In this document: piece by piece, positions 1-64,000 of the stretch | Numbering within the stretch: the first letter of the stretch is position 1 | Layout: every line of letters starts with the position of its first letter | Origin: Desulfuromonadaceae bacterium | Lineage (GTDB): Bacteria > Desulfobacterota > Desulfuromonadia > Geobacterales > Pseudopelobacteraceae | DNA: 64,000 nt | Assembly: GCA_028712075.1 (NCBI GenBank) | Contig: JAQTQX010000020.1 | Location: 1-64,000 of the forward strand | Reading direction: 5' to 3' | The notes under the pieces: model-generated | Told to the model about the DNA's origin: nothing | The model's database searches: none | The model's input: the letters and a program-made list of their open reading frames with translations, nothing else | Translations under genes and position numbers: made by a program

Positions 1-110
1 ATTGCGGTGAAGGAAACCATCGCAACCGAACGCAGGATTGAACTGTTACGCCATGTGTGACGCTCGAGTTCTTCGATTCTGTTCAGCAGTTCAAGCTCTC
101 TTTCGCTCAT
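1..110 (-). CDS. Partial small protein, N-terminus only
   Basis: The frame runs off the left edge of the window, so only about 36 residues are visible, beginning MSERELELLNRIEELERHTW. The visible part is a charged, probably helical segment followed by the start of a hydrophobic stretch. An AAGGAG ribosome site lies 7-8 bases before the ATG at 110. The start overlaps the end of the 40-aa frame at 91-213 by 20 bp, so the two are probably translationally coupled. I do not recognise the family. Confidence 0.5.
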   Translation of the reverse strand, partial: MSERELELLNRIEELERHTWRNSSILRSVAMVSFTA

Positions 111-213
111 CGCTCTTCTCCTTAGCTAACATGATTGCGGTAAACACTATTGAGACCGCCAGCGGCAGAATCAGATGAAACCCGTTGTAATTGAGTACAA
201 GATTGTACAACAT
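91..213 (-). CDS. 40-aa single-pass membrane protein
   Basis: This short frame reads MLYNLVLNYNGFHLILPLAV and continues through a hydrophobic helix (about residues 12-31) to a charged tail ending KEKSDERKRA. It has a clear AAGGAG site before the ATG at 213. It sits between the Cys-rich gene at 247-438 and the partial gene at the left edge, all on the same strand, giving a probable three-gene operon of very small proteins. The family is unknown. One hydrophobic segment with a positive tail suggests an inner-membrane peptide with its C-terminus in the cytoplasm. Confidence 0.5.
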   Translation of the reverse strand: MLYNLVLNYNGFHLILPLAVSIVFTAIMLAKEKSDERKRA

Positions 214-246
214 GATTTTCTCCTTCAGTTCGATTGGTTTTTTAGC

Positions 247-438
247 TCAGCATGTTACCAACTGGAATTTTTCATCGTGAAAGCGATCTACAAGCTCCAT
301 ATACTTGACGCATTGCGAATGCCGATCACGGCAGAATTTTATTATCATGTTAGCATCATATGACGAGATGTACTCGCACCCGACATCGCAATAGTCATCG
401 TTTTTGCCATAGAATGGACAGATATCGTGTGTTCCCAT
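247..438 (-). CDS. 63-aa Cys-rich protein, conserved hypothetical
   Basis: Starting at the ATG at 438, the protein opens MGTHDICPFYGKNDDYCDVG and carries six Cys in spacings that suggest metal binding (C-x9-C-x3-C, then pairs further on). The open frame extends upstream to 588, but the ATG at 438 has an AAGAGG ribosome site five bases away and begins the part that looks conserved. From memory, similar short CPFY...CDVGC proteins occur in Geobacter-like genomes without known function. It is the first gene of the small operon reading towards the left edge. Confidence 0.6.
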   Translation of the reverse strand: MGTHDICPFYGKNDDYCDVGCEYISSYDANMIIKFCRDRHSQCVKYMELVDRFHDEKFQLVTC

Positions 439-573
439 TGATGCCTCTTCGTACTGTATGATCACGTATACAGCATTACTCATGCCAAATTGCTGCAAAG
501 TTAAAATAACATATATATAACGGCATGTTATGCGATATGATGGACGTCTGATAGACGATATTGGTGCCCGTAT

Positions 574-589
574 TTTGCAAATGTGCAAA
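574..589. promoter_or_regulatory. Palindromic operator-like site 1
   Basis: TTTGC-N6-GCAAA inverted repeat about 135 bp upstream of the ATG at 438. It shares its half-sites and spacing with the sites at 687-703 and 720-735. No regulator is identified. Confidence 0.4.
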
Positions 590-686
590 TTAACGTTAGG
601 GAATAGTAGTAGGCAAGGAGGTGATTACAAACAAATATGGGGATGCTGAAAGATATTACGGTGTGATTTTATGTGGTTAAAAAGTT

Positions 687-703
687 ATTGCAATATCGCA
701 AAT
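687..703. promoter_or_regulatory. Palindromic operator-like site 2
   Basis: ATTGC-N6-GCAAAT, a one-mismatch version of the same inverted repeat. Its centre is about 33 bp (roughly three helical turns) from that of site 3. Confidence 0.35.
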
Positions 704-719
704 GGTACTCTTAACGGAA

Positions 720-735
720 TTTGCATTAATGCAAA
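720..735. promoter_or_regulatory. Palindromic operator-like site 3 (perfect)
   Basis: TTTGCATTAATGCAAA is a perfect 16-bp palindrome directly beside the terminator hairpin at 736-769. It belongs to the TTTGC-N6-GCAAA set upstream of the small minus-strand operon. Confidence 0.45.
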
Positions 736-769
736 AGAGCCGACATCTCATGTTGGATGCCGGCTCTCA
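736..769 (-). terminator. Rho-independent terminator of the 804-1364 gene
   Basis: GAGCCGGCATC pairs with GATGTCGGCTC (one mismatch) and is followed by TTTT on the minus strand, 35 bp after the stop codon of the secreted-protein gene. Confidence 0.75.
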
Positions 770-803
770 TTTGTTCATGGTTCAATGTGTGCTCGTCTGT
801 CAA

Positions 804-1364
804 TCAATCACGTGAGTCACGTTTTCCGTCCTGGCGTCTTTCCTTATGTTCCCTCTTTTCCTGGTGCCGTTCCCCTTTATTTTGCTCTTTGTCGTGCCGT
901 CGCTCTTCCTTTATATACTCTTTTCGTTCATGGTCCGGTCGGAATGACCTGCCGCGATAATGGTTCCTGTCTTTCTGGTACGTGCGATACTCCCGGTCAC
1001 GATAGGAACGGATTTGCTCGATCCGGTGTTTGCGAATATCAGGTGGCATCTCGCGATACGGAATTTCGGCCCAGGGCCCGTTATAATGCCGGGACCGATG
1101 CCAGCTATTGCTGTAATAGAGGTAATAATTATCTGCGCTGAAGATGATGTCATATGGAGTTTCCACTCCGATGTAGAAGCCAAGCCGTGAAGAGGCAACA
1201 AAAAGCGGCGCTACCTCAAAACGGATTGACGGCGGAGAAGAGACAGACATGCGGTGGGGCGGTGGAGCAGGTGTCCCGATATTCACACTCAAGCTGATCT
1301 CTGCGTTCGCAGTCGATGTTACCGATACGGCGGCAACAAATAGAATAATCAATACATTTTTCAT
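804..1364 (-). CDS. Secreted protein with highly charged C-terminal tail
   Basis: 186 aa. The N-terminus (MKNVLIILFVAAVSVTSTANA) is a typical Sec signal peptide with an Ala-Asn-Ala cleavage site. A Pro-rich linker follows, then an aromatic core containing YYLYYSNSWHRSRHYNGPW (about residues 80-98). From about residue 125 to the end the chain is almost entirely Arg, Lys, Glu, Asp and His, so it is probably disordered. It is a periplasmic or extracellular protein of unknown function, transcribed divergently from the ZraP-like gene. Confidence 0.6.
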   Translation of the reverse strand: MKNVLIILFVAAVSVTSTANAEISLSVNIGTPAPPPHRMSVSSPPSIRFEVAPLFVASSRLGFYIGVETPYDIIFSADNYYLYYSNSWHRSRHYNGPWAEIPYREMPPDIRKHRIEQIRSYRDREYRTYQKDRNHYRGRSFRPDHERKEYIKEERRHDKEQNKGERHQEKREHKERRQDGKRDSRD

Positions 1365-1565
1365 AATTCCTCCGATTCACCGTGTGTATTCATGAAAAAC
1401 TGGCGTTGAACTTTGAGCTGGTTTAGCTTACTGTTCGTGCGTATCATGACAGCACAAAACAAATATATCAAGATGCTTCACAATTGCTCACATTTTCTTC
1501 ATGTGATCTTCTCATTATCGAGATAGGGTGTGCATACTGTTACCAATTAAAGGGAGGAAGTACAC

Positions 1566-1991
1566 ATGAAAAAGACGTCTACACTGTTATTAGCACTCTG
1601 TTTATCTGTTTCGCTGTTCGGTATTGCCAATGCCGGCTTCAATAATGGCATGGGTGGAGGGTGTGGCAACTGTCAGCAGAGTGGTGGCAGCTCGGTCTCT
1701 GATCCGTTCCGGAAGTTTCAGGCTGATACCATTGACCTTCGTCAGGAAATGATGACCAAGCGGTTCGAACTGCAGCGTGAAAACCTCAAGGTCGCTCCTG
1801 ATACTGCAAAAATTGCTGCATTGCAGGCGGAGATAACATCGCTCCAGACAAAAATCCAGGATTTTCGCGCTCAAAGTGGTCTGCCCGTTGGTATGAGAGA
1901 CGGCGAATGCGGTCAGATTCCGGGTGGATGCGGCAAAAAAACGATGGGTCGCACCGGTGGCTGCAACGGTCCGTGTGGTGCGCAGAAGTAG
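1566..1991 (+). CDS. ZraP/CpxP-like periplasmic metal-responsive protein
   Basis: 141 aa. A signal peptide ends near ANAG (residue 24). A Gly/Cys-rich segment (GGGCGNCQQSGG) follows, then a long amphipathic helix region (about 45-105) with alternating Arg, Glu, Leu and Gln and the pattern DLRQEMMTKRFELQRENLK, as in the Spy/CpxP/ZraP heavy-metal resistance fold. The C-terminus is again Cys-Gly rich (at least six Cys), suiting Zn or Cu binding. A good GGGAGG site precedes the ATG. It heads a locus that continues with a PepSY-like protein, a response regulator and a kinase, the same logic as zraPSR or cpxPAR. Confidence 0.7.
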   Translation: MKKTSTLLLALCLSVSLFGIANAGFNNGMGGGCGNCQQSGGSSVSDPFRKFQADTIDLRQEMMTKRFELQRENLKVAPDTAKIAALQAEITSLQTKIQDFRAQSGLPVGMRDGECGQIPGGCGKKTMGRTGGCNGPCGAQK

Positions 1992-1993
1992 CC

Positions 1994-2031
1994 GACAGGG
2001 CGGCTTGGGGTTAATCCCGGGCCGCCTGTTT
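1994..2031 (+). terminator. Attenuator-like hairpin after the ZraP-like gene
   Basis: ACAGGgCGGC pairs with GCCGcCTGT around a loop between the ZraP-like gene and the next gene; only a short T run follows. It may lower expression of the downstream PepSY and two-component genes relative to the abundant periplasmic protein. Confidence 0.4.
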
Positions 2032-2043
2032 ATGGAGCCAAAA

Positions 2044-2460
2044 ATGAAACGCTGTCTTCTTTTCTTGATGGGTTTTCTGCTGCTGACGGTAGTGCCGGCT
2101 AGTGCGGAACCTGGCCGGAATGCCATGCATGCAGCCAGGAAGTGCCAAACAGATGGCCGAAACATGAATGGCTCTGTAAACCCTGTCATATGTGCCAGTG
2201 GTCAGAACGGCTGCAATCCCGAGATGCGCGGTCGTTGCGGCAAAATGCGGGGTGATTGGTACGGTGCCCGCCAATCTGTGGCAACTGCTTCGGAAGCCCT
2301 TGGGCTTATACAAAATTATTTCGCTGGGCAGGCTGTAACCGTGAGCGGGGTAATAGAAAAAAAATGGGGCTATTTAGCTGATATTACCGATAAGAGCGGC
2401 GTTGTTGTTGATCGGGTTTTGATTGACAAGCGGTCAGGCCGTATTCGCTCGCTGTATTGA
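2044..2460 (+). CDS. Secreted PepSY-like protein
   Basis: 138 aa from the ATG at 2044, chosen because GGAG lies six bases before it; an in-frame ATG at 2032 has no ribosome site. A signal peptide ends near PASAEPG. The middle is Cys/Met-rich (CASGQNGCNPEMRGRCGKM). The last 55 residues (ASEALGLIQNYF ... ITDKSGVVVDRVLIDKRSGRI) have the alternating helix-strand pattern of a PepSY-type domain. It probably works in the periplasm with the ZraP-like protein as a metal or stress sensor accessory. Ten bases separate it from the response regulator. Confidence 0.6.
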   Translation: MKRCLLFLMGFLLLTVVPASAEPGRNAMHAARKCQTDGRNMNGSVNPVICASGQNGCNPEMRGRCGKMRGDWYGARQSVATASEALGLIQNYFAGQAVTVSGVIEKKWGYLADITDKSGVVVDRVLIDKRSGRIRSLY

Positions 2461-2469
2461 GGCCTTAGT

Positions 2470-3171
2470 ATGTTGCCGCCTGTCTTGATTGTGGAAGATG
2501 ACACTAAACTCGCCCGGATAGTGAAAGCGTATCTGGAGGGGGCTGATTATAGAACCGTTCATGCGGCAACTGCCAGAGACGCACTGCAGAAAACTGAAGC
2601 GGAACTTCCGTTGGCAGTCATTCTCGATCTGGGACTGCCGGATGCGAGTGGGGAGGAACTGTGTCAGGGCCTGAAAGAGCGCGGTGACTTTCCAGTAATA
2701 ATGCTGACGGCAAAATCATCTGAAGAAGAGCGTATTGCCGGATTTGCTCTCGGAGCTGATGATTATATGGTAAAACCGGCTAGTCCGCGCGAATTGGTAT
2801 GCCGCTTGAAAGCTGTATTGAAGCGGTATGAACGCGGCATATCGGTCGATACGATTTCGTCTTTCAATAATGGTGCGCTTGTTCTTAACAGCATCCGTCA
2901 CCAGATAACGCGTGACGGTCACGCAGTTTCCGTTACTCCGACCGAGTTCAAACTCCTTCTCACCCTTGCTTCGTCCCCCGGTCGAACATTTACGCGTGAC
3001 GAACTGGTTTCACGAGCGTTAGGATACCAGTTTGACGGGTATGACCGGAGCATTGATGCCCACATTAAAAATCTCCGCCAAAAAATTGAAATAAACCCCC
3101 GCACACCCGAGTATCTCAAAACCGTGTACGGCATCGGCTATCTGTTTTCCGGAGAGCGGGATGCCATGTAG
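2470..3171 (+). CDS. OmpR-family response regulator
   Basis: 233 aa. The receiver domain (1-115) has the acidic pair E9-D10-D11, phosphoacceptor D53 in VILDLGLPD, T80 in IMLTAKS and K102 in YMVKPASP. A winged-helix DNA-binding domain (about 130-228) ends with the OmpR signature YLKTVYGIGYLF. It is coupled to the kinase that follows by an 11-bp overlap. From the neighbours it probably controls the ZraP-like/PepSY pair in response to metal or envelope stress. Confidence 0.9.
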   Translation: MLPPVLIVEDDTKLARIVKAYLEGADYRTVHAATARDALQKTEAELPLAVILDLGLPDASGEELCQGLKERGDFPVIMLTAKSSEEERIAGFALGADDYMVKPASPRELVCRLKAVLKRYERGISVDTISSFNNGALVLNSIRHQITRDGHAVSVTPTEFKLLLTLASSPGRTFTRDELVSRALGYQFDGYDRSIDAHIKNLRQKIEINPRTPEYLKTVYGIGYLFSGERDAM

Positions 3172-4507
3172 TCTGCGCTGCAAATTTCTGTTGCTGTTCA
3201 TCCTCATTTCAGCACTGGCGCTTTCATCTGCGTTTGTACTTCGCGATCTGATCATGCGTGATTTTGCGCGGTATCTTGATGGTGAATCACAGGACCGGAT
3301 ACAGCGCGTGGTTGCGCTTTTGGAAGGGGAGTATGACCGCAATGCCGGTTGGCAGAAGGAAAGGCTTGCCGTTGACCTCGCCTGGTCACTCCAGATGGGG
3401 GTAGATGTGCAGCTGTTTGATTCAGTGGCTCACCCGGTGATCAATACTGAACAGGCAATTTCGGCAATGACGCCGCTGATGCGCAAGCGGATCATTGAGT
3501 CAACAGGATATGATCCCCTGCTGGTTAAGGGGGTCGCCGTTCCGTATCCTCTTTACCTGCGTGGGGAAGAGGTCGGGCATATTAAAACGAGAATGCTCGA
3601 TCAGGTCAAGGAGGATTACTTTGTCCGCTCTTCCCGCCGTGTTTTGCTGATTTCAGTGACGATTCTGGGGGTTCTCTCCGCTCTTGCCGGCACTGTCGCT
3701 TCAAAAAGGCTCGCACGTCCTATTCTTGAATTGGCTGATGCGTCCGATGACATTGCTGCCGGAAATCTGTCGCGCCGTGTTGCCAGAGGAGGAGGTGACG
3801 AGATTGGCCGCTTGTCACACAGTTTCAACAGTATGGCCCACACTCTCGAAGCTCACGAGAAGTTGCGTCGGACACTCCTCTCTAATGCTGCCCATGAGTT
3901 GCGCACCCCTCTTGCAATTATCTCAGGAGAACTGGAAGGGATGCTTGACGGCATCCTGCCGGTTGACCAGAGTGCGCTACAGTCACTGTATGACGAAGCA
4001 TGCCGGCTAACAGCAATTCTGGACGGTGTGGATGAACTGGCAAAAGCGGAAGCGAGTGCTTTGAAACTGAACAAGGAAACGTTTTTGCTGAAACCGTATC
4101 TCTCTACCATCGCCAGTCGTTTTGAACGTATTATTGCAGATAAACATGCTGTCCTGCTGGTTGATTGTCCTGACAATATGCTCATACACGCTGATCCTGA
4201 CCGTCTCTGCCAAATCCTTATCAATCTGATCGGTAACAGTATTAAGGCGATCGCCTCTGGCGGAATAATTGCGCTTGTTGTTGCCGCAGAGTATGAGCAG
4301 ATATCCATTGAAGTGACTGATAACGGGTGCGGTATTAAGGTTGACGATCTGCCGTATATTTTTGAGCGTTTTTACAAGGGGAGCAACGGTGGCTTAGGAT
4401 TGGGACTGGCTATTGTGCAGGAGCTGGTGGCAGCGCATGACGGTACCGTGTCGGCCAGGAGCACACCACAAACCGGCACTTCTGTCTGTGTAAAATTTCC
4501 ACAGTAG
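3161..4507 (+). CDS. Sensor histidine kinase of the envelope-stress locus
   Basis: 448 aa. TM1 (about 8-26), a periplasmic sensor domain (30-155), TM2 (about 160-178), a HAMP domain (180-235), and a HisKA domain with H245 in AAHELRTPLA. The HATPase region has the N box (LINLIGNSIKA), G1 box (DNGCGI) and a G2-type GLGLGLAI. The start overlaps the regulator gene by 11 bp (ATGCCATGTAG). The periplasmic domain is short with no recognised ligand fold. It is likely the partner of the preceding regulator. Confidence 0.9.
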   Translation: MPCSLRCKFLLLFILISALALSSAFVLRDLIMRDFARYLDGESQDRIQRVVALLEGEYDRNAGWQKERLAVDLAWSLQMGVDVQLFDSVAHPVINTEQAISAMTPLMRKRIIESTGYDPLLVKGVAVPYPLYLRGEEVGHIKTRMLDQVKEDYFVRSSRRVLLISVTILGVLSALAGTVASKRLARPILELADASDDIAAGNLSRRVARGGGDEIGRLSHSFNSMAHTLEAHEKLRRTLLSNAAHELRTPLAIISGELEGMLDGILPVDQSALQSLYDEACRLTAILDGVDELAKAEASALKLNKETFLLKPYLSTIASRFERIIADKHAVLLVDCPDNMLIHADPDRLCQILINLIGNSIKAIASGGIIALVVAAEYEQISIEVTDNGCGIKVDDLPYIFERFYKGSNGGLGLGLAIVQELVAAHDGTVSARSTPQTGTSVCVKFPQ

Positions 4508-4602
4508 TATTTTACCCGCACACGGCAGTTACGCCTCCGTTCGTACTGGTGGTCGTACTGATTGACTTTGCACCGCTGTTGCAGTACTGTAGCCCAAAAC
4601 AA

Positions 4603-4710
4603 GGCCCTGGGGGAGTTCGCCTGAACTGAGATCCGCCTTCGCCGAACCTGAACAGTTCGGCCAGCGGGAACCCTTTGCACCTGATCCGGGTAATACCGGC
4701 GTAGGAAAGC
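4603..4710 (+). promoter_or_regulatory. TPP riboswitch (THI element)
   Basis: The conserved THI core is directly visible: CTGGGGG early, CTGAGAT, and then ACCCTTTGCACCTGATCCGG followed by GTAATACCGGCGTAGGAAA. It lies upstream of thiED-thiC, the expected context. It senses thiamine pyrophosphate and lowers expression of the thiamine operon when TPP is plentiful. Confidence 0.95.
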
Positions 4711-4766
4711 GGCTTGCGGGATGATCTGTTTATCCAGCCGCCTGATATGTCAGCGCGGTTTTTTTG
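4709..4766 (+). terminator. Riboswitch expression platform: antiterminator and terminator
   Basis: The terminator is CCGC-CTGA-TATG-TCAG-C-GCGG followed by seven T (4738-4766). The alternative pairing is GCGGCT at 4709-4714 with AGCCGC at 4736-4741, which would take the left arm of the terminator. The first of these segments touches the last bases of the THI aptamer, so ligand binding can decide between the two. This indicates control by transcription termination. Confidence 0.8.
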
Positions 4767-4782
4767 TGTGAAGGAACGATGT

Positions 4783-6276
4783 ATGACTGATGCCAAACCG
4801 TTTCGACTGATCGTCAACAAGGTATCGCGGTTGCCTGAAATTTCAGGGGTTTATCTTGTCACTGATCAGGAAGACGATCTTTCTGACAGGGTTTGTCGTG
4901 CACTTGGAGGCGGGGTTTCGGTTCTTCAATACCGTGCCAAAGATGTGCCGTACTCCGAACGCGTCACGCTTGGGAAAGAGCTGAAGCGTCACTGCGCCAG
5001 GTTTGGAACAACATTTATTATCAATGACGACGTTCAGCTTGCCAAAGAGCTCGATGCCGATGGTGTCCACCTTGGACAGGATGATGCTACTATTGCTGAC
5101 GCCCGCAACCTGTTGGGATCAGGAAAAGTCATCGGGAAGTCAACGCACAATCTTGACGAGGCATTACGTGCTGAACAGGAAGGTGCTGACTATATTGGAT
5201 TCGGGGCGATTTACCCGACCGGGAGCAAGGTGGTCACGCATCTTTCCGGGGTAGAAGGGTTGGCATCCATCCGTGCCGCAATAACAATACCGATTGTGGC
5301 GATCGGTGGGATCACCCCCGGTAATGCCTGTCGGGTCATTGATGCCGGTGCTGATGCGGTGGCTGTGATATCATCGGTTCTTTCGAACCCGCGTCCCGAA
5401 ATTGTCACCGCTGAACTGGCACTTCTTTTTAACCGGACCAGCCCTTTTCCACGCGGTGCTGTATTAACCGTTGCCGGAAGTGATTCAGGCGGTGGTGCCG
5501 GTATCCAGGCCGATATTAAAACTGTGTCACTGCTTGGTAGTTATGCGGCGAGCGTATTGACCTCCCTGACGGCCCAGAATACCTGTGGCGTGCTGTCAAT
5601 ACACGGGTTGCCGCCAACTTTCATGTGTGATCAGCTTGATGCCGTACTCAATGATATACCGATCGATGTCATTAAAACCGGCATGCTGCATACGCCGGCA
5701 ATAATTGCTGCACTGGCCGAACGTCTCGGAGAGCGGAAGGTAATGATACCGCTGGTGGTTGATCCGGTAATGGTTGCCAAAGGGGGGGCCGCGCTGCTCG
5801 AACGTGAAGCAGTACAGGTTTTTTGTGACCAGTTATTGCCTATGGCCTATCTGTTGACACCCAATATTCCCGAGGCGGAGCGTCTGCTTGGACGGTCGAT
5901 AAAGGATGAAGAAGAAATGGAACTGGCCGCCGCCGATCTGCATGCAATGGGTGCTGCCAATGTTCTGGTCAAGGGGGGGCATCTGACCGGCGGGGTCTCT
6001 ACCGATATTTTGTTCGATGGCTATCGGCATCGCCGGTTCAGCTCGGAACGAATTTTTACCAGCAATACCCATGGTACCGGCTGCAGTTATGCGTCGGCTA
6101 TTGCAGCACTGCTTGCCCAGGGAGAGCCACTCTTGACAGCTGTTGAGCATGCAAAAACATTCATTTCTGCAGCAATTCGGACTGCCCGTTCGCTCGGGAA
6201 AGGGCATAATCCGGTCAATCACTTTATGGCTGCACGCGAACTTTTACTATCTTCAAAGAACCAACCAAAGGATTAA
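4783..6276 (+). CDS. thiED: Fused thiamine-phosphate synthase / HMP-P kinase
   Basis: 497 aa from the ATG at 4783, which has AAGGAA six bases upstream; the open frame begins earlier, inside the riboswitch. Residues about 20-210 are ThiE: QYRAKD, FIINDDVQLA, DGVHLGQDD, IGKSTHN and IVAIGGI. Residues about 228-490 are ThiD: LTVAGSDSGGGAGIQADIK and the anion-hole motif GTGCSYASAIAA. ThiD phosphorylates hydroxymethylpyrimidine phosphate and ThiE joins the product to thiazole phosphate. The fusion puts consecutive steps on one chain, downstream of a TPP riboswitch and four bases before thiC. Confidence 0.95.
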   Translation: MTDAKPFRLIVNKVSRLPEISGVYLVTDQEDDLSDRVCRALGGGVSVLQYRAKDVPYSERVTLGKELKRHCARFGTTFIINDDVQLAKELDADGVHLGQDDATIADARNLLGSGKVIGKSTHNLDEALRAEQEGADYIGFGAIYPTGSKVVTHLSGVEGLASIRAAITIPIVAIGGITPGNACRVIDAGADAVAVISSVLSNPRPEIVTAELALLFNRTSPFPRGAVLTVAGSDSGGGAGIQADIKTVSLLGSYAASVLTSLTAQNTCGVLSIHGLPPTFMCDQLDAVLNDIPIDVIKTGMLHTPAIIAALAERLGERKVMIPLVVDPVMVAKGGAALLEREAVQVFCDQLLPMAYLLTPNIPEAERLLGRSIKDEEEMELAAADLHAMGAANVLVKGGHLTGGVSTDILFDGYRHRRFSSERIFTSNTHGTGCSYASAIAALLAQGEPLLTAVEHAKTFISAAIRTARSLGKGHNPVNHFMAARELLLSSKNQPKD

Positions 6277-6279
6277 ATC

Positions 6280-7566
6280 ATGACTCAGCTTGAATATGCC
6301 CGTAGAGGTGTCATTACCGAAAAAATGCAAAATGCAGCTGCGGCTGAAGGTGTTCCCGCAGAATTCATCCGTGACGGTATGGCTGCCGGGACCATTGTGA
6401 TCTGCCATAACAACAAGCACGTCAATGGAACACCGCTGCCGGTAGGAACAGGACTGCGCACAAAAATCAACGCAAATATCGGTTCATCATCCGACGATAT
6501 GAATATGGAAAACGAGCTGGAAAAGGCCCGTATTGCCGTTAAATACGGTGCTGATGCCATTATGGATCTTTCCACCGGCGGCCCGGTGGATGAAATCAGA
6601 AAGGCGATCATTGCCGAGACAAGCACGTGCATCGGCAGTGTGCCTCTGTATCAGGCTGCCCTGGATGCTGTTCGCAACAAAAACAAGGCGATTGTCGATA
6701 TGACGGTAGATGATATTTTTGCCGGGATCGTCAAGCATGCCGAGGATGGAGTTGATTTTATCACTGTTCACTGCGGGGTGACACGCGGTACTGTCGAGAG
6801 GATGAAAAACGAAGGGCGCCTTATGGATGTTGTTTCGCGCGGCGGGGCCTTCACCATCGAATGGATGAGCTACAACAACAAGGAAAATCCGCTCTTTGAA
6901 CATTTTGACAAGCTGCTGGACATTACCAAGGCATACGACATGACCCTGTCTCTTGGGGATGGTTTTCGCCCCGGTTGTCTGGCCGATGCGACTGACCGTG
7001 CCCAGATCCATGAGTTGATTCTGCTGGGTGAGTTGACCCAGCGTGCTCAGGATGCGGGGGTGCAGGTGATGATCGAGGGACCGGGCCATGTACCGCTCAA
7101 CCAGATTCAGGCCAACATCCAATTGCAGAAGCGCCTCTGCCACGGCGCACCGTTCTACGTATTGGGGCCGCTCGTCACCGATATTGCTCCCGGTTACGAC
7201 CACATTACCTGCGCCATTGGCGGCGCCATTGCGGCGGCTGCCGGAGCAGATTTTCTCTGCTACGTGACACCATCCGAACATCTCTGTCTGCCCAATGCAC
7301 AGGACGTGCGCGACGGGGTGATTGCTTCACGTATCGCTGCCCATGCTGCCGATATTGCCAAAGGGGTTAAAGGGGCAATGGATAAGGATATTGCCATGGC
7401 AAAATGTCGCAAAAAGCTCGATTGGGAAGGGCAGTTCGCCCTGGCGCTTGATCCGGATAAGGCTCGTGAGTACCGGGCTAATTCACCGGTGGCAGATCAC
7501 GGTGCCTGCACGATGTGCGGAGAATTTTGTGCCTATAAATTGATGGATGATGCGATGAAGCGGTAA
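6280..7566 (+). CDS. thiC: Phosphomethylpyrimidine synthase ThiC
   Basis: 428 aa, the shorter form without the long N-terminal extension of the enterobacterial enzyme. It converts aminoimidazole ribotide to hydroxymethylpyrimidine phosphate by radical SAM chemistry. The cluster-binding Cys are at the C-terminus (C410-TM-C413-GEF-C417). Other ThiC signatures include [32 protein letters not shown] and [13 protein letters not shown]. An AAGGA site and a three-base gap tie it to thiED. Confidence 0.97.
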
Positions 7567-7589
7567 CGACAGCTTGTCCGTGTCTACGC

Positions 7590-7630
7590 AAAAAGCCCTC
7601 CCGGATGTGGTAGTCCAGGAGGGCTTTTTG
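7590..7630. terminator. Bidirectional terminator between thiC and the DUF1015 gene
   Basis: AAAAAGCCCTCC and GGAGGGCTTTTT form a strong stem with A/T tracts on both sides, placed between convergent genes. Confidence 0.9.
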
Positions 7631-7651
7631 CGTGTGAAAGCAGGGAATGTG

Positions 7652-8893
7652 TCAACTCAGCAAATGCACAAACAATCCACTCCGCAGTTTCGGTTCGAAC
7701 CAGGTTGATTTGGGGGGCATGATCTGATCCTGATCGGCCAGTTCGATCAATTCCCGGATTGATGTCGGATGAAGGGCAAAAGCTATTGCGTATTCGCCGG
7801 AATCAACCAGTTTGACCAATTCGTCATTACCTCGGATGCCGCCGACAAAATGGATTCTCTGGTTGGTGCGTGGGTTGTCAATGCCGAGCAGTGGCGCGAG
7901 AAGCGTATTTTGCAGGATTGATACATCAAGCCGGCTGACGGTATCATTCTCATTGACGATTTCCGGGCGGGCCTGAAGCGTATACCAGTAGCCGTCAAGG
8001 TACATGCCGAAGTGGTGACGATCAGCCGGAATGACCGGGAGAGGGGAGGGGAGAATAGCGAAACTTTTCTCTGCCTGAGCCATGAATTCCTGAACGCTGT
8101 GACCATTCAGATCTTTCACGGCACGGTTATAGGGCATGATGTTAAGTTGACTCTCCGGAAAAATGACGGTCAGAAAGGAATTGTACTCTTCGCTGCCGGT
8201 GTGGTTTGGATTGCTGTCGCGCCTCAGTTCCCGCACCCGCCCGGCGGCGGCACTGCGGTGGTGTCCATCAGCAACATACAGTCTTGGAATTGCCGCAAAA
8301 AGGGTGATCAAACGATCAATCTGACTCTGGTCGGCAATGATCCACGCGGTGTGGCCAACGCCGTCATCAGACACGAAGTCATACTCCGGTACACGGCTTG
8401 TTACTGCTTCAATAATCGTTTCCACCTCTGCACAAGTACGGGAAAGATAGAAGACCGGTTCATCATTAGCATCCAGGTAATCAATATGTTTGACCCGGTC
8501 TTCTTCCTTGTCTGCCCGGGTATGTTCATGTTTTTTGATAACACCCGACTGGTAGTCATCAACGCTGGCACAGACGACCAGACCGGTTTGGCTGATGGAG
8601 CCCATCCGCTGGCGATAGACATAGAAACAGTCGTGGCTATCCTGAATCAGAGTCCCATGATTTATGAAATCTTTAAGGTTCCGCTTGCCCCGCTCGTACA
8701 CCGATTCATCGTGTGGATCAAGCTCTCGCGGCAGGTCAATTTCAGGACGGGATATATGCAGGAAACTGAGAGGATTTCCGGCTGCCATGGAGCAGGCTTC
8801 TGCAACATTCATAACGTCGTAGGGGAGGGCGGAAACCTTCTCAGCAAGATTTTTGGGAGGGCGAACTGCCCGGAACGGTTTAATTGTTGCCAT
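7652..8893 (-). CDS. DUF1015 family protein
   Basis: 413 aa. It opens MATIKPFRAVRPPKNLAEKV, the usual DUF1015 N-terminus, and contains SALPYDVMN, KKHEHTRADKEEDR, YVADGHHRSAA and PYNRAVKDL, all recognised in the family. Some relatives have been described as putative kinases or serine-metabolism proteins, but no activity is certain. GGAG precedes the ATG. It lies 22 bp downstream of the NlpC/P60 gene and may be co-transcribed with it. Confidence 0.85.
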   Translation of the reverse strand: MATIKPFRAVRPPKNLAEKVSALPYDVMNVAEACSMAAGNPLSFLHISRPEIDLPRELDPHDESVYERGKRNLKDFINHGTLIQDSHDCFYVYRQRMGSISQTGLVVCASVDDYQSGVIKKHEHTRADKEEDRVKHIDYLDANDEPVFYLSRTCAEVETIIEAVTSRVPEYDFVSDDGVGHTAWIIADQSQIDRLITLFAAIPRLYVADGHHRSAAAGRVRELRRDSNPNHTGSEEYNSFLTVIFPESQLNIMPYNRAVKDLNGHSVQEFMAQAEKSFAILPSPLPVIPADRHHFGMYLDGYWYTLQARPEIVNENDTVSRLDVSILQNTLLAPLLGIDNPRTNQRIHFVGGIRGNDELVKLVDSGEYAIAFALHPTSIRELIELADQDQIMPPKSTWFEPKLRSGLFVHLLS

Positions 8894-8915
8894 AGGTACT
8901 TATTCTCCGTAACAC

Positions 8916-9743
8916 TTAAAAATAGCGTCTTGCGCCAACAAAACGCTTCTCAAAGTAACTTTCAGTAACAGAAGTAACGCGTATATCTTCTCCCTGTCGC
9001 GGAGCATGTACAAACTTGCCTTCACCGACATAAATGCCGACATGGTTAATGTTATCGGCTGATGAACCAAAAAAGACAAGATCGCCGTCTTGCAGATCAT
9101 CCTTCACTACAGCATCACCGGCTTTGAATTGATCACGTGACGTCCGGGGAATACTGAGGCCGCACAGATTATAAACTGCCCGTACAAAGCCGCTGCAATC
9201 CATGCCGTCGACAACATTGTTACCTCCCCAGCGATAAGGGATACCGACAAAACGTTCAGCAGTGCGCGCAGCAATAGATCCCATGTCACTGTTGCTCTTT
9301 GTGGGTTGCGCTGCCGGTATTACCGGTTTATCATCCGGAACCACCGGCTGAATGACCTTACTCTGCTTGCGAAGCTCCGTCGGAGGCAATTTCTTGTATC
9401 CCGGCGTTTTCCTGTCGCTAAAAACCATTTCATTTGGTGGGGCAATATAATAGCTGCCAATCAAACCTTCCTTTACCAATTTTTTTGCAGCGGTGCGCGC
9501 TTTTTCCTTGCTTTGAAAATCGCCAAAGCGCACCGCATATACGCCATTGTCCTTGCGAAAATAGAATGCGTCAATCCCTTTGGCCTGAAGTACCGTCGTA
9601 AAGCGCTCCGCATTTTTTATATCGGCAAACGCACCCATCTGGATAGTATAGCCAAGCCGACTGATACCGAATGATTTTGCGGCATGAACAGCAGCTGTGC
9701 AACCGTTGAGTAATAATAGTATCAGTAAGATGCGAAATAACAT
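8916..9743 (-). CDS. SPOR-NlpC/P60 cell-wall hydrolase, probable lipoprotein
   Basis: 275 aa. A short hydrophobic leader ends LLLNGC, a plausible but not perfect lipobox (C15). Residues about 30-100 form a SPOR domain (YTIQMGAFADIKNAERF...), which binds septal peptidoglycan lacking stem peptides. After a Pro-rich linker, residues about 155-275 are NlpC/P60 with catalytic C183 (MDCSGFVR), H234 (NHVGIYVG) and H246 (FVHAPR). The likely role is cleaving peptide cross-links in peptidoglycan at the division site. Confidence 0.9.
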   Translation of the reverse strand: MLFRILLILLLLNGCTAAVHAAKSFGISRLGYTIQMGAFADIKNAERFTTVLQAKGIDAFYFRKDNGVYAVRFGDFQSKEKARTAAKKLVKEGLIGSYYIAPPNEMVFSDRKTPGYKKLPPTELRKQSKVIQPVVPDDKPVIPAAQPTKSNSDMGSIAARTAERFVGIPYRWGGNNVVDGMDCSGFVRAVYNLCGLSIPRTSRDQFKAGDAVVKDDLQDGDLVFFGSSADNINHVGIYVGEGKFVHAPRQGEDIRVTSVTESYFEKRFVGARRYF

Positions 9744-9847
9744 GAATGACCACTAAGGTGTATAAGAATGGGGTTACTCTGCGTCAGATACTAGCCGTTA
9801 TCTGGACGGCGGTAAAGCAGAAATTTCCAGTAGAGTGACCTGCAGCA

Positions 9848-9877
9848 TTGACAGTTACCCTGCTTTTAGTGTACTTA
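9848..9877 (+). promoter_or_regulatory. Candidate promoter of tRNA-Thr
   Basis: TTGACA at 9848-9853 and TACTTA at 9872-9877 with an 18-bp spacer, 36 bp before the tRNA. Confidence 0.45.
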
Positions 9878-9913
9878 GTCGTGCGCGTATGAGGTTTTCA
9901 GATCGGTATCATT

Positions 9914-9989
9914 GCCATTTTAGCTCAGTTGGTAGAGCACATCACTCGTAATGATGAGGTCGTCGGTTCGATTCCGACAAATGGCTCCA
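9914..9989 (+). tRNA. tRNA-Thr (anticodon CGT)
   Basis: A complete cloverleaf can be drawn: acceptor GCCATTT/AAATGGC, D arm, anticodon loop CTCGTAA giving CGT, T arm GTCGG-TTCGATT-CCGAC, and encoded CCA. It decodes ACG. A copy of its 3' 30 nt recurs at 11966, so it appears to be an integration target. Confidence 0.95.
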
Positions 9990-10022
9990 ATAAACAGTCC
10001 GGAGACGTCCGGTGAAGTAATT

Positions 10023-10050
10023 AAGCCCCTTGAAAATAGGGGCTTTTTTA
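10023..10050 (+). terminator. Terminator after tRNA-Thr
   Basis: AAGCCCC-ttgaaaata-GGGGCTT followed by a T run, 34 bp downstream of the tRNA. Confidence 0.85.
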
Positions 10051-10098
10051 TTGCCTGATGTCTTTGTAGTCCATTCTGGAATGGCAATATCCATGAGT

Positions 10099-10120
10099 TG
10101 TGACGGTATGTGTGACGGTA
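10099..10120 (+). repeat. Tandem decamer, 12-bp period (arm-site-like)
   Basis: TGTGACGGTA occurs twice, 12 bp apart, about 115 bp inside the tRNA-Thr junction. Closely spaced short direct repeats beside a tRNA attachment site resemble arm-type binding sites of tyrosine recombinases. A different decamer pair with the same 12-bp period follows the second tRNA copy at 12063. Confidence 0.45.
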
Positions 10121-10225
10121 TAATTCTGCTGTCTAAAGGTGGATACCGCCAAAAAGGAGAAGCGTTATTGCTTGTGATTGCCAGCAAACATGAAAAAAGT
10201 GCAGCGGTAAACTGCCCAAAAAACT

Positions 10226-10459
10226 TCAATAAGATTCCTCTTTAAAACAGCGACGATCATCCCTTATCTGCATCATGGCTCGAGTAAAACCGTGGCTATG
10301 GAGCAGACAATCGTCAAGACGATAAATACTTTTCCAGGTTAATCCGCATCGAACGCATGAGCACGCTTGGATTATCTCACCTTTGCCGACAGATATGTGG
10401 CCTATATTGAGATTTTTTATCTGGCATTTTTTTTTGATGATCGGATACCTGCGTTTCAT
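10226..10459 (-). CDS. 77-aa hypothetical protein with CxC-x2-C
   Basis: Begins MKRRYPIIKKKCQIKNLNIG and contains ACSCVRCGLTWKSI (about residues 32-45), which could bind zinc. The N-terminus is strongly basic, suiting nucleic-acid binding. AAGGA lies about seven bases before the ATG. It is divergent from the 54-aa/HU/transporter operon within the tRNA-flanked segment. The family is not recognised and the reading frame is only moderately supported. Confidence 0.4.
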   Translation of the reverse strand: MKRRYPIIKKKCQIKNLNIGHISVGKGEIIQACSCVRCGLTWKSIYRLDDCLLHSHGFTRAMMQIRDDRRCFKEESY

Positions 10460-10546
10460 AGTGGATCCTTTTCAAATTTATTCCATGGACTGTAATGGAT
10501 TGATTATGTTAGATAATCTGTCCCGATTCCCTGGAGGTTGTAACAA

Positions 10547-10711
10547 ATGACGCTAATAGAAGAAGATTTGATTTCGGCTCTGAAAGAATTACAGGAAGCA
10601 TCATTATCATTAGCCATGATATCAGGTAAACTGCCCTCTGCCAGTGACCTGGTGGAGCGGGCTATTGAATGGTCGAAACAAGTGATTACACTTACGGAGA
10701 ATGACGCATGA
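10547..10711 (+). CDS. 54-aa protein coupled to an HU/IHF-like gene
   Basis: Starts MTLIEEDLISALKELQEASL and ends KQVITLTENDA. GGAGG lies eight bases before the ATG. The stop overlaps the start of the next gene in an ATGA, a strong sign of real translation and coupling. It is predicted to be an acidic, two-helix protein with no known motif. It could modulate or bind the HU-like protein encoded next, but that rests only on gene order. Confidence 0.6.
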   Translation: MTLIEEDLISALKELQEASLSLAMISGKLPSASDLVERAIEWSKQVITLTENDA

Positions 10712-10995
10712 CGAGATCTGATCTGATTGAACTGCTGGCGGAACGTAAGAATGTTCCCGTAACAGTTGCTGATACCATTGTCCTGGAAATTTTTGACAGT
10801 ATTGCTGACACCCTTATTGCCGGTGACAGAATCGAAATAAGAGGTTTCGGCAGCTTTGAGATTCGGGAATATGCTGAGCGTACCGGCAGGAATCCCAAGT
10901 CCGGTAGCGAAGTAACCGTCACCGCTAAAAAGCGACCATTCTTCAAAGTTGGTAAGGAGCTTAAAGAGCGAATACTTAACAGCGGAGCGTTATGA
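10708..10995 (+). CDS. HU/IHF-family DNA-binding protein
   Basis: 95 aa. It carries the family core EIRGFGSFEIREYAERTGRN, the DNA-bending arm with NPKSG, and KKRPFFKVGKELKERI. The arm and the TRSDLIELLAERKNV start are closer to IHF-beta than to HU. It starts inside the stop of the 54-aa gene and its own stop overlaps the transporter start (4 bp each), so the three genes form one tight operon. Two other HU-type genes (35283, 60588) are in the window. Confidence 0.85.
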   Translation: MTRSDLIELLAERKNVPVTVADTIVLEIFDSIADTLIAGDRIEIRGFGSFEIREYAERTGRNPKSGSEVTVTAKKRPFFKVGKELKERILNSGAL

Positions 10996-11870
10996 GCGAA
11001 TCAGCACGCGGGACGTTCTATGCCATGCTGGCGGTTTTCATGTTTGCCACACTTGGAACCGGCTTCAAAGTGGCGGTCACCCGAATGAACAGCTATTCTG
11101 TCGTTGTCTGGATAGGCGTCTGGGCAACTGCGGCACTCTTTAGCTTTGTGGTCAGAGAGCAGAATGTGGGAAAAGTTGTATCTGAACTCCGGCAACGACC
11201 ACTGTTTTTCCCATTAGCCGGTGCAATCGGGTTGGGCGTCCAACAGATTCTTTGCCTAATGACATACGATTACATACCGGCCAGCCAGGCTATCATCTTA
11301 CATTATACGTACCCATTGATGATGCTACCGTTATCGTGGTTGCTTTTTCGGGAAAAATCAGGGTGGAAGTCTATTTTATGCGTATTCCTTGGTTTTTGCG
11401 GTGTTGCAATACTGGTATCAGCGGGGAGCGGATTCGGGAGTGTACGGTTGTCTATCGGAGTTGCGATTGCGCTTGGCACTGCTATCAGCTTTGCCCTCTT
11501 CTGTGTCCTGATCAAACATGCTGACTTCAGTGTGATACCCGGCATGTTCTTGCTCAACCTATTCGGTCTGCTGTTTCTGTTATGCCTTTTACCACTGTAC
11601 CCCATGCAGTGGGCGCTGCCATGGACAGATATGCTGCTTATGGCGTATCTTGGGACACTCCCAACCGCAGTTGCTTTTATTCTTTGGAACAAGGCATTGC
11701 GGATGATTCCTACCGGTCGCTCGTCAAACTGTGCACTGCTTGTGCCGATTCTCTCCCTTGTTATTATCGCAACCGTACTGAAAGAACGTATCATGCCGCT
11801 ACAGGCAGTTGGCTCAGCAATTGTATTACTATCGGTCTTTCTCAATGTTCGGTCGTCTGGACGAGTGTAA
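10992..11870 (+). CDS. EamA/DMT-family transporter
   Basis: 292 aa with about ten hydrophobic helices and the EamA two-repeat layout; PASQAIILHYTYPLMM in the first half and GTLPTAVAFILWNKAL in the second are typical. It is a probable inner-membrane exporter of a small metabolite or amino acid, substrate unknown. It is the last gene of the 54-aa/HU operon and the last intact gene before the tRNA 3'-end copy at 11966. Confidence 0.85.
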   Translation: MSESARGTFYAMLAVFMFATLGTGFKVAVTRMNSYSVVVWIGVWATAALFSFVVREQNVGKVVSELRQRPLFFPLAGAIGLGVQQILCLMTYDYIPASQAIILHYTYPLMMLPLSWLLFREKSGWKSILCVFLGFCGVAILVSAGSGFGSVRLSIGVAIALGTAISFALFCVLIKHADFSVIPGMFLLNLFGLLFLLCLLPLYPMQWALPWTDMLLMAYLGTLPTAVAFILWNKALRMIPTGRSSNCALLVPILSLVIIATVLKERIMPLQAVGSAIVLLSVFLNVRSSGRV

Positions 11871-11965
11871 ATGTTTGATAGTGGTGCGGAACAAGCCTTG
11901 CTGTTCTCAAGGTGGATCGTTTTATTACTCCAATAGCGGGGTAATCCTCCCAATTGTAGCCTATA

Positions 11966-12000
11966 ATGAGGTCGTCGGTTCGATTCCGACAAATGCTCCA
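11966..12000 (+). repeat. tRNA-Thr 3'-end copy, probable att site
   Basis: 30 nt (11966-11995) are identical to 9954-9983 of tRNA-Thr, covering the end of the anticodon stem through the T arm to the acceptor. CTCCA follows where the tRNA has GCTCCA, a one-base loss. No 5' tRNA half is present, so this is not a gene. It marks the distal end of a 2.0-kb segment inserted at the tRNA, or the junction of two tandem insertions. Confidence 0.75.
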
Positions 12001-12018
12001 AAAATCACTGTAACCTAC

Positions 12019-12084
12019 TAGAAAATAGCATGTTTTTTTGACTTTCTAGGCATTTTGCTGACTGGTACAGTTTTTGGTACAGTT
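12019..12084 (+). repeat. Inverted repeat and tandem decamer next to the att copy
   Basis: CTAGAAA and TTTCTAG bracket about 16 bp near 12019-12049. TGGTACAGTT then occurs at 12063-12072 and 12075-12084, again with a 12-bp period. The layout (att copy, then paired decamers) mirrors that beside the intact tRNA, with a different decamer. The rest of the gap to 12213 shows no gene. Confidence 0.4.
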
Positions 12085-12213
12085 ACGGAGGCCGGTGTTT
12101 TTTTTGTGGTTATGTATTTTGTCGGCTCGTTTTTTCGCTTTTTCATATTTAGCCTTTTCTTGGGGGCACAACGGCTATGGAAATAACCCGCCTGTTTCTT
12201 TGGGTAGTCGTTA

Positions 12214-13242
12214 TCAGACTATCTGCTCGCGGATGATGTGAAAGACGTCATCGAGACGATCAGGATGGGTCCGCATCAGCTCGCTGAGTCGGGCTTCAAC
12301 AACACTATGCGTTTTCACATCCTGCAAATCATCAAGTTTCTGGTAGAAACCGAGGCGACGACCTAATGTGAAGTTATGTTGCTCATTTTCCGGAAGGGCG
12401 AGGTAGCGATCCATGATAGCCAGAAGTTTTGTTTTGTCATCCGGGAATTGGCCACGGGCCTCAAGGAGGAGATCGACCGCATGATGATTGACGTAAGAAC
12501 TGGTGATTCCGTCCAGTGAGGCGATCAACAGTCGCTGCTCTTCGATGAGGTTTTTCTCGCTCTGGAGCAGCCAGGTACCTTCCAGCATCTGCTTTTTCAG
12601 GTCGGAACCTTCCTTGACCCCGATGGTCAGAACCCGGATGAAATGCGGGTTGATGGCATTCAAGACGCGGGCGGTTTCAATTGCGTGTTCCCTCCAGAGT
12701 TCTCGTCCCCCAAGCCCGAGGATGATGAATTCAGAAATCTGCATTCCACATTCCTTGGCAGTAAGTCCCGAGCGGATGATGTCAGCAGCGATGGCCCCTT
12801 TGTTTACCTTCTTCAGAACGGTGTCGGATCCTGATTCCATGCCGCAATAGAGCTTGTTCAGACCCGCTTCACAGATCTGCCGGATTTCTTCGGGAGATCT
12901 CCGGATCAAGGTCTGGGCCCGACCGTAACTGCTGATCCGTTCGAGAGTTGGAAAATACCGCTTAAGGCATTCCAGAATTTCTATGAGGTCTCCGGTTTTC
13001 ATGATAAAGCTGTCCCCGTCCTGGAGAAAGCATGATGTGAAGACGCGGGTCCCGTAATAGTCGGCGGCCGCCGCTATATCCCGCTTGATTTCATCGCTGG
13101 AGCGCATGGAAAAGGGCATGTCATGATAATTGACGCAAAATGCGCAGCGGTTCCATGGACACCCCCGGGTGGTACGAATGAGCAAGCTGTCGCGCTCATC
13201 CACAGGTCTGATCGGTCCCGTCTCGAATGGAGGTTGATTCAT
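12214..13242 (-). CDS. Radical SAM protein (C-x4-C-x2-C type)
   Basis: 342 aa from the ATG at 13242, which overlaps the stop of the flavin reductase gene (ATGA) and has AAAGGA upstream; the frame extends further without support. The cluster motif is TRGCPWNRCAFC, spaced C-x4-C-x2-C, not the classic C-x3-C-x2-C. Later come YCGMESGSDTVLKKVNKG and FIILGLGGR, as in Elp3/coproporphyrinogen-oxidase-like radical SAM folds. The reaction is unknown. A protein of similar layout is at 44314-45198. Confidence 0.8.
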   Translation of the reverse strand: MNQPPFETGPIRPVDERDSLLIRTTRGCPWNRCAFCVNYHDMPFSMRSSDEIKRDIAAAADYYGTRVFTSCFLQDGDSFIMKTGDLIEILECLKRYFPTLERISSYGRAQTLIRRSPEEIRQICEAGLNKLYCGMESGSDTVLKKVNKGAIAADIIRSGLTAKECGMQISEFIILGLGGRELWREHAIETARVLNAINPHFIRVLTIGVKEGSDLKKQMLEGTWLLQSEKNLIEEQRLLIASLDGITSSYVNHHAVDLLLEARGQFPDDKTKLLAIMDRYLALPENEQHNFTLGRRLGFYQKLDDLQDVKTHSVVEARLSELMRTHPDRLDDVFHIIREQIV

Positions 13243-13814
13243 TTTTTGTCCTTTCCGCGATATTGCTTGCCGACGTTCCAGCACTTTCCCACCGCCTGCC
13301 CAAGGGACCAGTACTGCATACTGTTCATATCGAACAGCAGCGGTTTGACCTTTGCCATATCGACATTGCCGTCAGTAAGAACGGCCTCATCAGCGTACGT
13401 TGCCACTACCTCACCAATGAACACCTCATGGGTCTTCAGCTCATATATATCGACAAGCCTGCATTCCATTGAGAGCGGACAATTCCGGATAATTGGTGCG
13501 GTCTTTATTGCTCCGTAGAAAGTCTCGAACACGTCGGACTTGTCGGTGTTGCCACCCGAAACCATGCCAACGTAATCCATCTCTACCATCTGGTCCTGTG
13601 ACAAAATATTTACACTGAAGGTTTTTTGTTCCCGGATGCCGATGTTGGTATAATGCCCCTTGTACATGCTGAGTGAAATGAGATGAGGGGCCCCGGCGTT
13701 CAGAATGCCGACATGTGCAACATTCAAGAAGTTTGCCTTCCCGTTTACGAGCGCACCCACGATTGTCACCGGCGTGGGATAGAGCACGTTTTGGTTCCCG
13801 ATCATTATTTTCAT
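13239..13814 (-). CDS. Flavin reductase-like (flavoredoxin) FMN-binding protein
   Basis: 191 aa. It matches the flavin-reductase-like/flavoredoxin layout: TPVTIVGALVNGKANFLNVA at the start, an FMN-phosphate region around GIREQKTFSVNI, and THEVFIGEVVATYADE in the second half. It probably binds FMN and passes electrons in an anaerobic redox chain. It is translationally coupled to the radical SAM gene, so it could supply electrons to that enzyme; this is inference. Confidence 0.8.
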   Translation of the reverse strand: MKIMIGNQNVLYPTPVTIVGALVNGKANFLNVAHVGILNAGAPHLISLSMYKGHYTNIGIREQKTFSVNILSQDQMVEMDYVGMVSGGNTDKSDVFETFYGAIKTAPIIRNCPLSMECRLVDIYELKTHEVFIGEVVATYADEAVLTDGNVDMAKVKPLLFDMNSMQYWSLGQAVGKCWNVGKQYRGKDKK

Positions 13815-13840
13815 AAACTCTCCATTTATTCTGCGTCTAT

Positions 13841-13979
13841 CTAATCGTTATGTAGTCTTTGGTCATGATTTTCAAGACTTTCCAGCCATTCTTTGACCAC
13901 AGGCCGGACCTTGGGGCTGCCAACCGCATCCATGTGCATGACGCCGGGTAGCAATTCAACTTTTTCCTTTGTAAGTTGA
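13841..13979 (-). pseudogene. C-terminal stub of an alpha/beta hydrolase
   Basis: The minus strand reads QLTKEKVELLPGVMHMDAVG then SPKVRPVVKEWLESLENHDQ and stops at 13841-13843. GVMHMDAV with a following amphipathic helix resembles the region around the catalytic His of esterases. No start or nucleophile motif is present; the frame meets an inverted-repeat element at 13982, which probably replaced the rest of the gene. Confidence 0.5.
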
Positions 13980-13981
13980 GA

Positions 13982-14056
13982 AAACTGTGGACACTTCCCA
14001 GTTTTTTGCCACTATAGCAATTTTATGTTGAGAAATACGGGAAGTGTCTCTAGTTT
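13982..14056. repeat. 75-bp inverted-repeat element
   Basis: AAACTgtgGACACTTCCC (13982-13999) and GGGAAGTGTCtctAGTTT (14039-14056) match in 15 of 18 positions around a 39-bp centre. It lies exactly between the truncated hydrolase and the DUF2235 gene. It could be a MITE-like element or the joined ends of a lost insertion sequence; it also forms a long hairpin that may end DUF2235 transcription. Confidence 0.5.
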
Positions 14057-14084
14057 ACCCCGGTTCCGCTATTACCGGAAAAGC

Positions 14085-15017
14085 TTATGCCGCGTAGTTC
14101 GTGTTTTTAGGTAAGTTGGTTGGTTTGTAGTCAGCCACCTTTTGCAGCCTTTCCCGGGTGGAGATGTGCACCTTTTCTGAATCGCTGATCTGGCGCGCGC
14201 TGGTGCCGAAGGCCTTCCAGATGCCGTCGAAGGAATCGTGAAGGGTACCGGAAGTGTAGTCCTTGTTCAGTGCGTTTACGGCGCTGACCTTGAACCGCAA
14301 GCCGTGTTCATAGGCACGGTCGATCATCCACCGCAAGGCAAGATCCGACTGCCGGCAATCGGTGTAGCCGCCTCCCACATCAGAGTGCACGCCGGAAAAC
14401 CATATCTGGTTGACGCGGTCCTCCGCATTCCATTTGAGCACCGGGAAGAACTTGCGTTTCTCGTCGATGGCCATGGCGTGATACCCTTTGACAACGCTGG
14501 ATGAAAGGGCCAGATCGTTGAAATCCTCATCGGTGGTGGTTTTCACCGTGTCCCAAACACCGAGCATTTCCACCGGGATATCGAAGAGCCTGCCTTCCTC
14601 TTTTAATTTTTCGGAGCTGATGGAATCACGCCGCAAATAGATCTGCCAGGCCAGATCAACGTCAGCAGCCTTTACCGGCACGCCGCAGCGGGAAATGAGT
14701 CCTGCCAACCGTCGCGCGGCATAGGCGCCTCTGCTGAAGCCGAAGATAAAAACCTTGTTGTCTTCTCTCTGCCAGTCTTTGTCCGCAAAGCGCCGCCACA
14801 AAAAGCGATAGGCACCTAGAATCTGCCGGTCCAATCCCTTGCCGTAGATGCCGCCGGGCAGCGCCTCCCAGTACGCGGTGCCGACCCCCTCTTCATAGTG
14901 GGCAACCTGGTTTTTCGCGGCGCAGGATTCTAATAACTTTGCAACGTTGGTGATGGTAGAGTCAGTGTCATTCCAGGTGCCGTCGCAGCCAATGATTAAA
15001 TTCCGGGTTTGAGCCAT
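14085..15017 (-). CDS. DUF2235 alpha/beta hydrolase (Tle1-like)
   Basis: 310 aa. The DUF2235 start NLIIGCDGTWNDTDS, the nucleophile elbow IFGFSRGAYAARRLAG (G-F-S-R-G, about residue 95) and WFSGVHSDVGGGY (His/Asp region) are visible. This family includes type VI phospholipase effectors of the Tle1 group and uncharacterised relatives. No type VI genes or signal peptide are present. AAGGAGG precedes the ATG. A lipoprotein gene lies 24 bp upstream, the arrangement seen when a periplasmic lipoprotein protects against a Tle1-type lipase. Confidence 0.8.
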   Translation of the reverse strand: MAQTRNLIIGCDGTWNDTDSTITNVAKLLESCAAKNQVAHYEEGVGTAYWEALPGGIYGKGLDRQILGAYRFLWRRFADKDWQREDNKVFIFGFSRGAYAARRLAGLISRCGVPVKAADVDLAWQIYLRRDSISSEKLKEEGRLFDIPVEMLGVWDTVKTTTDEDFNDLALSSSVVKGYHAMAIDEKRKFFPVLKWNAEDRVNQIWFSGVHSDVGGGYTDCRQSDLALRWMIDRAYEHGLRFKVSAVNALNKDYTSGTLHDSFDGIWKAFGTSARQISDSEKVHISTRERLQKVADYKPTNLPKNTNYAA

Positions 15018-15041
15018 GTTCGCACCTCCTTAATAGCTGTT

Positions 15042-15383
15042 TTACTGGGCAGGCTTGTATAACTCCTCTTCCTCCTCCTGTGCCGGGGTGCTATCACACC
15101 ACCATTCGGCGGTCTGGGGCACATAGAGGCCTAAGGAAACGATAGACACCAGCGAATAGAGCGCGTTGGTATGAACGCGCACCCTGTAGAGGCCCTGGCC
15201 GTTTTCGCACTTTTCAACCGGAGGTTCCGACCATACGAAGTCGTAATAGGAACCATGAACGGTATGGGTGCCATGCTCCGATTTCGGCGTTTTCTGGCCA
15301 TCTCCTTCGATGGTCATGGTTGCACAACTGGAAATGTTTCCGAGCAGGAAGCAACCTAAGACTACCCAAAAATATCGCTTCAT
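15042..15383 (-). CDS. Lipoprotein, possible partner of the DUF2235 protein
   Basis: 113 aa. Signal sequence MKRYFWVVLGCFLLGNISSC with a Cys at about position 20 as probable lipidation site. The C-terminal part YSLVSIVSLGLYVPQTAEWW resembles, by eye, the TLGIYTP...YC end of the phage lambda Bor lipoprotein. The tail is acidic. It precedes and is probably co-transcribed with the DUF2235 gene. Roles as an immunity protein or Bor-like surface protein are both possible. Confidence 0.55.
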   Translation of the reverse strand: MKRYFWVVLGCFLLGNISSCATMTIEGDGQKTPKSEHGTHTVHGSYYDFVWSEPPVEKCENGQGLYRVRVHTNALYSLVSIVSLGLYVPQTAEWWCDSTPAQEEEEELYKPAQ

Positions 15384-15485
15384 ATGATCCTCCCTGTTCT
15401 CCTTCGTTATTATTTAAAACGCCTCTGCGTTAACCAATAATTGACACGTGAAATGAGATACAAACGATGTGGGAAATCACCGGCC

Positions 15486-16318
15486 TTAGTCCGGTGGATT
15501 TTCCTGGTTAGGAGTCATAAGTGGCGCCATTGGCAGTTCAAACTGCGAAACCTTGCTTTCCTCGTAATTCGAGCTATGCCAATGGTTGTGGAGTTCAACC
15601 TCAAGCCAATCTGCAATCTGCAGGCAAAATTCATGAGATACTAGAAAGTACTGAATATCCGCGGGTAAGCCTACTCCCGACTTTACTCGCGCATGAGACC
15701 CAGCTTTACGAACGTAGACATCATTGGCTATGCCCCGATTGTGGATAAAAATATCCCTGCTTGCTTTGACTTCCATGTATCGGTGAAAAGCAGGGCATTC
15801 AAGAATGTTTACAGATAGTAGTTGTTGAAATGATTCGGCAAACTCTGCCGGTGATTTGTATGCAAGTTCATTGAGCAAAGAGTCTGTTGCCCGCAGGTGA
15901 ACCTCTTCAAGTGAGGTTGATTCCAGGAGTGACTGAATTGAAAGATTTCGTTTTCCTCCAAGTTTATGCGGTTAACGAACTACAACAGCGCGGAGAACAT
16001 CGCCAAGCATTGTTTCTACGATTGTTACAAGCTGTACCAACGCATTTACGCTCAGCTGATGATATGCAAGAAACTGATATTTCGAGAGAAGCTGTTCCTT
16101 GCGGTATTTCCGGGTGCTCGACATGGCAGTTCTATCCGGTTTGTATCCAACAGGAAACGTAACCTCGACCTCTTCTTCCTCCATTTTTTGCATGCTCCGA
16201 GCCGCAATATCAAAAGCGCCGTATGTGAATTGCGCCAATTCGCCTTGATCGAACATCATACCTCTGGCAGATGAGACACTATCTGATTCAAGTTGTTGCC
16301 TAAATTATTGCTACTCAT
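15486..16318 (-). pseudogene. HEPN-domain protein (RiboL-PSP-HEPN-like), broken
   Basis: The true start appears to be the ATG at 16318 with GGAGAAAAA before it. That frame reads MSSNNLGNNLNQIVSHLPEV and ends; a one-base change then gives the frame beginning MMFDQGELAQFTYGAFDIAA (16259). An in-frame TAA at 15972-15974 interrupts it, after which the same frame goes on (PHKLGGKRNLSIQSLLES...) to 15486. The second part carries SRDIFIHNRG, an R-x4-H motif as in HEPN ribonucleases, within the layout of RiboL-PSP-HEPN proteins. Two lesions argue for a pseudogene. The lipoprotein and DUF2235 genes follow on the same strand. Confidence 0.6.
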
Positions 16319-16341
16319 TTTTTCTCCTAACAAGTTAAGAG

Positions 16342-16379
16342 TTTATGCGGTGCGTAGCGCAGCGTAGCCACCACATAAA
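16342..16379. repeat. Imperfect hairpin at the edge of the IS91-type scar
   Basis: TTTATGcGGTG pairs with CACCaCATAAA around a GC-rich loop containing GCGTAGCGCAGCG. It lies just past the 3' side of the IS91-like remnant and may be the end (ori or ter) sequence of that element. Confidence 0.35.
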
Positions 16380-16642
16380 GTCAAGTTGAACTTGACCATC
16401 TCGCTTTGTTTCCGCTGTCTGGATTTTTATCGGAATTTTTCAGGGCTTCGGTGGGGATAGTACTCGGAGAATGAGACTGTTTCAATGACAAACTTGAAAG
16501 AATATGTCGTATCAGGCAGATCTTTTGACGATACACTTGATTTCTGCTGAAGGTGTTTTCGTTTTTGTCCGGTAACGGATAGTCTGTTTCGGTGCTGAGG
16601 ACGCACCGGTAGTGTGAGCAGCAATGATCTGTATTGAGCGCT

Positions 16643-16853
16643 TCATTTTTGCCCCCAACCTGTCTGTAGTACTGCTGATCCACCCGGCGGACTCCTCGCC
16701 CGGCGCGGCAGCACCTCAATGACCACCATCAGCCCTTTTCCGCAGCAGGGACAGATGCGGCCTGTGGCCGCAACCGGCTCTGCCGGTTCCTTTTTGCGCC
16801 GTTTACCCCGCCAGCGCCAGATCCTCGATCATCCTTCGTCTCAATTCGGTCAT
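16643..16853 (-). mobile_element. Internally deleted IS91-type element
   Basis: At 16853 a frame with a good GAGAGG site reads MTELRRRMIEDLALAG then stops: the first residues of the XerC-like integrase that accompanies many IS91-type transposases. Directly after, another frame reads ATGRICPCCGKGLMVVIEVL then PRRARSPPGG and stops at 16643; this Cys-containing segment is the C-terminal tail of IS91-family transposases. Everything between, over 1 kb in an intact element, is missing, so this is a deletion scar. Confidence 0.55.
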
Positions 16854-16943
16854 GATTTTTTTTCCTCTCTCTTGGTTTAGTTGGCCCTCAGGCCGTAAAA
16901 AACGTATCATGACAAGGAAATATCTCAATCAGGGCAATAATAA

Positions 16944-16967
16944 AGGCAGCTTCGAAGAAAGCTGCCT
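16944..16967. terminator. Perfect 9-bp stem hairpin
   Basis: AGGCAGCTT-cgaaga-AAGCTGCCT, with no long T tract. Possible terminator of the mobile-element scar; otherwise the 16854-17050 stretch holds nothing recognisable. Confidence 0.4.
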
Positions 16968-17049
16968 AATACCTGTTTAGGTGGGGTAGTGCTGTATTAG
17001 TCTTTGATTCTATAGCCTTTTTTATTCTACCGCGAAGCGGTTTAGTTCA

Positions 17050-17184
17050 ACCTCGGTATTCATGGCTGGAAATTCGACCAGGACGGAATATTGTGGATGT
17101 GAGACTGTCGACAAAGTTTACATAATAGAACCCAATTGAAAAGTACCACTTGGTTTGTACTGTAATTTTAGGTTCTTATAAGTT
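17050..17184 (+). promoter_or_regulatory. Conserved upstream block of PEP-CTERM gene 1
   Basis: From about 17055 to the promoter, this block matches the minus strand of 34679-34815 upstream of the other PEP-CTERM gene. Shared strings include CGGTATTCAT, GCTGGAAATTCGACCA, ACTGTCGACAAA and TTTACATAATAGAA. It contains AGTACCACTTGGTTTGTACT, an imperfect inverted repeat (AGTAC/GTACT) suitable as an activator site. Conservation well upstream of the promoter suggests binding by an enhancer-binding protein. Confidence 0.6.
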
Positions 17185-17200
17185 TGGTATAATATTTGCT
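17185..17200 (+). promoter_or_regulatory. Sigma-54 promoter of PEP-CTERM gene 1
   Basis: TGGTATAATATTTGCT has GG and GC separated by exactly ten bases (17186-17187 and 17198-17199), the -24/-12 rule for RpoN. The same position in the duplicated region carries TGGCATAATAGTTGCT, where the differences keep GG and GC. Confidence 0.75.
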
Positions 17201-17257
17201 CTGAAACAAATATCTGATTTTGATTATTGAAAGCAACTGAGTCTTAAGGAGAAAATA

Positions 17258-17929
17258 ATGAAAAAGCAAATGGTAGCATTATTGGCAGGGGCGCTGTTGA
17301 TGATAACGGCAGGGATGGCAAACGCATATACTATTGATTATGCCTCTCAAAATGATGGCTTTAATGGCCTTACAACTACTGTCGCTGGCGCAGTTGTGGA
17401 GACGTTTGATTCCGCAGCTATTTGGACATGGGATGGAGATTATTCGATCCGGAATACTTCGCAAAGTGGTGTGTCTGCGCAACCCTATGGTGTTGGACAG
17501 GTTGATTCTACATACTTCATTTCTGTACCGGATTCGAAGTCATCAGGAACAGCCATTGCAACTCAAACAACAGTAATCCTTGGTGGCTTGTTCGACTATT
17601 TCGGCCTCTGGTGGGGATCAGTTGACACTTACAATTCTATTACGTTCATAAATAATGGTGTCGATAAACTCACTATCACCGGCCAACAGGCAATCAACCC
17701 TTCAACTGCCAATGGCAATCAAACTGCACCTGGAACCAACCTGTATGTAAATTTTTATGATCTTCCGACATTTGATAGCTTCAGGTTCACAAGCACGCAA
17801 TATGCGTTCGAAGTTGACAACATTGCTGTAGCTGCTGCCCCAGTACCCGAGCCCGGCACAATAGCCCTCCTTGGCCTCGGTATGGCTGGACTTGCTCTCT
17901 ATGGCAAGCGTCGTCAGAACAAAGCATAA
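17258..17929 (+). CDS. PEP-CTERM sorting-domain protein 1
   Basis: 223 aa. Signal peptide MKKQMVALLAGALLMITAGM ending ANA. The mature core (about 24-190) is Ser/Thr/Asn/Gly-rich beta-type sequence with few charges (NDGFNGLTTTVAG, TFDSFRFTSTQYAFEVDN), as in exported exopolysaccharide-associated proteins. The C-terminus has the sorting tag PVPEPGTIALLGLGMAGLAL followed by YGKRRQNK. Such proteins are cleaved by exosortase (XrtA/EpsH family), not encoded here. The signal peptide, tag, 5' and 3' flanks match those of the gene at 33932-34603, but the core does not. Confidence 0.9.
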   Translation: MKKQMVALLAGALLMITAGMANAYTIDYASQNDGFNGLTTTVAGAVVETFDSAAIWTWDGDYSIRNTSQSGVSAQPYGVGQVDSTYFISVPDSKSSGTAIATQTTVILGGLFDYFGLWWGSVDTYNSITFINNGVDKLTITGQQAINPSTANGNQTAPGTNLYVNFYDLPTFDSFRFTSTQYAFEVDNIAVAAAPVPEPGTIALLGLGMAGLALYGKRRQNKA

Positions 17930-17954
17930 TCAGTACGGCATACATAGTTTTAAC

Positions 17955-17988
17955 AAAAGGGCGCTGCTTCGGTATCGCCCTTTTCTTT
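17955..17988 (+). terminator. Terminator of PEP-CTERM gene 1
   Basis: AAAAGGGCG-ctgcttcggtat-CGCCCTTTT plus T-rich tail. The loop and following CCCTGTCGGGAAACCTTACA are shared with the terminator of PEP-CTERM gene 2. Confidence 0.85.
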
Positions 17989-18079
17989 TACCCTGTCGGG
18001 AAACCTTACAGTTTGAATTGTTGTTAGAAAGAAAGGATATCCGTCAAGACACCCCTTCTGCTACATTATGCCTCCAGCG

Positions 18080-18265
18080 TTATGCAGGCATTGCTGTAAC
18101 CCCAATACACCCAGGGATTAGCGCAACAAGGGTGCGTATCTCATCGATTGTAACCCTATGTTCGACAACTTCCGTGAGTGAACGATCAAGCTTGTAGCTC
18201 ACAGACCACGCACGACGACAGATAAATCCGCAGACTCCACCATATCAGCGAGCCTCTCAGCATGG
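18080..18265 (-). pseudogene. Unidentified gene remnant with one frameshift
   Basis: The minus strand reads RHAERLADMVESADLSVVVR, shifts frame, then SYKLDRSLTEVVEHRVTIDE-IRTLVALIPGCIGVTAMPA and stops at 18080-18082. Composition and helix pattern look like real protein, but I do not recognise it and there is no start. The plus strand and the remainder of 18266-18529 show no gene. Confidence 0.3.
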
Positions 18266-18529
18266 CGGTGTCTGGTAACGGCTTTAGGTCACCGCAAACA
18301 TTTGATGCGATCTCAATACCTGTCAATGTCGGGCAGTTACAACTATCCGGATTCACGAGGGGAAAATGTGTGAAAACTCTCTGGTGTTAAGTGGCTCCTG
18401 TAAAAAACGTGGTAGCACGGTGGCACGTGTCATTGAGCCAGAGGGCAGATAAGAACGGAGCTGAATGAGCTATTGCCATGACCTGAATAACGACCTAAAA
18501 TAGGCTCTACATAAATCAAGGAGCACTCC

Positions 18530-18707
18530 ATGCAAACTATGTTTGCTACAGCTACCGTCAGTATCAGCGACCTCAAAAAAAAACCTTCCGATATCATAAA
18601 GCGTTCCCATGGTGCGCCGGTTGCCATTCTCAACCATAGTCTACCAGGTTTACGACAATCTTGTGCTGGTTACTGTTATTGCCGTGGGCAAACGGGAAAC
18701 AATCTGA
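18530..18707 (+). pseudogene. Toxin-antitoxin scar: StbD/Phd-like head joined to RelE/StbE-like tail
   Basis: The frame from 18530 (AAGGAG upstream) reads MQTMFATATVSISDLKKKPS then DIIKRSHGAPVAILNH, the N-terminal half of a StbD/Phd-YefM antitoxin. At about 18636 the sequence switches to a different frame that reads IVYQVYDNLVLVTVIAVGKR-ETI, the C-terminal end of a RelE/StbE toxin. The antitoxin C-terminus and most of the toxin are gone. A single internal deletion of an adjacent antitoxin-toxin pair explains this. Confidence 0.65.
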
Positions 18708-18776
18708 TGTATTCATCCGGATGACAGGGATTTTGTAAACAGGGCATGTAGCGAATCCGTGAAAAACAAAAAAGGA

Positions 18777-18915
18777 CATGACATCGATCACCGGGTATTT
18801 CTGAAGAGTGGTGAAATACGGTATGCCACTGAGCCATGCGTTACTGAATATAATGAAAAGGGAGAGGCGGATGGTGGAGCTGAAGGGGCGGATCAAGGAG
18901 CCGGAGGTGCAGTAA
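18777..18915 (+). pseudogene. PAS-domain sensor fragment
   Basis: HRVFLKSGEIRYATEPCVTE then YNEKGEA is the end of a PAS/PAC fold. After a frameshift, RRMVELKGRIKEPEVQ ends at TAA (18913-18915), overlapping the next ATG by one base. The second half nearly repeats the end of the next gene (RMVELKGRIKELEG), so this is the tail of a related sensor protein that has lost its body. Confidence 0.5.
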
Positions 18916-20654
18916 TGAATACGGCTATGAAGATGAATAGTGAGGCTGAGACATTCCTGTTTCAAGGCAAGCGACTTCTTGCCGCTATTTGCGGCATCAT
19001 GCTCCTGTTTCTTGCTCTTGCCGCTTCTTCTGCCGAGGCAACTGATGAAACGAAACTGCTCTTTCTCGGCAACAAGAATATAGCTCCGGTAGTCTACCTG
19101 GATAACGGCATCCCGGCAGGCGTTGTCGTCGATATCGTGCGGGCGCTTGCGCCGCATCTGCCGAAACCGGTTGAAATCAAGGCCATGGATTGGCAGGAAG
19201 CGCAGGCTCTGGTGGCTCGGGGGGATGCGGATGCCGTGATCCAGATAAACGCGACCGAAGAGCGCAAGAAAATTTATGATTTTTCCGATACGTTGCTGGA
19301 ATCTCAATTTTCAATCTTTACCTCGACCGGCAGGGTCGGCATATCGGGCATGTCAAGCCTTCGCGGTTTGCGTGTCGGCGTCGAGGCGGGAGGGCTCCCC
19401 CGGCAACTTTTGGAAAAAGAGCCGCTGATTCAATTACACATCATTCCGAATTTTCTCGAAGGATTCAAACTGCTGAATAATGGTACTGTTGACGCTGTTG
19501 TCGTGGATTACCGGGTCGGAGCGTATATCATTGCCGAAAACGGGCTGCGCAACATCAAGGTAACCGGTATGCCCATCACATCCTCCTTCTCAGCTATCGC
19601 GGTAAAAAAAGGAAATACAACGCTGCTTAACGCCATCAACAGCGCTTTGCGAATTATTAAAGATGACGGCGCTTACGACACGGTTCTCAAAAAATGGAAA
19701 CCGAAAGAGGTTGTGTTTCAAACACGGGAGCAGATCAGGCAAAGGAGAGACTTCGTAATCATAGTCGTTTTACTCGCATTGTTCCTGATTGCGGCTGCAT
19801 GGACGCTGACCCTGAGGAGGGAACTGGTGAGAAGAAGGGCCGCCGAAAAGAGGCTTGGGGAAAATGAAGCCCGTTTTCGAGCCCTCTTTGAGGATTCACC
19901 CATTTCCCTTTGGGAAGAAGATTTCTCGCGTGTCAAACAGCAGATCGATGCACTTAAAACCTCCGGAATTTCAGACTTCCGGGCGTATTTCACGGAACAT
20001 CCGGAAGAGGTAGTCCGCTGTGCGCACGCAACGAAGATTGTCGCGGTCAACCGAGCCACACTCAAACTGTTCAAGGGCGATAGCCAGGAACAGCTTCTGG
20101 AGGGGCTTGACACTGTTTTCAGCGAAGAGTCATTTGATATTTTTCGAGAGGAATTGATAACGCTGGCATCCGGCGGCACGCAGTTTGAGAGTGAAGCGAT
20201 CCAGAAAAATATGGCAGGAGAAAAATTCGACACCATCGTACGGCTTTCGCTGGCGCCCGGATATGAACGCAGTTGGGAGAAGGTTTTTGTCTCTGTCAGC
20301 GATATTACCGAGCGCAAGCAAGCCGAGGAAGCGCTGCATGTCAAGGCAGCCGAACTTGAAGAGGAGGTGACCGAGCGCCAGATGGCGCAGGAGAATCTTC
20401 AGGAAAAAGCGCTCCTGCTGGAAGAGGAAATCGAAAAACGTCAAAAAGCGCAGGACGAGCTGGAACAACTTAACGACGAGCTGGAACAGCGGGTGATACA
20501 GCGGACAGCCGAGCTGGAGGCAAGAAACGCGGATCTGCAAAAAATGAATAAGGTCTTTGTCGGCAGGGAGCTGCGGATGGTGGAGCTAAAGGGGCGGATC
20601 AAGGAGTTGGAGGGACGCCACGATGGATTGCTAATGGAGCCTCCGGCATCGTAG
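18915..20654 (+). CDS. SBP_bac_3-PAS transmembrane sensor without output domain
   Basis: 579 aa from the ATG at 18915 (GGAGG seven bases upstream). TM1 or signal region about 21-42; a family-3 solute-binding domain about 46-265 (NKNIAPVVYLDNGIPAGVVV, GDADAVIQINATEERKKIYD, LRVGVEAGG); TM2 about 282-302; a PAS region about 325-470 (ARFRALFEDSPISLWEED, SVSDITERKQAEEAL); then a long coiled coil to about 560. No kinase, cyclase or chemotaxis module follows, so the protein ends where an output domain would be expected. It may signal through a separate partner or be truncated. Confidence 0.75.
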   Translation: MNTAMKMNSEAETFLFQGKRLLAAICGIMLLFLALAASSAEATDETKLLFLGNKNIAPVVYLDNGIPAGVVVDIVRALAPHLPKPVEIKAMDWQEAQALVARGDADAVIQINATEERKKIYDFSDTLLESQFSIFTSTGRVGISGMSSLRGLRVGVEAGGLPRQLLEKEPLIQLHIIPNFLEGFKLLNNGTVDAVVVDYRVGAYIIAENGLRNIKVTGMPITSSFSAIAVKKGNTTLLNAINSALRIIKDDGAYDTVLKKWKPKEVVFQTREQIRQRRDFVIIVVLLALFLIAAAWTLTLRRELVRRRAAEKRLGENEARFRALFEDSPISLWEEDFSRVKQQIDALKTSGISDFRAYFTEHPEEVVRCAHATKIVAVNRATLKLFKGDSQEQLLEGLDTVFSEESFDIFREELITLASGGTQFESEAIQKNMAGEKFDTIVRLSLAPGYERSWEKVFVSVSDITERKQAEEALHVKAAELEEEVTERQMAQENLQEKALLLEEEIEKRQKAQDELEQLNDELEQRVIQRTAELEARNADLQKMNKVFVGRELRMVELKGRIKELEGRHDGLLMEPPAS

Positions 20655-20937
20655 CCAATCGCGTTCCTCCTCGGGGAGACAGGGGGCGTTATGTACAGTG
20701 CTGAACAGTTACAAAATATCTTCGTAAGAAGCGCAGAAAATCCCGGATGTAACTACCCATCATTACTTGCGCTGCGCACACTTGCCAGATCTTAATTGAT
20801 GAACGTACCCATCACTCTTTACGCAGGCTTTCCTTTAAAAATTTTTGTCAATAGCGCCATTGACAGCAAGAAATTCAGCGATAAGATTTCTTCTGTTCCA
20901 ATGCGTACGAAGCGACCGGCTTCGACGAGAGCATTGC

Positions 20938-21168
20938 CAGGAACTCTCGGCAGCGGCCGAACAGATGTCTCAGGGAGCGGCCGCCAGCGTCGAAGTGATA
21001 TCTTCCTCCATGGAAGGGATGGCCTCCAGCATCAAGCATAATGCCGACAACTCCAGCCAGGCAGAGAAAATCGCCATCAAGATCGTAGTCGATGCCAAAG
21101 ATGGTGGCTAGTCCGTCACCGAAACCGTTGCGGCCATGAAAGAGATCGCCCGGCAGACGACACGCACG
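20938..21168 (+). pseudogene. Chemoreceptor (MCP) signalling-domain fragment
   Basis: The frame reads QELSAAAEQMSQGAAASVEV, SSSMEGMASSIKHNADNSSQ and AEKIAIKIVVDAKDGG, stops at TAG (21109-21111), and continues in frame with SVTETVAAMKEIARQTT. This is the methylation-helix portion of a methyl-accepting protein. Both ends and the conserved hairpin tip are missing. It may once have been the output domain of the neighbouring sensor or of a separate receptor. Nothing else is recognisable in 20655-20937. Confidence 0.6.
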
Positions 21169-21328
21169 GTGCGTGTTCCGCAGCACAAGGCCCAAGTGCC
21201 CCATATCGGCCATAAGGCCGCAAAAAACCACGGAAAAGAAGGCGTCCGGAGACGTTGTCCATCTCCAGTTGAGGCGGTACTGGCGGGCCGGACCACCTGG
21301 ATGATGAGTTTGGGACATCTTAAAGGTA

Positions 21329-21377
21329 GCTCCCCCAACCCCCTCCTTCTTTTCAAGGAAGGGGTTGGGAGGGGGGT
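21329..21377. repeat. GC-rich intergenic inverted repeat
   Basis: GCTCCCCCAACCCC...CCTTC, loop TTTTCAA, GGAAGG...GGGTTGGGAGG. A near-perfect long hairpin of the dispersed type often found between genes in Geobacter-like genomes. A related CTAACCCC/GGGGTTAG repeat is at 45722-45802. Confidence 0.5.
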
Positions 21378-21559
21378 ACGTTTTTGACTATAGAGTCTCT
21401 TGCAAAATGATTTCATATCTGCGGCGTAGCTTCCGGCAATGGTATTTTTAGAAGGTAACCCTGATGCCTGGCTTCAGTGTGTTGCCGCAGATTTACTCAA
21501 ATACTGTGTCAGACTTCGGTACTACCATCAAGGTGGCGACATGAAAGAAAAGCCTGCCA

Positions 21560-22744
21560 ATGTCTGGTAACAGGCTACCCAGAGGTGTTGTTGCACTTGG
21601 CCTGGTCAGTCTCTTCATGGATCTCTCCTCAGAGATGATTCATGGTTTGCTACCTGTATTTCTGGTCACTGTTCTGGGTGCTGGCGCGCTTTCGGTAGGA
21701 CTTATAGAAGGAATTGCCGAAGCGACAGCATCCATCACCAAGGTTTTTTCGGGTGTGATCTCAGACTGGATTGGCCGGAGAAAACCTCTGGTGCTTCTGG
21801 GTTACAGTTTGGCTGCGCTCACCAAACCGTTGTTTCCACTCGCCACCGGTGTCGGCTCTGTACTTACGGCGCGCTTTCTGGACCGTATAGGTAAAGGTAT
21901 TCGTGGCGCGCCGCGCGATGCATTGATTGCCGATATCACACCGCAGGAAATACGCGGAGCCGCCTATGGACTGCGTCAGTCAATGGATACTGTCGGTGCC
22001 TTTGCCGGGCCACTAATGGCCATTATACTGATGTATGTCACCCATAACAATTTCCGTCTCGTATTCTGGGCAGCAGTGGTACCTGCAATTATATGCGTTC
22101 TGCTGATTATATTTGGAGTCGAGGAACCGGAATCGTCGTCAATAACCTCGTTATCGCGGTTTCCAATCAATCGCTCGAACCTGCGGCGCTTACCAAGGCG
22201 TTTCTGGCTGGTTGTTGGATTTTCTGCAGTACTGACTCTGGCGCGTTTTTCAGAAGCCTTTTTGCTGTTGCGCGCTCAAGGCCTTGGCTTATCAGTAACC
22301 TGGGTGCCGATTGTACTTATTGTAATGAATGTTATTTATGCAGTCAGTGCCTATCCCTTTGGCAAGCTTTCCGACAGTGGCAACCGAAAAACGATATTTG
22401 CCGTTGGTATTATATTTCTCATAATTGCTGATGTGATACTTGCATTGGCGGACAATTATTGGCTCGTGTTCCTTGGTGTAACTATGTGGGGATTGCATAT
22501 GGGGGCGACACAAGGCCTGCTCTCTGCGTTGGTCGCTGATGCTGCTCCAGCTGACCTGCGTGGTACATCATTCGGTGTATTTAACCTGGTTAGCGGAATT
22601 GCGTTACTTGCCGCAAGCGTCATTGCCGGCAGCTTATGGGCTCTGATTGGCCCAACGATGACATTTTACGCTGGTGCGGCATTTTCATGTGCTGCCTTGG
22701 CTGTATTGAGCACAGCTTTACAAAGAAGAGATAATTTTTCCTGA
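21560..22744 (+). CDS. MFS transporter
   Basis: 394 aa with twelve hydrophobic segments. The MFS loop 2-3 motif appears as GVISDWIGRRKPL, and DRIGKGIRGAPRDALIADI is typical of a small-molecule MFS branch of unclear substrate. No operon partner is obvious; a thioesterase gene follows 88 bp downstream. The ATG at 21560 has a weak AAAGAAAAG ribosome site. Confidence 0.85.
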   Translation: MSGNRLPRGVVALGLVSLFMDLSSEMIHGLLPVFLVTVLGAGALSVGLIEGIAEATASITKVFSGVISDWIGRRKPLVLLGYSLAALTKPLFPLATGVGSVLTARFLDRIGKGIRGAPRDALIADITPQEIRGAAYGLRQSMDTVGAFAGPLMAIILMYVTHNNFRLVFWAAVVPAIICVLLIIFGVEEPESSSITSLSRFPINRSNLRRLPRRFWLVVGFSAVLTLARFSEAFLLLRAQGLGLSVTWVPIVLIVMNVIYAVSAYPFGKLSDSGNRKTIFAVGIIFLIIADVILALADNYWLVFLGVTMWGLHMGATQGLLSALVADAAPADLRGTSFGVFNLVSGIALLAASVIAGSLWALIGPTMTFYAGAAFSCAALAVLSTALQRRDNFS

Positions 22745-22832
22745 GGCGCCTGATCCTATTGTTACAGAATTATTGATTACGTCGTACATGAGGATTTACA
22801 ACAACTCAAACCAGCAGGACAAAGGAATCAAC

Positions 22833-23888
22833 ATGACAAAAGCTGCGCCGCAAAATAATACTGAACAGATAACTCCCCATGACAGCAGGTATATTTTCGT
22901 CCTGCCGTTCTCAACTGACCATGCGCTTGCCAGACGTTTTCTGGCCAGAGACAGTCAGATTGTCGGTAACATCCGCTTTGGCAAACTGCTTGAAACACTC
23001 GACAAAGTGGCCGAGAATACGGCACTTGCATATGTGAATAGCTACTACCCTGATGCCAGAGTTGTCACCGCTGCCATTGACAGCATTGTCGTGAGAAACC
23101 CGGCCGACACTACTCATGACGTGGTGTTTTCCGCGCAGATAAACCATGTGGGCAAGTCCTCAATGGAGGTGGGGATCAGAGTTGAGTGCCTTGGTGTTGG
23201 CTCCCATCATGTGGCAAGCTGTTACTTCACTATGGTGGCACGTTCGACAGACAGCGGCGAGAGTAAAAGTCTGACATTGCCGCCATTGCACTATAAACAG
23301 AAAATAGAGATGAACCGGTATAAAAAGGCCGAACTGCGCCGTCAGGCGTATCGGGATAGCCTGGCAAAGGCTGAGGAGATGCCGTCGCTGGAAGAGTACC
23401 TTTTTCTCAAAAAACTGCACAGGGAACAGGAATCGGTGGATTTTAAAGGTATTCGTGCCAACGAACTTGTCCTTGAATCAACAATCAGGGCATACCCAGA
23501 GCAGGAAAATGTCCCGAAGACGGTGTTTGGCGGCCACCTCATACGCAAAGCATATGAACTGGCTGCGCTGGCAGCAGAAATGGTTGCCCCTGACCGGGTG
23601 GTTCCTTTCCAGGTGAACCGCATAAACTTCAATCAGCCCGTGCTATTGGGCGACCAGTTAAAATTCACGGCACGAGTGGTTTATACCGGGAGAACAACCA
23701 TAACCGTGCAATCGGACATTGAACGATTCAGCCGTAAAGACGGAGCTAAAGCGCTTTCCAACTCATGCCTGTTTACCTTCAGAAATGTTGACAACAACAT
23801 GGAACCACAACCGGTCTCATTCATCTATCCGGTAACCTATGCTGAAGACGCCCGATTCCTGAATGCATATCGCCAGCGGGTTGATTAG
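22833..23888 (+). CDS. Double-hotdog acyl-CoA thioesterase
   Basis: 351 aa from the ATG at 22833 (AAAGGA six bases upstream; two earlier in-frame ATGs lack support). Two hotdog domains: the first about 15-150 (NIRFGKLLETLDKVAENTAL, followed by a core helix and sheet), the second about 215-340 (KTVFGGHLIRKAYELAALAA, VNRINFNQPVLLGDQLKFTA). This architecture resembles the ACOT9/10 and acyl-CoA hydrolase group, which release free acids from acyl-CoA in the cytoplasm. Confidence 0.8.
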   Translation: MTKAAPQNNTEQITPHDSRYIFVLPFSTDHALARRFLARDSQIVGNIRFGKLLETLDKVAENTALAYVNSYYPDARVVTAAIDSIVVRNPADTTHDVVFSAQINHVGKSSMEVGIRVECLGVGSHHVASCYFTMVARSTDSGESKSLTLPPLHYKQKIEMNRYKKAELRRQAYRDSLAKAEEMPSLEEYLFLKKLHREQESVDFKGIRANELVLESTIRAYPEQENVPKTVFGGHLIRKAYELAALAAEMVAPDRVVPFQVNRINFNQPVLLGDQLKFTARVVYTGRTTITVQSDIERFSRKDGAKALSNSCLFTFRNVDNNMEPQPVSFIYPVTYAEDARFLNAYRQRVD

Positions 23889-23960
23889 AGTGACAGTTTC
23901 CCAAAAACTTGACCACGATTCAGAGGGCAGAATACCGATCGGAATACGGGAGGTATATCA

Positions 23961-24290
23961 ATGGCAATGATAATGCTTACGGGATTCATTGTGCTTATTG
24001 CCCTGCCTTCTGTCCTTTGGCTTTATGCCTTGGCTGATGTAATAATAAATGACTTTCAATACTTCACGACAAAATTCGTATGGCTCGTGGTATTATGCTT
24101 TTTCCCGCCATTTGGCACACTACTCTATTTCCTGATCGGGCGTAATCAAAGAAGAACCTATTACCCTGTCGGCAGGTTTGTTGTTCTATGCATCCTCATT
24201 GTTCCAGCGCTAATGATTGCAGTATATATACTCTATTCGTTAGGGCATTTGACCTTTATGCCGGAACCTCCAAAAGAAATTCTGATATAA
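23961..24290 (+). CDS. Small membrane protein, PLDc_N-like
   Basis: 109 aa with three hydrophobic helices. The middle (VIINDFQYFTTKFVWLVVLC then FFPPFGTLLYFLIGRNQRR) has the W...P..G...Y...GR pattern of the phospholipase D/nuclease N-terminal membrane domain (PF13396), present here without a catalytic domain. GGGAGG precedes the ATG. Function unknown. Confidence 0.7.
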   Translation: MAMIMLTGFIVLIALPSVLWLYALADVIINDFQYFTTKFVWLVVLCFFPPFGTLLYFLIGRNQRRTYYPVGRFVVLCILIVPALMIAVYILYSLGHLTFMPEPPKEILI

Positions 24291-24397
24291 CCGGAGCAAT
24301 AGACTGCCACAGCTTACAGAATCGAACTACACATATTGTCCTGTTATCTATCTGCGTATGATTACAAAGGAACCCTTTTAACCAAAGGAGTGTGACC

Positions 24398-25483
24398 ATG
24401 AAATTGCTTACTACGTATAAACTTGGGACTGCCGAGCTTCAAAACCGCATTGTTATGGCTCCAATGACACGTTCACGTGCCGCTGGCAACCTCCCCAACA
24501 GCTTGATGGCTGAGTACTATGGTCAGCGTTCAAGTGCCGGATTGATCATTACCGAAGGGACTTCACCATCACCCAATGGCCTTGGCTATACCCGTATTCC
24601 TGGTGTATTTTCAAAAGAGCAGACAGACTCCTGGCAACAAATCACAACAGCAGCCCACGCCGGAGGCGCCCGCATCTATATGCAGTTGATGCACTGCGGA
24701 CGTGTGGGTAACATGCTGAACCTTCCTGAGGGGGCTGAGCTGCTGGCACCATCAACAGTAGCCATGACCGGCGCAATCTGGACGGATACCAAAGGAGAAC
24801 TACCTTATGACCAACCAAGAGAGATGACCCTTGAAGAGATTCACCGCGCTATAGCAGAATATGCCCAGGCCGCGCGTAATGCTATCGATGCCGGTTTTGA
24901 TGGCGTTGAGATTCATGGTGCCAACGGCTATTTGATAACCCAGTTTTTGGACCCCGGTTCCAATCAGCGTACTGATGACTACGGCGGTGACGCTGATAAA
25001 CGTAATTGCTTTGCCATAGATGTTGCTATGGCAGTGATAGCTGAAGTTGGCGCAGAAAAGACCGGCATTCGGCTTTCCCCCTACGGTGTCTTCAACGACA
25101 TGAGCGGTTCCTATCCGGGGATTGCAGAGCAGTATGGTTCTTTGACCGAAGCTCTCGGTCGCTTGGGACTGGCCTACCTGCATCTGGTTGATCATTCAGC
25201 CATGGGTGCGCCAAAACCTGACCCGGTCACAGTAAAAGCGATGTGTCAGGTATTTCGAACTGCTGGCAGAGGGGCTGTACTTCTTTCCGGTGGCTACGAT
25301 TGTGAGCGGGCTGAAGCTGACCTGCAAAGCGGCTCAGCAGACTTGATCGCCTTTGGCCGGCCCTTTATAGCCAATCCGGATCTGGTGGCAAGAATCAAGA
25401 ATGGTCAACTTTTAACTGTTCCGGACCAGACAACCTTCTACTCACCTGGTCCGGTTGGTTACACTGACTATCCACGAATTTGA
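24398..25483 (+). CDS. Old yellow enzyme family oxidoreductase (NemA-like)
   Basis: 361 aa from the ATG at 24398 (AAAGGAG upstream; the GTG six bases earlier is less likely). An FMN-containing TIM barrel: NRIVMAPMTRSRA, the active-site region DGVEIHGANGYLITQFLDPG with the His/Asn pair, GIRLSPYGVFND, and ADLIAFGRPFIANPDLVARI near the C-terminus. It reduces activated C=C bonds or nitro compounds with NAD(P)H. It stands alone, followed by a convergent thioesterase. Confidence 0.93.
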   Translation: MKLLTTYKLGTAELQNRIVMAPMTRSRAAGNLPNSLMAEYYGQRSSAGLIITEGTSPSPNGLGYTRIPGVFSKEQTDSWQQITTAAHAGGARIYMQLMHCGRVGNMLNLPEGAELLAPSTVAMTGAIWTDTKGELPYDQPREMTLEEIHRAIAEYAQAARNAIDAGFDGVEIHGANGYLITQFLDPGSNQRTDDYGGDADKRNCFAIDVAMAVIAEVGAEKTGIRLSPYGVFNDMSGSYPGIAEQYGSLTEALGRLGLAYLHLVDHSAMGAPKPDPVTVKAMCQVFRTAGRGAVLLSGGYDCERAEADLQSGSADLIAFGRPFIANPDLVARIKNGQLLTVPDQTTFYSPGPVGYTDYPRI

Positions 25484-25494
25484 TCCTGGCGTCG

Positions 25495-25905
25495 CTACTT
25501 TTTCACGAACCGTTCAGTCCGGAACATTATCACTTCAGCCTCAGCCACGATTTTACCGTCAAGTTCTATCCGGCCTTTGGCATCAATCAAGCGGCGGCGT
25601 TCGCCCGTTACTTCGCCAATCACGGTAACCATTGACCCGGTTGGCACTGGTGCCTTATAGCGTATTTTGATCTCACTGGTAACCACGGTAAACCCACAAC
25701 ACATGCAGGCTTGAGCGCAAATTTCATCCAGCAGGGCCGAAATAATGCCGCCATGAGTTATTCCCTGCCAGCCTTGGAACTCAGCGCCTATACATACCCG
25801 AGTCTCTGCTCGTCGTTTTTCAGGATCAAGCGCAAACTCGGCTTTCAGGCCGATCTGATTATCTTTGCCGCAGATAAAGCAGCGATGATCATCAATTATC
25901 TGCAT
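25495..25905 (-). CDS. PaaI-like hotdog thioesterase
   Basis: 136 aa from the ATG at 25905 (GGAG seven bases upstream); an ATG seven codons earlier has its GGAG too close. The hotdog core is FQGWQGITHGGIISALLDEI, followed by YKAPVPTGSMVTVIGEV. An N-terminal CFICGKDN motif is common in this subgroup. It probably hydrolyses a small or aromatic acyl-CoA. Confidence 0.8.
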   Translation of the reverse strand: MQIIDDHRCFICGKDNQIGLKAEFALDPEKRRAETRVCIGAEFQGWQGITHGGIISALLDEICAQACMCCGFTVVTSEIKIRYKAPVPTGSMVTVIGEVTGERRRLIDAKGRIELDGKIVAEAEVIMFRTERFVKK

Positions 25906-25966
25906 CTGTTCTCTCCATTGCTCCAATTACGATATGGTTAAACGGTCATACGCTATCCACGATACA

Positions 25967-26530
25967 TTAACTTGTAACCGTTTGTCTGGATCGAACATAG
26001 CGCACCAGCATTGGTACGACAAACATTGCACCAAGGACGATCAGCATTGTCGTGTTTGGGTCTCGGAAGTACGAATTCAGACGCAGCGTAGTGATAGCAA
26101 TAACGGAAAAATAAAGCATATCTCCAGCAATGGCTATTGCCCAGCCTGCTATGAAGCCATGCCCCGCAGCGTGTGCAGTGGCGCGCCCTGTCATTGGATC
26201 GACGCCAAAGGAAACCATAATGAGTGCAAGGGGGCCTGCGCCGGTGCCGCCAATATGCGCGACACTGCGTGCCGTTGCTGCCTTCAACGCGGCGCTCAAG
26301 CGGGTGAGCACAGGGATTTTGCCTGCTACTATTGCGATTAGGCGGAGGATCGGTTCAAAAGCAAGGGCCAGAGCGATGTCCGAAACGAGATAGAGAACAG
26401 TGGTGATCGGCCAGACGAGGCCTTTTGCTTGAGCAAGCAATATGCCCGCAGGGATTCCGCCACCTACGGGGATTATGAATAGCTTGAGCACTGACAGAAC
26501 ATCTGCTGCTGGTGGGATTACTACAGTCAT
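25967..26530 (-). CDS. Multi-pass membrane protein of unknown function
   Basis: 187 aa from the ATG at 26530; the frame extends to 26644 but the added part looks non-coding. About five hydrophobic helices, with a Gly-rich cytoplasmic stretch VAHIGGTGAGPLALIMVSFG and conserved-looking DPMTGRATAHAAGHGFI. No motif allows a firm call; a small transporter or enzyme-associated membrane subunit is possible. Confidence 0.6.
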   Translation of the reverse strand: MTVVIPPAADVLSVLKLFIIPVGGGIPAGILLAQAKGLVWPITTVLYLVSDIALALAFEPILRLIAIVAGKIPVLTRLSAALKAATARSVAHIGGTGAGPLALIMVSFGVDPMTGRATAHAAGHGFIAGWAIAIAGDMLYFSVIAITTLRLNSYFRDPNTTMLIVLGAMFVVPMLVRYVRSRQTVTS

Positions 26531-26722
26531 TGTGCAACATCCTCTGGCACTCGCAATAAAGTCAATCTGTTCGACGAGGATACAATATCCAGGATTGATC
26601 GAAGGAGTTAAAACAAGCTCGAAGAGCGCATCATCTTTGGTCACAACCGCCTAATGGAGCAACGGGGTATCACAGCCGTAGAGACGGAGATTTGCGTTTA
26701 CGTTACTGGTAAAGCGTGTTTA

Positions 26723-27544
26723 TCACCGCCAGGTAATGACCGGTGGTTTACGCGGTGGCAGCCGTTTGTACTGGTATTTGGAGAAGCCCGCCATCATAGC
26801 TCCAAAGCATTGGTGTCCTTCCGGGAGAGCTAATGCCGCCATCATAGGCGGGAAGGTTGTGGCAGCAGCATTGAAATAGCCAGCCCAGCAACCACCCAAG
26901 CCCATCGAAGTAGCAGCAAGTTCCAGATAAGTAAGTGCGATGGTGCAGGTTGATGGAGCAAGTCGGTCACTTTTGGCCGCATGAGCGATTATGACGGCAG
27001 GGGCGCCACGGAGAATAACATCGTGGCCCTGTTCCCACCGAGCAAGGGTCCGGTCCATGTGCATTGACAGGGCAAACTCTTTCATGTTGGTCAACATCCA
27101 ACGCATCCAGTCGGCTACTATGCCGGCCAGTTTGTGGAGTTCTTCCCGGTTATTAATGACCAGCCACTCTGCAGACTGTGAATTATGGCCTGACGGTGCG
27201 TATCGGGCAATGTCGATAAGTTTAATCAGACGTTCTCTCGGAACAGGCTTGTCCTGATAGACTCTTATTGAGCGTCGTTGCCGGAGAAACTGTTCGCACT
27301 GTTCGGCAGATGCCAAAAACTCTTTCTTGATATCGGAACAATCAGTAAGTGGAATATCTCTGTGGAGAAGACTTTCCGTTGAACAGACGGCTACGCAATG
27401 ACCACATGTGATGCAGAGTTCCTCCGCTTCGGCTATTGGTGCCGGATACTCTCCCTGTTTGAAGTCAATAAGGTTAATCGGGCAGACAGCAGCGCATAAG
27501 CCATCCTTGGTGCATGTCTGCTTGTTTACGGTAATCAGGTCCAT
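26723..27544 (-). CDS. Nitroreductase with N-terminal 2[4Fe-4S] ferredoxin domain
   Basis: 273 aa. Two ferredoxin clusters at the N-terminus: CTKDGLCAAVCP and CITCGHCVAVC. From about residue 88 the nitroreductase fold follows: RRSIRVYQDKPVPRE, ARYAPSGHNSQ, GAPAVIIAHA and SMGLGGCWAGYF. It uses FMN and can take electrons from ferredoxin without NAD(P)H. Similar proteins are common in anaerobes. The flavodoxin-like reductase downstream on the map (27796) is transcribed in the same direction. Confidence 0.9.
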   Translation of the reverse strand: MDLITVNKQTCTKDGLCAAVCPINLIDFKQGEYPAPIAEAEELCITCGHCVAVCSTESLLHRDIPLTDCSDIKKEFLASAEQCEQFLRQRRSIRVYQDKPVPRERLIKLIDIARYAPSGHNSQSAEWLVINNREELHKLAGIVADWMRWMLTNMKEFALSMHMDRTLARWEQGHDVILRGAPAVIIAHAAKSDRLAPSTCTIALTYLELAATSMGLGGCWAGYFNAAATTFPPMMAALALPEGHQCFGAMMAGFSKYQYKRLPPRKPPVITWR

Positions 27545-27628
27545 AATCTGCTCCCGGAATCAGTATTTGTGCTTTGCCACTTATTTTGTACAAAATATGA
27601 CACTAATACATCAGTTCAGTCAACCGGT

Positions 27629-27793
27629 TCACCGGCACTTTTCACAGCGACTGTTTTCTATCCCGGTAAGCTCACAGCCACAGCCTGAACAGGCATTGAG
27701 CCATTCCGGGTGTCCAGCGTTGATCGCTCGCATCTGCGCCTCCAGGTGTTTCACTTCAGCTTCCATCTCATCGTTGTATTGGGATTCAAACAT
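27629..27793 (-). CDS. 54-aa zinc-ribbon-like protein
   Basis: Reads MFESQYNDEMEAEVKHLEAQ, then MRAINAGHPEWLNACSGCGC and ELTGIENSRCEKCR. Five Cys in a CxxCxC...CxxC arrangement suggest a small zinc ribbon after an acidic helix. GAGG lies before the ATG, which is only two bases after the stop of the FMN reductase gene, so the two are one operon. Confidence 0.6.
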   Translation of the reverse strand: MFESQYNDEMEAEVKHLEAQMRAINAGHPEWLNACSGCGCELTGIENSRCEKCR

Positions 27794-27795
27794 AT

Positions 27796-28467
27796 CTACC
27801 TCGCACGCTTCTTTTCCCAGTATTCTCGCTCGAAGGGCCAGTACTCCTTCATATATTCGACCAGCCCAGACATACGTAATGTAAATCCTTTACGAAACAT
27901 CTCCTGTTCCGGATAGGCTCGCTTGTCCGTGATGCTCTGGCAGATTTCCTGCCCGAGGGTACGGGCTTTTACAAAGAGATTATTTTCATCGGGGAAGGTT
28001 CTGACTCCTGTTATTGCCGACCCGATCCCTCCGACTGAGTTTGCTCCCAGAGTATTGGAAAAACGACTCATGTACGTCAATACTTCGTCATCTTCCCCCC
28101 CCCCTGATGTTTCAACCATCAGGGCATATTTCCCCTCAAGCGCCATGCAGTGAATCAAGCCGTTACAGCGATCAAAAAGTGCTTTCATCTGGGCTGATAC
28201 GCTGAAAATGTAATTCGGGCTGGCCAGAATGAAACCATCACACGCGAGTAATTTGGTTTTGATGGTCTCGTAATCATCGTCAATGTTGCAGACACCGGTT
28301 TTATGGCAGATGTCACAGGCCACACACGGCTTGACGTCCAGGTCTTTCAGAGAGAGGACTTCTGTTTCAGCCCCAGAACTCTTAACCCCCGCAAGGACTT
28401 CATCCAAGAGACGCCCGGTGTTACCTTTCATTCCGCGTGGACTGGCTATAATTGCGAGTATTTTCAA
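27796..28467 (-). CDS. NADPH-dependent FMN reductase / flavodoxin-like protein
   Basis: 223 aa. The flavin phosphate loop is IIASPRGMKGNTGRLLDEVL. A Cys cluster CVACDICHKTGVC is typical of the iron-sulfur flavoprotein group, so it may also hold a [4Fe-4S] cluster, though the full spacing of those enzymes is not certain. ILASPNYIFSVSAQMKALFDR is the flavodoxin-like core. AAGGAGG precedes the ATG. It probably transfers electrons in anaerobic metabolism. Confidence 0.85.
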   Translation of the reverse strand: MKILAIIASPRGMKGNTGRLLDEVLAGVKSSGAETEVLSLKDLDVKPCVACDICHKTGVCNIDDDYETIKTKLLACDGFILASPNYIFSVSAQMKALFDRCNGLIHCMALEGKYALMVETSGGGEDDEVLTYMSRFSNTLGANSVGGIGSAITGVRTFPDENNLFVKARTLGQEICQSITDKRAYPEQEMFRKGFTLRMSGLVEYMKEYWPFEREYWEKKRAR

Positions 28468-28577
28468 TATGCACCTCCTTTTTATGTTGCTACCAGAGAA
28501 CTGTGTAGCACGTTTCGCCCGTCAAATCGAACACGACTTTAATTTTGTTGCCATTTAAACTGCCATATTCTAGAAAA

Positions 28578-29327
28578 TCAGTTGTTGTACCGGATCGTTA
28601 CCTTCAAACCATTAGCCCAGTCATTATGATCCCCCTCAATTATATGGAATATGGCGGAAGGTTTGCTGTCTGCCAATGCCCATGCATGGCGTATCGGCAC
28701 AATAGTGTCTGCGCGTGCTCCAAATATTTCCAACTGTCCCTTGTAATCACTCAATGATGCAACGTTATCCCAGTTGTCTTGCAGCAAAAATTTTACGGGC
28801 AGATATGAATAGTGGACTGCTGCAACGTTAGCAAGTGTATCAAAAGGAAGTATCAGAACAATCTTGTCAGGTGGAAGCGGATTCTTTGCCAAAAATGAGG
28901 CTGGGCCACTTCCAATGGATTCTCCAATAATACAAACGGGCACCTGGGGGAACTTTGACCTGAGTGCTTCGTATGCCTGCGTTGCTGCTTTATTTATGGA
29001 GCTCATAGATGGAGACCCAGGTCGTGATCCGTATCCAGGGTATTCAAGAATATACACTGAGTCGTGATTGGAGAACGACGGAAGAGCGTAGACCCGGTCG
29101 CTTGCCTGCCCCCCATTGCCGTGCAGGAACAGCCAGATGGTTTTGGGAGCGGTTGTTTCACGAACGCAACCAATCAGCTTACCCTCGGGCATCCATGGGG
29201 ATAATCCGTTATTGTTGCTGTGGTGGGTAGGATAGTAAAGCATCTTTCGTTGAAGCAGAAAAATACCCGTGAGAAATATCAGATAACCTGCTACGCATAA
29301 AAATAGGGTACGTATCACGGTCGCCAC
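28578..29327 (-). CDS. Membrane-anchored alpha/beta hydrolase
   Basis: 249 aa. An N-terminal hydrophobic helix (about 7-25) anchors it, then the hydrolase fold: WLFLHGNGGQA (oxyanion HGNGG), ILEYPGYGSRPGSPS, the nucleophile elbow IIGESIGSGPAS, and FGARADTIVP with a later GDHNDW supplying Asp and His. It is close to the YqkD/Bem46-type family and faces the periplasm or cytoplasm depending on topology. Substrate unknown. Confidence 0.85.
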   Translation of the reverse strand: MATVIRTLFLCVAGYLIFLTGIFLLQRKMLYYPTHHSNNNGLSPWMPEGKLIGCVRETTAPKTIWLFLHGNGGQASDRVYALPSFSNHDSVYILEYPGYGSRPGSPSMSSINKAATQAYEALRSKFPQVPVCIIGESIGSGPASFLAKNPLPPDKIVLILPFDTLANVAAVHYSYLPVKFLLQDNWDNVASLSDYKGQLEIFGARADTIVPIRHAWALADSKPSAIFHIIEGDHNDWANGLKVTIRYNN

Positions 29328-29476
29328 TCAGATTTTAAGCGAATGCAAATCGACATTGATTCTTGGTGGATGTATAGGTGAATGTGAGAAAATGCACGAA
29401 AACTTTCACCGTAAAGCGGGCATGATATTTTCGAGCCGCCTTTCATGCATGAGCAACTGGAAATGGAAAGTCGTTT

Positions 29477-30061
29477 TCAGCTGCTTTGGATAATAAAGCG
29501 AGCAACGCACGCAGCAATTCTTCCGAGGGCATCAAGTTGTGTTACCGTAAAATCTTCTCCAGCTGATGGTAACGATTCGCCTTTACGGGAAACCTGGAGT
29601 GCTCCGATGATCTTCCCTTGGTGTGGCAAAGGTACGCTCATGATTTTCTGAATTGGCAGCGGCTGTACTCCGGGGGCTATACTTACTCGTTCAAAAATTG
29701 ATGCATGAGGTGTGCTGGAAAAAGAGTTATTTAAGTCGGGCCGGTTCTCCCGGATAGTCCTGACGGCCAAGGAATTGTGGGAAGTCATCGGTATAAAACC
29801 TGAGCTTCTCAGTCTCAGGGGCCAAAGAAAATATATTCTTTCCTTCGGCTCATCACATATAAAAACAGCAACATCCTCACTACTTACCTTGAAAACCTGC
29901 CCAATAACGCCAGCAATAGTTTCAAGCCGCTCGCTATCGGACGAAATGGCTACCAATCGCGCATCGAGACGACTGCATAATTCCGACATTTTCATGATGC
30001 CTGTCTCCATATCTGTTGTTCGAAGGATACTATCACGTATTCTGCGTAAATGAAGCAACAA
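29477..30061 (-). CDS. GAF-domain protein
   Basis: Up to 194 aa; the start is uncertain (30061, 30010 or internal Met codons near 29995 are all possible). The GAF fold covers about 35-185: a small-ligand region EDVAVFICDEPKERIYFL, then PLPIQKIMSVPLPHQGKIIG and ALQVSRKGESLP, and a final helix LDALGRIAACVARFI. There is no output domain, so it may act as a stand-alone sensor or partner subunit. Confidence 0.75.
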   Translation of the reverse strand: MLLHLRRIRDSILRTTDMETGIMKMSELCSRLDARLVAISSDSERLETIAGVIGQVFKVSSEDVAVFICDEPKERIYFLWPLRLRSSGFIPMTSHNSLAVRTIRENRPDLNNSFSSTPHASIFERVSIAPGVQPLPIQKIMSVPLPHQGKIIGALQVSRKGESLPSAGEDFTVTQLDALGRIAACVARFIIQSS

Positions 30062-30079
30062 AGCTTTCCAAATGTTTAG

Positions 30080-31204
30080 CTATTTCAGGATTCCAAGCAG
30101 TTGTGCATCATTTTGCAAATAGGTGGCCGATCGTTCGGTATAGACAGCAGAATGTGTGCTGATGGCATCCGGATAGCTATCCTTTTTCCATTCAATGCTC
30201 ATTCTTGCGCGCCCCTCAGACTCGTCTATTGTGTAAAGACTGTAATAATTCCCGTCGAGCCGTCCGTTGCCGGTCAGGGTAAAAATTATCCTCCCCTGTC
30301 CGTCTGCACTGTTCCATGTCCCGCTGCCGTTTTTCTTGTTGCCGGGAATTGACCAATCATGATCCATAACATCAAAACGCTGAAAATGACCATAATCATT
30401 CGTTACGTCAAAGATTGTCATGACATCAAAATAGAGGGAATCAGGTGTTTTCCACCCCTTGTTAGTCAAAAACCATTCGCCGGGAACACTGCCCGGATGG
30501 TTTTTGTGAAACAACATCCTGTTGGTCAGGTACGGTTCCCAGGGACGGCTGTTGCCGACCTCGGTGCCGCTCTTGAAATATGGCTCTGCGACTTGTGCCA
30601 TATGCCGGGCGATGACGGCGGCCTTAACGTCATCTGTGAGGTAATCAAACGGAGATACCGGTGACCCTGCACTAGAGCGTTCACCATCGCTGCGCCTCAT
30701 GTCTTGTAACAAAAATTCGGCACTGGGCCCGGTTGCAACCTGATCGCCCTGTTTGATTCGATCGCCTACTCTAACCAGCGGAAAATCGGCGTCAAGATGC
30801 TTGCCGACGAGACCCTGCCCGTAATCTACTGTAATGAAGTATTCGTGTATGCCATCATTGGTGCCTCGGTCGCCCATGTTTTCGATATGGGTAACCGTTC
30901 CGCTCGCCCAGCTGCTGACAGGTGTGTTTGGAAGTATTGGAATCCAGATATGATTCAACCCCTCCACATGTCCTCCTTCATGTGCACCGAAAGCGCCAAA
31001 ACCTCCGACTGGACCGAAAACTATTCTGTCCAGCGGAACCGGCAGGTTGAGGCGCACCGGCGAACCCCACTCAGGTACCGGCTGGGTCCAGGCATTGTCG
31101 ACCCAGGTAATCGACCGAGTTGCAGATGGAGTGACTCCGCTGTTGCCATTTCCTCCGCCACCGCAGGAGCTGAGGAGAGCTGTAAGAAAAATTCCTGTAA
31201 GCAA
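30080..31204 (-). CDS. Lipoprotein with M23-like peptidase fold
   Basis: About 374 aa. Leader ends TALLSSCGGGGNGNSG, a good lipobox. The middle (about 65-165) resembles the lysostaphin-type M23 barrel: HEGGHVEGLNHIWIPI, YFITVDYGQGLVGKHLDADF and VRVGDRIKQGDQVATG. The metal ligands are not all in canonical spacing, so it may be non-catalytic. The C-terminal 200 aa are beta-rich without a known motif. The frame has only a TTG start at 31204; upstream codons (ALFKRFN) would give the missing basic leader, and AAGGAG sits before them, but no ATG is present. Confidence 0.6.
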   Translation of the reverse strand: MLTGIFLTALLSSCGGGGNGNSGVTPSATRSITWVDNAWTQPVPEWGSPVRLNLPVPLDRIVFGPVGGFGAFGAHEGGHVEGLNHIWIPILPNTPVSSWASGTVTHIENMGDRGTNDGIHEYFITVDYGQGLVGKHLDADFPLVRVGDRIKQGDQVATGPSAEFLLQDMRRSDGERSSAGSPVSPFDYLTDDVKAAVIARHMAQVAEPYFKSGTEVGNSRPWEPYLTNRMLFHKNHPGSVPGEWFLTNKGWKTPDSLYFDVMTIFDVTNDYGHFQRFDVMDHDWSIPGNKKNGSGTWNSADGQGRIIFTLTGNGRLDGNYYSLYTIDESEGRARMSIEWKKDSYPDAISTHSAVYTERSATYLQNDAQLLGILK

Positions 31205-31693
31205 ATTAAAACGTTTGAATAACGCTGATCTCCTTACAATTTCAAAAAAAGCATCCCCCAGGAATTTCTCAGTGGCGACACCTTTTTCAACGATATTCGT
31301 TCCATATCCTGCCTTAACTTTGCTGCCATGAATTCTACTTGCTGTCTTTGGGAGCTATCCATGAGGTCGCGGTCGGGAGGCGGGTGCCGTCCTCCAGGGT
31401 AGCTTGGGTCAGACAGCAGGCTTCAGTCTGGATACAGAAAAGTAGAGGTCCACCTGCAATCACCAGAGTCAAAGTAGATACATTGAACCATCAGCGCCAA
31501 CATCGTCGGCAAAAGCAATTCAGATATAGGCAGCGAGAACAGAGTTGTGAAACCTATTTAATTGCTGGAAATATATAGTAAACTTGACTGCAATGCCACA
31601 ATTATGTAATTTTGACCGAAATACAAATTACATTACAATTGCGATTGGTTTATGATTTTTTTCAATATTAATGTTGTCAAGGGAGACATTTAA
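31205..31693 (+). other. Intergenic region with candidate chemoreceptor promoter
   Basis: TTGACT (31584-31589) and TAATTT (31607-31612) with a 17-bp spacer form a plausible sigma-70 promoter for the chemoreceptor. The rest, 31205-31580, shows no convincing gene on either strand. Confidence 0.4.
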
Positions 31694-33616
31694 ATGTGGA
31701 GAAACTGGAAAATCGGAACACGTATTAGTCTGGGTTTCATCTTGATGCTCATCCTGCTTGGAATGGTCGGATATACTGGGTATTCAAGCCTTCTCACCGT
31801 AATGGACCGCAGTGACAAGTCCGATCAAATGCAAATGATCGTTAAAAATATGCTCGAAGCGCGTCGTCACGAAAAAAATCTGATCATCCGCAAAGAAGCC
31901 GACTATCGTGAGAAAACCTTGAAGGCAACTGCCGAGATGAAGCGTCTTGCCCTGGCAACCAAAGAGCGTTTTAAGCAGACTGACAACAAAAAACTGATGG
32001 ATTCTGTGCTTGTTGCTACCGGCAGCTATGAAGACGCATTCCGCCGTCTTGCAGAGCTTGTGCTGGCTAATGGAGCACCGACACCAGAGCAGGCTGATCT
32101 TGACAAGAAAATGGTTGCTGCTGCTCGTGCCGCTCAGGAGACCTGTGAAATCGCAGTGAAGGATCAGAAAGGGGAAATGGCAACAGCATTTTCCTCTGCA
32201 TTGCACACCATTGAAATCCTTTCCGGGCTAACTATTCTTTTTTCCATTCTTTTTGCCGTGCTGATTACACTGAGCATATCAGTTCCGCTCGGCAAACTGG
32301 TAAAAACAGCCAACACCCTTGCGGACGGAGATTTCACGGTTGACGTTGCAGTAAATTCCGGGGATGAGGTTGGACAACTTGCAGAAAATCTGAAGGAAAT
32401 GAGTGAGAAGCTCTGTTCACTTATCACTCAGGTATCCGGTATTTCAGCAAATTCTGCGGTCTTTGCCCATGGCCTCCACTCCGGCGCAGAGCGGATTGCT
32501 GCCGGTGTTGTGGATGTGGCGGCACAGGCTACGGGCATTGCCACTGCCGGAGAAGAGATGTCGGCTACTTCCGGTAATATCGCCCAGAATTGCCAGATGG
32601 CTTCCGAAGGGGCTCAACGGGCGGCTGAATCCGCCGAAAGCGGTGCTGCCGTTGTAGAAGCAACTGTTATGATCATGAGTAAAATTGCCGAAAATGTGCA
32701 GCACTCGGCACGAACAGTAGAGAGCCTGGGGGAACGCAGCGATCAGATCGGCGACATCATCGGTACTATTGAGGACATCGCCGACCAGACCAACCTGCTG
32801 GCATTGAACGCAGCAATTGAGGCGGCCCGGGCAGGTGAACAGGGACGGGGTTTTGCCGTGGTTGCCGATGAGGTCCGCGCCCTGGCCGAACGCACCACCC
32901 GTGCTACCCGCGAGATCGGCGAAATGATCAAAGCCATCCAGGTGGAAACCAAAGGTGCGGTCGCTGCCATGGAACAGGGCGTTCATCAGGTTGAGAACGG
33001 AACAATAGAGGCGGCAAAGTCAGGCGAAGCACTGCGGGATATCCTTGCACAAATTAACGATGTAGCCATGCAGATCAGCCAGATTGCCACCGCTGCCGAG
33101 GAACAGACGGCAACCACAGCAGAGATTTCAGGCAATATGCATCAGATCACGTCAATCTTGCAGGAAACTGCCCGGGAAGCCAACTCGGCGGCAACGTCCA
33201 CAAGCCGGATGAATATCCACAATGAGGAAACGATGGCCTGTTTCGGCAGATTCAAACTGAACGAAAGTGTGCCACTGGCCTTATCAAAAGCCAAGAGTGC
33301 TCACATGATTTTTATCGGCAAGGTAAAATCTCACCTGGATGGAACGGCCAGAGTCGATGCGGACAAGCTGCCTACCCACTTGACCTGCGCATTCGGTAAA
33401 TGGTATCAGGACAGGGGGCATCAGAGTTGCGGCCATAGCGGTCACTTCCAGGAAATTGATGCGCCACACGCCAGAGTGCATGAACTGGGCAAGCAGACAA
33501 TTGCTGCTTTTAATAGCGGCGACAGGCAGAAAGCTGATGCGCTCTGCGCCGAGATGGTGTCAAATTCAGAGACCTTGATGGAAAACCTTGATAAGCTGGC
33601 AATTGACTGCCAGTAA
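31694..33616 (+). CDS. Methyl-accepting chemotaxis protein with CZB domain
   Basis: 640 aa. TM1 about 10-30; a four-helix periplasmic domain about 35-180 ([20 protein letters not shown] as in HBM/4HB sensors); TM2 about 182-203; HAMP about 205-255; the signalling hairpin with the tip [20 protein letters not shown]; methylation helices with [12 protein letters not shown]. The last about 115 residues form a CZB zinc-binding domain ([26 protein letters not shown]), known to sense zinc or hypochlorous acid in other bacteria. A GGGAGA site precedes the ATG. No che genes are adjacent. Confidence 0.93.
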
Positions 33617-33646
33617 AGCATCAAGGTAGATACCTTCTTTTATCAC

Positions 33647-33671
33647 AAAGGCGGCCATTTGGCCGCCTTTT
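33647..33671 (+). terminator. Terminator of the chemoreceptor gene
   Basis: AAAGGCGGCC-att-tGGCCGCCTTTT, a strong stem with a T tail 30 bp after the stop. Confidence 0.9.
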
Positions 33672-33876
33672 GAATTTTCCGGAATGTCTATACGGTGTTT
33701 TCAGTCCGTCAGCTCCGTACCCTCTCTGGTAATCCCCCAGAATTCTCTCCAGATGAGGCTTAAGATTGAAGGGTTGTATCATTGTTCAATCACAATATTG
33801 TCAGAGTCAAGGGGCATGCAATTCGACCACACAAATCGCCAGCGCATATCTGTAAGGTTTCCCGACAGGGCAAAAG

Positions 33877-33907
33877 AAAAGAGCGATACCGAAGTAGCGC
33901 CCTTTTT
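33877..33907 (-). terminator. Terminator of PEP-CTERM gene 2
   Basis: On the minus strand AAAAAGGGCG-ctacttcggtat-CGCTCTTTT. Nearly identical to the terminator at 17955-17988, including the loop. Confidence 0.85.
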
Positions 33908-33931
33908 GTAAAACTATGTGCGCCGTACGGA

Positions 33932-34603
33932 TTATGCTTTGTTCTGACGACGCTTGCCATAGAGAGCAAGTCCAGCCATACCGAGGCCAAGGAGGGCTAT
34001 GGTTCCTGGTTCGGGTACTGGTGCGGTCTCTCCTTGTACAAGAATTGTAAAGCCATCAGACCCACCATGATCTTCTCTCAAAACTTGCAGATAATGGTCA
34101 CCAGCAGACAAAGAACCAATAGCTTGCGAGTACTCATAAGTTCCAACGCCACCTGGAGCCATCCAGCCATTCAGATAGGTTCCATCCAGCCAAACATAAA
34201 GACCGTTATCTACACCAAACTGAGCAGACACATTATTAAGACCAGTTGAGCCAGCATTAAATTTGTATATAATTGCATCTTCAGTATTTATACGCCAACT
34301 AAGAGGTATTGCAACAGGTGCTGTCGACCAATACGAATTCAAGCTTTGAGGACTGCTAAGCCAGCTCCCCAAAACTGAAGATGCTGCTGAAAGGTCTGGA
34401 GCAGGTGACATATTATTATAAGTGGGATCACCTGTAGATATATTTGCACCTGGAAAGTACAAGCTTGTATTATCCAGCATGGTTCCGATTGAGCTATTGT
34501 AATAACCTGAAGTTGAATTATTAATTATAGTGCTAGCACCAGCAACACATGTTGCCATTATTAACATCGCCCCTGCCAGTAATGCTACCATATGCTTTTT
34601 CAT
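33932..34603 (-). CDS. PEP-CTERM sorting-domain protein 2
   Basis: 223 aa, the same length as protein 1. Signal peptide MKKHMVALLAGAMLIMATCV. The core (about 24-190) is Asn/Ser/Gly/Tyr-rich with GVDNGLYVWLDGTYLNGW and LSAGDHYLQVLREDHGGSDG, which looks like a PA14/lectin-type beta sandwich and not the core of protein 1. The tag is PVPEPGTIALLGLGMAGLAL with YGKRRQNKA, identical to protein 1. AAGGAG precedes the ATG. It is probably secreted to the outer surface or exopolysaccharide after exosortase processing. Confidence 0.9.
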   Translation of the reverse strand: MKKHMVALLAGAMLIMATCVAGASTIINNSTSGYYNSSIGTMLDNTSLYFPGANISTGDPTYNNMSPAPDLSAASSVLGSWLSSPQSLNSYWSTAPVAIPLSWRINTEDAIIYKFNAGSTGLNNVSAQFGVDNGLYVWLDGTYLNGWMAPGGVGTYEYSQAIGSLSAGDHYLQVLREDHGGSDGFTILVQGETAPVPEPGTIALLGLGMAGLALYGKRRQNKA

Positions 34604-34662
34604 TTTTTTCTCCTTAAAACCGGTTTATTCCATGAATCATAAAAATTCGATATTGATAACTC

Positions 34663-34678
34663 AGCAACTATTATGCCA
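34663..34678 (-). promoter_or_regulatory. Sigma-54 promoter of PEP-CTERM gene 2
   Basis: Read on the minus strand, TGGCATAATAGTTGCT has GG-N10-GC spacing and is close to the consensus TGGCAC-N5-TTGCW. It aligns with the promoter of PEP-CTERM gene 1. Confidence 0.75.
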
Positions 34679-34815
34679 GACTTATAAGGACCCAATATTA
34701 CGGCATAAACTAAGTGGTACTGTTCAACACAATTCTATTATGTAAATTTTGTCGACAGTCCCATTTCCATAATGTCCCGTCTTGGTCGAATTTCCAGCTA
34801 TGAATACCGGGGTTG
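34679..34815 (-). promoter_or_regulatory. Conserved upstream block of PEP-CTERM gene 2
   Basis: Matches 17055-17184 in order and spacing. On the minus strand it contains CGGTATTCAT, GCTGGAAATTCGACCA, ACTGTCGACAAA, TTTACATAATAGAA and AGTACCACTTAGTTTATGCC. Position-specific differences between the copies leave these strings intact. Confidence 0.6.
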
Positions 34816-34974
34816 GCAATTATCCTCCAAGCAGATTGTTCGCTGAAAATTGGAACGCCGGATTAACTATTGAAAAATGCTTTCGTATGGCGAGGTGGAA
34901 GTTTACTCATGAATTAAAAACCCTGAAGGGTATCGGCAGGGGGTCGCAGGATTGATTTTCTCAAACAAAGGCAG

Positions 34975-35024
34975 GCTACCCTGTGCCTTGCAACCCGTTC
35001 GCCGGGAGGGTAGCAAAATTTTTT
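34975..35024 (+). other. Nested hairpin with T tract, structured RNA candidate
   Basis: GCTACCCT (34975-34982) pairs with AGGGTAGC (35007-35014), enclosing a small CCCG-ttcg-CCGGG-like hairpin, and AAAATTTTTT follows. It may be a terminator or a small RNA end; no gene points into it on the plus strand. The flanking 34816-35051 has no reading frame I trust. Confidence 0.4.
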
Positions 35025-35051
35025 ATTACGGCATTTACTGCGGCACGAATC

Positions 35052-35086
35052 AAAAAAGGGAGCTAGCAACTTTGCTAACTCCCTGA
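35052..35086 (-). terminator. Terminator of the tRNA-Asp/tRNA-Val operon
   Basis: On the minus strand AGGGAGTTAGCAAAG-TTGCTAGCTCCCT then six T, just after tRNA-Val. Confidence 0.85.
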
Positions 35087-35092
35087 TTTTAT

Positions 35093-35168
35093 TGGTGGGC
35101 GAAACAGGGATCGAACCTGTGACATCCAGCTTGTAAGGCTGGCGCTCTCCCAGCTGAGCTATTCGCCC
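35093..35168 (-). tRNA. tRNA-Val (anticodon TAC)
   Basis: Minus-strand cloverleaf: acceptor GGGCGAA/TTCGCCC, anticodon loop CTTACAA giving TAC, T arm ACAGG-TTCGATC-CCTGT, CCA encoded. Confidence 0.95.
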
Positions 35169-35177
35169 GTATTTAAA

Positions 35178-35254
35178 TGGCGGGGTTGACGGGGCTCGAA
35201 CCCGCGACTTCCAGCGTGACAGGCTGGCACTCTAACCAGCTGAGCTACAACCCC
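35178..35254 (-). tRNA. tRNA-Asp (anticodon GTC)
   Basis: Minus-strand cloverleaf: acceptor GGGGTTG/CAACCCC, anticodon loop CTGTCAC giving GTC, T arm GCGGG-TTCGAGC-CCCGT, CCA encoded. Nine bases from tRNA-Val, so both come from one transcript. Confidence 0.95.
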
Positions 35255-35282
35255 TCAGTGAAGCATGATCCAATAAATATAA

Positions 35283-35576
35283 TTATTTCTTTTTCTTCGG
35301 TGGAACGTTGACGGCTTCTTTCAAGGTCTTGCCAGGTTTAAACTTAGGAACTGTTGCAGCAGGGATATCAATTTTTTTGCCGGTTTGAGGATTTTGTCCC
35401 TTACGCGCGGCACGTTTTGCTGTGGAGAATGTACCGAAACCGACAAGGCTGAGTTTATCTCCACCTTTCAGAGCAGCAGTCACACTAGCAATAAACGCGG
35501 AAACAGCTTTCTCTGCTTCTACTTTCTTCAGGCCGGCCTGTTCTGCAACTGAACTGATCAATTCTGCTTTCGTCAC
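35283..35576 (-). CDS. hup: HU family DNA-binding protein
   Basis: 97 aa from the GTG at 35576, chosen because GGAGG lies just upstream and the sequence then reads VTKAELISSVAEQAGLKKVE. The HU core is LVGFGTFSTAKRAARKGQNP followed by QTGKKIDIPAATVPKFKPGK; the tail ends PPKKKK. It bends and compacts DNA as a homodimer. It lies after clpX, at the place where lon often follows in other bacteria. Confidence 0.93.
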   Translation of the reverse strand: MTKAELISSVAEQAGLKKVEAEKAVSAFIASVTAALKGGDKLSLVGFGTFSTAKRAARKGQNPQTGKKIDIPAATVPKFKPGKTLKEAVNVPPKKKK

Positions 35577-35725
35577 GTTACACCTCCAATTTTGGATTGT
35601 TGAATACAAAGCGGAACCCTGTGTAGCAGAAACTCTCGAATAGTGTCAAGTTTTTTTTCTCGCAAACACGCATATTCAGGGCATATTGACAACTTTTTCC
35701 AAAAGCGGGCGGTGTTTGTGTGTTG

Positions 35726-36982
35726 TCAGGCAGCTTTTTGCAATTCCTGCTCATAGACGACGAGCGGTTTTTCCCTGTTGTAGATGACATCCTCATTAAT
35801 AACGACTTCCTGGACATTAGGCTGAGATGGCACGTCATACATAATGTCAAGCATCGAGCTTTCCAGAATTGCACGAAGGCCTCGTGCTCCGGTATTGCGC
35901 TTCAGCGCTTCCTTGGCAACCGCGACCAGTGAACCATCTGTAAAGCGCAGGCGAACATTCTCAAGATCAAAAAGCTTCTGATACTGTTTTACCAAGGAAT
36001 TTTTCGGCTCTTTCAGTATCTGCACCAAGGCCTCTTCATCAAGCTCTGATAGCGTTGCAAGCATGGGCAGACGTCCGATAAATTCTGGAATGTAGCCATA
36101 CTTGAGAAGATCTTCCGGAGTCAGGCTCTTGAGGAGTTCTCCCAGTTTTTTTTCTTCACGCTTCTTGATATCTGCACCGAAGCCGAGCGTCTTTTTTCCG
36201 ATTCGCTGCTGAATAACCGTTTCCAGGCCTGCAAATGCACCGCCGCAAATAAAGAGAATATTGGTGGTGTCCACTTTCATGAATTCCTGTTGCGGATGTT
36301 TTCTACCCCCTTTGGGAGGGATGCTGGCAATAGTACCTTCAATGATTTTCAGGAGTGCCTGCTGTACCCCTTCACCGGAAACATCGCGGGTAATCGAAGG
36401 TGAATCAGACTTGCGGGCAATCTTATCAATCTCATCAATGTAGACAATACCCTTCTGGGCGCGTTCGACGTCGTAATCAGCCGCCTGCAGGAGCGTCAGA
36501 ATGATGTTTTCTACATCTTCACCGACATAACCAGCTTCCGTAAGATTTGTTGCATCCGCCATCGCAAAAGGAACTTTGAGAATCCGCGCCAAGGTCTGGG
36601 CAAGAAGGGTCTTGCCAGAACCGGTTGGGCCGAGCAGCAGAATGTTGCTCTTCTGCATTTCAACATCACCAGGCTTCCCACTGGTTTCAATGCGCTTGTA
36701 ATGATTGTACACAGCAACCGAGAGGACTTTTTTGGCCATTTCCTGGCCAATAACATATTCATCAAGGATGTCTTTTATTTGACGCGGTTTAGGGAGCTTC
36801 TTCAGATCCGGGCCGGTTGACTCTTCAAGTTTCATCTCTTCTGAAATGATATCGTTGCAGAGCTCAATGCATTCATCACAAATAAAAACGGCAGGCCCGG
36901 CAATGAGTTTCTTGACGTCTTCCTGACTTTTACCGCAAAAAGAGCAGGTCAGATGTTCCTGTGTTGTGCTGCGGCGACTCAT
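35726..36982 (-). CDS. clpX: ATP-dependent protease ATP-binding subunit ClpX
   Basis: 418 aa, normal length. N-terminal zinc-binding domain with C13-x2-C16 and C35-x2-C38 ([15 protein letters not shown]). AAA+ module with Walker A GPTGSGKT (118-125), Walker [14 protein letters not shown], and the pore loop [15 protein letters not shown] near the ClpP-contact region is the IGF-type loop. It unfolds tagged proteins and feeds them to ClpP. The start overlaps the clpP stop by 4 bp. Confidence 0.98.
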
Positions 36983-37581
36983 AGTTTCTCTCCAGACTGC
37001 AGCGGTTTGCGCGTAAAAATGGCATCAATCAAACCGTACTCTTTAGCGTCCTCGGCTGACATGAAAAAATCACGCTCTGTGTCTGCCTCAACTTTTTCTT
37101 TCTGCTGACCCGACAAATCGGCAAGGATACCGTTCAATTCATCTTTCATGCGCAGTATTTCTTTGGCATGAATACTGATATCGGATGCTTGTCCCTGAAA
37201 CCCGCCCAGTGGTTGATGAATCATAATCCGTGAATGGCTGAGACTGTACCGTTTTCCCTTTTCTCCGGCAGTCAGAAGAATCGCTCCCATTGAAGCAGCC
37301 TGCCCGACACAGATAGTTGAAACAGGGGCCTTGATGTAGCGCATCGTATCAAAGATAGCCATGCCGGCTGTAACAACGCCCCCCGGCGAGTTGATATACA
37401 GATGGATATCCTTGTCCGGATCTTCGGCTTCAAGAAACAGCAGTTGTGCAATAATAAGGTTCGCCACAGTGTCATCAATGGCTCCACCAAGAAAAATAAT
37501 TCGTTCTTTCAGCAGGCGGGAGTAAATATCATACGCCCGTTCACCTCTGCCGCTCTGCTCGACAACCATTGGGATATACAT
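36979..37581 (-). CDS. clpP: ClpP protease proteolytic subunit
   Basis: 200 aa, normal length. Catalytic triad S97 ([10 protein letters not shown]), H122 ([10 protein letters not shown]) and D171 (ADTERDFFM). It forms the tetradecameric chamber that degrades substrates delivered by ClpX. It lies between tig and clpX, the standard order; 14 bp separate it from tig. Confidence 0.98.
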
Positions 37582-37595
37582 GTAAGAAAAGCTCC

Positions 37596-38906
37596 TTAGG
37601 CTGCTTTAAGCTGCTCAGCATCAACTTCGGTAACAACAGCGCAATCAATCAGATACGAAATGGCTTTGTTTTCTTTTATTTCAGAGATGATGGAATTTTT
37701 TGCATTCTGATTTGTCGAATAATACTCTTTGATACGATCGAGCATATCAGTGTTGCCAGCGGCAATTTTTTCGTAGTGTGCAGCCAGATCGTCATCGGAA
37801 ACGGAGATGTTCTCCTTTTCAACCAGTGCCATCAACAGTAAGCCGCCTTTGACTTTGTTAACTGCATCATCACGAAAACGGGCGCGGAAGCCCTCCGCAT
37901 CAAGTCCCATCATCTCCAGGGACATCTGTTGGCTCTTCAGGCGGTTTTTCAGATTTTCGAACATGTAGTCAAGCTGTCTCTTCACCATGGACTCGGGAAC
38001 ATCCAGCTGATTTTTTTCAATCAACGCCTGAATAATCCGCTCTCTGAACTCATTTTCGATGCGATCCTTTTCGTTCTTTTCATGATACTCAGCCATCTTG
38101 TCCCGCAAATTTTCCATAGTGTCGTAGTCGCCAAATTGTTGGGCAAATTCATCATCAAGTCCAGGAAGCTCCTTACGCTTGATTTCTTTTATCGTTACCG
38201 AGAACAACCCTGTTTTTGCAACGGCATCAGCTTCGTCTCCGGCTGTCGGAAGAGGGAGGGCGAACTCTTTGGATTCTCCCGCTACAAGACCAATCAACTG
38301 TTCCTCAAAGCCAGGAATCATGCGATTTGTGCCAATTTCTGCTTCGAGGGTTTGAACGCCGCTGGTCTCTTCAGGAGAGCCTTCCACCGTAACCGAATAA
38401 TCAATCGAGACAACATGCCCGGTTTCAATTTTCGCACCTTCGTCAAGAGGAATCATCTGTGCCATGTTTTCCTGCATACGCTGCAATTCACCATCGATGT
38501 TATCAGGCTTTGCAACATAAATTTCCCTGTTAACGACCAGACCGGCATAGTCGTTCAACAGTATCTGTGGCATGACTTCAATCATGGCACTGTACTTAAA
38601 TGGAACTCCCGGCTCGAGGATATCACTCTCGATAGTCGGTGAATCAATCGGCTCAACTTTATGCTCATCCAGTGCCTTGTAGAGCGTCTGCTGATACAGT
38701 CGCCGCATGACGTCATCACGCATGGCATCGCTGTAAGTGCGCTTAATCAGATGCATTGGCGCTTTGCCGGGACGAAAACCCTGTAACTTGGCTTTTTTCT
38801 GGATTGCCAGATAGGCTTTGTCAATTTCCTCGTTAACCCGGTCCACCGGAATTTCTATGGTAATCTTTTTCTGTACCGAACTGATGTCTTCGACATGAAC
38901 CTGCAT
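37596..38906 (-). CDS. tig: Trigger factor
   Basis: 436 aa. Ribosome-binding N-terminal domain with [17 protein letters not shown] (the FRxGxxP signature, about 44-60), a PPIase/FKBP domain about 160-245 ([17 protein letters not shown]), and the helical chaperone arms. It binds nascent chains at the ribosome exit. First gene of the tig-clpP-clpX operon. Confidence 0.97.
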
Positions 38907-39092
38907 GGCAGCAATCCTCTTCTATAGTGAAATTAGGTGATAGGCGTAAGCGGTTTTTAGTAGCATTATCGCAGGAATCCGTCAATGAAAAACCGGAATT
39001 GTATACACGACCGCAGCAGATCCAGGTGTTCTTTTACCATCGTGCACATTGTGTATGACACTCTGCGTAACATTCGGGTATACTCGGCATAC

Positions 39093-39965
39093 ATGAGTGC
39101 CTCAGCCTTCACATTGATTGTCATATCGGCGCTGATGCATGCGATATGGAACCTGCTGGTCAAACGGAGCCGTCACAAGACTGTCTTTATCTGGTGGATG
39201 TTCGTTGCTTCCGGGGGGCTCTTTTCTCTGACAATTCCGTTTCTGCCAGGCTCTTTCGACGCACCGGGGTTTCAGACCATGCTGCTCGTTAGTCTTGGCG
39301 CTATCTGCTTCGTGCTCTATCACCTTTTTAACGGTCGTGCCTATCGGGGCGGGGATTTATCGGTGATTTATCCACTTTGCCAAACGTCGATGATATATGT
39401 GCCGGTGTGGGGTGTCGTCCTGTTAGGTGAACGCCTCACATTTCAGGGAGTTTGTGGCATTTTACTGGTGATATTTGGAACGTATGCCATTCAACTGCAA
39501 CGCATTTCCCTCGCGGAACTTATCAGGCCGTTCAGCGATTTAAAGAGCGTTTCGGTACGCAACGCCCTGGCGGCAGGATTCATCTACTCCATCGGTTCTG
39601 TTGCAGAGAAATCCGGTGTCAGGAACTACTCACCGCTCTACTTCACCTACATCCTTGTGCTGATTATGTTACTGCTGATGTCCATCAACATATTCCGCAA
39701 AAAATATCGACCGTTGATTTTTGAGGAATTCAGGGAAAACTGGCCCCTCATCGTCACAAGCGGGCCGGTAATGATGGCTTCATTTCTGACCTTTCGCTAT
39801 GGGCTGAACCTGTCTCCGGTCAGTTATGCCGTGCCGGTTCGTCAGATAAGCATCGTGATCGGCGTACTGATCGGCATTGTCCTGCTTCGCGAATCGTTTG
39901 GCAGAATACGTCTGGTGTCGGCGTTGTTTATCATGGCCGGTGCCGTTCTCATTCGTTTCGGGTGA
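39093..39965 (+). CDS. EamA/DMT-family transporter
   Basis: 290 aa from the ATG at 39093 (MSASAFTLIVISALMHAIWN). The frame is open further upstream, but that part is hydrophilic and Arg-rich and overlaps the tig promoter region. About ten helices in two EamA repeats, with VIYPLCQTSMIYVPVWGVVL and a second-half APVRQ-type motif AVPVRQISIVIGVLIGI. Probable metabolite exporter of unknown substrate. Confidence 0.8.
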   Translation: MSASAFTLIVISALMHAIWNLLVKRSRHKTVFIWWMFVASGGLFSLTIPFLPGSFDAPGFQTMLLVSLGAICFVLYHLFNGRAYRGGDLSVIYPLCQTSMIYVPVWGVVLLGERLTFQGVCGILLVIFGTYAIQLQRISLAELIRPFSDLKSVSVRNALAAGFIYSIGSVAEKSGVRNYSPLYFTYILVLIMLLLMSINIFRKKYRPLIFEEFRENWPLIVTSGPVMMASFLTFRYGLNLSPVSYAVPVRQISIVIGVLIGIVLLRESFGRIRLVSALFIMAGAVLIRFG

Positions 39966-40047
39966 GATCTGTACGTGAGCACCACCTTCATTTTTGCTAT
40001 AATGCGTGGTATATACACTCAACTGATTAGTTGCCCGGAGTCTGCAT

Positions 40048-41247
40048 ATGACGCTCGAGAACATTGCAAAATTAAAAATTGACCGCTCTTCCGGAACCTT
40101 CCCAAAAAACGATTGGCGGTTCGGCAGGTGGACGGCTGCGTCCGTTCTGCTTGTGGTACTATCTATTGTCGTCATATGGATTTTCGGCAGCAGAACGGTA
40201 ATAATTGAGACCGCGACGGTATCGAAGAGTTATCCAACGCAATCGTTTACTCTTCTGAACGCCAGCGGCTATGTGGTGCCTCAGCGCAAGGCTGCAGTGG
40301 CTGCCAAAATTACCGGTCGACTGGAGTGGCTTGGCGTCAGCGAGGGGAAGCGGGTGACAGGTGGCCAGGTTATTGCCCGGTTGGAAAATCTTGACACTGA
40401 AGCGTTGGTTAAGCAGAGCAGTGCCGGTGTGCAGACTGCCCGGGCCAATAATGATCTTGCACGGGCGGAACTGGAAGACGCTCAACTCTTTTTTGGTCGT
40501 CAGAAAGCACTGATTCAGAGCGGCATCATTTCCCAGGGCGAGTATGATAGTGCCAATGCTCGACTTAAACGGGCCCGGGCAGGCGTTGCCGCCGCCGAAG
40601 CTTCCTTGCGCAGTGCCGAATCGGCATTGCAGGGTGCAAAAATATCATTTGACTATTCATTCATTAGAGCCCCGTTTGATGCGGTGGTACTAACTAAAAA
40701 TGCGGATGAGGGAGATATAATCACCCCGCTTGGCGCGGCAGCAAATGCCAAAGCCGCTGTTGTTACCATCGCCGACCTCTCGTCACTGCAGGTTGAAGCC
40801 GATGTTTCCGAATCAAATCTTGCCCTGGTCAAACCTGGCCAGCCATGCGAGATCACACTGGATGCCTTCCCAAATGACCGTTTTCGTGGTGTGTTGCAGA
40901 CCATTGTACCAACTGCCGACCGGAGCAAAGCGTCGGTCATGATCAAAGTCCGTTTTCTCGACCGCGATGAGCGCATCCTGCCGGAGATGAGCGCTCGGGT
41001 AGCCATACTCTCCCATACGGCAACGCAACAGGACCAGCAACCGAAAATCACACTCCCAAAAGCGGCTGTAATCAACGGTACGGTCTTCCAGGTGGAAAAG
41101 GACCATGTACGCCAGGTTCCGGTCAAGTTGGGCTCCATACTCGGCGATCTTGTAGAAGTCAGCGGTGTCAAGCCGGGGGACAAGGTGGCACTCTCCCCGC
41201 TGGACAAACTGAATGACGGTCGTAAAATCAGCGTGGCGGAGAAATAA
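40048..41247 (+). CDS. HlyD/MacA-like periplasmic adaptor
   Basis: 399 aa. One N-terminal TM helix (about 33-52), then the adaptor layout: lipoyl-like half (GYVVPQRKAAVAAKITGRLE), a coiled-coil hairpin (about 115-200, rich in Ala/Arg/Glu), the second lipoyl half (FIRAPFDAVVLTKNADEGDI) and the beta-barrel and membrane-proximal domains (PKAAVINGTVFQVEKDHVRQ). It bridges the inner-membrane ABC parts encoded next to an outer-membrane channel not seen here. Confidence 0.9.
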   Translation: MTLENIAKLKIDRSSGTFPKNDWRFGRWTAASVLLVVLSIVVIWIFGSRTVIIETATVSKSYPTQSFTLLNASGYVVPQRKAAVAAKITGRLEWLGVSEGKRVTGGQVIARLENLDTEALVKQSSAGVQTARANNDLARAELEDAQLFFGRQKALIQSGIISQGEYDSANARLKRARAGVAAAEASLRSAESALQGAKISFDYSFIRAPFDAVVLTKNADEGDIITPLGAAANAKAAVVTIADLSSLQVEADVSESNLALVKPGQPCEITLDAFPNDRFRGVLQTIVPTADRSKASVMIKVRFLDRDERILPEMSARVAILSHTATQQDQQPKITLPKAAVINGTVFQVEKDHVRQVPVKLGSILGDLVEVSGVKPGDKVALSPLDKLNDGRKISVAEK

Positions 41248-41937
41248 GTGACGGTTGAGCGTGAAATGGAGGTGCGGTTAAAGGATGTCTGTAAGTCCTA
41301 CCAGCGCGGCAGCCAGCAGGTACCGGTGCTCGAAAAAATTTCCTTCGAAATTGCGCGGGGCGAGTTTCTGGCTCTGATGGGGCCATCCGGTTCAGGTAAA
41401 AGCACTTTGCTCAACCTGCTTGCAGGTATCGACAAGGTTGACAGTGGTACGATCACCATCGGCGGTTGCGAAATCACCACCCTGGGCGATTCCGAGCTTG
41501 CTGACTGGCGCGCTGCCAGTGTTGGCTTCATATTCCAGTTCTACAACCTGATCCCGGTCCTGACCGCATATGAAAACATCGAGCTTCCACTTCTTCTGAC
41601 ATGCCTGTCTCGCCGCGAACGACGTGAACATGTTCTGGCGGCGCTGGAAGTGGTCAATTTGACCGATCGTATGGATCACCGCCCTTCCCAGCTCTCCGGC
41701 GGCCAGCAGCAACGTGTGGCCATTGCTCGGGCCATCATTACAGATCCGGCCATTCTGGTTGCCGATGAGCCAACCGGAGATCTTGATCGCGTCTCCGCTG
41801 GAGAGATCCTGAACCTGATGGACCACTTGGTGCGTGAATCAGGTAAGACCATCATTATGGTGACCCACGATCCCCGCGCCGCAGAAAAAGCCCACATTGT
41901 CCGGCATCTTGAAAAGGGTATCCTGCTGGAGAGCTGA
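41248..41937 (+). CDS. ABC transporter ATPase (MacB/LolD type)
   Basis: 229 aa from the GTG at 41248, directly after the adaptor stop, with GGAG upstream. Walker A GPSGSGKST, Q loop FIFQFYNLIPVLTAYENIEL, signature LSGGQQQRVAIARAI, Walker B ILVADEPTGDLD and the switch His in VTHDPRAAE. The FQ-YNL-P pattern is typical of MacB/LolD ATPases working with FtsX-type permeases. Confidence 0.95.
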   Translation: MTVEREMEVRLKDVCKSYQRGSQQVPVLEKISFEIARGEFLALMGPSGSGKSTLLNLLAGIDKVDSGTITIGGCEITTLGDSELADWRAASVGFIFQFYNLIPVLTAYENIELPLLLTCLSRRERREHVLAALEVVNLTDRMDHRPSQLSGGQQQRVAIARAIITDPAILVADEPTGDLDRVSAGEILNLMDHLVRESGKTIIMVTHDPRAAEKAHIVRHLEKGILLES

Positions 41938-41939
41938 CC

Positions 41940-43097
41940 ATGTTCATGCTCAAGCTCATCATCCGCAATTCTTTCCGCCACAAACTTCGTTCACTGTTGA
42001 CCGTGACCGGCGTTGCCGTAGCTATTCTGGCCTTTGGTTTGCTGCGCACCCTGGTTGGTCTCTGGTATCTGGGGGTGGAATCCTCCTCCTCGACCCGACT
42101 CGTATCACGCAACGCCATCTCGCTCGTCTTTTCCCTGCCGCTTTCCTACAAAGAGCGTATCCGTCAGGTCACGGGGGTCACCAGGGTCGGTGCCATGAAC
42201 TGGTTTGGCGGCGTCTATATCACCGAGAAAAACTTTTTTCCTAACTTTGCCATTGAGCCGCTTCCCCTTTTTGACCTGTATCCGGAATTCAAGGTGTCAA
42301 ATGAAGAAAAGAAAGCTTTTCTGCTGGATCGCCAGGGTGCGGTTGTCGGACGGAAACTGGCCAAAAAATTCGGCTGGAAAGTCGGTGACCGGGTCGTCCT
42401 CAAGGGAACCATATTTCCCGGACAGTGGGAATTTACTATACGCGCCATCTACCACGGCGCCCAGCGGAGTACCGACGAAACCCAGTTCTTTTTCAGCTGG
42501 GAGTACCTGAATGAAACCTTGAAGCGCACTATTCCGCGCCGCGCCAACCAGGCCGGCATTTATGTCGTGGGGGTGGCAAACCCGGAACGGGCTGCCGAGA
42601 TTTCGCAAAACATCGATACGATATTTAAGAACTCCCTGGCCGAAACCATGACCGAGACCGAAAAAGCCTTTCAGCTCAGCTTTGTCTCCATGACCGAAGC
42701 GATCATGGTTGCTATTCAGATCGTCTCGTATGTGGTCATCGTGATCATCATGGTCGTGGCGGCCAACACCATGGCCATGACCGCCCGTGAACGCCTGTCG
42801 GAGTATGCCACCATGAAATCGCTCGGCTTTAAATGGCTCCATATCACTACGGTTATATTCGGTGAATCCCTGTTTATCGCCATGACCGGTGGAGTGGCGG
42901 GTGTGCTCCTTACCTTCCCGGCGGCAAATATCATCGAACGGGAATTGGCGCAATTTTTTCCGGTCTTCCACGTGACTCCGACCACCACTCTGCTTCAGCT
43001 CCTGGCCGCTTTCCTGGTGGGGACCATTGCCGCGCTGTTCCCAAGCTGGCGCGGTTCAACAATCACCATTGCCGACGGCCTGCGACGGGTTGGATAA
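41940..43097 (+). CDS. ABC transporter permease (FtsX/MacB type) 1
   Basis: 385 aa. TM1 about 19-38, a large periplasmic MacB-PCD domain about 40-260, then three TM helices. The FtsX domain includes MAMTARERLSEYATMKSLGF followed by the C-terminal LFPSWRGSTITIADGLRRV, as in mechanotransmission permeases. It pairs with the next gene to give a heteromeric exporter. Confidence 0.93.
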   Translation: MFMLKLIIRNSFRHKLRSLLTVTGVAVAILAFGLLRTLVGLWYLGVESSSSTRLVSRNAISLVFSLPLSYKERIRQVTGVTRVGAMNWFGGVYITEKNFFPNFAIEPLPLFDLYPEFKVSNEEKKAFLLDRQGAVVGRKLAKKFGWKVGDRVVLKGTIFPGQWEFTIRAIYHGAQRSTDETQFFFSWEYLNETLKRTIPRRANQAGIYVVGVANPERAAEISQNIDTIFKNSLAETMTETEKAFQLSFVSMTEAIMVAIQIVSYVVIVIIMVVAANTMAMTARERLSEYATMKSLGFKWLHITTVIFGESLFIAMTGGVAGVLLTFPAANIIERELAQFFPVFHVTPTTTLLQLLAAFLVGTIAALFPSWRGSTITIADGLRRVG

Positions 43098-43102
43098 CAC
43101 GT

Positions 43103-44263
43103 ATGAACATCCCTCTTTCCTACAGCTTCCGCAACTTGTTGACTCGCCGCCTGACGACATTTCTGACCGCTTCCGGCATGGCCATGGTGGTCTTTGTCTT
43201 CGCTGCAACGCTGATGCTGACCGATGGGCTCCAGAAAACACTGATTGAGACCGGTTCGCCGGACAACGTGGTAATTATTCGCAAAGGGGCTCAAACCGAA
43301 GTGCAGAGTGGCGTGGAGCGGTTGCAGACCTCCATCGTGGCGAGTCAGCCGGAGATCGCTATCGGCCAGGATGGCAGTTGTTTGATGGCCCGGGAGATGG
43401 TTGTACTGATCAATCTTCCGAAGCGGGGGAGCAATAAACCGGCAAACGTTGTTATCCGCGGTATTGGAGCCCATTCGCTGGCCTTGCGTCCGCAGGTGAA
43501 ATTGATCGAGGGGCGCATGCCGCGCCCCGGATCGGCTGAAATCATTGCCGGATTAAGTCTTTCAGGGCGTTTTCAGGGGACAGGAATCGGCGAGCATCTT
43601 CGTTTTGGCATGCGCGAATGGAGGGTTGTCGGAATCTTTGAGGCGGGTAACACTGGATTCAACTCCGAAATTTGGGGGGATGCGGACCAGCTGATGCAGG
43701 CGTTCCGGCGGCCGGTCTATTCGTCGCTCCTGTTTCGCCTGGCGGATGTCACACAGTTTGCCGCAGTGAAGGAGCGTCTTGAAGGTGATCCGCGCCTGAC
43801 CGTGGAAGCCAAGCTGGAGCCGCGCTACTACCTCGACCAATCCGAAGCGATGGCCAAGTTCCTCCGTATCCTCGGAATCACCTTGACCATAATCTTCTCA
43901 TTGGGGGCGACCATTGGTGCCATGATCACCATGTACGCCGCCGTAGCCAACAGGGTATCCGAGATCGGCACCCTGCGGGCGATAGGTTTCCAGCGTTCAA
44001 GTATCCTGGCGGCTTTCCTGTTTGAATCACTGCTGTTGGGTCTGGTGGGAGGGGTTGCCGGCGTGTTCGCCGCTTCTTTCATGCAGTTGATAACAATATC
44101 GACCATGAACTGGCAGACGTTTTCGGAGTTGGCTTTTTCGTTCAGCCTGACTCCGACGACCGTTCTGCAGTCCCTCGGCTTTTCCCTGGTCATGGGTTTT
44201 GTAGGCGGTGTTATTCCTGCTCTGCGTGCCAGCAGGATGAGCATCGTTGACGCGCTGCATTAA
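43103..44263 (+). CDS. ABC transporter permease (FtsX/MacB type) 2
   Basis: 386 aa with the same architecture: TM1 about 17-37, periplasmic domain with NVVIIRKGAQTEVQSGVERL, and C-terminal FtsX helices with VANRVSEIGTLRAIGFQRSS and VIPALRASRMSIVDAL. It starts five bases after permease 1. The adaptor-ATPase-permease-permease order is a MacAB-like exporter with split permeases. The substrate is unknown. Confidence 0.93.
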   Translation: MNIPLSYSFRNLLTRRLTTFLTASGMAMVVFVFAATLMLTDGLQKTLIETGSPDNVVIIRKGAQTEVQSGVERLQTSIVASQPEIAIGQDGSCLMAREMVVLINLPKRGSNKPANVVIRGIGAHSLALRPQVKLIEGRMPRPGSAEIIAGLSLSGRFQGTGIGEHLRFGMREWRVVGIFEAGNTGFNSEIWGDADQLMQAFRRPVYSSLLFRLADVTQFAAVKERLEGDPRLTVEAKLEPRYYLDQSEAMAKFLRILGITLTIIFSLGATIGAMITMYAAVANRVSEIGTLRAIGFQRSSILAAFLFESLLLGLVGGVAGVFAASFMQLITISTMNWQTFSELAFSFSLTPTTVLQSLGFSLVMGFVGGVIPALRASRMSIVDALH

Positions 44264-44313
44264 GGTCGTTTCAAAGAGTTTCAGACACTAAATATGAATA
44301 TTCAACCGTCGAG

Positions 44314-45198
44314 TCAATAGTATTCTTCCGCATATTCAGGTACTGCATTGAAATAACCAGGGTGCCGGTCTGTCTGCGCCAGCACCTTGTCCAGATCAGC
44401 TATCAGTCGATCTTTGTCTTTGGGATAGTTACCGGCAAGATTGATAAAGTTGGACACATGATTGGAGCGGAGGATTGTGTGGATCGGATTAAGCTGCTGC
44501 AGCAGTTCCCTCGCTTCGAACAATAATTCCTTCCGTGTGCACTGTTCAAGTTTCCGCACGAAATCCTCGTTGTGTCTGTGGAACAGCGTCAAGAGAGAAA
44601 AATATTCCGGATTGACCCTCGTAATCCAGGAAGCGGTTGCATGGGCGTGTGCAATGCTTCTGCTCCGACCTGCCAGGCCCAGTATGGCTGTTACGGAGAG
44701 CTTCAACCCGGCCGTTCGGGCTGTCAAAGCCAGATCTGCCATATCTTCGGCGGTGAACCCCTTTTTGATTTGGGACAGTGTGTCGTCGTCTCCGGATTCC
44801 AGGCCGAAATAGAGAATGCGCAGTTTCTTCTCCCGTAACAGAACAAGCTGCTCAATATTTTTGGTGGTCAGGCTGTTTGGTGATGCGTAGGAACCGACTC
44901 TTGCCAGGTGAGGGAACGTTGCAGACAATTCATCAAGAATTTCAACGAGCCCGTCGAACGGATACACCAGTGCGTCTCCATCCGCCAGAAAAACCCGGTC
45001 TATCCCAGATCGATGCTGATCAGGGATACCACGGATTTCCTCCATGATCTCCGGTACCGGTCGTATGTGAAACCGCTTACCCTTGTACATGCCACAGAAT
45101 GTACATGAATTCTGTGAGCAGCCTACAGTGATCTGGAATATCAGGCTTCTTGCCTCGCTGGGAGGTCTGAAGAGCGGCTCAACGTATCGTAACGCCAC
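44314..45198 (-). CDS. Radical SAM protein (C-x4-C-x2-C type)
   Basis: 294 aa from the GTG at 45198 (GAGGAG six bases upstream). The cluster site is TVGCSQNSCTFCGMYKGKRF, again C-x4-C-x2-C. VFLADGDALVYPFDGLVEIL, YFGLESGDDDTLSQIKKGF and LGLAGRSRSIAHAHATASWI follow the same order as in the protein at 12214-13242, so the two belong to one broader family. Function unknown; no partner gene is coupled here. Confidence 0.8.
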   Translation of the reverse strand: MALRYVEPLFRPPSEARSLIFQITVGCSQNSCTFCGMYKGKRFHIRPVPEIMEEIRGIPDQHRSGIDRVFLADGDALVYPFDGLVEILDELSATFPHLARVGSYASPNSLTTKNIEQLVLLREKKLRILYFGLESGDDDTLSQIKKGFTAEDMADLALTARTAGLKLSVTAILGLAGRSRSIAHAHATASWITRVNPEYFSLLTLFHRHNEDFVRKLEQCTRKELLFEARELLQQLNPIHTILRSNHVSNFINLAGNYPKDKDRLIADLDKVLAQTDRHPGYFNAVPEYAEEYY

Positions 45199-45264
45199 AA
45201 ACAGCTCCTCTCCGTGCCTGCAGTGTGTACTGCGTGCCTGTTATTGGTGGAGTACTCAAGAACA

Positions 45265-45453
45265 TCAAGACGTTTTTACTCCCTCTGCAGCTTTTCCATG
45301 CTTTATCGTATCGATCCTTTGCTTTCCGCCATAAATCGGGATCAACCGCCACACGTGACCACACTCACATTCTTTTATCGGGCTTTGCTTTGAAGTGAAT
45401 CCCCGTGCTTCATAAACATCAAATTTTCGGCTCTGGCAGTTCGGACATTTCAT
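45265..45453 (-). CDS. 62-aa zinc-ribbon protein
   Basis: Reads MKCPNCQSRKFDVYEARGFT then SKQSPIKECECGHVWRLIPI. CPNC and CECG form a likely zinc ribbon like those in RNA-polymerase-associated or nucleic-acid-binding small proteins. GAGGTG precedes the ATG. It is 21 bases downstream of the TTG-started 51-aa gene, probably in one operon. Confidence 0.6.
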   Translation of the reverse strand: MKCPNCQSRKFDVYEARGFTSKQSPIKECECGHVWRLIPIYGGKQRIDTIKHGKAAEGVKTS

Positions 45454-45474
45454 AATTGCACCTCGAATACCCAG

Positions 45475-45630
45475 CTACGCCACAATATCAGACAGTGCCT
45501 CAGAGACTTCTTTTATCAATTTATCATCATAACAGGCTTCGCTCAGAATCTCATATAAATGAAAAGCTACCTGCGCCGGTCTGCTATGGGTAAGTAATGA
45601 TTCTTGAAGTTGTTGTAGTAGGGTTTCCAA
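45475..45630 (-). CDS. 51-aa protein with TTG start
   Basis: From the TTG at 45630, AAAGGAG at ideal spacing; reads (M)ETLLQQLQESLLTHSRPAQV then AFHLYEILSEACYDDKLIKE. Predicted to be all helical and acidic. Family unknown. Its support is the ribosome site and the short gap to the zinc-ribbon gene. Confidence 0.45.
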   Translation of the reverse strand: METLLQQLQESLLTHSRPAQVAFHLYEILSEACYDDKLIKEVSEALSDIVA

Positions 45631-45721
45631 ATCGGTCTCCTTTGAGAAATTCAGTTGATTTCAGGGGCAAAAATTTGCTTGAGGTCATCTGTTGCCTTGT
45701 ATCTCTATGTTGTTTCGCGAC

Positions 45722-45802
45722 TAACCCCTCTAAATCGCCCCTTATCCAGTGGGAAACATCAAGGTCTCCACCCTTAGGTATGGGGGGACTGAGGGGGTTA
45801 GA
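45722..45802. repeat. Intergenic inverted repeat (CTAACCCC/GGGGTTAG)
   Basis: CTAACCCCTCTAAATC near 45722 and GAGGGGGTTAGATTT near 45790 are partly complementary around about 50 bp. Similar in character to the repeat at 21329. The following 45803-46084 shows no reliable gene. Confidence 0.4.
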
Positions 45803-46084
45803 TTTTGGTGATACATGACACTATGCGCAATCTGTGAAAAAACAATGGGCCACAGAAAAATCTGTAACCCAATGGTTTTGAATTGGTACGCCGTAGCGGA
45901 CGCACCTTAGAGCTTTTTCCTTAAGTTGAATAGCATATTCATCGTGGTGATGTAAACCCATTCGTGCATTTAACGGTGGCGATAAAGCAGACGGACTTAA
46001 AGAAAATGTTACCATAGCCTATACCGAGTGCACCGGCACCGACTGGTTCGTAATGAACTCTGAATGGACATTCCCTGTTGTACC

Positions 46085-46720
46085 TTACACCATCACTTCG
46101 TCAGGTAATTCGTTCGTATCATCCGCCGCTCGCGGGAAACGTTCTTCAAGTACCGCGCCCAGCTTTTCAATGACAGCGCACAGTCCTTCAAAGGCAAGAT
46201 CCTCTCTGATTTTTCCGGCCAGTTCCCCTGCAAGAGCCTGCCACAATTGCGGGGCGATCCGCTCATTAATCCCCCGGTCACCCAGAATCCAGACTTTGTG
46301 TTCCAACGCAGAGATAAAAATCAGAACACCGGTCTCCTCCCTGGTCCGATAGAGTTTTTTCTCGAAAAATGCTCGAATTGCCCTCTCTCGAACCGCCTCT
46401 ACCATCCGTTTTTTTCCCGCCAGCGCCAGTTTGAACCGTGGAAAGCACCGCATGAAAAAAAGAGCCGGAAACCAGAACAGGATCACTGCCGGAATATATG
46501 ACCAGATTGTAATCTGATGCAGCGAAACGGCGACAACAAAGGCAATAAAGGCAGACAGTAGAAGGGCTCCCATAAATTCTGCTTCCCGGTAACTGTCACT
46601 TTCATCTACAACCATGACCGCAATTTCGCCGGATGTTTCTAATTCGGCCTTTTTTACCAGAGTGCTGATCTTCTCTCGTTCCGGTTTGCTGAAAAAATTG
46701 CTGGAATTTTTGCTTTTCAT
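46085..46720 (-). CDS. TPM-domain membrane protein
   Basis: 211 aa from the ATG at 46720, which overlaps the preceding gene's TAA by one base. A TPM domain split by membrane helices: N-terminal KISTLVKKAELETSGEIAVM, two TM segments (about 53-95), then LYRTREETGVLIFISALEHK and VWILGDRGINERIAPQLWQA. It completes a LemA-TPM-TPM operon. Function unknown; related pairs are linked to membrane maintenance or photosystem repair in other lineages. Confidence 0.85.
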   Translation of the reverse strand: MKSKNSSNFFSKPEREKISTLVKKAELETSGEIAVMVVDESDSYREAEFMGALLLSAFIAFVVAVSLHQITIWSYIPAVILFWFPALFFMRCFPRFKLALAGKKRMVEAVRERAIRAFFEKKLYRTREETGVLIFISALEHKVWILGDRGINERIAPQLWQALAGELAGKIREDLAFEGLCAVIEKLGAVLEERFPRAADDTNELPDEVMV

Positions 46721-47598
46721 TACCAATTCCCCGATGCTCCACCACCGCCAAAGCTCCCACCACCGCCGGAAAAACCGCCAAAGCCGCCTCCGCCAGATGA
46801 ACCTCCGCCAAAGCCCCCGCCGATGAACGGCCCGCCGAATCCGCCGGAAGAGCCATGTCCACCGCTACCGAACAGGAATGTAACCACAAGACCAAGGACA
46901 AAGCCTGCGGCGCCCAGAAGTGCCAGAACAACAATCCCGAGACCCGGAAATGTCAGGAAGCCGATCAGCGGCAGACCTGCCGCACCGGCGGCACCACCCA
47001 GGAATTTTGAAAACGATCCAAGAAAAACCACCGCTACCAGAAGAAAAACCAGCAGGGTAAATACCGGGTTAGCGCCATTTTTACCCTGCTTCAGGTCGCG
47101 CGGCTGTGCCTGATACTCTCCCCTGACTACCTGTATGATTGATGAAACGCCTGCAATTATGCCGTTGTCATAATCATTTTTCCTGAAATAGGGAGACATG
47201 TCACCCCGGATAATCCTTCCTGAAACCAGATCGGTCAGAACTCCTTCCAAACCGCGCCCCACCTCGATCCTGATCTTGCGCTCCTGCTTTGCAATCAGAA
47301 GGATTGCACCGTTATCCAGTTTTTTCCGGCCGATTTGCCACGCCTCAGCAACTTTGATTGAGTATCCCTCCAGGCTTTCGCCTTCCAGAGAGTCAATGGT
47401 AAGCACGACAATTTGCGTAGAGTCACTTTTTTCAAAATCGGCAAGCAGTTGTTCCAGCCTCCCTGCCGCATCAGGAGACAGCATGTTCGCATAGTCGTTT
47501 ACACGGCCACGGAGCTGCGGCACCTCAAGCGCACAGGCCAGATGGGGGAGCAGCAGCATCACTATGACGAAAAATATTTTCATGATCACCTGATTCAA
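46720..47598 (-). CDS. TPM-domain protein with Gly-rich tail (YgcG-like)
   Basis: 292 aa, or 287 if the ATG at 47583 (AGGTG nearby) is used. A signal peptide ends CALEVP. The TPM domain is about 25-160 (GRVNDYANMLSPDAAGRLEQ, LIAKQERKIRIEVGRGLEGV). Hydrophobic helices about 185-245 follow, and the C-terminus is a Gly/Ser/Phe repeat tail ending ASGNW. The tail is typical of YgcG/TPM proteins beside LemA. Located in the inner membrane with the TPM domain outside. Confidence 0.9.
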   Translation of the reverse strand: MNQVIMKIFFVIVMLLLPHLACALEVPQLRGRVNDYANMLSPDAAGRLEQLLADFEKSDSTQIVVLTIDSLEGESLEGYSIKVAEAWQIGRKKLDNGAILLIAKQERKIRIEVGRGLEGVLTDLVSGRIIRGDMSPYFRKNDYDNGIIAGVSSIIQVVRGEYQAQPRDLKQGKNGANPVFTLLVFLLVAVVFLGSFSKFLGGAAGAAGLPLIGFLTFPGLGIVVLALLGAAGFVLGLVVTFLFGSGGHGSSGGFGGPFIGGGFGGGSSGGGGFGGFSGGGGSFGGGGASGNW

Positions 47599-47604
47599 GG
47601 CGGC

Positions 47605-48189
47605 TTAGAACTTCACTTTCGGTGCAATCTTTGCCCCTTCGTCAGCCTTGAACGGTTCCTTGCGTTCCAGATGAAGCAGCAATGAATTGGTCAGACTGTT
47701 AGGAAAGGTTCTGATGCTGGTATTGAAATCCTGTACGGCCTTGTTGTAGCGCACCCTCGACACATTGATCCTGTTTTCAGTCCCCTCAAGCTGATTCTGC
47801 AGATCCATAAAATTTTGATTGGCCTTAAGATCGGGATAGCGCTCCACCACCACCATCAAACGGGACAGCGAACCGGAAAGCTGCCCTTGCGCATCCTGGA
47901 ATTTTGCCATTGCCTCCGGATTTTTCAGTATATCCTTTGAAACCTGAATTGAACCAACCTTTGCACGCGCCTCGGTAACCGCTTTCAGAGTTTCCGCCTC
48001 ATGCGTGGCGTACCCCTTTACCACCTCCACCAGATTAGGGATCAGGTCTGACCGTCTCTGGTACGTAGCCTCGACATCCCCCCAGGCGGCAAAGACCGCT
48101 TCTTCACCAGCTTGCATGGAATTATACCCGCAGCCAGACATATTAAAAACCAGAATCAAACCAAGCAATACATACATATTTTTTTTCAT
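47605..48189 (-). CDS. lemA: LemA family lipoprotein
   Basis: 194 aa. The leader ends [10 protein letters not shown], giving a lipidated Cys at about residue 20. LemA signatures: [45 protein letters not shown] and [25 protein letters not shown]. First gene of the LemA-TPM-TPM operon. The family is widespread and tied to envelope processes, without a proven activity. Confidence 0.93.
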
Positions 48190-48330
48190 TACGACACCTC
48201 TCTGATTTCAGTACATAGTTATATCTGATTACATTAGCTTCCCACATTGTGCTCATAGTACCATACTATTACGCATCACAAAGAGTCATTTTAAAAGTAG
48301 TAGCGCTTCAACTGTGAACCGAATATCAAG

Positions 48331-48360
48331 TTTGACCCGTATCGGCGTCGAATTTGACCC
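48331..48360 (+). repeat. Paired TTTGACCC repeats
   Basis: TTTGACCC at 48331-48338 and 48353-48360, 22 bp apart, just upstream of the integrase remnant. Such multiple short repeats resemble the ends of IS21-type elements, but no transposase is present. Confidence 0.25.
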
Positions 48361-48416
48361 TTTTCCCATTCCATAACTTACTGATATTTCTCTTCGGGTG
48401 AGTCAGACAAGTGCCT

Positions 48417-48802
48417 ATGACGGGTCAACTTTCAAAGCCTATTGTCAATCAAGGTATAGCTGTTAATGTTCTTGCTAAAGTTATTCGGAGAAATGCTGCA
48501 TCCCCTGTTCTGGTCAATGGCAATCCGGTATTTGATAAGAAGGGAACGCCGGTAACATAAAATCTACTAGGTGTTTCTGACTTCACACCGCACGACCTAC
48601 GCCGCATCGCTACAACCTGTATGTATCAGACCGGCTTCATGGATGAAATTATTGATGCCGTCCTGAACCAATCTAAGCAAGTGATTTCCGTACCTATAAC
48701 TTGAATCGGTATGACAAGGAAAAGCTGCAGGCACTTGAAGCATGGGAACGCAAGTTGACCAGCATCATCGCCGGCAAAGAGAATAAAGTGATACCTATCT
48801 GA
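48417..48802 (+). pseudogene. Tyrosine recombinase (phage-type integrase) remnant
   Basis: The frame from 48417 reads MTGQLSKPIVNQGIAVNVLA and reaches an in-frame TAA at 48558, then continues NLLGVSDFTPHDLRRIATTC with the catalytic H-x-x-R (HDLRR) typical of integrases. Near 48690 the frame shifts, and RTYNLNRYDKEKLQALEAWE finishes at 48802. The C-terminal catalytic half is thus recognisable but carries one stop and one frameshift. The N-terminal half is absent. Confidence 0.65.
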
Positions 48803-48832
48803 AGGAAAGCAATCTGAATTTGTCGGAAGGTT

Positions 48833-49246
48833 TTATCTTATTGTTTTTAAATTAATATGACAGATATAACAAAGTTGATCGCCCTGTCGAATCGTATGTG
48901 GTGCTGGTTTCGTCAAATCATGGCAGGATTGACAAGTGACTTTGCCTTTCTCAAGTAGACATCCAGCCCGCTCTATTTCGCCAGTCGTGGCATAATTTCC
49001 TGTCTTGCTGATAGGGGGGTATGAATGCAGTATTGAGTGATTGTTTGTATAGAGGCATTCTTTGCCAGTGCAAAGAATTATCGTCTTTCCCATTAGACCA
49101 TTATGGCAGTCAAGACATCCTCCTACAGTAAGTAGGCCTGTTGCATATTTCTGATGGTAAAGATTGCTTCCACACAAAGTTAGCGCAACACAGCCTGTGA
49201 ATGCAATAATGATAAATAGTATGGAGTATTTTAATTTCTTCGGCAC
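48833..49246 (-). CDS. Triheme c-type cytochrome, membrane-anchored
   Basis: 137 aa from the GTG at 49246 (AGAGG upstream). A hydrophobic N-terminus (about 8-28) is an uncleaved anchor or signal peptide. Three heme-binding CxxCH motifs are visible: CLDCH, CQSCH and CYICH. A further Cys pair (CTGKEC) lies between the first two. A small periplasmic electron-transfer protein. It sits between the integrase remnant and the ArdC fragment and is therefore possibly acquired. Confidence 0.75.
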   Translation of the reverse strand: MPKKLKYSILFIIIAFTGCVALTLCGSNLYHQKYATGLLTVGGCLDCHNGLMGKTIILCTGKECLYTNNHSILHSYPPISKTGNYATTGEIERAGCLLEKGKVTCQSCHDLTKPAPHTIRQGDQLCYICHINLKTIR

Positions 49247-49515
49247 GATGTGAACCTCTTTGGTTGTAGAATATCACCAACCTTGTATGTGTCAATTCTT
49301 GGATGACAATTGTAAACTGTCACTTTCGCGGGATAGTCCGGCCAGACGACAAGCCATGTTTCCCTGCATGGTTTCCTGTGAGTTGTCACGGGGCACTACC
49401 CGGCCAGCAAGAGCGTGTCTGTCGAGTTTAATCCAGACGTTCACCCTGTGGACTTGTCGTATTATCAAGATTAACCACTTTCAAAAATTTATCACATCCA
49501 CAGAGAGGTTGCCCG

Positions 49516-49944
49516 ATGAAACCGGAGATCAAGCATGGAGACGACCGTGCCTACTTTAGCCCATCTCTTGATTACATTCAGCTACCAGACACGACAGCCT
49601 TCAACAGCGAGGAAGAATACTATGCCACTCTGTTCCATGAAATTGCACACGCTACCGGCCATGAAAAGCGTCTTGGCAGAAGAGGCGTCACTGAAACGAA
49701 TTATTTTGGTTGTCACGAGTATTCAAAGGAAGAACTTGTTGCGGAGTGCTGTAGCGCCTTTGTCTGCGGTCATGCTGGAATAGAGAACAGCACCATAGAA
49801 AACAGTGCCGCTTATATCCAAGGGTGGCTGAAAGCCTTAAAGAATGACCGGACGCTGCTTATACACGCGGCCGCACAGGGATATAAGGCAGCAGACTTTA
49901 TTCTGAATGTTCAGCCTGAAACCACCCGTCATTCTTTCCAGTAA
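49516..49944 (+). CDS. ArdC-type zincin peptidase domain, N-domain missing
   Basis: 142 aa. PEIKHGDDRAYFSPSLDYIQ, then the zinc motif LFHEIAHATGHEKRL (HExxH) and YSKEELVAECCSAFVCG with the third-ligand Glu. This is the C-terminal metallopeptidase domain of ArdC-like antirestriction proteins of plasmids and ICEs. The N-terminal ssDNA-binding domain is not found in 49260-49515. AGAGAGG lies upstream of the ATG, so the fragment may still be translated. Confidence 0.65.
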   Translation: MKPEIKHGDDRAYFSPSLDYIQLPDTTAFNSEEEYYATLFHEIAHATGHEKRLGRRGVTETNYFGCHEYSKEELVAECCSAFVCGHAGIENSTIENSAAYIQGWLKALKNDRTLLIHAAAQGYKAADFILNVQPETTRHSFQ

Positions 49945-50114
49945 GCCGCAGCAGGCCGTAACGCAAAAAGCAGAACGCAAATAACAATCACCCACGCATT
50001 CTTCATTACATATTCATGGAAGTAAGCCCCCAGCAGCATACCTAAGAAAAGCGCACTCCATTTCAGTAGGGCAATATTTGACCAGTGCCATGTTTTCGTA
50101 ATGAACAGTCTCAT
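49929..50114 (-). CDS. 61-aa small membrane protein
   Basis: From the ATG at 50114 (GAGGTG upstream): MRLFITKTWHWSNIALLKWS then ALFLGMLLGAYFHEYVMKNA and a second hydrophobic stretch ending RPAAAYWKE. Two TM helices with a W-rich start. From memory, short proteins of this type occur in Geobacter-like genomes, function unknown. It overlaps the 3' end of the ArdC frame by 16 bp on the opposite strand. Confidence 0.55.
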   Translation of the reverse strand: MRLFITKTWHWSNIALLKWSALFLGMLLGAYFHEYVMKNAWVIVICVLLFALRPAAAYWKE

Positions 50115-50215
50115 AACGATCACCTCATGACCATTATATCCCAAAACCATACGAACGCACAGAGGTGTAACGCCATTACCGGCAGCGCCCTTCTTGCGTA
50201 TCTGGAGGAAAGACC

Positions 50216-50737
50216 ATGACCATCGAAACATTATTCGGAGCGGAGACAGTGTCCGCCGACGCAGACGGCACCAGTAAGCCGCGCACCATCAAATTTAAGC
50301 AAATAAAAGCTGTGTATGAGACGTTGACCGTCAAGGAAGAGATTGCTGACTACCTGAAGACAGGACAGCGTTATTCATCACCGTCACAGGTATATGATAC
50401 CTTCCGCTTCTTGATGCAGGAGACGAAAGAAAATTTCATCACGCTCCATCTCGACGGTAAGAACCGGATCATCAGCATGGACTTGGTAAGTATCGGATCG
50501 CTCAATCAGAGTATCGTCCATCCGAGGGAGGTCTTCAAGGCAACCTGCATTTCTAATGCAGCGGCTATCATCTGCGTGCACCAGCACCCCACCGGAGATT
50601 CGACACCGAGTTCTGAAGACATTGCCATAACCAAACGATTGAAGGAGGCGGGGGAACTGATGGGGATTAAGATTCCGGATCATGTCATCGTTGGAGATGG
50701 TACTTATCTCTCTTTTACGGAGTGCGGGTTGCTGTAG
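50216..50737 (+). CDS. RadC-like JAB/MPN domain protein
   Basis: 173 aa. The JAMM-type motif is HQHPTGDSTPSSEDIAITKR with the upstream Glu in VHPREVFK. It is shorter than chromosomal RadC because the N-terminal HhH part is absent, the form common on plasmids, ICEs and phages. GGAGGA precedes the ATG. Next to the ArdC domain and integrase remnant it fits the cargo of a former integrative element. Confidence 0.85.
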   Translation: MTIETLFGAETVSADADGTSKPRTIKFKQIKAVYETLTVKEEIADYLKTGQRYSSPSQVYDTFRFLMQETKENFITLHLDGKNRIISMDLVSIGSLNQSIVHPREVFKATCISNAAAIICVHQHPTGDSTPSSEDIAITKRLKEAGELMGIKIPDHVIVGDGTYLSFTECGLL

Positions 50738-50828
50738 GGCAGGGGGCCGCTCTTGATACTCAGGGGCGGCTATTTTGATTTAACTTTTCACCAAGTGTTA
50801 CCTATGCGTTCCCTTTTGATAATTAATA

Positions 50829-50866
50829 AAAAAGGCACCTACAATTTATCGTTGTAAGTGCCTGTT
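50829..50866 (-). terminator. Terminator of tRNA-Arg (also serving radC)
   Basis: AGGCACTTACAAC and GTTGTAGGTGCCT-like arms with T tracts on both strands, directly after the tRNA on the minus strand. Confidence 0.85.
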
Positions 50867-50870
50867 TTTT

Positions 50871-50947
50871 TGGTACGCCCGACAGGATTCGAACCTGTGA
50901 CCTACGGCTTAGAAGGCCGTTGCTCTATCCAGCTGAGCTACGAGCGC
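50871..50947 (-). tRNA. tRNA-Arg (anticodon TCT)
   Basis: Minus-strand cloverleaf: anticodon loop CTTCTAA giving TCT, T arm ACAGG-TTCGAAT-CCTGT, acceptor GCGCTCG/CGGGCGT, CCA encoded. Two wobble pairs weaken the acceptor stem (G1-U72 and U5-G68). Confidence 0.93.
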
Positions 50948-51429
50948 ATAAGGCTTTGCAGACAATTTCTCTTTCAGGCTTTCAGGTGGGGCTGTGTCAC
51001 ATTTGTTGCATCCACCTGGCCGCTCACATACTCACGGTGAAACATGAACGTACGTTCTATCTCTGTTTGATTTGGATGTTTCAACATCAACCTTCTTACT
51101 TCTTTTGAAACTCCGCCCTCCTGGAGTGGCACCAAGAACGATATGCTTGTCTTAACGTAAGGTAGGCAACACACTTGCGACATCGTCCCCGTTATTTGCC
51201 TGGCGGAGCAACATCATAACGCTGCCGAATGGTTTATCAGTTTTTGCGTTGACCGTCAACCATTCACCTTATGACTTTTCCTTCTGCGGCCGAGCTGCCG
51301 ATTTAGGTCTGTCGGTCAGATATTACCGCATTGTTGCCTTAAATGGTATATGCCATCCAGGAAAGTCTATTCCCGACACTTTAGATTCGGCCACACCAGG
51401 AGGCCGCGAGGAGCGAAAATACCTGAGTC
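50948..51429. other. Gene-poor stretch upstream of tRNA-Arg
   Basis: A 69-codon minus-strand frame at 50974-51183 has a weak ribosome site and no motif. Nothing else is supported on either strand. Confidence 0.3.
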
Positions 51430-51792
51430 TTATTTGCTCAGTGAGTGTTCCGCCACACCAACCACCATGAGATATAATCGGACATCAATCGAATAATCTT
51501 CTCCAGGCTTGGATGATAGCGCCACAACCGAATTGAGTATTTCCTCCGCCAAATCTTTTTCCATTGATGAACGTTGCTGAATATCCCGAGCAAATATGAT
51601 GATTTTTATGTCCGCGCCAATGTCACGTGCACTCGCTTGTGAAAATTCCAGCGATACCTGTTCCGGTTTTACGATAGCCACTCTGCCACCAGGAAACTCT
51701 AATGCGTCAGCTATGATCCCTGGAAGAGCCTTTGCCAAATTATCCAGCACAATGTCCGTAACATTCGACTTATGTGTGATTAACGCGTTCAT
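51430..51792 (-). CDS. 120-aa hypothetical, tautomerase-like outline
   Basis: AGAGAGG before the ATG supports the start. The order of a central strand, the segment RVAIVKPEQVSLEFSQASAR, and a long helix QQRSSMEKDLAEEILNSVVA is loosely like tautomerase/MIF or 5-carboxymethyl-muconate isomerase-like folds. The catalytic N-terminal Pro is absent (MNALITHKSN), so enzyme activity is doubtful. Confidence 0.55.
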   Translation of the reverse strand: MNALITHKSNVTDIVLDNLAKALPGIIADALEFPGGRVAIVKPEQVSLEFSQASARDIGADIKIIIFARDIQQRSSMEKDLAEEILNSVVALSSKPGEDYSIDVRLYLMVVGVAEHSLSK

Positions 51793-51903
51793 GATGTATC
51801 CTCTCTATAGTAAAATATGATCAGTTCATCAAGTATACCAGACAATATTATACTTTCCAGTGGGGGCAGCGAATGCGAATGAGGGAACCAGGTATATTTT
51901 CCA

Positions 51904-54072
51904 TTACTCCCCAGCCTCTTTAATTGACAGGGCTATTCTCTTGCGTTGGGCGTCCGCAGACAGAACTTTTATTTTAACCGTCTGTCCTGTTTTGATAACG
52001 TCATTGGGATCTTTGACATAGCGGTTTGCCAGATGGCTGATGTGTACCAAGCCGTCCTGATGTACACCGATATCAACGAACGCGCCGAATGCGGTAACAT
52101 TTGTTACGATACCCTGCAGAATCATGCCTTCCCTGAGATCATTAATCTCCCGGATATCATCCCGGAATGCTACCGTCTGAAACTGGCTGCGTGGGTCACG
52201 TCCCGGCTTTTTCAGCTCTTCGATAATATCCGTAAGAGTCGGCAGTCCAACATCCTCAGTAACATACCGTTCCAGCTTAATTTTGTCGGTTAGCGCCGGC
52301 TCAGCGGCCACCTGAGAAAGATCAACACCCACGTCTGCAATCATCGCCTCGACAAGCTTGTACCGTTCGGGATGGACAGCGGTATTATCGAGTGGGTGTT
52401 TGCCATCCCTGATGCGCAGGAAGCCTGCTGCCTGTTCAAAGGCTTTTGCGCCAAAGCGGGGAACCTTAAGGAGCTCTTTACGTGTTGAGAAAGCTCCATT
52501 CTCATCACGATAGCGGGTAATGGCTTTGGCGAGTGCCGGGCCTACACCGGATACATATGCCAACAGCGCCCACGATGCGGTGTTAAGATCAACACCAACA
52601 TGGTTGACACATGATTCCACTACCCCAACAAGGGTCTTCTTGAGTATTCCCTGGTTTACATCATGCTGATACTGGCCGACTCCGATGCTTTTTGGATCAA
52701 CTTTGACCAGTTCTCCAAGTGGGTCCTGAAGTCTGCGTGCAATCGAGATAGCACCACGCACCGTCAGATCAAGCTCCGGAAATTCTTCTCTGGCAATATC
52801 GGAAGCAGAATAGATACTGGCACCCGCCTCGCTGACAGATACGACCGGAAGCTTACGACCGGCATTGGTCAGGGTCTCCTTGACAAATAGTTCCATCTCG
52901 CGACCGGCGGTACCATTACCAACTGCAACCATCTCGATACCGTGCGTATCAATCATCTGCAGCAGATCCTGCCGTGCCTGGGGAATACGCCCCTCGCCAA
53001 TGTGCGGGTAGACGGTAACATGTTCGAGAAAGCGTCCGGTTCCATCAACTGCTGCCAGTTTTGAACCAGTACGGAAACCGGGATCAATGCCGAGAACCCT
53101 TTTGCCACCGGCAGGCGGTGCCAACAGCAGTTCTCGCAGATTTCTGGCAAATACCTGGATGGCTTCTTCATCGGCGCGTTCTTTACTCTCCAGGCGCAGA
53201 TCAACTTCAATGGATGGAGCTATCAACCGTTTGTAGGCATCCTCAGCGACCTGCTCCAGCAGCAGGGCAAAGATACTTTCCCGTACAATAAGGCGAGATT
53301 TCAGTCCTGACAAAATCTGCTCCACCGGGGCGGTGATGGACAAATATAGAACTTCTTCTTTTTCGCCACGGCGCATCGCCAGCATGCGATGGGAAGGTAT
53401 GGTTTTGAGTGGTTCCTGGTAATCGTAGTACATCTCAAATTTGGTGACCTGCTCCTTGAAACTTGCGGCAACCCTTGAGTTCATTACCCCCTGTTCTTTC
53501 GTGAGTCGCCTTACCATGGCACGGGCATCAACATTATCAGAAAGGTGCTCTGCCAGAATATGACCAGCACCTTCAAGTGCTGAGGAGGCATCAGGCACAT
53601 CTTTATCAGGGGACACAAAAAGTGATGCCGCCTCTTCCGGAGTGCCTGTAGTTAATCCCTGAGCGGCAATAATATCGGCGAGCGGTTCGAGACCCCGTTC
53701 TCTGGCGACAGTCGCTTTGGTGCGACGTTTCGGCTTAAACGGCAGATACAGGTCTTCAATTTCATTTTTCTGACGAGAGGCTTCAATGCGTTCACGGAGT
53801 TCAGGGGTGAGTTTCTCCTGTTCATCGATTGATTTTAACACCGTGATTTTGCGCTCTTCCAACTCACAGAAATAGCTGAAGTGCTCTTCTATCGTGCGGA
53901 TCTGTACTTCATCAAGTTCCCCGGTGTATTCCTTGCGGTAACGGGCGATAAACGGGACGGTGGCCCCGTCTTGCAGAAGTTCTACGGTATGTTGCACCTG
54001 GATCGGCTTGAGACCAACTGCTTCAATGATGAATGGAATCAACTTTATGGTTTGTTCTTTCGTCAGTTTCAT
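51904..54072 (-). CDS. tex: Tex family RNA-binding transcription accessory protein
   Basis: 722 aa. N-terminal Tex helices with VPFIARYRKEYTGELDEVQI, a YqgF/RNase H-like domain about 330-450 (VLGIDPGFRTGSKLAAVDGT), helix-hairpin-helix motifs about 490-560 (LLAYVSGVGPALAKAITRYR), and a C-terminal S1 domain about 648-720 (GIVTNVTAFGAFVDIGVHQD). It is a conserved nucleic-acid-binding factor linked to transcription and toxin-gene expression in other bacteria. Confidence 0.97.
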   Translation of the reverse strand: MKLTKEQTIKLIPFIIEAVGLKPIQVQHTVELLQDGATVPFIARYRKEYTGELDEVQIRTIEEHFSYFCELEERKITVLKSIDEQEKLTPELRERIEASRQKNEIEDLYLPFKPKRRTKATVARERGLEPLADIIAAQGLTTGTPEEAASLFVSPDKDVPDASSALEGAGHILAEHLSDNVDARAMVRRLTKEQGVMNSRVAASFKEQVTKFEMYYDYQEPLKTIPSHRMLAMRRGEKEEVLYLSITAPVEQILSGLKSRLIVRESIFALLLEQVAEDAYKRLIAPSIEVDLRLESKERADEEAIQVFARNLRELLLAPPAGGKRVLGIDPGFRTGSKLAAVDGTGRFLEHVTVYPHIGEGRIPQARQDLLQMIDTHGIEMVAVGNGTAGREMELFVKETLTNAGRKLPVVSVSEAGASIYSASDIAREEFPELDLTVRGAISIARRLQDPLGELVKVDPKSIGVGQYQHDVNQGILKKTLVGVVESCVNHVGVDLNTASWALLAYVSGVGPALAKAITRYRDENGAFSTRKELLKVPRFGAKAFEQAAGFLRIRDGKHPLDNTAVHPERYKLVEAMIADVGVDLSQVAAEPALTDKIKLERYVTEDVGLPTLTDIIEELKKPGRDPRSQFQTVAFRDDIREINDLREGMILQGIVTNVTAFGAFVDIGVHQDGLVHISHLANRYVKDPNDVIKTGQTVKIKVLSADAQRKRIALSIKEAGE

Positions 54073-54340
54073 TGCAGCTCCGGATTAATCTGTTTGTTCT
54101 TGGTTCAGGATACCTGTGACTGATTGACTGGTCGAGAGCTATTTATGCTGTTTCTCGGTCGGCAGGTTGACCTAAATGGAATCGGCCGTAAAGGGAAAAA
54201 CTTCCAGAAGAGGGCAGGGATGTCTGGTCGCCAGATCGGCGGACCACAGAAAGGATCAAAAGATTAAAAGGGGTGAAAGGATGAAAGAAAAACCACCGGG
54301 GTCTCCGGAAGAAAGAGAGAACTCTAACGAAACCAGTAGT

Positions 54341-54745
54341 CTATGCCCGAGGCAGTACATTACCTCTGACCCAGGCGGAAATGTCTTCAGTGGAAGTGCC
54401 GGGGGTAAAAATTTCGCTGATGCCGGCAGTCTTCAGTCCCGGAATGTCATCTTCAGGTATTACTCCGCCTCCGAAGACTTTGATGTCGTCAGCTGATTTT
54501 TCCTTCAGCAATTGACAGACCCGCGGCAGCAAGGTGTTGTGAGCGCCGGACAGGATTGACAGACCGATGCAGTCCACATCTTCCTGTATGGCAGCGGCTA
54601 CTATCTGCTCCGGTGTCTGGTGCAGACCGGTGTATATTACCTCGAAACCGGCATCACGAAAGGCGCGGGCGATGATTTTGGCTCCCCGGTCATGGCCATC
54701 CAGTCCCGGTTTGCCGACAAGTATGCGTAATGTTCTCTCTGCCAT
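54341..54745 (-). CDS. B12-binding mutase small domain (methylmalonyl-CoA mutase C-terminal type)
   Basis: 134 aa. The cobalamin motif is [20 protein letters not shown] (DxHxxG), followed by [10 protein letters not shown] (SxL) and [15 protein letters not shown] (GG). It matches the stand-alone C-terminal domain that works with a separate mutase alpha subunit, interconverting succinyl-CoA and methylmalonyl-CoA. Succinyl-CoA synthetase genes lie 3 kb away, so propionate metabolism is a consistent picture; the large subunit is not in the window. Confidence 0.9.
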
Positions 54746-54853
54746 TGTGAATACTCCCTGTGAACGTGATGAATCGACTTAATAAACCGCAAAGACGCAA
54801 AATTAGCTGAGAAATCATACTATATAAGAGATGTTTTTCTCGCCGGCTGCACT

Positions 54854-54982
<129 letters not shown>

Positions 54983-55017
54983 CTATGTGTCTCCAGTGAG
55001 TTTAAGTTTATTAGACT

Positions 55018-55079
55018 GAAGGCTGAAGACTGAAGGAAAACCTTCATAGAGCATTTTTCAGCCCGTTGTCTTCAGCCTT
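55018..55079 (-). terminator. Inverted repeat after maeB
   Basis: AGGCTGAAGAC (55019-55029) pairs with GTCTTCAGCCT (55069-55079) around about 39 bp. There is no clear T tract, so it may be a dispersed repeat or a Rho-independent terminator remnant. Confidence 0.4.
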
Positions 55080-55097
55080 CTGCATTTCAGCCTGTTA

Positions 55098-57347
55098 TTA
55101 AATATTCTGTACATCCACAACTGTGATAGCTGCCATCTTGACGATGTCATCCACGCTGTCGCCTCGCTGCAGGACGTGCACCGGCTTGTCCATGCCCATC
55201 AGGATCGGGCCGATGGCTTCAGCACCACCCAGATGACGCAGCAGTTTGTAGCATATGTTGCCTGAGTTCAGGTCCGGGAAGATCAGGATGTTGGCATTAC
55301 TCTTCAGTTTCGAGAACGTAAAGCCGTCCAGCAGTTCCGGTACAACGGCCGTATCGGCCTGCATTTCACCTTCCACAATCAGCTCCGGTGTGCGCTCTTT
55401 GACGATTTCCACCGCCCGCCTGACTTTCTTGGCCTGGGGGTGGTTAACCGAGCCGAAGTTGGAGAAGGAGAGCATGGCTACCCGTGGCTCAATATCGAGC
55501 ATGCGGACCTTCTCGGCGGCCAAAATGGCGGTTTCGGCCAGTTCCTCAGCGGTCGGGTCGATCGTTACGGTTGTATCGGCCAGGAAGTAAACATCGTTTT
55601 TGAAGACCATCATGTAAAGGCCATGCACGCTTGAGAGTCCCTGCTGCTTGCCGACCACTTCGAGCGCCGGACGGATCGTTTCCGGATAGTGGGTGTCGAT
55701 ACCGCCCAACAAGGCATCGGCATCACCGTTGCGCACCATCATGCAGCCGAAGTGGGTGCGTGACTTGCGCCGCAAGATACGCAGCGATTCCGAGAGAGTG
55801 AGCCCCTTACGCTGACGGAGGTTGTAAAGATCTTCGGCGTATGTTCCGGTCAGATCTGATTCAGCCGGATCAATGATCGGTACATCCATTTCGATGTTGA
55901 GTTCAGCCATCTTCTGTTCGATATTCTCTTTAATGCCGATCAGGATCGGCTTGGCAATGCCCTCTTCTACAAGTATCAAGGCGGCTCTGAGTGTTTTTTC
56001 GTTTTCTCCCTCGGGGAAAACGATTCTCTTTGGATCACTTTTGGCCTTGTTAATGATCATACGCATGATCTCTTTTGATTTGCCCTGTGTCGATTCGAGA
56101 TGTTCGATGTATTTGGCCATATCCTCGATCGGCTGGCGGGCGACGCCGGTCTCCATGGCGGCCTTTGCAATGGCCGGGGCGACGTGCAGCAAAACGCGCG
56201 GATCGAACGGTTTGGGGATGATGTAGTCGCGGCCGAAGGCAAACTTGACGTTGCCGTAAGCCTTGCTGACGGAGTCGGGCACTTCTTCGCGGGCCAGCTG
56301 CGCCAAGGCCTTGACCGCAGCCAGTTTCATCTCTTCGTTGATGCAGGTGGCACGGCAATCCAGCGCTCCGCGGAAGATGAAGGGGAAGCCGAGGACGTTG
56401 TTGACCTGGTTCGGATAGTCGGAGCGGCCGGTGGCGATCATGACATCACTGCGGACGGCATGGGCATCTTCGGGAGTGATCTCCGGGTCGGGGTTGGCCA
56501 TGGCGAAGATAACCGGATTGGGCGCCATGCTGGCGACCATCTCCTTGGTGAAGGCACCTTTGGCGGAGAGGCCGAAGAGTACGTCGGCCCCATCAGCAGC
56601 CTCTTCCAGGGTGCGGAAGTGGGTCTCGGCGGCGAAGAGTTCCTTGTAGGGGTTCATCCCCTCGACGCGCCCCTTGTATATGACCCCCTTGGTATCGCAC
56701 ATGATCATGTTGTTCGGCTTGACCCCCAGGGCGATGGCCAGTTTGGCACAGGAGTTGGCGGCTGCGCCGGCGCCGTTGACAACGATACGGATGTCTTCCA
56801 TCTTCTTGCCAACGAGATGCAGAGCGTTGATCAGGGCAGCAGAAGAGATGATGGCGGTGCCATGCTGATCATCGTGGAAGACCGGGATGTTCATGGTCTT
56901 CTTGAGGGTCTCCTCGATGTAGAAGCATTCCGGGGCCTTGATGTCCTCGAGGTTGATGCCGCCGAAGGTCGGCTCCAGCAGTTGGCAGGCCTTTATGATC
57001 TCATCAGGATCCTCGGTGTCAAGCTCGATGTCGAAGACGTCAATATCTGCAAAGCGTTTGAAAAGGATTCCCTTCCCCTCCATGACCGGCTTGCCGGCCA
57101 GGGCGCCCAAGTTGCCGAGGCCCAGTACGGCAGTGCCGTTGGATACGACCGCGATCAGGTTTCCCTTGGCGGTGTATTTATAGGCGTCTTCCGGGTTCTG
57201 CTGAATGGCCAGACAGGGTTCGGCAACACCTGGGGAGTAGGCCAGCGAAAGATCTTCTGCGGTCTGGCACGGTTTGGTGGATATTACTTCGATCTTGCCT
57301 TTACGGCCCATTGAGTGATATTCGAGCGCGTCCATTTTTTTGCTCAT
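55098..57347 (-). CDS. maeB: NADP-dependent malic enzyme with phosphotransacetylase-like domain
   Basis: 749 aa. Residues 1-420: malic enzyme with [40 protein letters not shown] and the NAD(P)-binding [20 protein letters not shown]. Residues 430-749: a PTA-type domain ([40 protein letters not shown]) that in other MaeB proteins is regulatory rather than enzymatic. It decarboxylates malate to pyruvate. It lies 112 bp downstream of sucD and may share the sucCD transcript. Confidence 0.96.
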
Positions 57348-57378
57348 ACTCTGTTCTCCAGTTTTGTTGAATCGGTAA

Positions 57379-57455
57379 TGTAGGGGCGGCGCTTGCTCCG
57401 CCCAATCGGTGCGTTGATCAGGGTGCGGCCCTTGGGCGCGGCAAGCAGCGCCCCT
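57379..57455. repeat. REP-like inverted repeat between sucD and maeB
   Basis: GGGGCGGCGCTTGC near 57383 and GCAAGCAGCGCCCC near 57440 pair around CCGCCC/GGGCG. A GC-rich dispersed type of repeat that occupies most of the 112-bp gap. Confidence 0.45.
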
Positions 57456-57460
57456 GCGCG

Positions 57461-58333
57461 TTACGGCTTATAAATCCTCAGCAATGCCTGGGCCATCTCG
57501 GCCGGGCTGTCTGCTACGCTGATGCCGCACTCCCTCAGTACCGCCACCTTTTCAGCTGCAGTACCCTTACCGCCCGAGATGATCGCGCCAGCATGGCCCA
57601 TGCGTTTGCCGGGAGGAGCGGTGACGCCTGCTATGTAAGCCGCCACCGGCTTGGTCATATGTTCCTTGACGAAGCGGGCGCCTTCTTCCTCGGAGGTGCC
57701 GCCGATCTCGCCGATCATGATAACCGCGTCGGTGTCCGGGTCGGCTTCGAACAGCCGCAGGACGTCCAGATGGTTGGTACCGTTGACCGGGTCACCACCG
57801 ATGCCGACACAGGTGGACTGGCCCAGACCGAGGCAGGTCAACTGCCAGACCGCTTCGTAGGTCAATGTGCCGGAGCGCGATACCACGCCGACCCGGCCCG
57901 GTTTATGGATGTAGCCGGGCATGATACCGATCTTGCACTCGCCGGGTGTGATCACACCAGGGCAGTTGGGGCCGACCAGACGGGTTTTTTTACCCTTCAT
58001 GTACTGCTTGACCTTGACCATATCCAGGACCGGGATGCCTTCGGTGATGCAGCAGACCAGTTCTATCCCGGAGTCAACCGCTTCCATGATGGAGTCGGCG
58101 GCAAAGGGTGGCGGAACGTAGATGACCGAGGCAGTGGCGCCGGTCTTGGCAACTGCTTCATGGACGGTATCAAATACGGGAAATCCGTCGATGACTGTGC
58201 CGCCTTTGCCGGGGGTGACGCCGCCTGCCATCAGGGTGCCGTAGTCGCGGGCCCCCTGGGCGTGAAACAGACCGGTGGCGCCGGTGATGCCCTGGGTGAT
58301 GACTTTAGTGTTTTTATTGATCAGGATACTCAT
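57461..58333 (-). CDS. sucD: Succinyl-CoA synthetase alpha subunit
   Basis: 290 aa. Nucleotide/CoA-binding N-terminal half ([20 protein letters not shown]), [20 protein letters not shown], and the phosphohistidine H247 in [20 protein letters not shown]. With SucC it makes or uses succinyl-CoA with GTP or ATP. It overlaps the sucC stop by one base. Confidence 0.98.
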
Positions 58334-59502
58334 TAGTTGGCTCCTTTCACGGCCTGGACAATTTTCTGTGCTGCGTCGGCCATGCCGTCGGCCGCAACAA
58401 TATCTAAACCACTTTCAGACAGGATCTCTTTGCCGCGGGCTACGTTGGTCCCTTCCAGGCGGACGACCAATGGAACGTTGAGGGAGACCTGCTTGGCGGC
58501 TTCGACCACGCCGGTGGCAATAATGTCGCACTTCATGATGCCGCCGAAAATGTTGACCAGGATGCCTTTGACGTTCTTGTCGGAGAGGATGATCTTGAAG
58601 GCCTCGGTGACGCGTTCGATGGTTGCTCCGCCCCCTACATCCAGGAAGTTGGCCGGGTCGCCGCCGTAATGCTTGACTATGTCCATGGTTGCCATGGCCA
58701 GACCGGCTCCGTTGACCAGGCAGCCGATATTGCCGGTCAGCGAGATGTAGGAAAGGTCATGCTGGGATGCTTCGATTTCGTTGGCGTCTTCCTCGTCGTA
58801 GTCGCGCATGTCGCTCAGTTTGGGATGGCGGAAAACGGCGTTATCGTCGAAGCCGAATTTGGCGTCCAGACAGATCAGGTTCTCTTCGGCGGTGATCACC
58901 AGCGGGTTGATTTCCAGCATGGAGCAGTCGCAGGAAATAAAGGTTTTGTAGAGTCCCCGCAGTACGGTGACTGCCTTGTTAACCAGTTTACCGCCAAGTC
59001 CCAGACTGAAGGCGATCTTGCGGCATTGAAAAGGGGTCAAGCCGACCAGCGGGTCGATGGTTTCGGTGAAGATCTTCTCGGGGGTCTTGGCGGCTACCTC
59101 TTCGATGTCCATGCCCCCTTCGGTGGAGGCCATGACGGTTACCTTGGAAGTGCCGCGGTCAACCACCAGGCTGACGTAGAGTTCGCTGCCGATGTTGCAC
59201 CCGTTTTCGACCAGCACGCGGGTAACCAGCTTGCCTTCCGGTCCGGTCTGATGAGTGCGCAGGGTCATGCCCAGCATCTCGCGGGAGATCAGACGCACTT
59301 CGTCGGCGGTGCGGGCCAGTTTGACACCGCCCCCTTTGCCGCGACCACCGGCGTGGATCTGGGCCTTGACGACCCAGGGACCTTCACCCAGGCGCTTGGC
59401 CCATTCGCGGGCACCGGCGCTGTTGTAACAAACGTGCCCGTCAGGGACCGGTACGCCGAATTCTCGTAAGATTGCTTTGGCCTGATACTCATGAATGTTC
59501 AT
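58333..59502 (-). CDS. sucC: Succinyl-CoA synthetase beta subunit
   Basis: 389 aa. ATP-grasp N-terminal domain ([37 protein letters not shown]), [18 protein letters not shown], and the C-terminal CoA-ligase part with [25 protein letters not shown]-like [17 protein letters not shown] and [20 protein letters not shown]. First gene of sucC-sucD(-maeB). Confidence 0.98.
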
Positions 59503-59673
59503 GCACTTCTCCTTGAATGAATGTAGTCGTACCCCGCCTGCATGGCTGCTTTGAACGGGTTTTTCTGTACGGGTAAAATCGCTTTCCGTGGCACCTACAT
59601 TATCCTGCTGTTGCTTGAGATAGTTTAACTAAACGTGCAGATAATGCGGGTATCAATAGCAGTCATTTCCTGG

Positions 59674-60237
59674 TTATCTCATTACGACCGCCAGAACCTT
59701 CACCTCGTCTGATCCGGAAGAAAACAGGCGATGCTTTAAATGTGCGTCGAAATACACACTGTCTCCCTCACACAGGAAAATGTGCTGATCATCGAGCAGC
59801 AGTTCGGCATTACCCTCCATGACAAAGATGAATTCCTCCCCATTGTGGCTGTAAGTCTCTGTGTTCGTAACCTTCTTATTGAGTGTCAGTAGAAAAGGAT
59901 CCATTTTTTTATTTTTTTTGCTGACAGAAAGTGACTCGTAGAAATACCCGTGGTTGGTGCCATCTTTGGAAACAACCCGCGAAACAACGGTGCGCTCATT
60001 GCTCCGTAGCACCTCATAGGGGCTTTCTTCTTCGTTCTCGTTGAAAAAATGGCCGATTTTGACATCAAAAAAATGAGCAATTTTGGAAAGTGTGGCTATT
60101 GGAGGGGAAACGTTATTGTTTTCGATCTGGGAAATCAGTGCCGTTGAAAACCCCGTTTCTGTGGCTACGTCCTGAAGCTTCAGTTTTTTTGAACGACGAA
60201 GCCTTTTTATCTTGGCCCCTATGTTATAATCATGCAT
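59674..60237 (-). CDS. XRE-family regulator with C-terminal cupin domain
   Basis: 187 aa. HTH about 9-63: IGAKIKRLRRSKKLKLQDVA, STALISQIENNNVSPPIATL. A cupin about 110-183 (YSHNGEEFIFVMEGNAELLL, GDSVYFDAHLKHRLFSSG). This PuuR/MmsR-like architecture senses a metabolite and controls neighbouring catabolic genes. It is followed by sucC on the same strand, 171 bp on. Three GGTAAA boxes lie upstream of its start. Confidence 0.93.
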   Translation of the reverse strand: MHDYNIGAKIKRLRRSKKLKLQDVATETGFSTALISQIENNNVSPPIATLSKIAHFFDVKIGHFFNENEEESPYEVLRSNERTVVSRVVSKDGTNHGYFYESLSVSKKNKKMDPFLLTLNKKVTNTETYSHNGEEFIFVMEGNAELLLDDQHIFLCEGDSVYFDAHLKHRLFSSGSDEVKVLAVVMR

Positions 60238-60342
60238 GCATTACCCTTCATTATTCCGGTCAGTTGCCGACTTACAATACCTGTGATCATATAGGTTGAA
60301 GACAACAACAATCACTGTTTTACAATCAGCCATTTTAGTTCA

Positions 60343-60417
60343 GGTAAAATAATTCATTACAAATAAAAGTCAAACATAAAATTTATTTTTGGTAAATTAT
60401 TTTATTGTAGGTAAAAC
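60343..60417 (-). promoter_or_regulatory. AT-rich region with three GGTAAA boxes
   Basis: GGTAAAATAATT (60343), GGTAAATTATTTTA (60391) and GGTAAAAC (60410) lie in an A/T-rich promoter region about 110-180 bp before the XRE-cupin start. They may be autoregulation sites. The rest of 60238-60523 shows no gene. Confidence 0.35.
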
Positions 60418-60523
60418 ATAATGAGTGGTAAGCGGCATACCGACAGGTATCCACTGTGATCGAGTTTCTGTGCCTGCTTGATTTTGGCAGCAACTGTCAA
60501 GAGTTTAGGGAGGAAATGTAAAG

Positions 60524-60560
60524 AAAAGCGGCGACCTCAACATTTCAGAGAGTCGCCGCA
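60524..60560 (-). terminator. Terminator of the third HU gene
   Basis: GCGGCGACT...GTCGCCGC on the minus strand followed by TTTTCTTT. Confidence 0.85.
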
Positions 60561-60587
60561 GAAATGGCAATTAATATGTTGCAGGTA

Positions 60588-60908
60588 TTATTTCTTTTTA
60601 GCTGGTGCTTTGGCTTTAGAAGCAGCTTTCGCCGGTTTGGCTGTCAAATCCTTGAGCGCCTTGCCAGGAGAGAACTTACCATTCGTCTTTGCGGCAATTT
60701 TCATTGATTTGCCGGTCTGGGGGTTCCTGCCGGTACGGGCGGCTCTGGATACGGCACTGAAGGTACCAAATCCCACCAGGGTGATCTTTTCACCCGCTTT
60801 GAGAGCCGCAGTGGTTGTCGCAATAAAACAGTTGAGTGCCTTTTCTGCCTGTACCTTGGTTAATTCTGCACCTTCTGAAATCTTCGCAACGAGTTCTGAT
60901 TTGTTCAT
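60588..60908 (-). CDS. HU family DNA-binding protein with Lys/Ala/Pro tail
   Basis: 106 aa. The HU fold reads MNKSELVAKISEGAELTKVQ, LVGFGTFSAVSRAARTGRNP and QTGKSMKIAAKTNGKFSPGK. The last about 18 residues are PAKAASKAKAPAKKK, a basic flexible tail of the kind seen in some nucleoid proteins. AAGGAGG precedes the ATG. Confidence 0.93.
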   Translation of the reverse strand: MNKSELVAKISEGAELTKVQAEKALNCFIATTTAALKAGEKITLVGFGTFSAVSRAARTGRNPQTGKSMKIAAKTNGKFSPGKALKDLTAKPAKAASKAKAPAKKK

Positions 60909-61211
60909 ACGCCCTCCTTGATGGAATTTTCGCCCGTTATATACTCTGTAATTAGTAAAGTCTACTATTTATGCAATCCTGAGTAGCTGAGAGAAAAAAA
61001 ACGCCATTTTTGGTGATCAGGGCCTGCTATTTGCCCGAGTCGAGCACAGCCATTACCATTTGTACGGGAGAATTCATGGACTTTTGACCAGAGGAATAGA
61101 TCCAATGTCTGTTGTCTCTCCTTGCATCACATTTACCGATGAAGACGAGTAAAGACCGAAACCGTGTGCCGAAAACAATGTGTTTGCCAATCATGCAATC
61201 TGCACAACCCG
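60909..61211. other. Intergenic stretch without a supported gene
   Basis: No reading frame, hairpin or tRNA that I trust lies here. Confidence 0.3.
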
Positions 61212-61397
61212 TTAGCGTCGTTCACCAGAACCTTCATGACGATCTCCCCGATGATCCCCACCTCGGTCTCCGCCACGGTCACGTTCATTGAAATTGCCTC
61301 TACGATACTCTCCGTCTACCGGCACCAAGAGACAAGCTGACAGCGAGGAGGCTGTCAAAAACAGAATTACCAGTCTGATCACACGTGCATTTTTCAT
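61212..61397 (-). CDS. 61-aa lipoprotein with Arg/Asp/Gly tail
   Basis: From the ATG at 61397 (AAAGGAG nine bases upstream; the frame's TTG six bases earlier is less likely). MKNARVIRLVILFLTASSLS then AC is a lipobox with the lipidated Cys at about residue 22. The tail RGGDRGGDHRGDRHEGSGER is a charged repeat. Small envelope lipoprotein, function unknown. Confidence 0.55.
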   Translation of the reverse strand: MKNARVIRLVILFLTASSLSACLLVPVDGEYRRGNFNERDRGGDRGGDHRGDRHEGSGERR

Positions 61398-61487
61398 GTT
61401 CAATTTCTCCTTTAGCGAGCACGATAATTCCCTGGAAGTTGGAGGTTTTATCGACCTTCAACTCTCATAAAGGCATACTAATTTACT

Positions 61488-61703
61488 TCATTTTGCCGAG
61501 TCCTTGATTTTATCACCGGCTTTCTCAATATTTTCCCCGGTTTTTTCGATCGCTTTATCAATTTGCTGACCGGTTTTTTCTACCGCTTTATCCATGTCCT
61601 TGCCGGCTCTCTCCATCGGGCCTTCCTTTTTACAGCCGGATACTCCGGCCATCAGAACGCCCAGCGCCAGTACGATAACGATATTTCTGCCGATTCCTGT
61701 CAT
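61488..61703 (-). CDS. 71-aa lipoprotein with 11-residue helical repeat
   Basis: From the ATG at 61703 (AAAGGAG upstream; the frame extends to 61853 without support). Leader MTGIGRNIVIVLALGVLMAG ends VSGC, the lipobox. The mature part repeats DKAVEKTGQQI, DKAIEKTGENI, EKAGDKIKDSA: an 11-residue amphipathic pattern with AVEKTG/AIEKTG cores, like LEA or apolipoprotein-type helices. It may lie along membrane or peptidoglycan surfaces. Confidence 0.65.
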   Translation of the reverse strand: MTGIGRNIVIVLALGVLMAGVSGCKKEGPMERAGKDMDKAVEKTGQQIDKAIEKTGENIEKAGDKIKDSAK

Positions 61704-61774
61704 GTGATATCTCCTTTGTATGTTGTTTGCGGCTCTTGCCAGAACCTGCAAGAGCACATCTTGACTATTATATT

Positions 61775-62803
61775 TTACATCAACCAGCGCTTTTTCATGA
61801 GCAGGTATGAGAAGCAGAGCGTTATGAGTCCGACAGCAAGTAAATAGAGCCACTCCAGAGGCATGTCCGATATCCTGCCGTTATCCAGGAGGATTGATTT
61901 GATCGGCTCGTAAAGCTGGTAGGAAGGCAAAAATGGAGCAGCGACCGTCAACTTTTGTGAAAAATCAGATAATGCTGAAGGAAGCAGATGGGGGAGATAG
62001 AATATTACACCTAATGTCCTGGCGCTGGCCTGATTGCGGCACAAAAACCCCAATAATATTCCGTAAGAGCAGAAACAAAAACTGCCGACCACTATAAAAG
62101 CAATATAACTTACGGTGTTCCCGGGATTAAACTGACCCAGCAGATGAAGAGACAGGACCGCTGTGAATATTAAAACCATGCCTGATAATAATTTCGCAAT
62201 CAGCCACTCAATTTCGCGCATGGGAGTTTGCAGAAGAGCAAGGAGCAGTTTTTTTTCTTTTTCTTCGGCAACTTGCGCAGGCATTATAATGAAGCCGACC
62301 AGTAGCACCAACATGAGAACCCAGGTGGGTAGCGTCTGCTTTTGAATTCCACCTTCCTGAAGAGGCGTAATATCGGCAATCCAGTTTGTGCTCTTTCCTT
62401 CCACCGCTCTTTGCAATACTGAAAAACTCTCTACAATTGAAAGGGTTTGGAGAGACTCTTTTTTTAACACCACAAGAACCACACTCGTTGGATCTTTTTC
62501 CGATCGTAATAACAGTCCGTCAATATTCTTTTCTGTCAGCTGCTTTTTGCCCTCTGCTTCATTGGACACGCGGGAGACGGTAAATATTTGATTTGTTGAT
62601 GTAATAGTTCTGAGAATAACGGGGGCATATGCTTCGTTTTGAATTAGCCCGATATGTATCGTTTTAACGTCTGCAGCCCCGATATCTACAAGCTTTAAAG
62701 ATAAAAAAACAAAAACGGGAATAAAAATGATCAGAAAGATGGTCTTGTTTTTAAAAGCAATGGCGACATCATTCAACGTCAATGTAATAATATTTCGTAT
62801 CAT
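61775..62803 (-). CDS. ABC-2 type exporter permease
   Basis: 342 aa. TM1 about 20-40, a periplasmic domain (about 45-155), then five TM helices. LVLLVGFIIMPAQVAEEKEK followed by KLLLALLQTPMREIEWLIAK is the cytoplasmic coupling region of ABC-2 (DrrB/NatB-like) permeases. One base separates it from the ATPase stop. Substrate unknown; toxin, lipid and peptide exporters share this form. Confidence 0.9.
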   Translation of the reverse strand: MIRNIITLTLNDVAIAFKNKTIFLIIFIPVFVFLSLKLVDIGAADVKTIHIGLIQNEAYAPVILRTITSTNQIFTVSRVSNEAEGKKQLTEKNIDGLLLRSEKDPTSVVLVVLKKESLQTLSIVESFSVLQRAVEGKSTNWIADITPLQEGGIQKQTLPTWVLMLVLLVGFIIMPAQVAEEKEKKLLLALLQTPMREIEWLIAKLLSGMVLIFTAVLSLHLLGQFNPGNTVSYIAFIVVGSFCFCSYGILLGFLCRNQASARTLGVIFYLPHLLPSALSDFSQKLTVAAPFLPSYQLYEPIKSILLDNGRISDMPLEWLYLLAVGLITLCFSYLLMKKRWLM

Positions 62804-63483
62804 TACTGGTAGAGTCTTTCGTGAATTTCAGATTGGAAATATTTTTCGGGTGAACCATCGTAGACCACATTTCCCTGATGCAACATGATTACACGAGTTG
62901 CAAGAGTTTTAATCTCTTCGGGCCGATGGGAAGTAAACAGGATCGTTTTTCCGGAGCTATGAAATTTCCGTATCATGATATAAACCTCTTTCGTCATTTC
63001 GAAATCAAGGCCTGACGTCGGTTCATCAAAGAGAAGTACTGGCGGGTCTGCTAAAAGAGTTCGTCCGATGCTCACCCTTTGGCGTAATCCTTTTGACAAA
63101 TCCTGAATTTTGCTGTTACGAAAAGAGAGTAAATTAAAATCATTCAGAATCTCTTCTACCCGTATATATGAGACTTGAAAAAGCCGCGCAAAAAGCTTCA
63201 GATTGTATTCAACGGGAAAAAAATCAAAAAGATTTGGAACTTCAGGGACAAATCCGACTTTTCTAACTACAGCGGCTCTGTTTTTTAAATTGATGCCGTC
63301 AACCAAAACGTTGCCAGTGTCGGGAAGATGCCAATTAGCCAGTATTTTTAAAAGTGTGGATTTACCCGCTCCGTTATGTCCGATTATGGCAATCAACTCC
63401 CCTTTTCCCACATCAAGACTGACCGGGAGGAGCCCCCTGTTTTCTTTGTAAACTTTTGAAAGGTTACTGATTTCAATCTGCAT
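62803..63483 (-). CDS. ABC transporter ATPase (DrrA/CcmA type)
   Basis: 226 aa. Walker A GHNGAGKST, signature region LSKGLRQRVSIGRTLLADPP (LSKGL form), Walker B VLLFDEPTSGLD and the switch His in LFTSHRPEEI. It opens MQIEISNLSKVYKENRGLLP. It pairs with the permease that follows. Confidence 0.95.
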   Translation of the reverse strand: MQIEISNLSKVYKENRGLLPVSLDVGKGELIAIIGHNGAGKSTLLKILANWHLPDTGNVLVDGINLKNRAAVVRKVGFVPEVPNLFDFFPVEYNLKLFARLFQVSYIRVEEILNDFNLLSFRNSKIQDLSKGLRQRVSIGRTLLADPPVLLFDEPTSGLDFEMTKEVYIMIRKFHSSGKTILFTSHRPEEIKTLATRVIMLHQGNVVYDGSPEKYFQSEIHERLYQ

Positions 63484-63524
63484 AATTGTACGTCCTGATA
63501 TTCATGGCCGGGAACAGAGGCTTC

Positions 63525-63545
63525 GAGTGGGGCAGCGCCCCACTC
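63525..63545 (-). terminator. Perfect hairpin between the 21-aa gene and the exporter
   Basis: GAGTGGGGC-agc-GCCCCACTC. It has no long T run, so it may be a transcript-stabilising or attenuator hairpin between the small peptide gene and the ABC ATPase gene. Confidence 0.5.
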
Positions 63546-63591
63546 AAATGGCACATCAACGTATCTGATGATTACCTGAATCGTTTGAGTG

Positions 63592-63657
63592 TTATGTTAA
63601 CTGCATAATGACGATCACTAAAATAACTACAACTAACACTGCAATAATGAATTCCAT
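63592..63657 (-). CDS. 21-aa hydrophobic membrane peptide
   Basis: The frame encodes MEFIIAVLVVVILVIVIMQL-T, one predicted TM helix. GGAGGGAGG lies seven bases before the ATG at 63657, an unusually strong site. It ends 109 bp before the ABC ATPase start. Peptides of this kind can act as small regulators of transporters or as type-I-toxin-like agents. No antisense RNA gene is evident. Confidence 0.5.
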   Translation of the reverse strand: MEFIIAVLVVVILVIVIMQLT

Positions 63658-64000
63658 GCTGTCCTCCCTCCAACTACCGGTTATTCAATCTCTTTCAATC
63701 CGGCAGTGATTAATCGATGTGCTTCCCGAGATACATATAAGCAGGTTGTGTGCCATATGAAACCAGGGGATTCAGCCACCGAAGAGTCTGATGCCGCTGG
63801 TAACATGGAAACACGATTGGAATGAGAGAACAAAAACCATCTACAGATTCCGTCATAAATGATGCAACTGTCATATGTGACGGGTTACTGTTTCGTCTGC
63901 GGATGCATCTGTGATGGTTGTGCAGAGTGAGTGTGGGTTATTGCAGAACAGCGGCTTCTTCGAGTTTCCCGCTACGGGTATTCGGCTGTGAGGTATTTTT
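63658..64000. other. Right-edge stretch without a supported gene
   Basis: Apart from the ribosome site of the 21-aa gene, no frame or structure is convincing here. Confidence 0.3.

Follow-up and report, generated by a model that had tools for sequence, protein, structure and literature searches.

The window, i.e. the whole stretch of 64,000 nucleotides that was analysed, contains two genes for PEP-CTERM proteins, here called A and B, which are located on opposite strands and comprise 223 codons each (Table 1); their positions and lengths were correct in the first-pass annotation. The tag was recognized by PF07589 with 30.2 bits in both proteins (cut-off 20.7) and by TIGR02595 with 25.5 bits in A and 26.3 bits in B (cut-off 16). 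Both N-termini show the basic start and the hydrophobic stretch of a putative signal peptide, and the structure models place helices there at residues 2-20 and 3-16, respectively. Gene A has a 5' block with a PrsR-type box, a predicted sigma-54 promoter, a ribosome site and the start of the signal peptide, and the same content is found in B. In both genes, the box matches the motif exactly and is followed by a spacer, the sigma-54 site and the start codon. For PrsR-regulated PEP-CTERM genes, a 17-nt box with a sigma-54 promoter about 63 nt further on is described in Haft et al. 2006 (PMC1569441).

Table 1. Position, strand and properties of the features of genes A and B in the window.
Feature	Position	Strand	Remarks
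Gene A	17258-17929	+	223 codons; putative signal peptide, Npun_F0296-family core, PEP-CTERM tag
A 5' block	17048-17304	+	Common to B (80%) and gene G000:C49:18246 (82%)
A PrsR-type box (motif 1)	17106-17122	+	Upstream of A; exact motif match
A predicted sigma-54 promoter	17184-17200	+	61 nt past box, 57 nt ahead of ATG
A core, residues 24-190	17327-17827	+	Sequence and profile comparisons
A 3' block	17837-18011	+	Tag codons, stop, terminator, second box; 93% to B
A terminator hairpin	17955-17984	+	Sequence and predicted fold
A second PrsR-type box	17994-18010	+	64 nt past stop; no sigma-54 promoter behind
Gene B	33932-34603	-	223 codons; putative signal peptide, core of unnamed family, PEP-CTERM tag
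B 5' block, common to A	34557-34815	-	Similarity to gene G000:C49:18246 over 34546-34920 (79%)
B upstream PrsR-type box	34741-34757	-	Exact motif match
B predicted sigma-54 promoter	34663-34679	-	61 nt past box, 59 nt ahead of ATG
B core, residues 24-190	34034-34534	-	Sequence and profile comparisons
B 3' block	33850-34024	-	Tag codons, stop, terminator, second box
B second PrsR-type box	33851-33867	-	A/B similarity ends with this box

The host genome (G000; 4,150,415 bases in 53 contigs) contains 19 PEP-CTERM tags, which are spread over 10 contigs. PrsK and PrsR are encoded at G000:C5, with 638.8 bits for TIGR02915 (cut-off 502.6) and 546.4 bits for TIGR02916 (cut-off 300), and a gene for a PEP-CTERM-associated CAAX protease-like protein (TIGR03008) adjoins prsR.

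A similarity break at a tRNA gene near B and a rare neighbour of A place both units in variable ground. Around B, similarity within the genus covers clpX, an HU-like gene and the genes for tRNA-Asp and tRNA-Val. Among the loci of 29 relatives, one of which had no match, it stops at 35010-35104 in 26 of the 28 matching relatives, tRNA-Val ending at 35093, and earlier in the other two. The two tRNA genes (35093-35254) lie behind clpX and the HU-like gene, and B starts about 0.5 kb past tRNA-Val. A PEP-CTERM match within 10 kb of clpX on the same contig was found in none of the 31 other clpX-matching genomes, several of whose contigs end soon after. For the downstream neighbour of A, the matches at E <= 1e-60 are restricted to proteins of part length from two other genomes of the genus. 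The solute-binding-protein gene behind A contains a 49-nt direct repeat (90%; 18859-18907 and 20565-20613), and a gene near A (14085-15017) encodes a protein with a T6SS Tle1-like phospholipase domain (PF09994). Elsewhere in the window, the 3' end (9951-9996) of a tRNA-Thr gene (9914-9989) is repeated in direct order at 11963-12007 (91%), as at an integrated element; the intervening stretch of about 2 kb holds genes for an HU-like protein and an EamA transporter and no integrase gene.

A direct comparison of the two loci with BLASTN revealed two conserved blocks, one at either end. The 5' block is identical at 209 of 260 nt (80%, E 7e-65) and the 3' block at 162 of 175 nt (93%, E 6e-72), and the other hits cover just 9-20 nt each, with E values of 0.2 or worse. 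In steps of 60 nt, identity amounts to 85, 78, 70 and 86% in the 5' part, which extends to about codon 13-16, to 36-50% in the core, and to 91, 91 and 86% in the steps that cover the tag and the rest of the 3' block. The final 29 residues are identical, and 3 of the 21 four-fold sites in the tag differ. Beyond the functional elements, the spacers, the leader and the terminator loop are alike as well. For the core, the local protein score of 32 does not exceed that of shuffled sequences (37 +/- 7; 81% of 500 shuffles reach 32), the local DNA score of 23 is reached by 13% of 300 shuffles (20 +/- 2), and HHalign gave a probability of 0.2% for the alignment of the two core profiles. The first-pass description of closely matching ends around an unrelated core is thus borne out, except that the shared 5' part does not reach codon 24 but stops near codon 16, within the signal peptide.

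As a control, the ends were compared among 88 genes of at least 150 AA from the window and from three other stretches of the host genome, which had been chosen for holding tag genes. Sixteen pairs matched at their 3' ends at E <= 1e-6. Fifteen of them are all the possible pairs of the six PEP-CTERM genes in these stretches, and the sixteenth, 48 nt long, joins two convergent neighbours. Matching 5' ends were found in four pairs, all of them PEP-CTERM genes.

The two cores differ in their family assignments. Core A matches the Npun_F0296 surface-protein domain with 89.7 bits (cut-off 29), and the family scan of B found nothing above the cut-off outside the tag. Homologues of either core are absent from the 38 other genomes of the genus set at E <= 0.001, and outside this set, close homologues are present for both cores, in either case from the respective family. 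Those of core B share 45-78% identity, and several of them, from Paracoccus and its relatives, carry a VPLPA-CTERM tag according to their source names, so that the family of core B is met with more than one tag. The closest locus to core A, from Desulfuromonadales isolate Cfx2-04 (63%; eight of 17 loci were inspected), was considered as a clean swap of this core and rejected, as it is 67% identical to A over 657 nt, through the tag and up to 82 nt past the stop codon. Its 3' block is nearer to other 3' types than to that of A. Both cores are predicted to be carbohydrate-binding-like beta-sandwiches, and a very old relation between A and B is therefore conceivable.

For a broader view, PEP-CTERM genes were collected from a genus set of 39 genomes, the host included, with one genome per species. 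Tags were found in 24 of these at E <= 0.001 (126 matches), and 127 genes were assembled from their loci. Cores were compared by BLASTP and regarded as related at E < 0.01, and 3' ends were compared by BLASTN, where a long 3' pair required an alignment of at least 120 nt, of which 40 or more had to lie past the stop codon, and E < 1e-10. Of the 204 long 3' pairs, which are not independent of each other and for which BLASTP would miss weak core relations, 168 join genes with unrelated cores (39 in the same genome, 129 between genomes) and 36 join genes with related cores (1 and 35, respectively). Within genomes, the cores are thus unrelated in 39 of 40 long 3' pairs. At least one long 3' pair with an unrelated core was found for 48 of the 127 genes, and 11 of the 26 long 5' pairs likewise have unrelated cores. 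Hence, both the host genome and the genus contain additional loci in which these ends enclose other cores.

These ends are not a common property of all PEP-CTERM genes. The 3' blocks fall into distinct types, including different terminators and flanks within the host genome, and a DNA search detected the 3' block of A in 13 of the 39 genomes, its own included, compared to 24 with tags. The edges of the blocks lie close to the codons of the sorting signals. In 164 of 165 alignments with unrelated cores, the left edge of the 3' block falls between 30 nt before and 25 nt after the first tag codon; functional conservation of the tag would by itself account for part of this. The 5' blocks stop 36-73 nt past the ATG in 11 of 12 alignments, and the twelfth is an artefact due to an overlap of flanks; a 5' pair in G052 (100% over 104 nt) was rejected as a case of sharing on account of such an overlap. 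A 73-AA ORF elsewhere in the host genome (G000:C28:91357) consists of a PEP-CTERM tag and terminator without signal peptide or core and is possibly a leftover end. Far upstream of B, the segment 34843-34905 recurs with 87% identity at L015:3450-3512, where another PEP-CTERM gene follows about 0.5 kb downstream.

The converse arrangement, a like core between different ends, was found between two species. The gene at G000:C49:18246 and the one at G047:C23:127316 have cores with 88% protein and 90% DNA identity. Nevertheless, in the 19.9 and 19.5 kb around them, only 659 nt match, and apart from a few nt this stretch coincides with the coding sequence. Similarity is at shuffle level upstream of the box and in the 200 nt that follow the stop codon, and between the box and the ATG a short match is left that covers mainly control elements. 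The signal peptides are 85% and the tags 79% alike. In the host, this gene combines a 5' block of the A/B type with a 3' block that it shares with its tandem neighbour, a gene with an unrelated core; the 5' similarity of the C49 gene to B spans 34546-34920 (79%) and is longer than the block common to A and B. Other comparable stretches of the two genomes, possibly including paralogues, are 70-75% identical over 205-526 nt, and clpX is 81% identical. With 90% in the core against 70-81% in these few stretches, the core looks recently moved, although this is a small comparison. The fibro-slime cores of G000:C40 and G047:C6 (63%) are also joined to different 3' blocks, that of the G047 copy being of the A/B type (87-88%). 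Judged from these sequences, this is a second, older converse case.

The PrsR-type box was searched in the 127 genes with up to 2 mismatches. In sense orientation, it was found upstream of 78 and downstream of 31 genes, in antisense orientation in 10 and 4 cases, and in base-shuffled sequence about 0.8 and 0.3 times, respectively. Thus, 96 genes lack a 3' box at this stringency. More than half of the downstream boxes (18 of 31) lie 56-71 nt past the stop codon. A sigma-54 match with a score of at least 10 follows 58 of the 78 upstream boxes compared to none of the 31 downstream boxes, and at score 9 the numbers are 58 and 2. A function of the 3' box as an enhancer for a following sigma-54 gene is therefore unsupported. 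In the host genome, a box precedes 12 of the 19 tag genes, 10 of which have a sigma-54 site behind it. The available part of Haft et al. 2006 (PMC1569441) makes no mention of a downstream box behind the terminator. A PrsR-type box with a strand orientation at this position is a separate, testable puzzle.

The PEP-CTERM genes analysed here are mosaics with edges at the sorting-signal codons, in which the same ends occur on unrelated cores and one core occurs in different ends. New surface proteins therefore seem to arise by recombination, and it is probable that the genes consist of three parts with separate histories that were recombined at their ends. Recombination at the ends as the source of the mosaics has good support. 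The first part would be a 5' module comprising the PrsR-type box, the sigma-54 promoter, the ribosome site and the start of the signal peptide, the second the exported core, and the third a 3' module comprising the PEP-CTERM sorting tag, the terminator and often a second box. Homologous recombination or gene conversion between end segments may couple resident or incoming cores to these ready-made signals, with the functionally conserved sorting codons as potential meeting points. The simplest agent would be general homologous recombination between similar segments of 80 to 300 nt. A core coupled in this way would fall under the control of PrsK/PrsR and sigma-54 and would be handled by the sorting system.

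The first-pass annotation had suggested a cassette whose exported core is swapped by recombination at conserved ends. Recombination at conserved ends is retained here, but this reading is too strict, since in most cases the 5' module travels separately from the 3' module. According to the DNA search, the 5' block of A occurs at three and its 3' block at eight places in the host genome, its own included. As these blocks also have other partners, they do not form one fixed cassette. A fixed two-ended cassette was consequently rejected as a general description. Within the mosaic view, there is about an even chance that cores were replaced between kept ends, and a smaller one that ends were converted around kept cores. 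The C49/G047 case suggests that cores travel, and the tandem C49 pair together with the excess of 3' over 5' sharing suggests that ends also spread alone. A more far-reaching and tentative idea is a dispersed plug-in system, in which ends with a second PrsR box would be standing sockets and exported cores, some from other species, would be spliced in at the signal-peptide and PEP-CTERM codons, the 3' box having a role in control or exchange. If so, the surface and matrix repertoire would be renewed while regulation and sorting are kept.

Alternatively, only the ends may have moved. The cores would then have stayed in place, and the 3' module, less often the 5' module, would have been copied over resident genes by one-sided gene conversion, which is a kind of concerted evolution. 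The large excess of long 3' pairs over 5' pairs (204 versus 26) is consistent with this, as are the tandem C49 genes, which have 287 nt at 93% in common on the 3' side only. Moreover, the best 3' match of a host gene is in most cases a gene of the same genome with an unrelated core (14 of 19; 4 match a related core in another genome and 1 has no match), and tags cluster by species according to Haft et al. 2006 (PMC1569441). However, such same-genome matches account for just 9 of the 108 genes of the other genomes, 61 of which match an unrelated core in another genome and 35 a related core, and 3 have no match. In addition, A and B are alike at both ends, and the C49 core is found in G047 at an unrelated place with different flanks on both sides, which requires that either the coding sequence was moved or both its ends were converted. 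As a complete account, exchange of the ends alone is possible but doubtful.

Simple divergence, with A and B as whole-gene duplicates whose cores have changed past recognition and whose ends were kept by selection, is very unlikely on the present sequence comparisons. It could explain the equal lengths and the predicted beta-sandwich folds of the carbohydrate-binding kind, and genuine families with related, diverging cores between well-conserved ends were found in G010/G021/G024, in G019/G042 and in G052, which indicates that divergence contributes too. For A and B, it was rejected on the contrast between ends and core: with so few differing four-fold sites, the ends are young, whereas the cores align at shuffle level. 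Furthermore, core A and core B each belong to a family of their own with close members elsewhere, and the C49/G047 case would be left unexplained.

It is no more probable that a dedicated mobile cassette is involved, in which cores or whole units from box to box would be moved by a site-specific enzyme. Both A and B are enclosed by two boxes of like orientation at a distance of about 0.9 kb, similarity stops -2 to +6 nt from the end of the 3' box in 30 of the 62 pairs with unrelated cores that are boxed in both genes, and B lies directly behind tRNA-Val, where the genus-wide similarity stops. This is opposed by the absence of integrase and transposase families among the 35 neighbouring proteins scanned, by the many genes without a 3' box, and by the 5' block of A and B, which begins 58 nt ahead of the box, with that of B and the C49 gene starting further out. 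Least probable of all is a similarity without any exchange, brought about by a shared regulator, sorting enzyme and terminator type, because the spacers, leader and terminator loops match as well as the known functional elements (box, sigma-54 promoter and tag; PMC1569441), function does not demand 93% identity, and other PEP-CTERM genes of the host have different terminators and flanks.

The preferred reading, mosaics recombined at their ends, concerns the PEP-CTERM/exosortase system with PrsK/PrsR described by Haft et al. 2006 (PMC1569441), with which the genes share the tag, the 17-nt box, the predicted sigma-54 promoter, PrsK and PrsR, and probably the signal peptide. There, rapid turnover, many PEP-CTERM genes without orthologues between close species and the clustering of tags by species are reported and interpreted as paralogue expansion with gene duplication and loss; the word "recombination" is absent from that paper. 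In contrast to this account, the DNA analysed here shows mosaics whose ends include the promoter, the terminator and a second downstream box. Among the titles listed for the open-licence PubMed Central literature, none concerned an exchange of PEP-CTERM cores or ends. The occurrence of many unrelated proteins with one tag has so far been put down to duplication and loss. Mosaics edged at the sorting codons offer a concrete route, namely recombination between ready-made ends, and the mosaic view predicts which loci should differ between strains.

Integron gene cassettes also hold different genes between constant ends; they are promoterless and located in one array. The units described here, in contrast, are dispersed and have their own predicted promoters, and no integrase was found among the 35 neighbouring proteins. 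Segmental gene conversion of msp2/p44 surface-protein genes has been described for Anaplasma phagocytophilum (PMC11946796). A variable centre between conserved flanks is common to both systems, as is, on the preferred reading, exchange by recombination. In the msp2/p44 system, a single expression site is supplied from numerous silent copies that belong to one family. However, the genes analysed here are dispersed, their cores come from different families, and, unlike at a single expression site, at least 10 of the 19 host genes have their own box and predicted sigma-54 promoter. Concerted evolution in prokaryotes (PMC6053082) is comparable in that paralogous segments are closer within a genome than between species. 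Here, only the ends behave in this way, and the cores do not.
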